Assembly: GCA_043817485.1 (NCBI GenBank)
Contig: JBDRGX010000016.1
Span: 1 to 9,367 of the forward strand
Reading direction: 5' to 3'
From: JBDRGX01 sp043817485 [NCBI: bacterium]
Lineage (GTDB): Bacteria > JBDRGX01
Length of the DNA stretch: 9,367 nucleotides
Part shown: piece by piece, positions 1 through 9,367 of the stretch
Layout: each line of letters starts with the position of its first letter
Numbering within the stretch: the first letter of the stretch is position 1
Translations under genes and position numbers: made by a program
Notes under the pieces: generated by a model
Told to the model about the DNA's origin: nothing
What the model saw: only the letters and a program-made list of their open reading frames with translations
The model's database searches: none

Positions 1-22
1 TTTCATAAAAAATTATTTTCTA

Positions 23-51
23 TTGACTTTTAAAATCAAAAAATATATAAA
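23..51 (+). promoter_or_regulatory. sigma70-like promoter for the rpe-mutS operon, probably leaderless
   Basis: A -35-like TTGACT at 23-28 is followed after exactly 17 bases by a -10-like TATAAA at 46-51; each differs from consensus by one base. The rpe ATG begins at 59, only 7 bases after the -10 box, so transcription should start at or within a base or two of the start codon. No Shine-Dalgarno-like sequence is visible before this ATG, which fits a leaderless message. The boxes are seen in the sequence; their use is inferred. In so AT-rich a background, chance -10 boxes are common, but the spacing and the TTGACT make this one better than most. Confidence 0.55.
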
Positions 52-58
52 AATTTCC

Positions 59-727
59 ATGAAAAATATTATAATAGCACCTTCTATTTTATCTGCTAAT
101 TTTAATAATCTTGAAAAAGATATAAAATTAGTAGAAAAAGAAAATTTATCTTGGCTTCATTTAGATGTTATGGATGGTCTTTTTGTCCCTAATATTTCTT
201 TTGGGCAGCCAATAATAAAATCAATACGAAAAATATCTAAATTATTTTTTGATGTCCATTTAATGATAACAGAACCTATTAGATATATTGAAAATTTTGT
301 TGATTCTGGCGCTGATTTAATTACCATTCACATAGAAGCTTGTGAAAATGTTAGTGCCACTATTAAAAAAATAAAAAAATATCAAAAAAAAGTTGGATTA
401 GCTTTAAATCCTTTAACTCCTTTAGAAAAAGCTATTCCTTATTTAAAAGAATTAGATTTACTTTTATTAATGAGTGTTAATCCTGGATTTGGAGGGCAGA
501 AATTTATAGAATCAGTTTTTCCTAAAATAAAAAAAGCAAGAAATCTGATTAATCAATTTAATAAAAATATTGAATTAGAAGTAGATGGAGGCATATTTAA
601 AGAAAATATTTGTTCAGTAATAGAACAAGAAGCAAATATTTTAGTTATGGGTTCTGCTATTTTCGCTCAACCAAATATAAGTAAAACAATAAAAGAAATA
701 AAAAAAATATTAAAGAAAGGTTATTAA
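59..727 (+). CDS. rpe: ribulose-phosphate 3-epimerase
   Basis: This cytoplasmic TIM-barrel enzyme interconverts ribulose 5-phosphate and xylulose 5-phosphate in the pentose phosphate pathway. From the ATG at 59 it is 222 residues, the usual family length, and begins with the typical strand [15 protein letters not shown]. The metal and catalytic residues are in place: the HLDVMDG motif at 34-40 (His34, Asp36, Asp39), His67 in FDVHLM, and Asp176 in VDGGI. The phosphate-binding [11 protein letters not shown] motif is also present. An in-frame TTG at 23 would add 12 residues, but that TTG is part of the putative -35 box and the extra residues have no family counterpart, so 59 is preferred. No Shine-Dalgarno is seen. 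The gene opens the operon and ends one base before hisI. The assignment is secure. Confidence 0.96.
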
Positions 728-728
728 A

Positions 729-1070
729 TTGGAACAAATAAATTTGGAACAATTAAAATTTAATGAACAGGGATTAATTCCAGCTATTATTCAAGATTAT
801 AAAACTAATGAAATTTTAATGATGGCTTATATGAATAAAGAATCATTTGAAAAAACTTTATCAAGTGGTAAAACATGTTTTTTTAGTCGTTCACGACAAA
901 AATTATGGCTTAAAGGAGAAACTTCTGGAAATTTTCAATTAGTAAAAGAAATTTATCTTGATTGCGATAATGATACTTTATTAATTAAAGTAAATCAAAT
1001 AAATGTTGCTTGTCATACAGGGAATAGAAGTTGTTTTTTTAAAAAAATAAAAGAGAATGTAAGTGAATGA
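729..1070 (+). CDS. hisI: phosphoribosyl-AMP cyclohydrolase
   Basis: HisI opens the purine ring of phosphoribosyl-AMP to give ProFAR, the third step of histidine synthesis, in the cytoplasm. The protein is 113 residues, which is the stand-alone cyclohydrolase; the HisE pyrophosphohydrolase domain fused to it in E. coli is absent. The signature DCDNDTLL at 78-85 supplies the Mg ligands Asp78, Asp80 and Asp82. Cys79, with Cys95 and Cys102, forms the zinc site across the dimer interface in known structures. [19 protein letters not shown] at 51-69 is the other conserved block. The start is TTG, supported by AAAGG at 716-720, 8 bases upstream. It follows rpe by one base and overlaps ligA by 8 bases. 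No other his gene lies in the window, so the histidine genes are presumably dispersed. Confidence 0.95.
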
Positions 1071-2340
1071 TGAAAAACTTAAAAAAAAAATTGAAATATT
1101 AAAAAAAGAAATTGAATATCATAATTATTTGTATTATGTAGAAAACAAACCAATAATTTCAGATTTTAAATATGATATGTTGATAAAAAAATTAGAGGAT
1201 TGTGAAAAAATATTTTCTCAATTTGTTATTTCTACTTCTCCAACGCAAAAAGTAAATGAACAAGTTATCAATCAATTTAAAATAATTTCCCATCGTCTAC
1301 CAATGTTAAGCCTTTCTAATACTTATTCTATTAACGAAATAAAAGAATTTCATAACCGTGTTCTTAAAATAATTCCCGAACAAGAATTAGAATATATAAC
1401 TGAATTAAAAATAGACGGAATTGCTATAAGTTTAATTTATGAAAATGGTGTTTTTACTCAAGGAATAACTAGAGGAGATGGAGAAAAAGGAAATGATGTA
1501 TTTTCCAATCTTTTAACTATTAAATCTATTCCATTAAAAATTTTTTCTGATGTTCCAAAAATTTTAGAAGTAAGAGGAGAAGTTTATCTTTCTAAAGATG
1601 TTTTTTATAAAATAAATGAAGAAAAAGGAATGAAAAATCAAGAATTATTTGCTAATCCTCGTAATGCTGCTGGTGGTTCTTTAAAATTACTTGATCCTTC
1701 TATGGTTGCTAAAAGACATTTAGATATTTTTATCCATTCATCTGGTTTTATAAGTGAAAAAATATTTAAAACTCAAATAGAAATGTTTGATTCTCTTAAA
1801 AAAATGAATTTTAAAATAAATCCTTATTATAAATTATGCAAAAATATTCAAGAGGTAATATTTTTTTGTCAAGAATGGGAAATGAAAAGAAATAGTTTGC
1901 CATATCAAATAGATGGAATTGTTATTAAAGTTAATTCTTTTGAAGCACAAAATATTTTAAGTCATACTACTAAAAATCCTCGTTGGGCAATTGCTTTTAA
2001 ATTTACTGAACATCAAATTACTACAAAATTAAAAGATATTATTATTCAAGTAGGTAGAACAGGCATTTTAACACCTGTAGCAATTTTGGAACCAGTAGAA
2101 TTAGATGGTTCCACAATTAGTAGAGCTACTTTACATAATCAAAATGAAATTAAAAGAAAAGATCTAAAAATTGGAGATACTGTAATTATTGCAAAAGCTG
2201 GAGATGTAATTCCTAAAATTGTAGAAGTAGTAAAAGAAAAAAGAACAGGACAAGAAAAAGAATTTATATTTCCAGATAAATGTCCAGTATGTGGAAGTAA
2301 AACAATTTCAATTGAAAAAAAAAGTAGCTATAATATGTGA
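1063..2340 (+). pseudogene. ligA: NAD-dependent DNA ligase, N-terminal two thirds (frame broken at 2315-2323)
   Basis: LigA seals nicks in DNA using NAD, joining Okazaki fragments and finishing repair. This frame encodes the Ia domain (about 1-65, with Tyr24, Asp34, Tyr37 and Asp38 in the NMN-binding block), the adenylation domain with the nucleophilic Lys116 in ELKIDG, the ANPRNAAGGSL and QIDGIVIKVNS motifs, the OB fold (WAIAFKF to AGDVIPKIVEVV), and the first zinc-finger pair Cys407 and Cys410. It then hits a 9-A run and stops at TGA 2338-2340 after 425 residues. The continuation lies one frame over, at 2324-3088. With one A removed the whole gene encodes 674 residues, against 671 in E. coli, with no domain lost. 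The start is GTG, overlapping hisI by 8 bases, with only a weak GAG upstream. Every active-site motif is intact, which argues against long-standing decay. The frameshift could be an assembly indel, a recent mutation, or a slippage site. Confidence 0.93.
2315..2323 (+). other. 9-A homopolymer frameshift site in ligA
   Basis: Nine consecutive A bases follow GAA's G at 2314. The upstream frame reads GAA AAA AAA AGT and terminates at TGA 2338. The downstream frame reads AAA GTA GCT and continues for 255 codons. Removing one A (or adding two) joins the frames and gives a normal zinc finger with four cysteines, C-x2-C, linker, C-x4-C. The run is a plausible place for a sequencing indel, and also for RNA polymerase slippage, which is known to rescue poly-A frameshifts in AT-rich insect endosymbionts. 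Confidence 0.8.
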
Positions 2341-3088
2341 TAATATAAATTGTTCATCTCAAATTCAAAGAAAAATAGAACATTTTTCTTCTCGTCAAGC
2401 AATGAATATAAGAGGTTTAGGACAAGCAATTATTTATCAACTTGTAAAAAATAATAAAATAAAAGATTTAGCAGATATTTATACATTAAAAAAAGATGAA
2501 CTTATTTGTTTAGAAAGAATGGAAGAAAAATCAGCGCAAAAATTAATTGATGCTATAAATAAAAGCAAAAATAATTCATTAGAACAATTTATTTTTGGAT
2601 TAGGAATTCAATATGTTGGAATTCATATTGCTCATATTTTAACTTCTAATTTTTCTTCAATTGATGAAATATCAAATACTTCTAAACAAGAATTTGAAAA
2701 AATAAAAGGATTAGGAGAATCTATTATTTTTTCTTTAGTTGAATTTTTTAGTAAAGAAGAAATAAAAAATCTTATTCAAAAATTTAAAGATTATGGAATA
2801 AATACAAAATCAGAAAAAAAATTAGAAACAAAAAAATTATTATTATCAGGAAAAATATTTGTATTTACTGGAGAATTAAAAAAATTTTCTCGAGTTAAAG
2901 CAAGTCAATTAGTAATAAATTTAGGAGGAACTGTTTCTTCTTCTGTAAATAAAAATACTTCTTTTTTAGTTTGTGGAGAAAATCCTGGTTCTAAATATCA
3001 AAAAGCAAAATCTTTAGGAATAAAAATTATTGAAGAAAGTGAATTTGAAAAAATAATAAATAATGAAAAAATAGGAGATGTATTTTGA
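2324..3088 (+). pseudogene. ligA: NAD-dependent DNA ligase, C-terminal third (zinc finger, HhH, BRCT)
   Basis: This is the continuation of the same ligase gene in the next frame. It begins with the second zinc-finger pair, VAIICDNINC, with cysteine codons at 2336 and 2351. The helix-hairpin-helix region follows, with IRGLGQAII, LERMEEKSAQKLIDAI, FIFGLGIQYVG and IKGLGESI, which grips DNA around the nick. The last part is a BRCT domain starting near GKIFVFTGELKKFSR and including LGGTVSSSVNKNTSFLVCGENPGSK. An in-frame ATG at 2291 exists, but it lies inside the upstream reading frame with no Shine-Dalgarno and no family support, so I do not take it as a real start. The TGA stop at 3086-3088 overlaps the TTG start of pdxA by four bases. 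A stand-alone C-terminal fragment would have no ligase activity, because the adenylation domain is on the other side of the break. Confidence 0.92.
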
Positions 3089-4089
3089 TACAAAAACCAA
3101 TTGTTGGTATTACATTAGGAGATATTGCTGGAATAGGTCCAGAAATTGTTATAAAATCTTTATTAGATGAAGAAATTATATCGGCTTGTAATCCCTTAAT
3201 AATAGGCGATATAGAAGTTTTTAAAGAAACTCTTAAAAATCTTTCTATTACTTTCCCTTTAAATTATTGTCAAAATTATGAAGAAGCAAAATTTGAAAAA
3301 GAAAAAATAAATATAATTGGTATTAGTTCTTTTTCTCCAAATGATTATACTAAAGGAAAAATTAATTTATTAACAGGAAAAGCTTCTTTAGAATATATTA
3401 AAAAAGGAATTCAATTATCTTTAGAAAAAAAAATAGATTTATTAGTTACTGCACCAGTGAACAAAGAATCTATAATTAAATCTGGGTTTATATTTTCTGG
3501 ACATACAGAATATTTAGCTAATTTATCTCATGTTAAAAAATTTGCTATGATGTTAGTAAGTGAAAATTTAAAAGTAGTTTTAGCAACTACACATTTACCT
3601 TTAAAAAAAGTAAGTACAACACTTTCTTCTTTAAAAATATATGATACTATAATGCTTACTTATGATAGTTTAAAACAATATTTTGGTTTATCTAATCCAA
3701 CAATAGGAGTATCGGGATTAAATCCTCATTGTGGAGAAGGTGGATCTATCGGCAATGAAGAAATTACACAAATAATCCCAGCCATTTTAAAAGCACAAAA
3801 AAAAAATATAAATGTACAAGGCCCTTTTCCAGCAGATACTTTATTTGTAAAAGAAAAATTATCTAAATTTGATGCTATTATTACAATGTATCATGATCAG
3901 GGAATGATTCCTATAAAAATGAATGGTTTTGGAAAAGCTGTAAATATTACATTAGGTTTACCATTTATTCGCACTTCTCCAGATCATGGAACTGGATTTG
4001 ATATAGCTGGTAAAAATATAGCCAATCCAGAAAGTTTAAAACAAGCAATAAAATTAGGAATAAAAATAAAAAAGGAAAGTAAATGTTAG
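3085..4089 (+). CDS. pdxA: 4-hydroxythreonine-4-phosphate dehydrogenase
   Basis: PdxA oxidises 4-hydroxy-L-threonine 4-phosphate with NAD. The product, after decarboxylation, is condensed by PdxJ with deoxyxylulose 5-phosphate to make pyridoxine phosphate (vitamin B6). The protein is 334 residues, against 329 in E. coli. The opening GITLGDIAGIGPEI, the TAPVNKE loop and SGHTEYL are typical. The three metal-binding histidines are His170 (ATTHLPL), His215 (GLNPHCGEGG) and His270 (MYHDQG), each offset by four from the E. coli positions as I recall them. The C-terminal NITLGLPFIRTSPDHGTGFDIAGK block is intact. The start is TTG, backed by AGGAGA at 3073-3078. It overlaps ligA by 4 bases and mutS by 7. 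A 10-A run at 3797-3806 is in frame. Some PdxA paralogues (PdxA2) act on other phosphorylated hydroxy acids, but this sequence follows the classical form. Confidence 0.93.
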   Translation: MIQKPIVGITLGDIAGIGPEIVIKSLLDEEIISACNPLIIGDIEVFKETLKNLSITFPLNYCQNYEEAKFEKEKINIIGISSFSPNDYTKGKINLLTGKASLEYIKKGIQLSLEKKIDLLVTAPVNKESIIKSGFIFSGHTEYLANLSHVKKFAMMLVSENLKVVLATTHLPLKKVSTTLSSLKIYDTIMLTYDSLKQYFGLSNPTIGVSGLNPHCGEGGSIGNEEITQIIPAILKAQKKNINVQGPFPADTLFVKEKLSKFDAIITMYHDQGMIPIKMNGFGKAVNITLGLPFIRTSPDHGTGFDIAGKNIANPESLKQAIKLGIKIKKESKC

Positions 4090-6716
4090 ATTTAAGTCCT
4101 TTAATGCAACAATATCATCAAATTAAAAAAGATTATCAAGATACAATTTTAATGATTAGAATAGGTGATTTTTATGAAACATTTTATGAAGATGCAAAAA
4201 TTGCTTCATCAGTATTAGATATTGTTCTTACATCAAAGCCAGTAGGTAAAAATCAAAGAGTGCCTTTGGCTGGCATTCCTCATCATACAGCTGATTCACA
4301 TATTAATATTTTAACAAAGGCTGGTTATAAAGTAGCAATTTGTGAACAAATAGAAGATGCAAAATTAGCCAAAGGAATAGTAAAAAGAGAAGTTGTCAGA
4401 GTAATTACATCTGGAACAATACTTTCAGATGCAATTTTAGAAAATAAAAAAAATAATTTTTTAATTGCTATTAATAAAGAAAAAGAAAATTTATTTGGAT
4501 TAGGAATTATAGATTTTTCCACAGGTGATTTTTTAATAACAGAAATAGATTCTCAAGATAAATTAGCAAATGAAATTATTCGGCTTTCTCCAGCAGAATG
4601 TCTTTTAAAAGAATCTTTATTTGAAGATAAAGAATTTATTACTTTTTTACAAAATACTTATGAAAATATAAAAATAGAAAAAATAGAAGATTGGATTTTT
4701 AATTTAGATTATTCAAAAAATTTATTAAAAGATCATTTTAAAGTAAATTCATTAGATGGATTTGGATGTGAAAATTTTTCTTCTGGAATAGGTGCTTGTG
4801 GAGCAATTCTCTCGTATCTTAAAAAAACTCAAAAAAATTCTATTTCTCATTTGACTTCTTTAAAACCATATTTTTTAGAAAATTTTATGTGTCTTGATAA
4901 ATCTACACAAATAAATTTAGAACTAATTAAAACATTTAGAGACAATGAAAAAAAAGGTAGTCTACTTTGGGTGATAGATGAAACTATTACTTCTATGGGT
5001 GGAAGAAAAATTAGAGATTGGTTATTACATCCTCTTTTGATTTTAACAGAAATTCAAATGCGACAAGATGCTGTACAAGAATTTTATAATAACACTTCTT
5101 TAACTTCTGAAATTAGAACAATTTTGGGCTCTGTTTATGATATTGAAAGATATATTGCTAAAATATGTTCTAATGCTGGTAATGCAAGAGATCTTCTTGC
5201 TTTAGGAAAATCTTTTTCTGTAATTCCTAAAATAATTCAAAAAATTAAATTTCTTGAATCATCAATTTACAAAACTTTTTTTTTAGAAACAGATTTTTTA
5301 GAAAAATTAGGAAACATAATACTTTCAGCCATATTTGAAAATCCTCCTTTATCTCTTAAAGAAGGTGGTTTAATTAAATTTGGATTTGATCCAGAAATAG
5401 ATGAATTACAAAAAATTATAAAAAATGGAAAACAATGGATAGTCGAATTTGAAGCAAAAGAAAAACAAAAAACACAAATAAATTCTTTAAAAGTAAAATT
5501 TAATAATGTTTTTGGATATTATATTGAAATAACTAAACCAAATCTTTCTTTAGTACCAAATGATTATATTAGAAAACAAACTATTTCTACGGGAGAAAGA
5601 TTTATTACAAGCGAATTAAAAGATTACGAAAATAAAATTCAAAATGCAAATGAAAAACTTTATAAATTAGAATATGAAGTTTTTCAAAATATTTGTAATG
5701 AAGTAAAAAAGGATTCAGATAAAATTCAAAAAATTGCTCATACTTTAGCTTCTATAGATGTAATTAGTAGTTTATCTATAGTCGCACATAATAATCATTA
5801 TTGTAAGCCACAACTTACAACAGAAGCAATTTTAAAAATAAAAGATTCTCGACATCCAGTATTAGAAAAAATATTTATAGAAGAAAAATTTGTTCCTAAT
5901 GATATAGATATGGATATAGAACAAAATCAAATAATGATTATTACAGGTCCTAATATGGCTGGAAAATCTACATATATTAGACAAATTGCTTTAATTGTTT
6001 TACTTGCTCAAATAGGCAGTTTTGTCCCAGCAAAAAATGCTATAATTGGATTAGTAGATAGAATTTTTACTCGAATAGGAGCATCAGATTTTTTAATTAA
6101 AGGACAATCTACTTTTATGGTTGAAATGAATGAAACATCTAATATTTTGCATAATGCTACTTCAAAAAGTTTAATTATTTTAGATGAAATAGGTAGAGGT
6201 ACAAGTACTTTTGATGGAATTAGTCTTGCTTGGGCAATAGCAGAATATATTCATAATAAAATAAAAGCAAAAACACTTTTTGCAACTCATTATAATGAAC
6301 TTACTGAATTAGAAATTTTATTTCCTAAAATCAAAAATTATAATATAGCAGTTAAAGAATGGAATGAAGAATTAATTTTTTTAAGAAAAATTTTAAAAGG
6401 ATCAGCAGATAAAAGTTATGGAATTCAAGTTGCTCGTTTAGCTGGATTACCAGAAGAAGTGATTACAAGGGCAAAAGAAGTTATGAATAATTTAGAAAAT
6501 ATTGAAATAGACAAAAATGGTTCTCCTAATTTAGCAAAATCAGAATTTGATGAAAAAGAAAAAATTTTACAATTAAATTTATTTGCTATTCAAGAAAATC
6601 AAGAAAATAAAGAAAAAATAATAAGAGAATTAGAAAAATTAGATATTAATAATTTAACCCCAATTCAAGCTTTTAATGAATTACAAAAAATTAAAGAAGA
6701 ATTGAAAAATATATAA
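4083..6716 (+). CDS. mutS: DNA mismatch repair protein MutS
   Basis: MutS binds mispaired or looped-out bases in new DNA and, as an ATP-switched clamp, recruits MutL. It has 877 residues, against 853 in E. coli. The mismatch-recognition domain (about 1-115) has the Phe30-x-Glu32 wedge in GDFYETF, which marks MutS1 rather than MutS2 or other non-repair paralogues. The connector (about 125-250), the lever and clamp (about 260-560) and the ATPase domain follow. Walker A is GPNMAGKST at 622-630, the STFMVEMNET loop comes next, Walker B is LIILDE with Asp701 and Glu702, and FATHYNEL follows. The tail INNLTPIQAFNELQKIKEEL resembles the E. coli tetramerisation helices. The ATG start overlaps the pdxA end by 7 bases and has AGGAAA at 4073-4078. 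It is the last gene of the operon. No mutL lies in this window. Confidence 0.97.
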   Translation: MLDLSPLMQQYHQIKKDYQDTILMIRIGDFYETFYEDAKIASSVLDIVLTSKPVGKNQRVPLAGIPHHTADSHINILTKAGYKVAICEQIEDAKLAKGIVKREVVRVITSGTILSDAILENKKNNFLIAINKEKENLFGLGIIDFSTGDFLITEIDSQDKLANEIIRLSPAECLLKESLFEDKEFITFLQNTYENIKIEKIEDWIFNLDYSKNLLKDHFKVNSLDGFGCENFSSGIGACGAILSYLKKTQKNSISHLTSLKPYFLENFMCLDKSTQINLELIKTFRDNEKKGSLLWVIDETITSMGGRKIRDWLLHPLLILTEIQMRQDAVQEFYNNTSLTSEIRTILGSVYDIERYIAKICSNAGNARDLLALGKSFSVIPKIIQKIKFLESSIYKTFFLETDFLEKLGNIILSAIFENPPLSLKEGGLIKFGFDPEIDELQKIIKNGKQWIVEFEAKEKQKTQINSLKVKFNNVFGYYIEITKPNLSLVPNDYIRKQTISTGERFITSELKDYENKIQNANEKLYKLEYEVFQNICNEVKKDSDKIQKIAHTLASIDVISSLSIVAHNNHYCKPQLTTEAILKIKDSRHPVLEKIFIEEKFVPNDIDMDIEQNQIMIITGPNMAGKSTYIRQIALIVLLAQIGSFVPAKNAIIGLVDRIFTRIGASDFLIKGQSTFMVEMNETSNILHNATSKSLIILDEIGRGTSTFDGISLAWAIAEYIHNKIKAKTLFATHYNELTELEILFPKIKNYNIAVKEWNEELIFLRKILKGSADKSYGIQVARLAGLPEEVITRAKEVMNNLENIEIDKNGSPNLAKSEFDEKEKILQLNLFAIQENQENKEKIIRELEKLDINNLTPIQAFNELQKIKEELKNI

Positions 6717-6782
6717 TACCAAATTGCAATCAAAAATAAAATGTTGCAAACTATTAAATTTGTATTTTTTATTTATTTTATA

Positions 6783-6831
6783 TTTCGAAATTTGTTTCAA
6801 ACATTTGTATTTATTTCGAATTTCGAATTTT
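6783..6831. repeat. TTTCGAA repeat cluster
   Basis: The self-complementary core TTCGAA occurs three times: at 6784-6789, and then twice in tandem at 6815-6820 and 6822-6827 with a 7-base period (ATTTCGAATTTCGAATTT). Since the core is its own complement, the region can pair with itself in several registers. It looks like a small low-complexity repeat that might be dispersed elsewhere in the genome. No function is apparent. Confidence 0.6.
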
Positions 6832-6852
6832 CTTTAGAAGGGGAAGAAAAGG

Positions 6853-6890
6853 ATTCCACCCCCTACCCCCGCCAGCGGGGGACATTTGAA
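6853..6890. repeat. GC-rich palindromic repeat, copy 1
   Basis: ATTCCACCCCCTA is followed by the palindrome CCCCCGCCAGCGGGGG at 6866-6881, with arms CCCCCGC and GCGGGGG around CA, and then by ACATTTGAA. A near-identical element, with an AAAA insertion before the palindrome, lies at 7125-7157. The very high G+C in an AT-rich spacer, and the two copies within 300 bases, suggest a REP-like dispersed repeat. It is not followed by a T run, so it does not read as a classic terminator. Confidence 0.75.
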
Positions 6891-6931
6891 ATTTTAATAT
6901 GCTTTTTTATAAAATTTATTTTCTAACTTTT

Positions 6932-6951
6932 GTCAGCAGGGGACATTTGAA
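6932..6951. repeat. decayed partial copy of the GC-rich repeat
   Basis: GTCAGCAGGGGACATTTGAA matches the right half of copy 1 (6871-6890) at 18 of 20 positions; the differences are C to T at the second base and G to A at the seventh. It lacks the left CCCCC arm, so it cannot form the palindrome. It looks like a truncated or diverged copy of the same element. Confidence 0.6.
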
Positions 6952-7003
6952 GCATGAAGAAAATAATTAATGTTTCACGCCTATGTTGTAAAAATGAAAC
7001 TAT

Positions 7004-7030
7004 TGTCATCTCGACAGAATGGAGAGATAT
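7004..7030. repeat. TGTCATCTCGAC...GAGAGAT palindromic repeat
   Basis: ATCTC at 7008-7012 and GAGAT at 7024-7028 form a 5-base-pair palindrome around an 11-base loop. The whole string resembles a class of short dispersed repeats, of the general form GTCATYYCGA(N)GAAGNGAGARATCT, that I recall from many unrelated bacterial genomes. Here the centre is degenerate (CAGAATGG). The family assignment rests on memory of the pattern and has not been checked by a search. Confidence 0.45.
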
Positions 7031-7080
7031 AGAAATACAATTAAAAATTATGAATTAGGAATTATTAATGAAAAGAACAC

Positions 7081-7103
7081 AGAATTCAGGAGTTAGAATT
7101 CAG
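7081..7103. repeat. AGAATTCAG direct repeat
   Basis: AGAATTCAG occurs at 7081-7089 and again at 7095-7103, separated by GAGTT. Strings of GAATTCAG with short spacers are a kind of low-complexity intergenic repeat. The block sits just ahead of GC-rich copy 2. No gene or regulatory role is evident. Confidence 0.45.
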
Positions 7104-7124
7104 AATAAAATTTTGAATAGAAAA

Positions 7125-7157
7125 ATTCCACCCCCTAAAACCCCCGCCAGCGGGGGA
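7125..7157. repeat. GC-rich palindromic repeat, copy 2
   Basis: ATTCCACCCCCTAAAA precedes the palindrome CCCCCGCCAGCGGGGG at 7141-7156, which is identical to copy 1. The leader is the same as in copy 1 apart from three or four extra A bases. The right flank differs: ATATAAG replaces ACATTTGAA, so the shared element ends at about the A after GGGGG. Having the leader and palindrome in both copies, but not the right flank, helps set the boundary of the unit. Confidence 0.75.
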
Positions 7158-7176
7158 TATAAGAAATAAACAAGAA

Positions 7177-7270
7177 GAATTTTAGATTTTAGAATTTGGA
7201 TTAAAGATTGCGAATATGAAAAAATTGAAAAATTTTATTTTTTCAATCCAAAATCGAAAATCCAAAATTG
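7177..7270. repeat. 94-base imperfect inverted repeat with inner AT hairpin
   Basis: The 26-base arm at 7177-7202 matches the reverse complement of 7245-7270 at 22 of 26 positions. The right arm is itself built from two AATCCAAAAT units (7245-7254 and 7259-7268) with a 14-base period. Between the arms, TTGAAAAA at 7225-7232 and TTTTTCAA at 7239-7246 form a perfect 8-base-pair hairpin with a 6-base loop. If transcribed, the segment could fold into a long stem that ends 83 bases before the udp start. It could be a MITE-like remnant or simply a repeat-derived structure. There is no T tract after it that would make it an obvious terminator. Confidence 0.6.
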
Positions 7271-7339
7271 TTTATAGAAGAAGTTAAAAAAAGGAAAAGA
7301 ATTTTTTTCTTAAATTTTCACTTGAACACTTTTATTATT

Positions 7340-7344
7340 GGAGG
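7340..7344 (+). promoter_or_regulatory. strong ribosome binding site of udp
   Basis: GGAGG lies 9 bases before the ATG at 7354. It is the best Shine-Dalgarno match in the window and fixes the udp start, in contrast to rpe, which has none. Confidence 0.8.
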
Positions 7345-7353
7345 AATATATAA

Positions 7354-8124
7354 ATGAAAACAAAATCTGTATATCATTTAGGATTAAGTAAAAAAGATAT
7401 TGAATCAGCTAAATTTGTTTTTTTACCGGGAGATCCAGCAAGAGTAGAAAAAATAGCAAAAAGTTTTGATTCTCAATCTAAATTTTTAATTCAAAAAAGA
7501 GAATATTGTAGTTATTTAGGAAAAATAAATAATGTACCTATTTTAGTAACTTCTACTGGAATTGGAGGAGCATCTACTTCTATTGCTGTTGATGAATTAT
7601 CTCAATTAGGTATAAAAACATTTCTTCGTGTAGGTACTACTGGTGCTATTTCTCCAAAAATAGAAATAGGAGATGTTATTATTACTACTGGATCTGTTCG
7701 TTTAGATGGTGTTTCTAATCATTATGCTCCTATTGAATATCCCGCAGTATCTTGTTATGAAGTTATTGATGCTTTAGTAAAATCATCTATAAAAAGCAAA
7801 ATAAAATTTCATGTAGGAATTACAGCATCAAGTGCTACTTTTTATCCAGGACAAGAAAGGTATGATTCTTATTCTAAATATGTAATTAGAAATTTTCAAG
7901 GATCTAATTTAGAATGGGAAAAATTAAATGTTTTAAATTATGAAATGGAATCAGCCACTTTACTTACTATGGCAAGTGCTTTTGGATTAAAAGCTGGTTG
8001 TATTACTGGAGTAGTTAATAAACGAGTAAAAAGCGAAAAAATTACTAAAAAACATTTAGAAATGGGTGAAAAAAATGTTATTGAAGTAGCAATTGAAGCA
8101 ATGAAAATTTTAATAAAAAATTAA
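7354..8124 (+). CDS. udp: uridine phosphorylase
   Basis: Udp splits uridine with phosphate into uracil and ribose 1-phosphate, salvaging pyrimidines in the cytoplasm. The protein is 256 residues of the NP-I nucleoside phosphorylase fold. Its residues follow E. coli Udp closely: His8, Gly26 and Arg30 fall at the same numbers, and Arg49, Arg92 and Thr95 complete the phosphate site. Gln167 and Arg169 in FYPGQERYD are the uracil-recognising pair that separates Udp from purine phosphorylases. Glu197-Met198-Glu199 in NYEMESATL bind the ribose. SVRLDGVSNHYAPIEYPAV is nearly the E. coli sequence. GGAGG precedes the ATG. It faces the sugar kinase, and the two stop codons overlap on TTAA at 8121-8124. 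Codon usage is as AT-rich as in its neighbours, so any transfer was not recent. Other nucleoside specificity is possible but less likely. Confidence 0.94.
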   Translation: MKTKSVYHLGLSKKDIESAKFVFLPGDPARVEKIAKSFDSQSKFLIQKREYCSYLGKINNVPILVTSTGIGGASTSIAVDELSQLGIKTFLRVGTTGAISPKIEIGDVIITTGSVRLDGVSNHYAPIEYPAVSCYEVIDALVKSSIKSKIKFHVGITASSATFYPGQERYDSYSKYVIRNFQGSNLEWEKLNVLNYEMESATLLTMASAFGLKAGCITGVVNKRVKSEKITKKHLEMGEKNVIEVAIEAMKILIKN

Positions 8125-9173
8125 CTTTCCCAAACTCTTAATCCATGACGACTAAGATAAATAGGAATATTTTTAAATAAAGGATTTATTTCTTCAATTT
8201 CTTTTATCATTTTTCTTTTCTCATAAAAAAGATTATTACAAAGTAATGTAATAGAACCACCATCTCCTCCAGCACCATTTACTTTCCAACCAGCAACATT
8301 ATATTTTTTAGCTATTTTAATTATTTCATAAGCATCTTTACTTACAATCTCTGGATGAAGTGTTGCTTGTATTTCTGTATTTTGACACATTATTTTGCCT
8401 AATTCTTTTAAATTTCCAGAATAAAGAGCATTTTTTGATTTTTCAGCAAATTTTCTTAACTTTTCTAATTTTTCATTTTTTGCTCCAACAGATTCTAATT
8501 CTTTAATTACTTTTTGATGTACTGCTGAAGAAACATGAGATTTGCCTAAAAAAATTAAAGTTAATCTTTTTTCTAATTCCCACCAAATTGAATTAGAAAT
8601 TTCTATTTTAGAAACTGTAACAAATGGATATTTTGTCATTTCAATAAAATTAATACCACCATAAGCTGAACAAAATTGATCTTGAATTCCACATTGTTGA
8701 GAAAGCATTTTAGTTTCAATCATTTGAGCAGTATAAGCTACTTCATGAGGAGTCATTCGCCCAGGAGTAAGATGGTCTAATGCTCCAATTAAAGCAACAG
8801 TAACAGCAGCTGAAGTTCCAGTAGAACAACCAGTTGGAGCTTCTGAATAAATAATTACTTTTAAAGAAACATTATAAGGAATTTTCATATATTTAATAGC
8901 TGCTTCTAATAAAGGATGTTGAGTCCATTTTTTATTTTTTTCATGATTGATAGTATATTTATCACCATAATTTTCTGCTTGAATAATAATTTGATTTTCT
9001 TTTTCAGTAGAAGCATATACTTCTATTTGTACTTCTACATAAGGATAAACTGCAATATTAAATACTTTTCCATATTCAGCAAACCAAGTATCAGTCCAGC
9101 CACCATTATCACAAATTCTAATAGGAGCAATGCTATTAATGACTTTTATTCTTTTTTCTGTTTTTTTATTCAT
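8121..9173 (-). CDS. GHMP-superfamily sugar kinase (fucokinase / heptose-7-phosphate kinase-like)
   Basis: This 350-residue protein should transfer phosphate from ATP to a sugar or sugar phosphate. The N-terminal APIRICDNGGWTDTWFAEYG (16-35) matches the sugar-binding start seen in fucokinases and D-glycero-D-manno-heptose 7-phosphate kinases (HddA type). Motif 2 is PTGCSTGTSAA at 113-123, in place of the usual PxGxGLGSSAA. GIQDQFCSAYGGINFIEM from 162 is the GxQDQ block shared with HddA and fucokinase, with Asp165 the likely catalytic base. Motif 3 is GAGGDGGS at 300-307, a variant of GAGGGGF. The ATG at 9171-9173 has AAGGAA 6 bases upstream and a promoter-like sequence further up. A role in nucleotide-sugar supply for surface glycans would fit the family, but no neighbour supports it. 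The substrate is unknown, so no gene symbol is given. Confidence 0.85.
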   Translation of the reverse strand: MNKKTEKRIKVINSIAPIRICDNGGWTDTWFAEYGKVFNIAVYPYVEVQIEVYASTEKENQIIIQAENYGDKYTINHEKNKKWTQHPLLEAAIKYMKIPYNVSLKVIIYSEAPTGCSTGTSAAVTVALIGALDHLTPGRMTPHEVAYTAQMIETKMLSQQCGIQDQFCSAYGGINFIEMTKYPFVTVSKIEISNSIWWELEKRLTLIFLGKSHVSSAVHQKVIKELESVGAKNEKLEKLRKFAEKSKNALYSGNLKELGKIMCQNTEIQATLHPEIVSKDAYEIIKIAKKYNVAGWKVNGAGGDGGSITLLCNNLFYEKRKMIKEIEEINPLFKNIPIYLSRHGLRVWES

Positions 9174-9221
9174 TTATTTTTCCTTATAAATTAGTAAAAA
9201 AATAAAATTTATATTGGTTTA

Positions 9222-9249
9222 AAATTATCATAATAAAAAAGCATGTCAA
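9222..9249 (-). promoter_or_regulatory. putative promoter of the GHMP kinase gene
   Basis: Read on the minus strand, a perfect -35 TTGACA (9249-9244) is followed after 16 bases by TAATTT (9227-9222), a poor -10 with three consensus matches. TATGAT is closer to consensus but sits only 11 bases from the -35. The leader to the ATG at 9173 would be about 40 bases and includes AAGGAA at 9185-9180. The -35 is convincing and the -10 is uncertain. Confidence 0.45.
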
Positions 9250-9277
9250 TACTTTTTTATTAAAGTTTTAAAATTTC

Positions 9278-9306
9278 TTGACAGGATTATTAAAAATTAT
9301 TATGAA
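9278..9306 (+). promoter_or_regulatory. putative divergent promoter reading out of the window
   Basis: A perfect TTGACA at 9278-9283 is followed after 17 bases by TATGAA at 9301-9306, four matches to TATAAT. It points rightwards, away from the kinase gene, and suggests that a gene or RNA on the + strand begins beyond 9367. No start codon with a Shine-Dalgarno is seen before the window ends. Confidence 0.4.
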
Positions 9307-9335
9307 TAAAAATAATTAAATAAAATTTGTGTAGT

Positions 9336-9367
9336 CAACCAAATCCTTCAACCTAATCCTTAAGGAT
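9336..9367. repeat. tandem 13-base repeat ending in a palindrome at the window edge
   Basis: CAACCAAATCCTT at 9336-9348 is followed directly by CAACCTAATCCTT at 9349-9361, 12 of 13 bases identical. The second unit runs into AAGGAT, so ATCCTTAAGGAT at 9356-9367 is a perfect 12-base palindrome cut by the window end. If the sequence continued with the reverse complement of the repeats, this would be the left arm of a long inverted repeat. The element's extent and role cannot be judged from here. Confidence 0.6.

What the first reader, a model, noticed from the sequence alone, without database searches (positions are those of the whole stretch)
1063..3088. Essential ligA split by a one-base shift in a 9-A run
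All LigA domains are present and intact on both sides of the break, and removing one A at 2315-2323 restores a 674-residue protein with a normal four-cysteine zinc finger. LigA is essential in nearly all bacteria and no second ligase is seen here. The options are a sequencing or assembly indel, a recent null with another ligase elsewhere, or production of full-length protein by RNA polymerase slippage on the A run, as reported in AT-rich insect endosymbionts. The last would be biologically interesting.
Basis: partly seen in the sequence, partly recalled or inferred. Interest (0 to 1): 0.6.

Follow-up and report, generated by a model that had tools for sequence, protein, structure and literature searches.

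The report
DNA ligase gene, one base out of frame
The gene for an essential DNA-joining enzyme is cut in two on paper by one extra A in a run of nine; the rest of the gene looks healthy, so this is most likely a sequencing error or a very recent slip rather than a new way of making the protein.

Summary
ligA (1063-3088) reads as an N-terminal ORF (1063-2340, 425 aa) and a C-terminal ORF in the +1 frame, meeting at nine A (2315-2323). Joined there they give a 674-residue LigA with a C-x2-C-x14-C-x4-C zinc finger. Of 130 homologous loci carrying both halves, 128 keep them in one frame; one (G155) is broken elsewhere in the gene and one has its halves far apart. Where flanks align exactly, 42 of 42 loci have 15 bases at the site; the window has 16. 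The downstream half keeps 22 of 22 near-invariant residues. So any loss is very young, or not in the organism at all. I found no close relative, reads or whole genome, so consensus error and young real indel cannot be separated. RNA-polymerase slippage at A9 could leak full-length protein: an A inserted into an 8-A run was bypassed in E. coli (PMC3812077). But slippage at A runs mostly adds one base, and here that stops translation at once; rescue needs a net loss of one or gain of two. Nothing found marks it as conserved or programmed, and the insect-endosymbiont analogy has no taxonomic support. Low interest unless reads confirm nine A.

The parts
1063..2340 (+). ligA upstream ORF: Ia, adenylation and OB domains plus the first two zinc-finger cysteines; 417 native residues, then EKKSSYNM and stop
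2315..2323 (+). run of nine A where the reading frame changes; one base longer than the length that keeps LigA in one frame
   Evidence: homologues have 15 bases where the window has 16
2324..3088 (+). ligA downstream part in the +1 frame: last two zinc-finger cysteines, HhH and BRCT domains; open to the normal stop that overlaps pdxA
   Evidence: 22 of 22 near-invariant residues kept
2312..2314 (+). TTG, a possible but weak start codon for separate translation of the C part (other candidates in that frame: GTG 2291, ATG 2402)
   Evidence: no convincing ribosome-binding site, judged by eye
1081..1090 (+). second long A run (ten) near the start of ligA, in frame
729..1070 (+). hisI-type phosphoribosyl-AMP cyclohydrolase, overlaps the ligA start
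3085..4089 (+). pdxA, overlaps the ligA stop; has in-frame A9 and A10 runs
4083..6716 (+). mutS, overlaps the end of pdxA; has in-frame A8, A8 and T9 runs

Best explanation
The organism's ligA is an ordinary full-length, working NAD+-dependent ligase gene. The ninth A in the run at 2315-2323 is a homopolymer length error: either in the consensus sequence (somewhat more likely) or a very young or segregating replication-slippage insertion in part of the sampled population. Shown: the frame break, the intact domains, the single site, the conserved length in homologues. Inferred: that the intact allele is the one the population lives on.
For: Both halves are in one frame in 94 of 94 loci compared first (89 distinct proteins, several loci per genome in places) and in 128 of 130 on the full set; the two others are L161/G155, broken at another place, and L003, halves 5.9 kb apart; ten loci with only the N half were left out. 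Spacing at the site is 15 bases in 42 of 42 loci whose flanks align exactly, 16 in the window. In a phylum sample of 147 genomes, 138 matched: 120 give one LigA match of at least 600 residues and one more a single 710-codon frame (counted by hand). The C half keeps 22/22 near-invariant residues and has no stop in 254 codons; three stops would be expected after about 0.05-0.06 neutral substitutions per site. The break sits in one of ten coding runs of eight or more A or T; the other nine lie in frame. Broken ligA turns up in other MAG contigs too: G155.
Against: No reads, sequencing platform or same-species sequence was available, so the error itself is not shown. If the data are short reads, an A9 consensus error is uncommon (general knowledge). 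In one long-read study deletion errors were the ones tied to homopolymers, while insertion errors were not tied to any particular homopolymer (PMC12007338, passages); here the run is one too long. The other nine long coding runs show no error. The G155 break is not at an A run (longest there 5 A), so it is no precedent for this kind of error. C-half identity to 106 homologues is slightly lower than N-half identity predicts (residual -0.024, sd 0.019; 8% of others lower).
Confidence: 0.72

Rival explanations
1. The nine-A allele is real and carried by the whole population. Enough full-length LigA is made by accidental slippage of RNA polymerase (or the ribosome) at the run: transcripts with net -1 or +2 A read on into the HhH and BRCT domains, the rest end as a protein of about 425 residues that can be adenylated but does not ligate.
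For: A9 is long enough: slippage in vivo at nine A or T is reported, and 12-50% corrected transcripts in two endosymbionts (PMC5009743, passages). An A inserted into an 8-A run of M.HaeIII, which needs the same direction of correction (my inference), was bypassed at basal expression in E. coli (PMC3812077, section 11). Blochmannia vafer has eight genes with homopolymer frameshifts, including the replication genes dnaX and dnaG (PMC3017870, passages). The C half is fully conserved.
Against: The favoured +1 slip reads into an immediate stop (frames); insertions far outnumber deletions at A/T runs and no transcription error that restored a reading frame was seen (PMC5574713, passages); E. coli RNA polymerase gave no deletions on the poly(A) runs examined with a gfp reporter (PMC6260861, passages). 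Ribosomal -1 shifting cannot help: that frame stops at once. The 81 bases downstream fold no better than shuffles (z -0.61). No evidence that the organism is a host-restricted endosymbiont.
Confidence: 0.17
2. ligA has just been inactivated and another ligase elsewhere in the genome (second LigA or an ATP-dependent ligase) does its work.
For: The frame is broken as written, and the truncated form ends almost exactly where LigN-deltaC (residues 1-417) ends, which was adenylated but ligase-inactive (PMC1684257, passages).
Against: No decay seen in the C half. The gene is tightly packed in a row with hisI, pdxA and mutS. No other ligase among the eight window ORFs scanned, though the genome could not be searched.
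Confidence: 0.06
3. A true two-part ligase: the C part is translated separately from a weak start (TTG 2312 or GTG 2291) and pairs with the N part, in the manner of the split NAD+ ligase of bacteriophage T5.
For: A split NAD+ ligase of phage T5 is mentioned in PMC1684257 (passage). A start codon lies just before the A run in the C frame.
Against: The split would divide the four-cysteine zinc finger between two chains. No good ribosome-binding site (by eye). No homologue is divided at this site. An attempt to rebuild LigN activity from two pieces failed because the C part could not be stably expressed (PMC1684257, passages).
Confidence: 0.03

Closest known systems
Bacterial NAD+-dependent DNA ligase LigA (TIGR00575 / NF005932)
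   Same: All domains in order, four-cysteine zinc finger with the common 14/4 spacing, near-invariant C-half residues kept
   Different: Reading frame changes by one base at an A9 run inside the zinc finger
Homopolymer frameshifts in Blochmannia and Buchnera genes thought to be rescued by transcriptional slippage (PMC3017870, passages; Tamas 2008 and Wernegreen 2010 seen only in its reference list)
   Same: AT-rich sequence (24.6% GC), essential replication gene, single indel in a long A run, gene otherwise intact
   Different: No conservation of the shift across relatives shown; no reads or RNA; no sign of kinship; rescue would need net -1 or +2
Laboratory A insertion in the 8-A run of M.HaeIII (PMC3812077, section 11)
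   Same: Run lengthened from eight to nine A, bypassed in E. coli at basal expression
   Different: Plasmid-borne methyltransferase; full-length LigA production not shown here
Split NAD+ ligase of bacteriophage T5 (mentioned in PMC1684257)
   Same: N and C parts of an NAD+ ligase encoded apart
   Different: No sign of separate translation; homologues found here are single-chain

Membership tests
LigA | Adenylation, OB, zinc finger, HhH and BRCT in order | tested here: met
   on the two parts; zinc-finger cysteines
LigA | One uninterrupted reading frame | tested here: not met
   128 of 130 homologous loci with both halves are in one frame, one is broken elsewhere, one has its halves far apart
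Slippage-rescued homopolymer frameshift | Indel in a long A/T run with the gene otherwise intact | tested here: met
Slippage-rescued homopolymer frameshift | Shift conserved across related strains or species | tested here: inconclusive
   Absent at this site in distant homologues; no close relative found
Slippage-rescued homopolymer frameshift | Mixed run lengths in mRNA or full-length protein | not testable with these tools
   No RNA or protein data
Programmed -1 ribosomal frameshift (dnaX type) | -1 frame leads to the functional product | tested here: not met
   The -1/+2 frame stops after KK
Split (T5-type) ligase | Separately translated C-terminal chain | tested here: inconclusive
   Weak start codons only
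Sequencing or assembly error | Reads support a different run length | not testable with these tools
   No reads available

The most novel reading that the evidence does not exclude
A fixed nine-A ligA in an AT-rich, little-known bacterial lineage, whose essential ligase is made only from the minority of transcripts with net -1 or +2 A. Chromosome replication would then depend on polymerase error, with the truncated, adenylated protein as the main product.
Probability: 0.12. Interest if true: 0.55.

Novelty: new member of a known kind. Interest (0 to 1): 0.2.

Why it matters
If reads confirmed nine A, it would extend homopolymer-slippage rescue of essential replication genes, described in insect endosymbionts, to another bacterial lineage. 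As it stands it is mainly a caution: in AT-rich contigs a broken essential gene with an otherwise pristine sequence should be checked against reads first.

Tried and rejected
Looked for close relatives. The first genome-contig scan found none. One 32-base degenerate DNA pattern beside the run, which tests close relatives only, had no match in viral contigs. Three phylum samples (9, 5 and 147 genomes) and three handle sets gave near-full-length matches of at most 54% identity (LigA N part) and 52% (MutS); short conserved pieces of MutS reached 70%. The organism stays unidentified.

Gene order: no fetched locus showed the rpe-hisI-ligA-pdxA-mutS row. Only L012 has a hisI relative (62%) in the same stretch as ligA, 3.2 kb before it. 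Many loci were too short to test this.

Contigs of G163 and G035 seemed at first to break ligA at the same place, but both simply end there.

No unusually stable structure was found in the 81 bases after the run. Rfam had no match at gathering scores.

The in-frame count now names G155 (L161), fetched.

Full report
What is there. The window (24.6% GC) carries rpe, hisI, ligA, pdxA and mutS in one direction, each abutting or overlapping the next, then a 637-base gap, a uridine phosphorylase and, on the minus strand, a GHMP kinase. ligA reads in two pieces: 1063-2340, and a +1-frame ORF that ends at 3088. They meet at nine A, 2315-2323.

The gene is otherwise intact. The N part covers positions 1-409 and the C part 405-652 of the 652-position LigA model TIGR00575. 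Joined at the run they give 674 residues and the zinc finger C-x2-C-x14-C-x4-C; the 14/4 spacing was found in 75 of 94 homologous loci, 12 gave no match to the simple pattern and 7 had other spacings. Among loci whose two matches end and start at the same residues as the window's flanks, 42 of 42 have exactly 15 bases between them, where the window has 16 (several loci can come from one genome). In the 14 relatives printed these codons are not an A run, so the run probably grew in this lineage from lysine codons (inference).

No homologue shares the break. Of 94 loci with both halves close together, 94 had them in one frame (89 distinct proteins). On the full set fetched later, 130 loci have both halves: 128 in one frame, L161 (genome G155) not, and L003 with its halves 5.9 kb apart; ten loci with only the N half were not counted. 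The stops met inside six of 106 distinct one-piece homologues all lie at residue 665 or later, the gene's own end. In 147 genomes of one phylum sample, 138 matched: 120 with a single match of 600 residues or more and one more (G140) in a single 710-codon frame; the other 17 were partial or split across contigs, except G155, whose ligA changes frame within one contig with part of the HhH region missing (hand count, and the tool left some further matches unlisted). Fourteen of the 120 rows are flagged with one stop inside the match; in the five of these that I fetched the first stop after the start of the match is at codon 659-669, the normal end, the other nine were not checked. So broken ligA copies do turn up in MAG contigs, about one in 122 here, but that one is not at an A run (longest run nearby 5 A).

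Age. The C half keeps 22 of 22 residues that are at least 95% conserved among 106 homologues. The N half keeps 61 of 66, which equals the lowest of the 106. No stop has arisen in 254 codons, while three would be expected after roughly 0.05-0.06 neutral substitutions per site (the AT-biased spectrum is a toy). C-half identity is slightly lower than N-half identity predicts, but 8% of other sequences are lower still. If function was lost, it was lost very recently.

Which frame changes would rescue it. Net -1 (eight A) or +2 (eleven A) reaches the C frame. Net +1, and ribosomal -1 shifting, read into an immediate stop. This matters because transcription insertions dominate at A/T runs: in Buchnera 151 of 157 insertions but only 16 of 57 deletions were in homopolymers, and no error that restored a frame was seen (PMC5574713, passages). 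E. coli RNA polymerase showed no deletions on the poly(A) runs examined with a gfp reporter (PMC6260861, passages). On the other side, an A inserted into an 8-A run, which needs the same direction of correction, was bypassed at basal expression in E. coli (PMC3812077, section 11), and 12-50% corrected transcripts are cited for two endosymbionts (PMC5009743, passages). So leaky rescue is physically plausible if the allele is real, but nothing found marks it as programmed: no unusual structure in the 81 bases downstream (z -0.61) and no conservation.

What the truncated product would do. It ends eight residues after residue 417. [quoted passage not shown] By analogy the 425-residue product would not seal nicks.

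Who it is. No whole genome is held. Scans found no close relative. LigA is at most about 52% identical over its length to anything found and MutS at most 52% over its full length. Trees place the window on a long branch beside L010, a contig labelled Thermoplasmatales archaeon but carrying a LigA of bacterial type, and, in the second tree only, also beside L098-L101 (genomes G015, G001, G013 and G014, the small phylum sample reached through the Omnitrophota-labelled locus L051), without strong support. There is no kinship evidence for an insect endosymbiont.

Judgement. The finding describes the sequence correctly. The most likely cause is a homopolymer length error in the consensus, or a very young or segregating indel; a slippage-dependent fixed allele remains possible at about one in six. 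Reads would settle it. One literature search on ligA, frameshift, homopolymer, DNA ligase and slippage (304 papers held four of the five terms, ten seen as a listing; the term also matches words such as ligand) showed no report of such a ligA, which is weak evidence of absence.

Noticed in passing
window 6865-6892, 6926-6953, 7140-7167: Three copies (71-100% alike) of a 28-base element, two with the GC-rich palindrome CCCCCGCCAGCGGGGG, in the otherwise AT-rich gap between mutS and the uridine phosphorylase.
   Followed up: no
window 8121-9173: GHMP kinase resembling heptose 7-phosphate kinase HddA but far below the NCBIfam cut-off (91.8 against 600 bits); the one relative found in viral contigs is in a 235-kb IMG/VR contig, L117, 48% identical.
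   Followed up: partly
L161 about 5570-5690 (genome G155): A ligA broken within one contig by a frame change with part of the HhH region missing, not at an A run.
   Followed up: partly
L010: Contig labelled Thermoplasmatales archaeon carries a complete LigA of bacterial type, among the closest to the window's (52%); misbinning or transfer.
   Followed up: no
window 384-5284: Ten coding runs of eight or more A or T in 8.5 kb of genes; all but the one at 2315-2323 lie in frame.
   Followed up: yes
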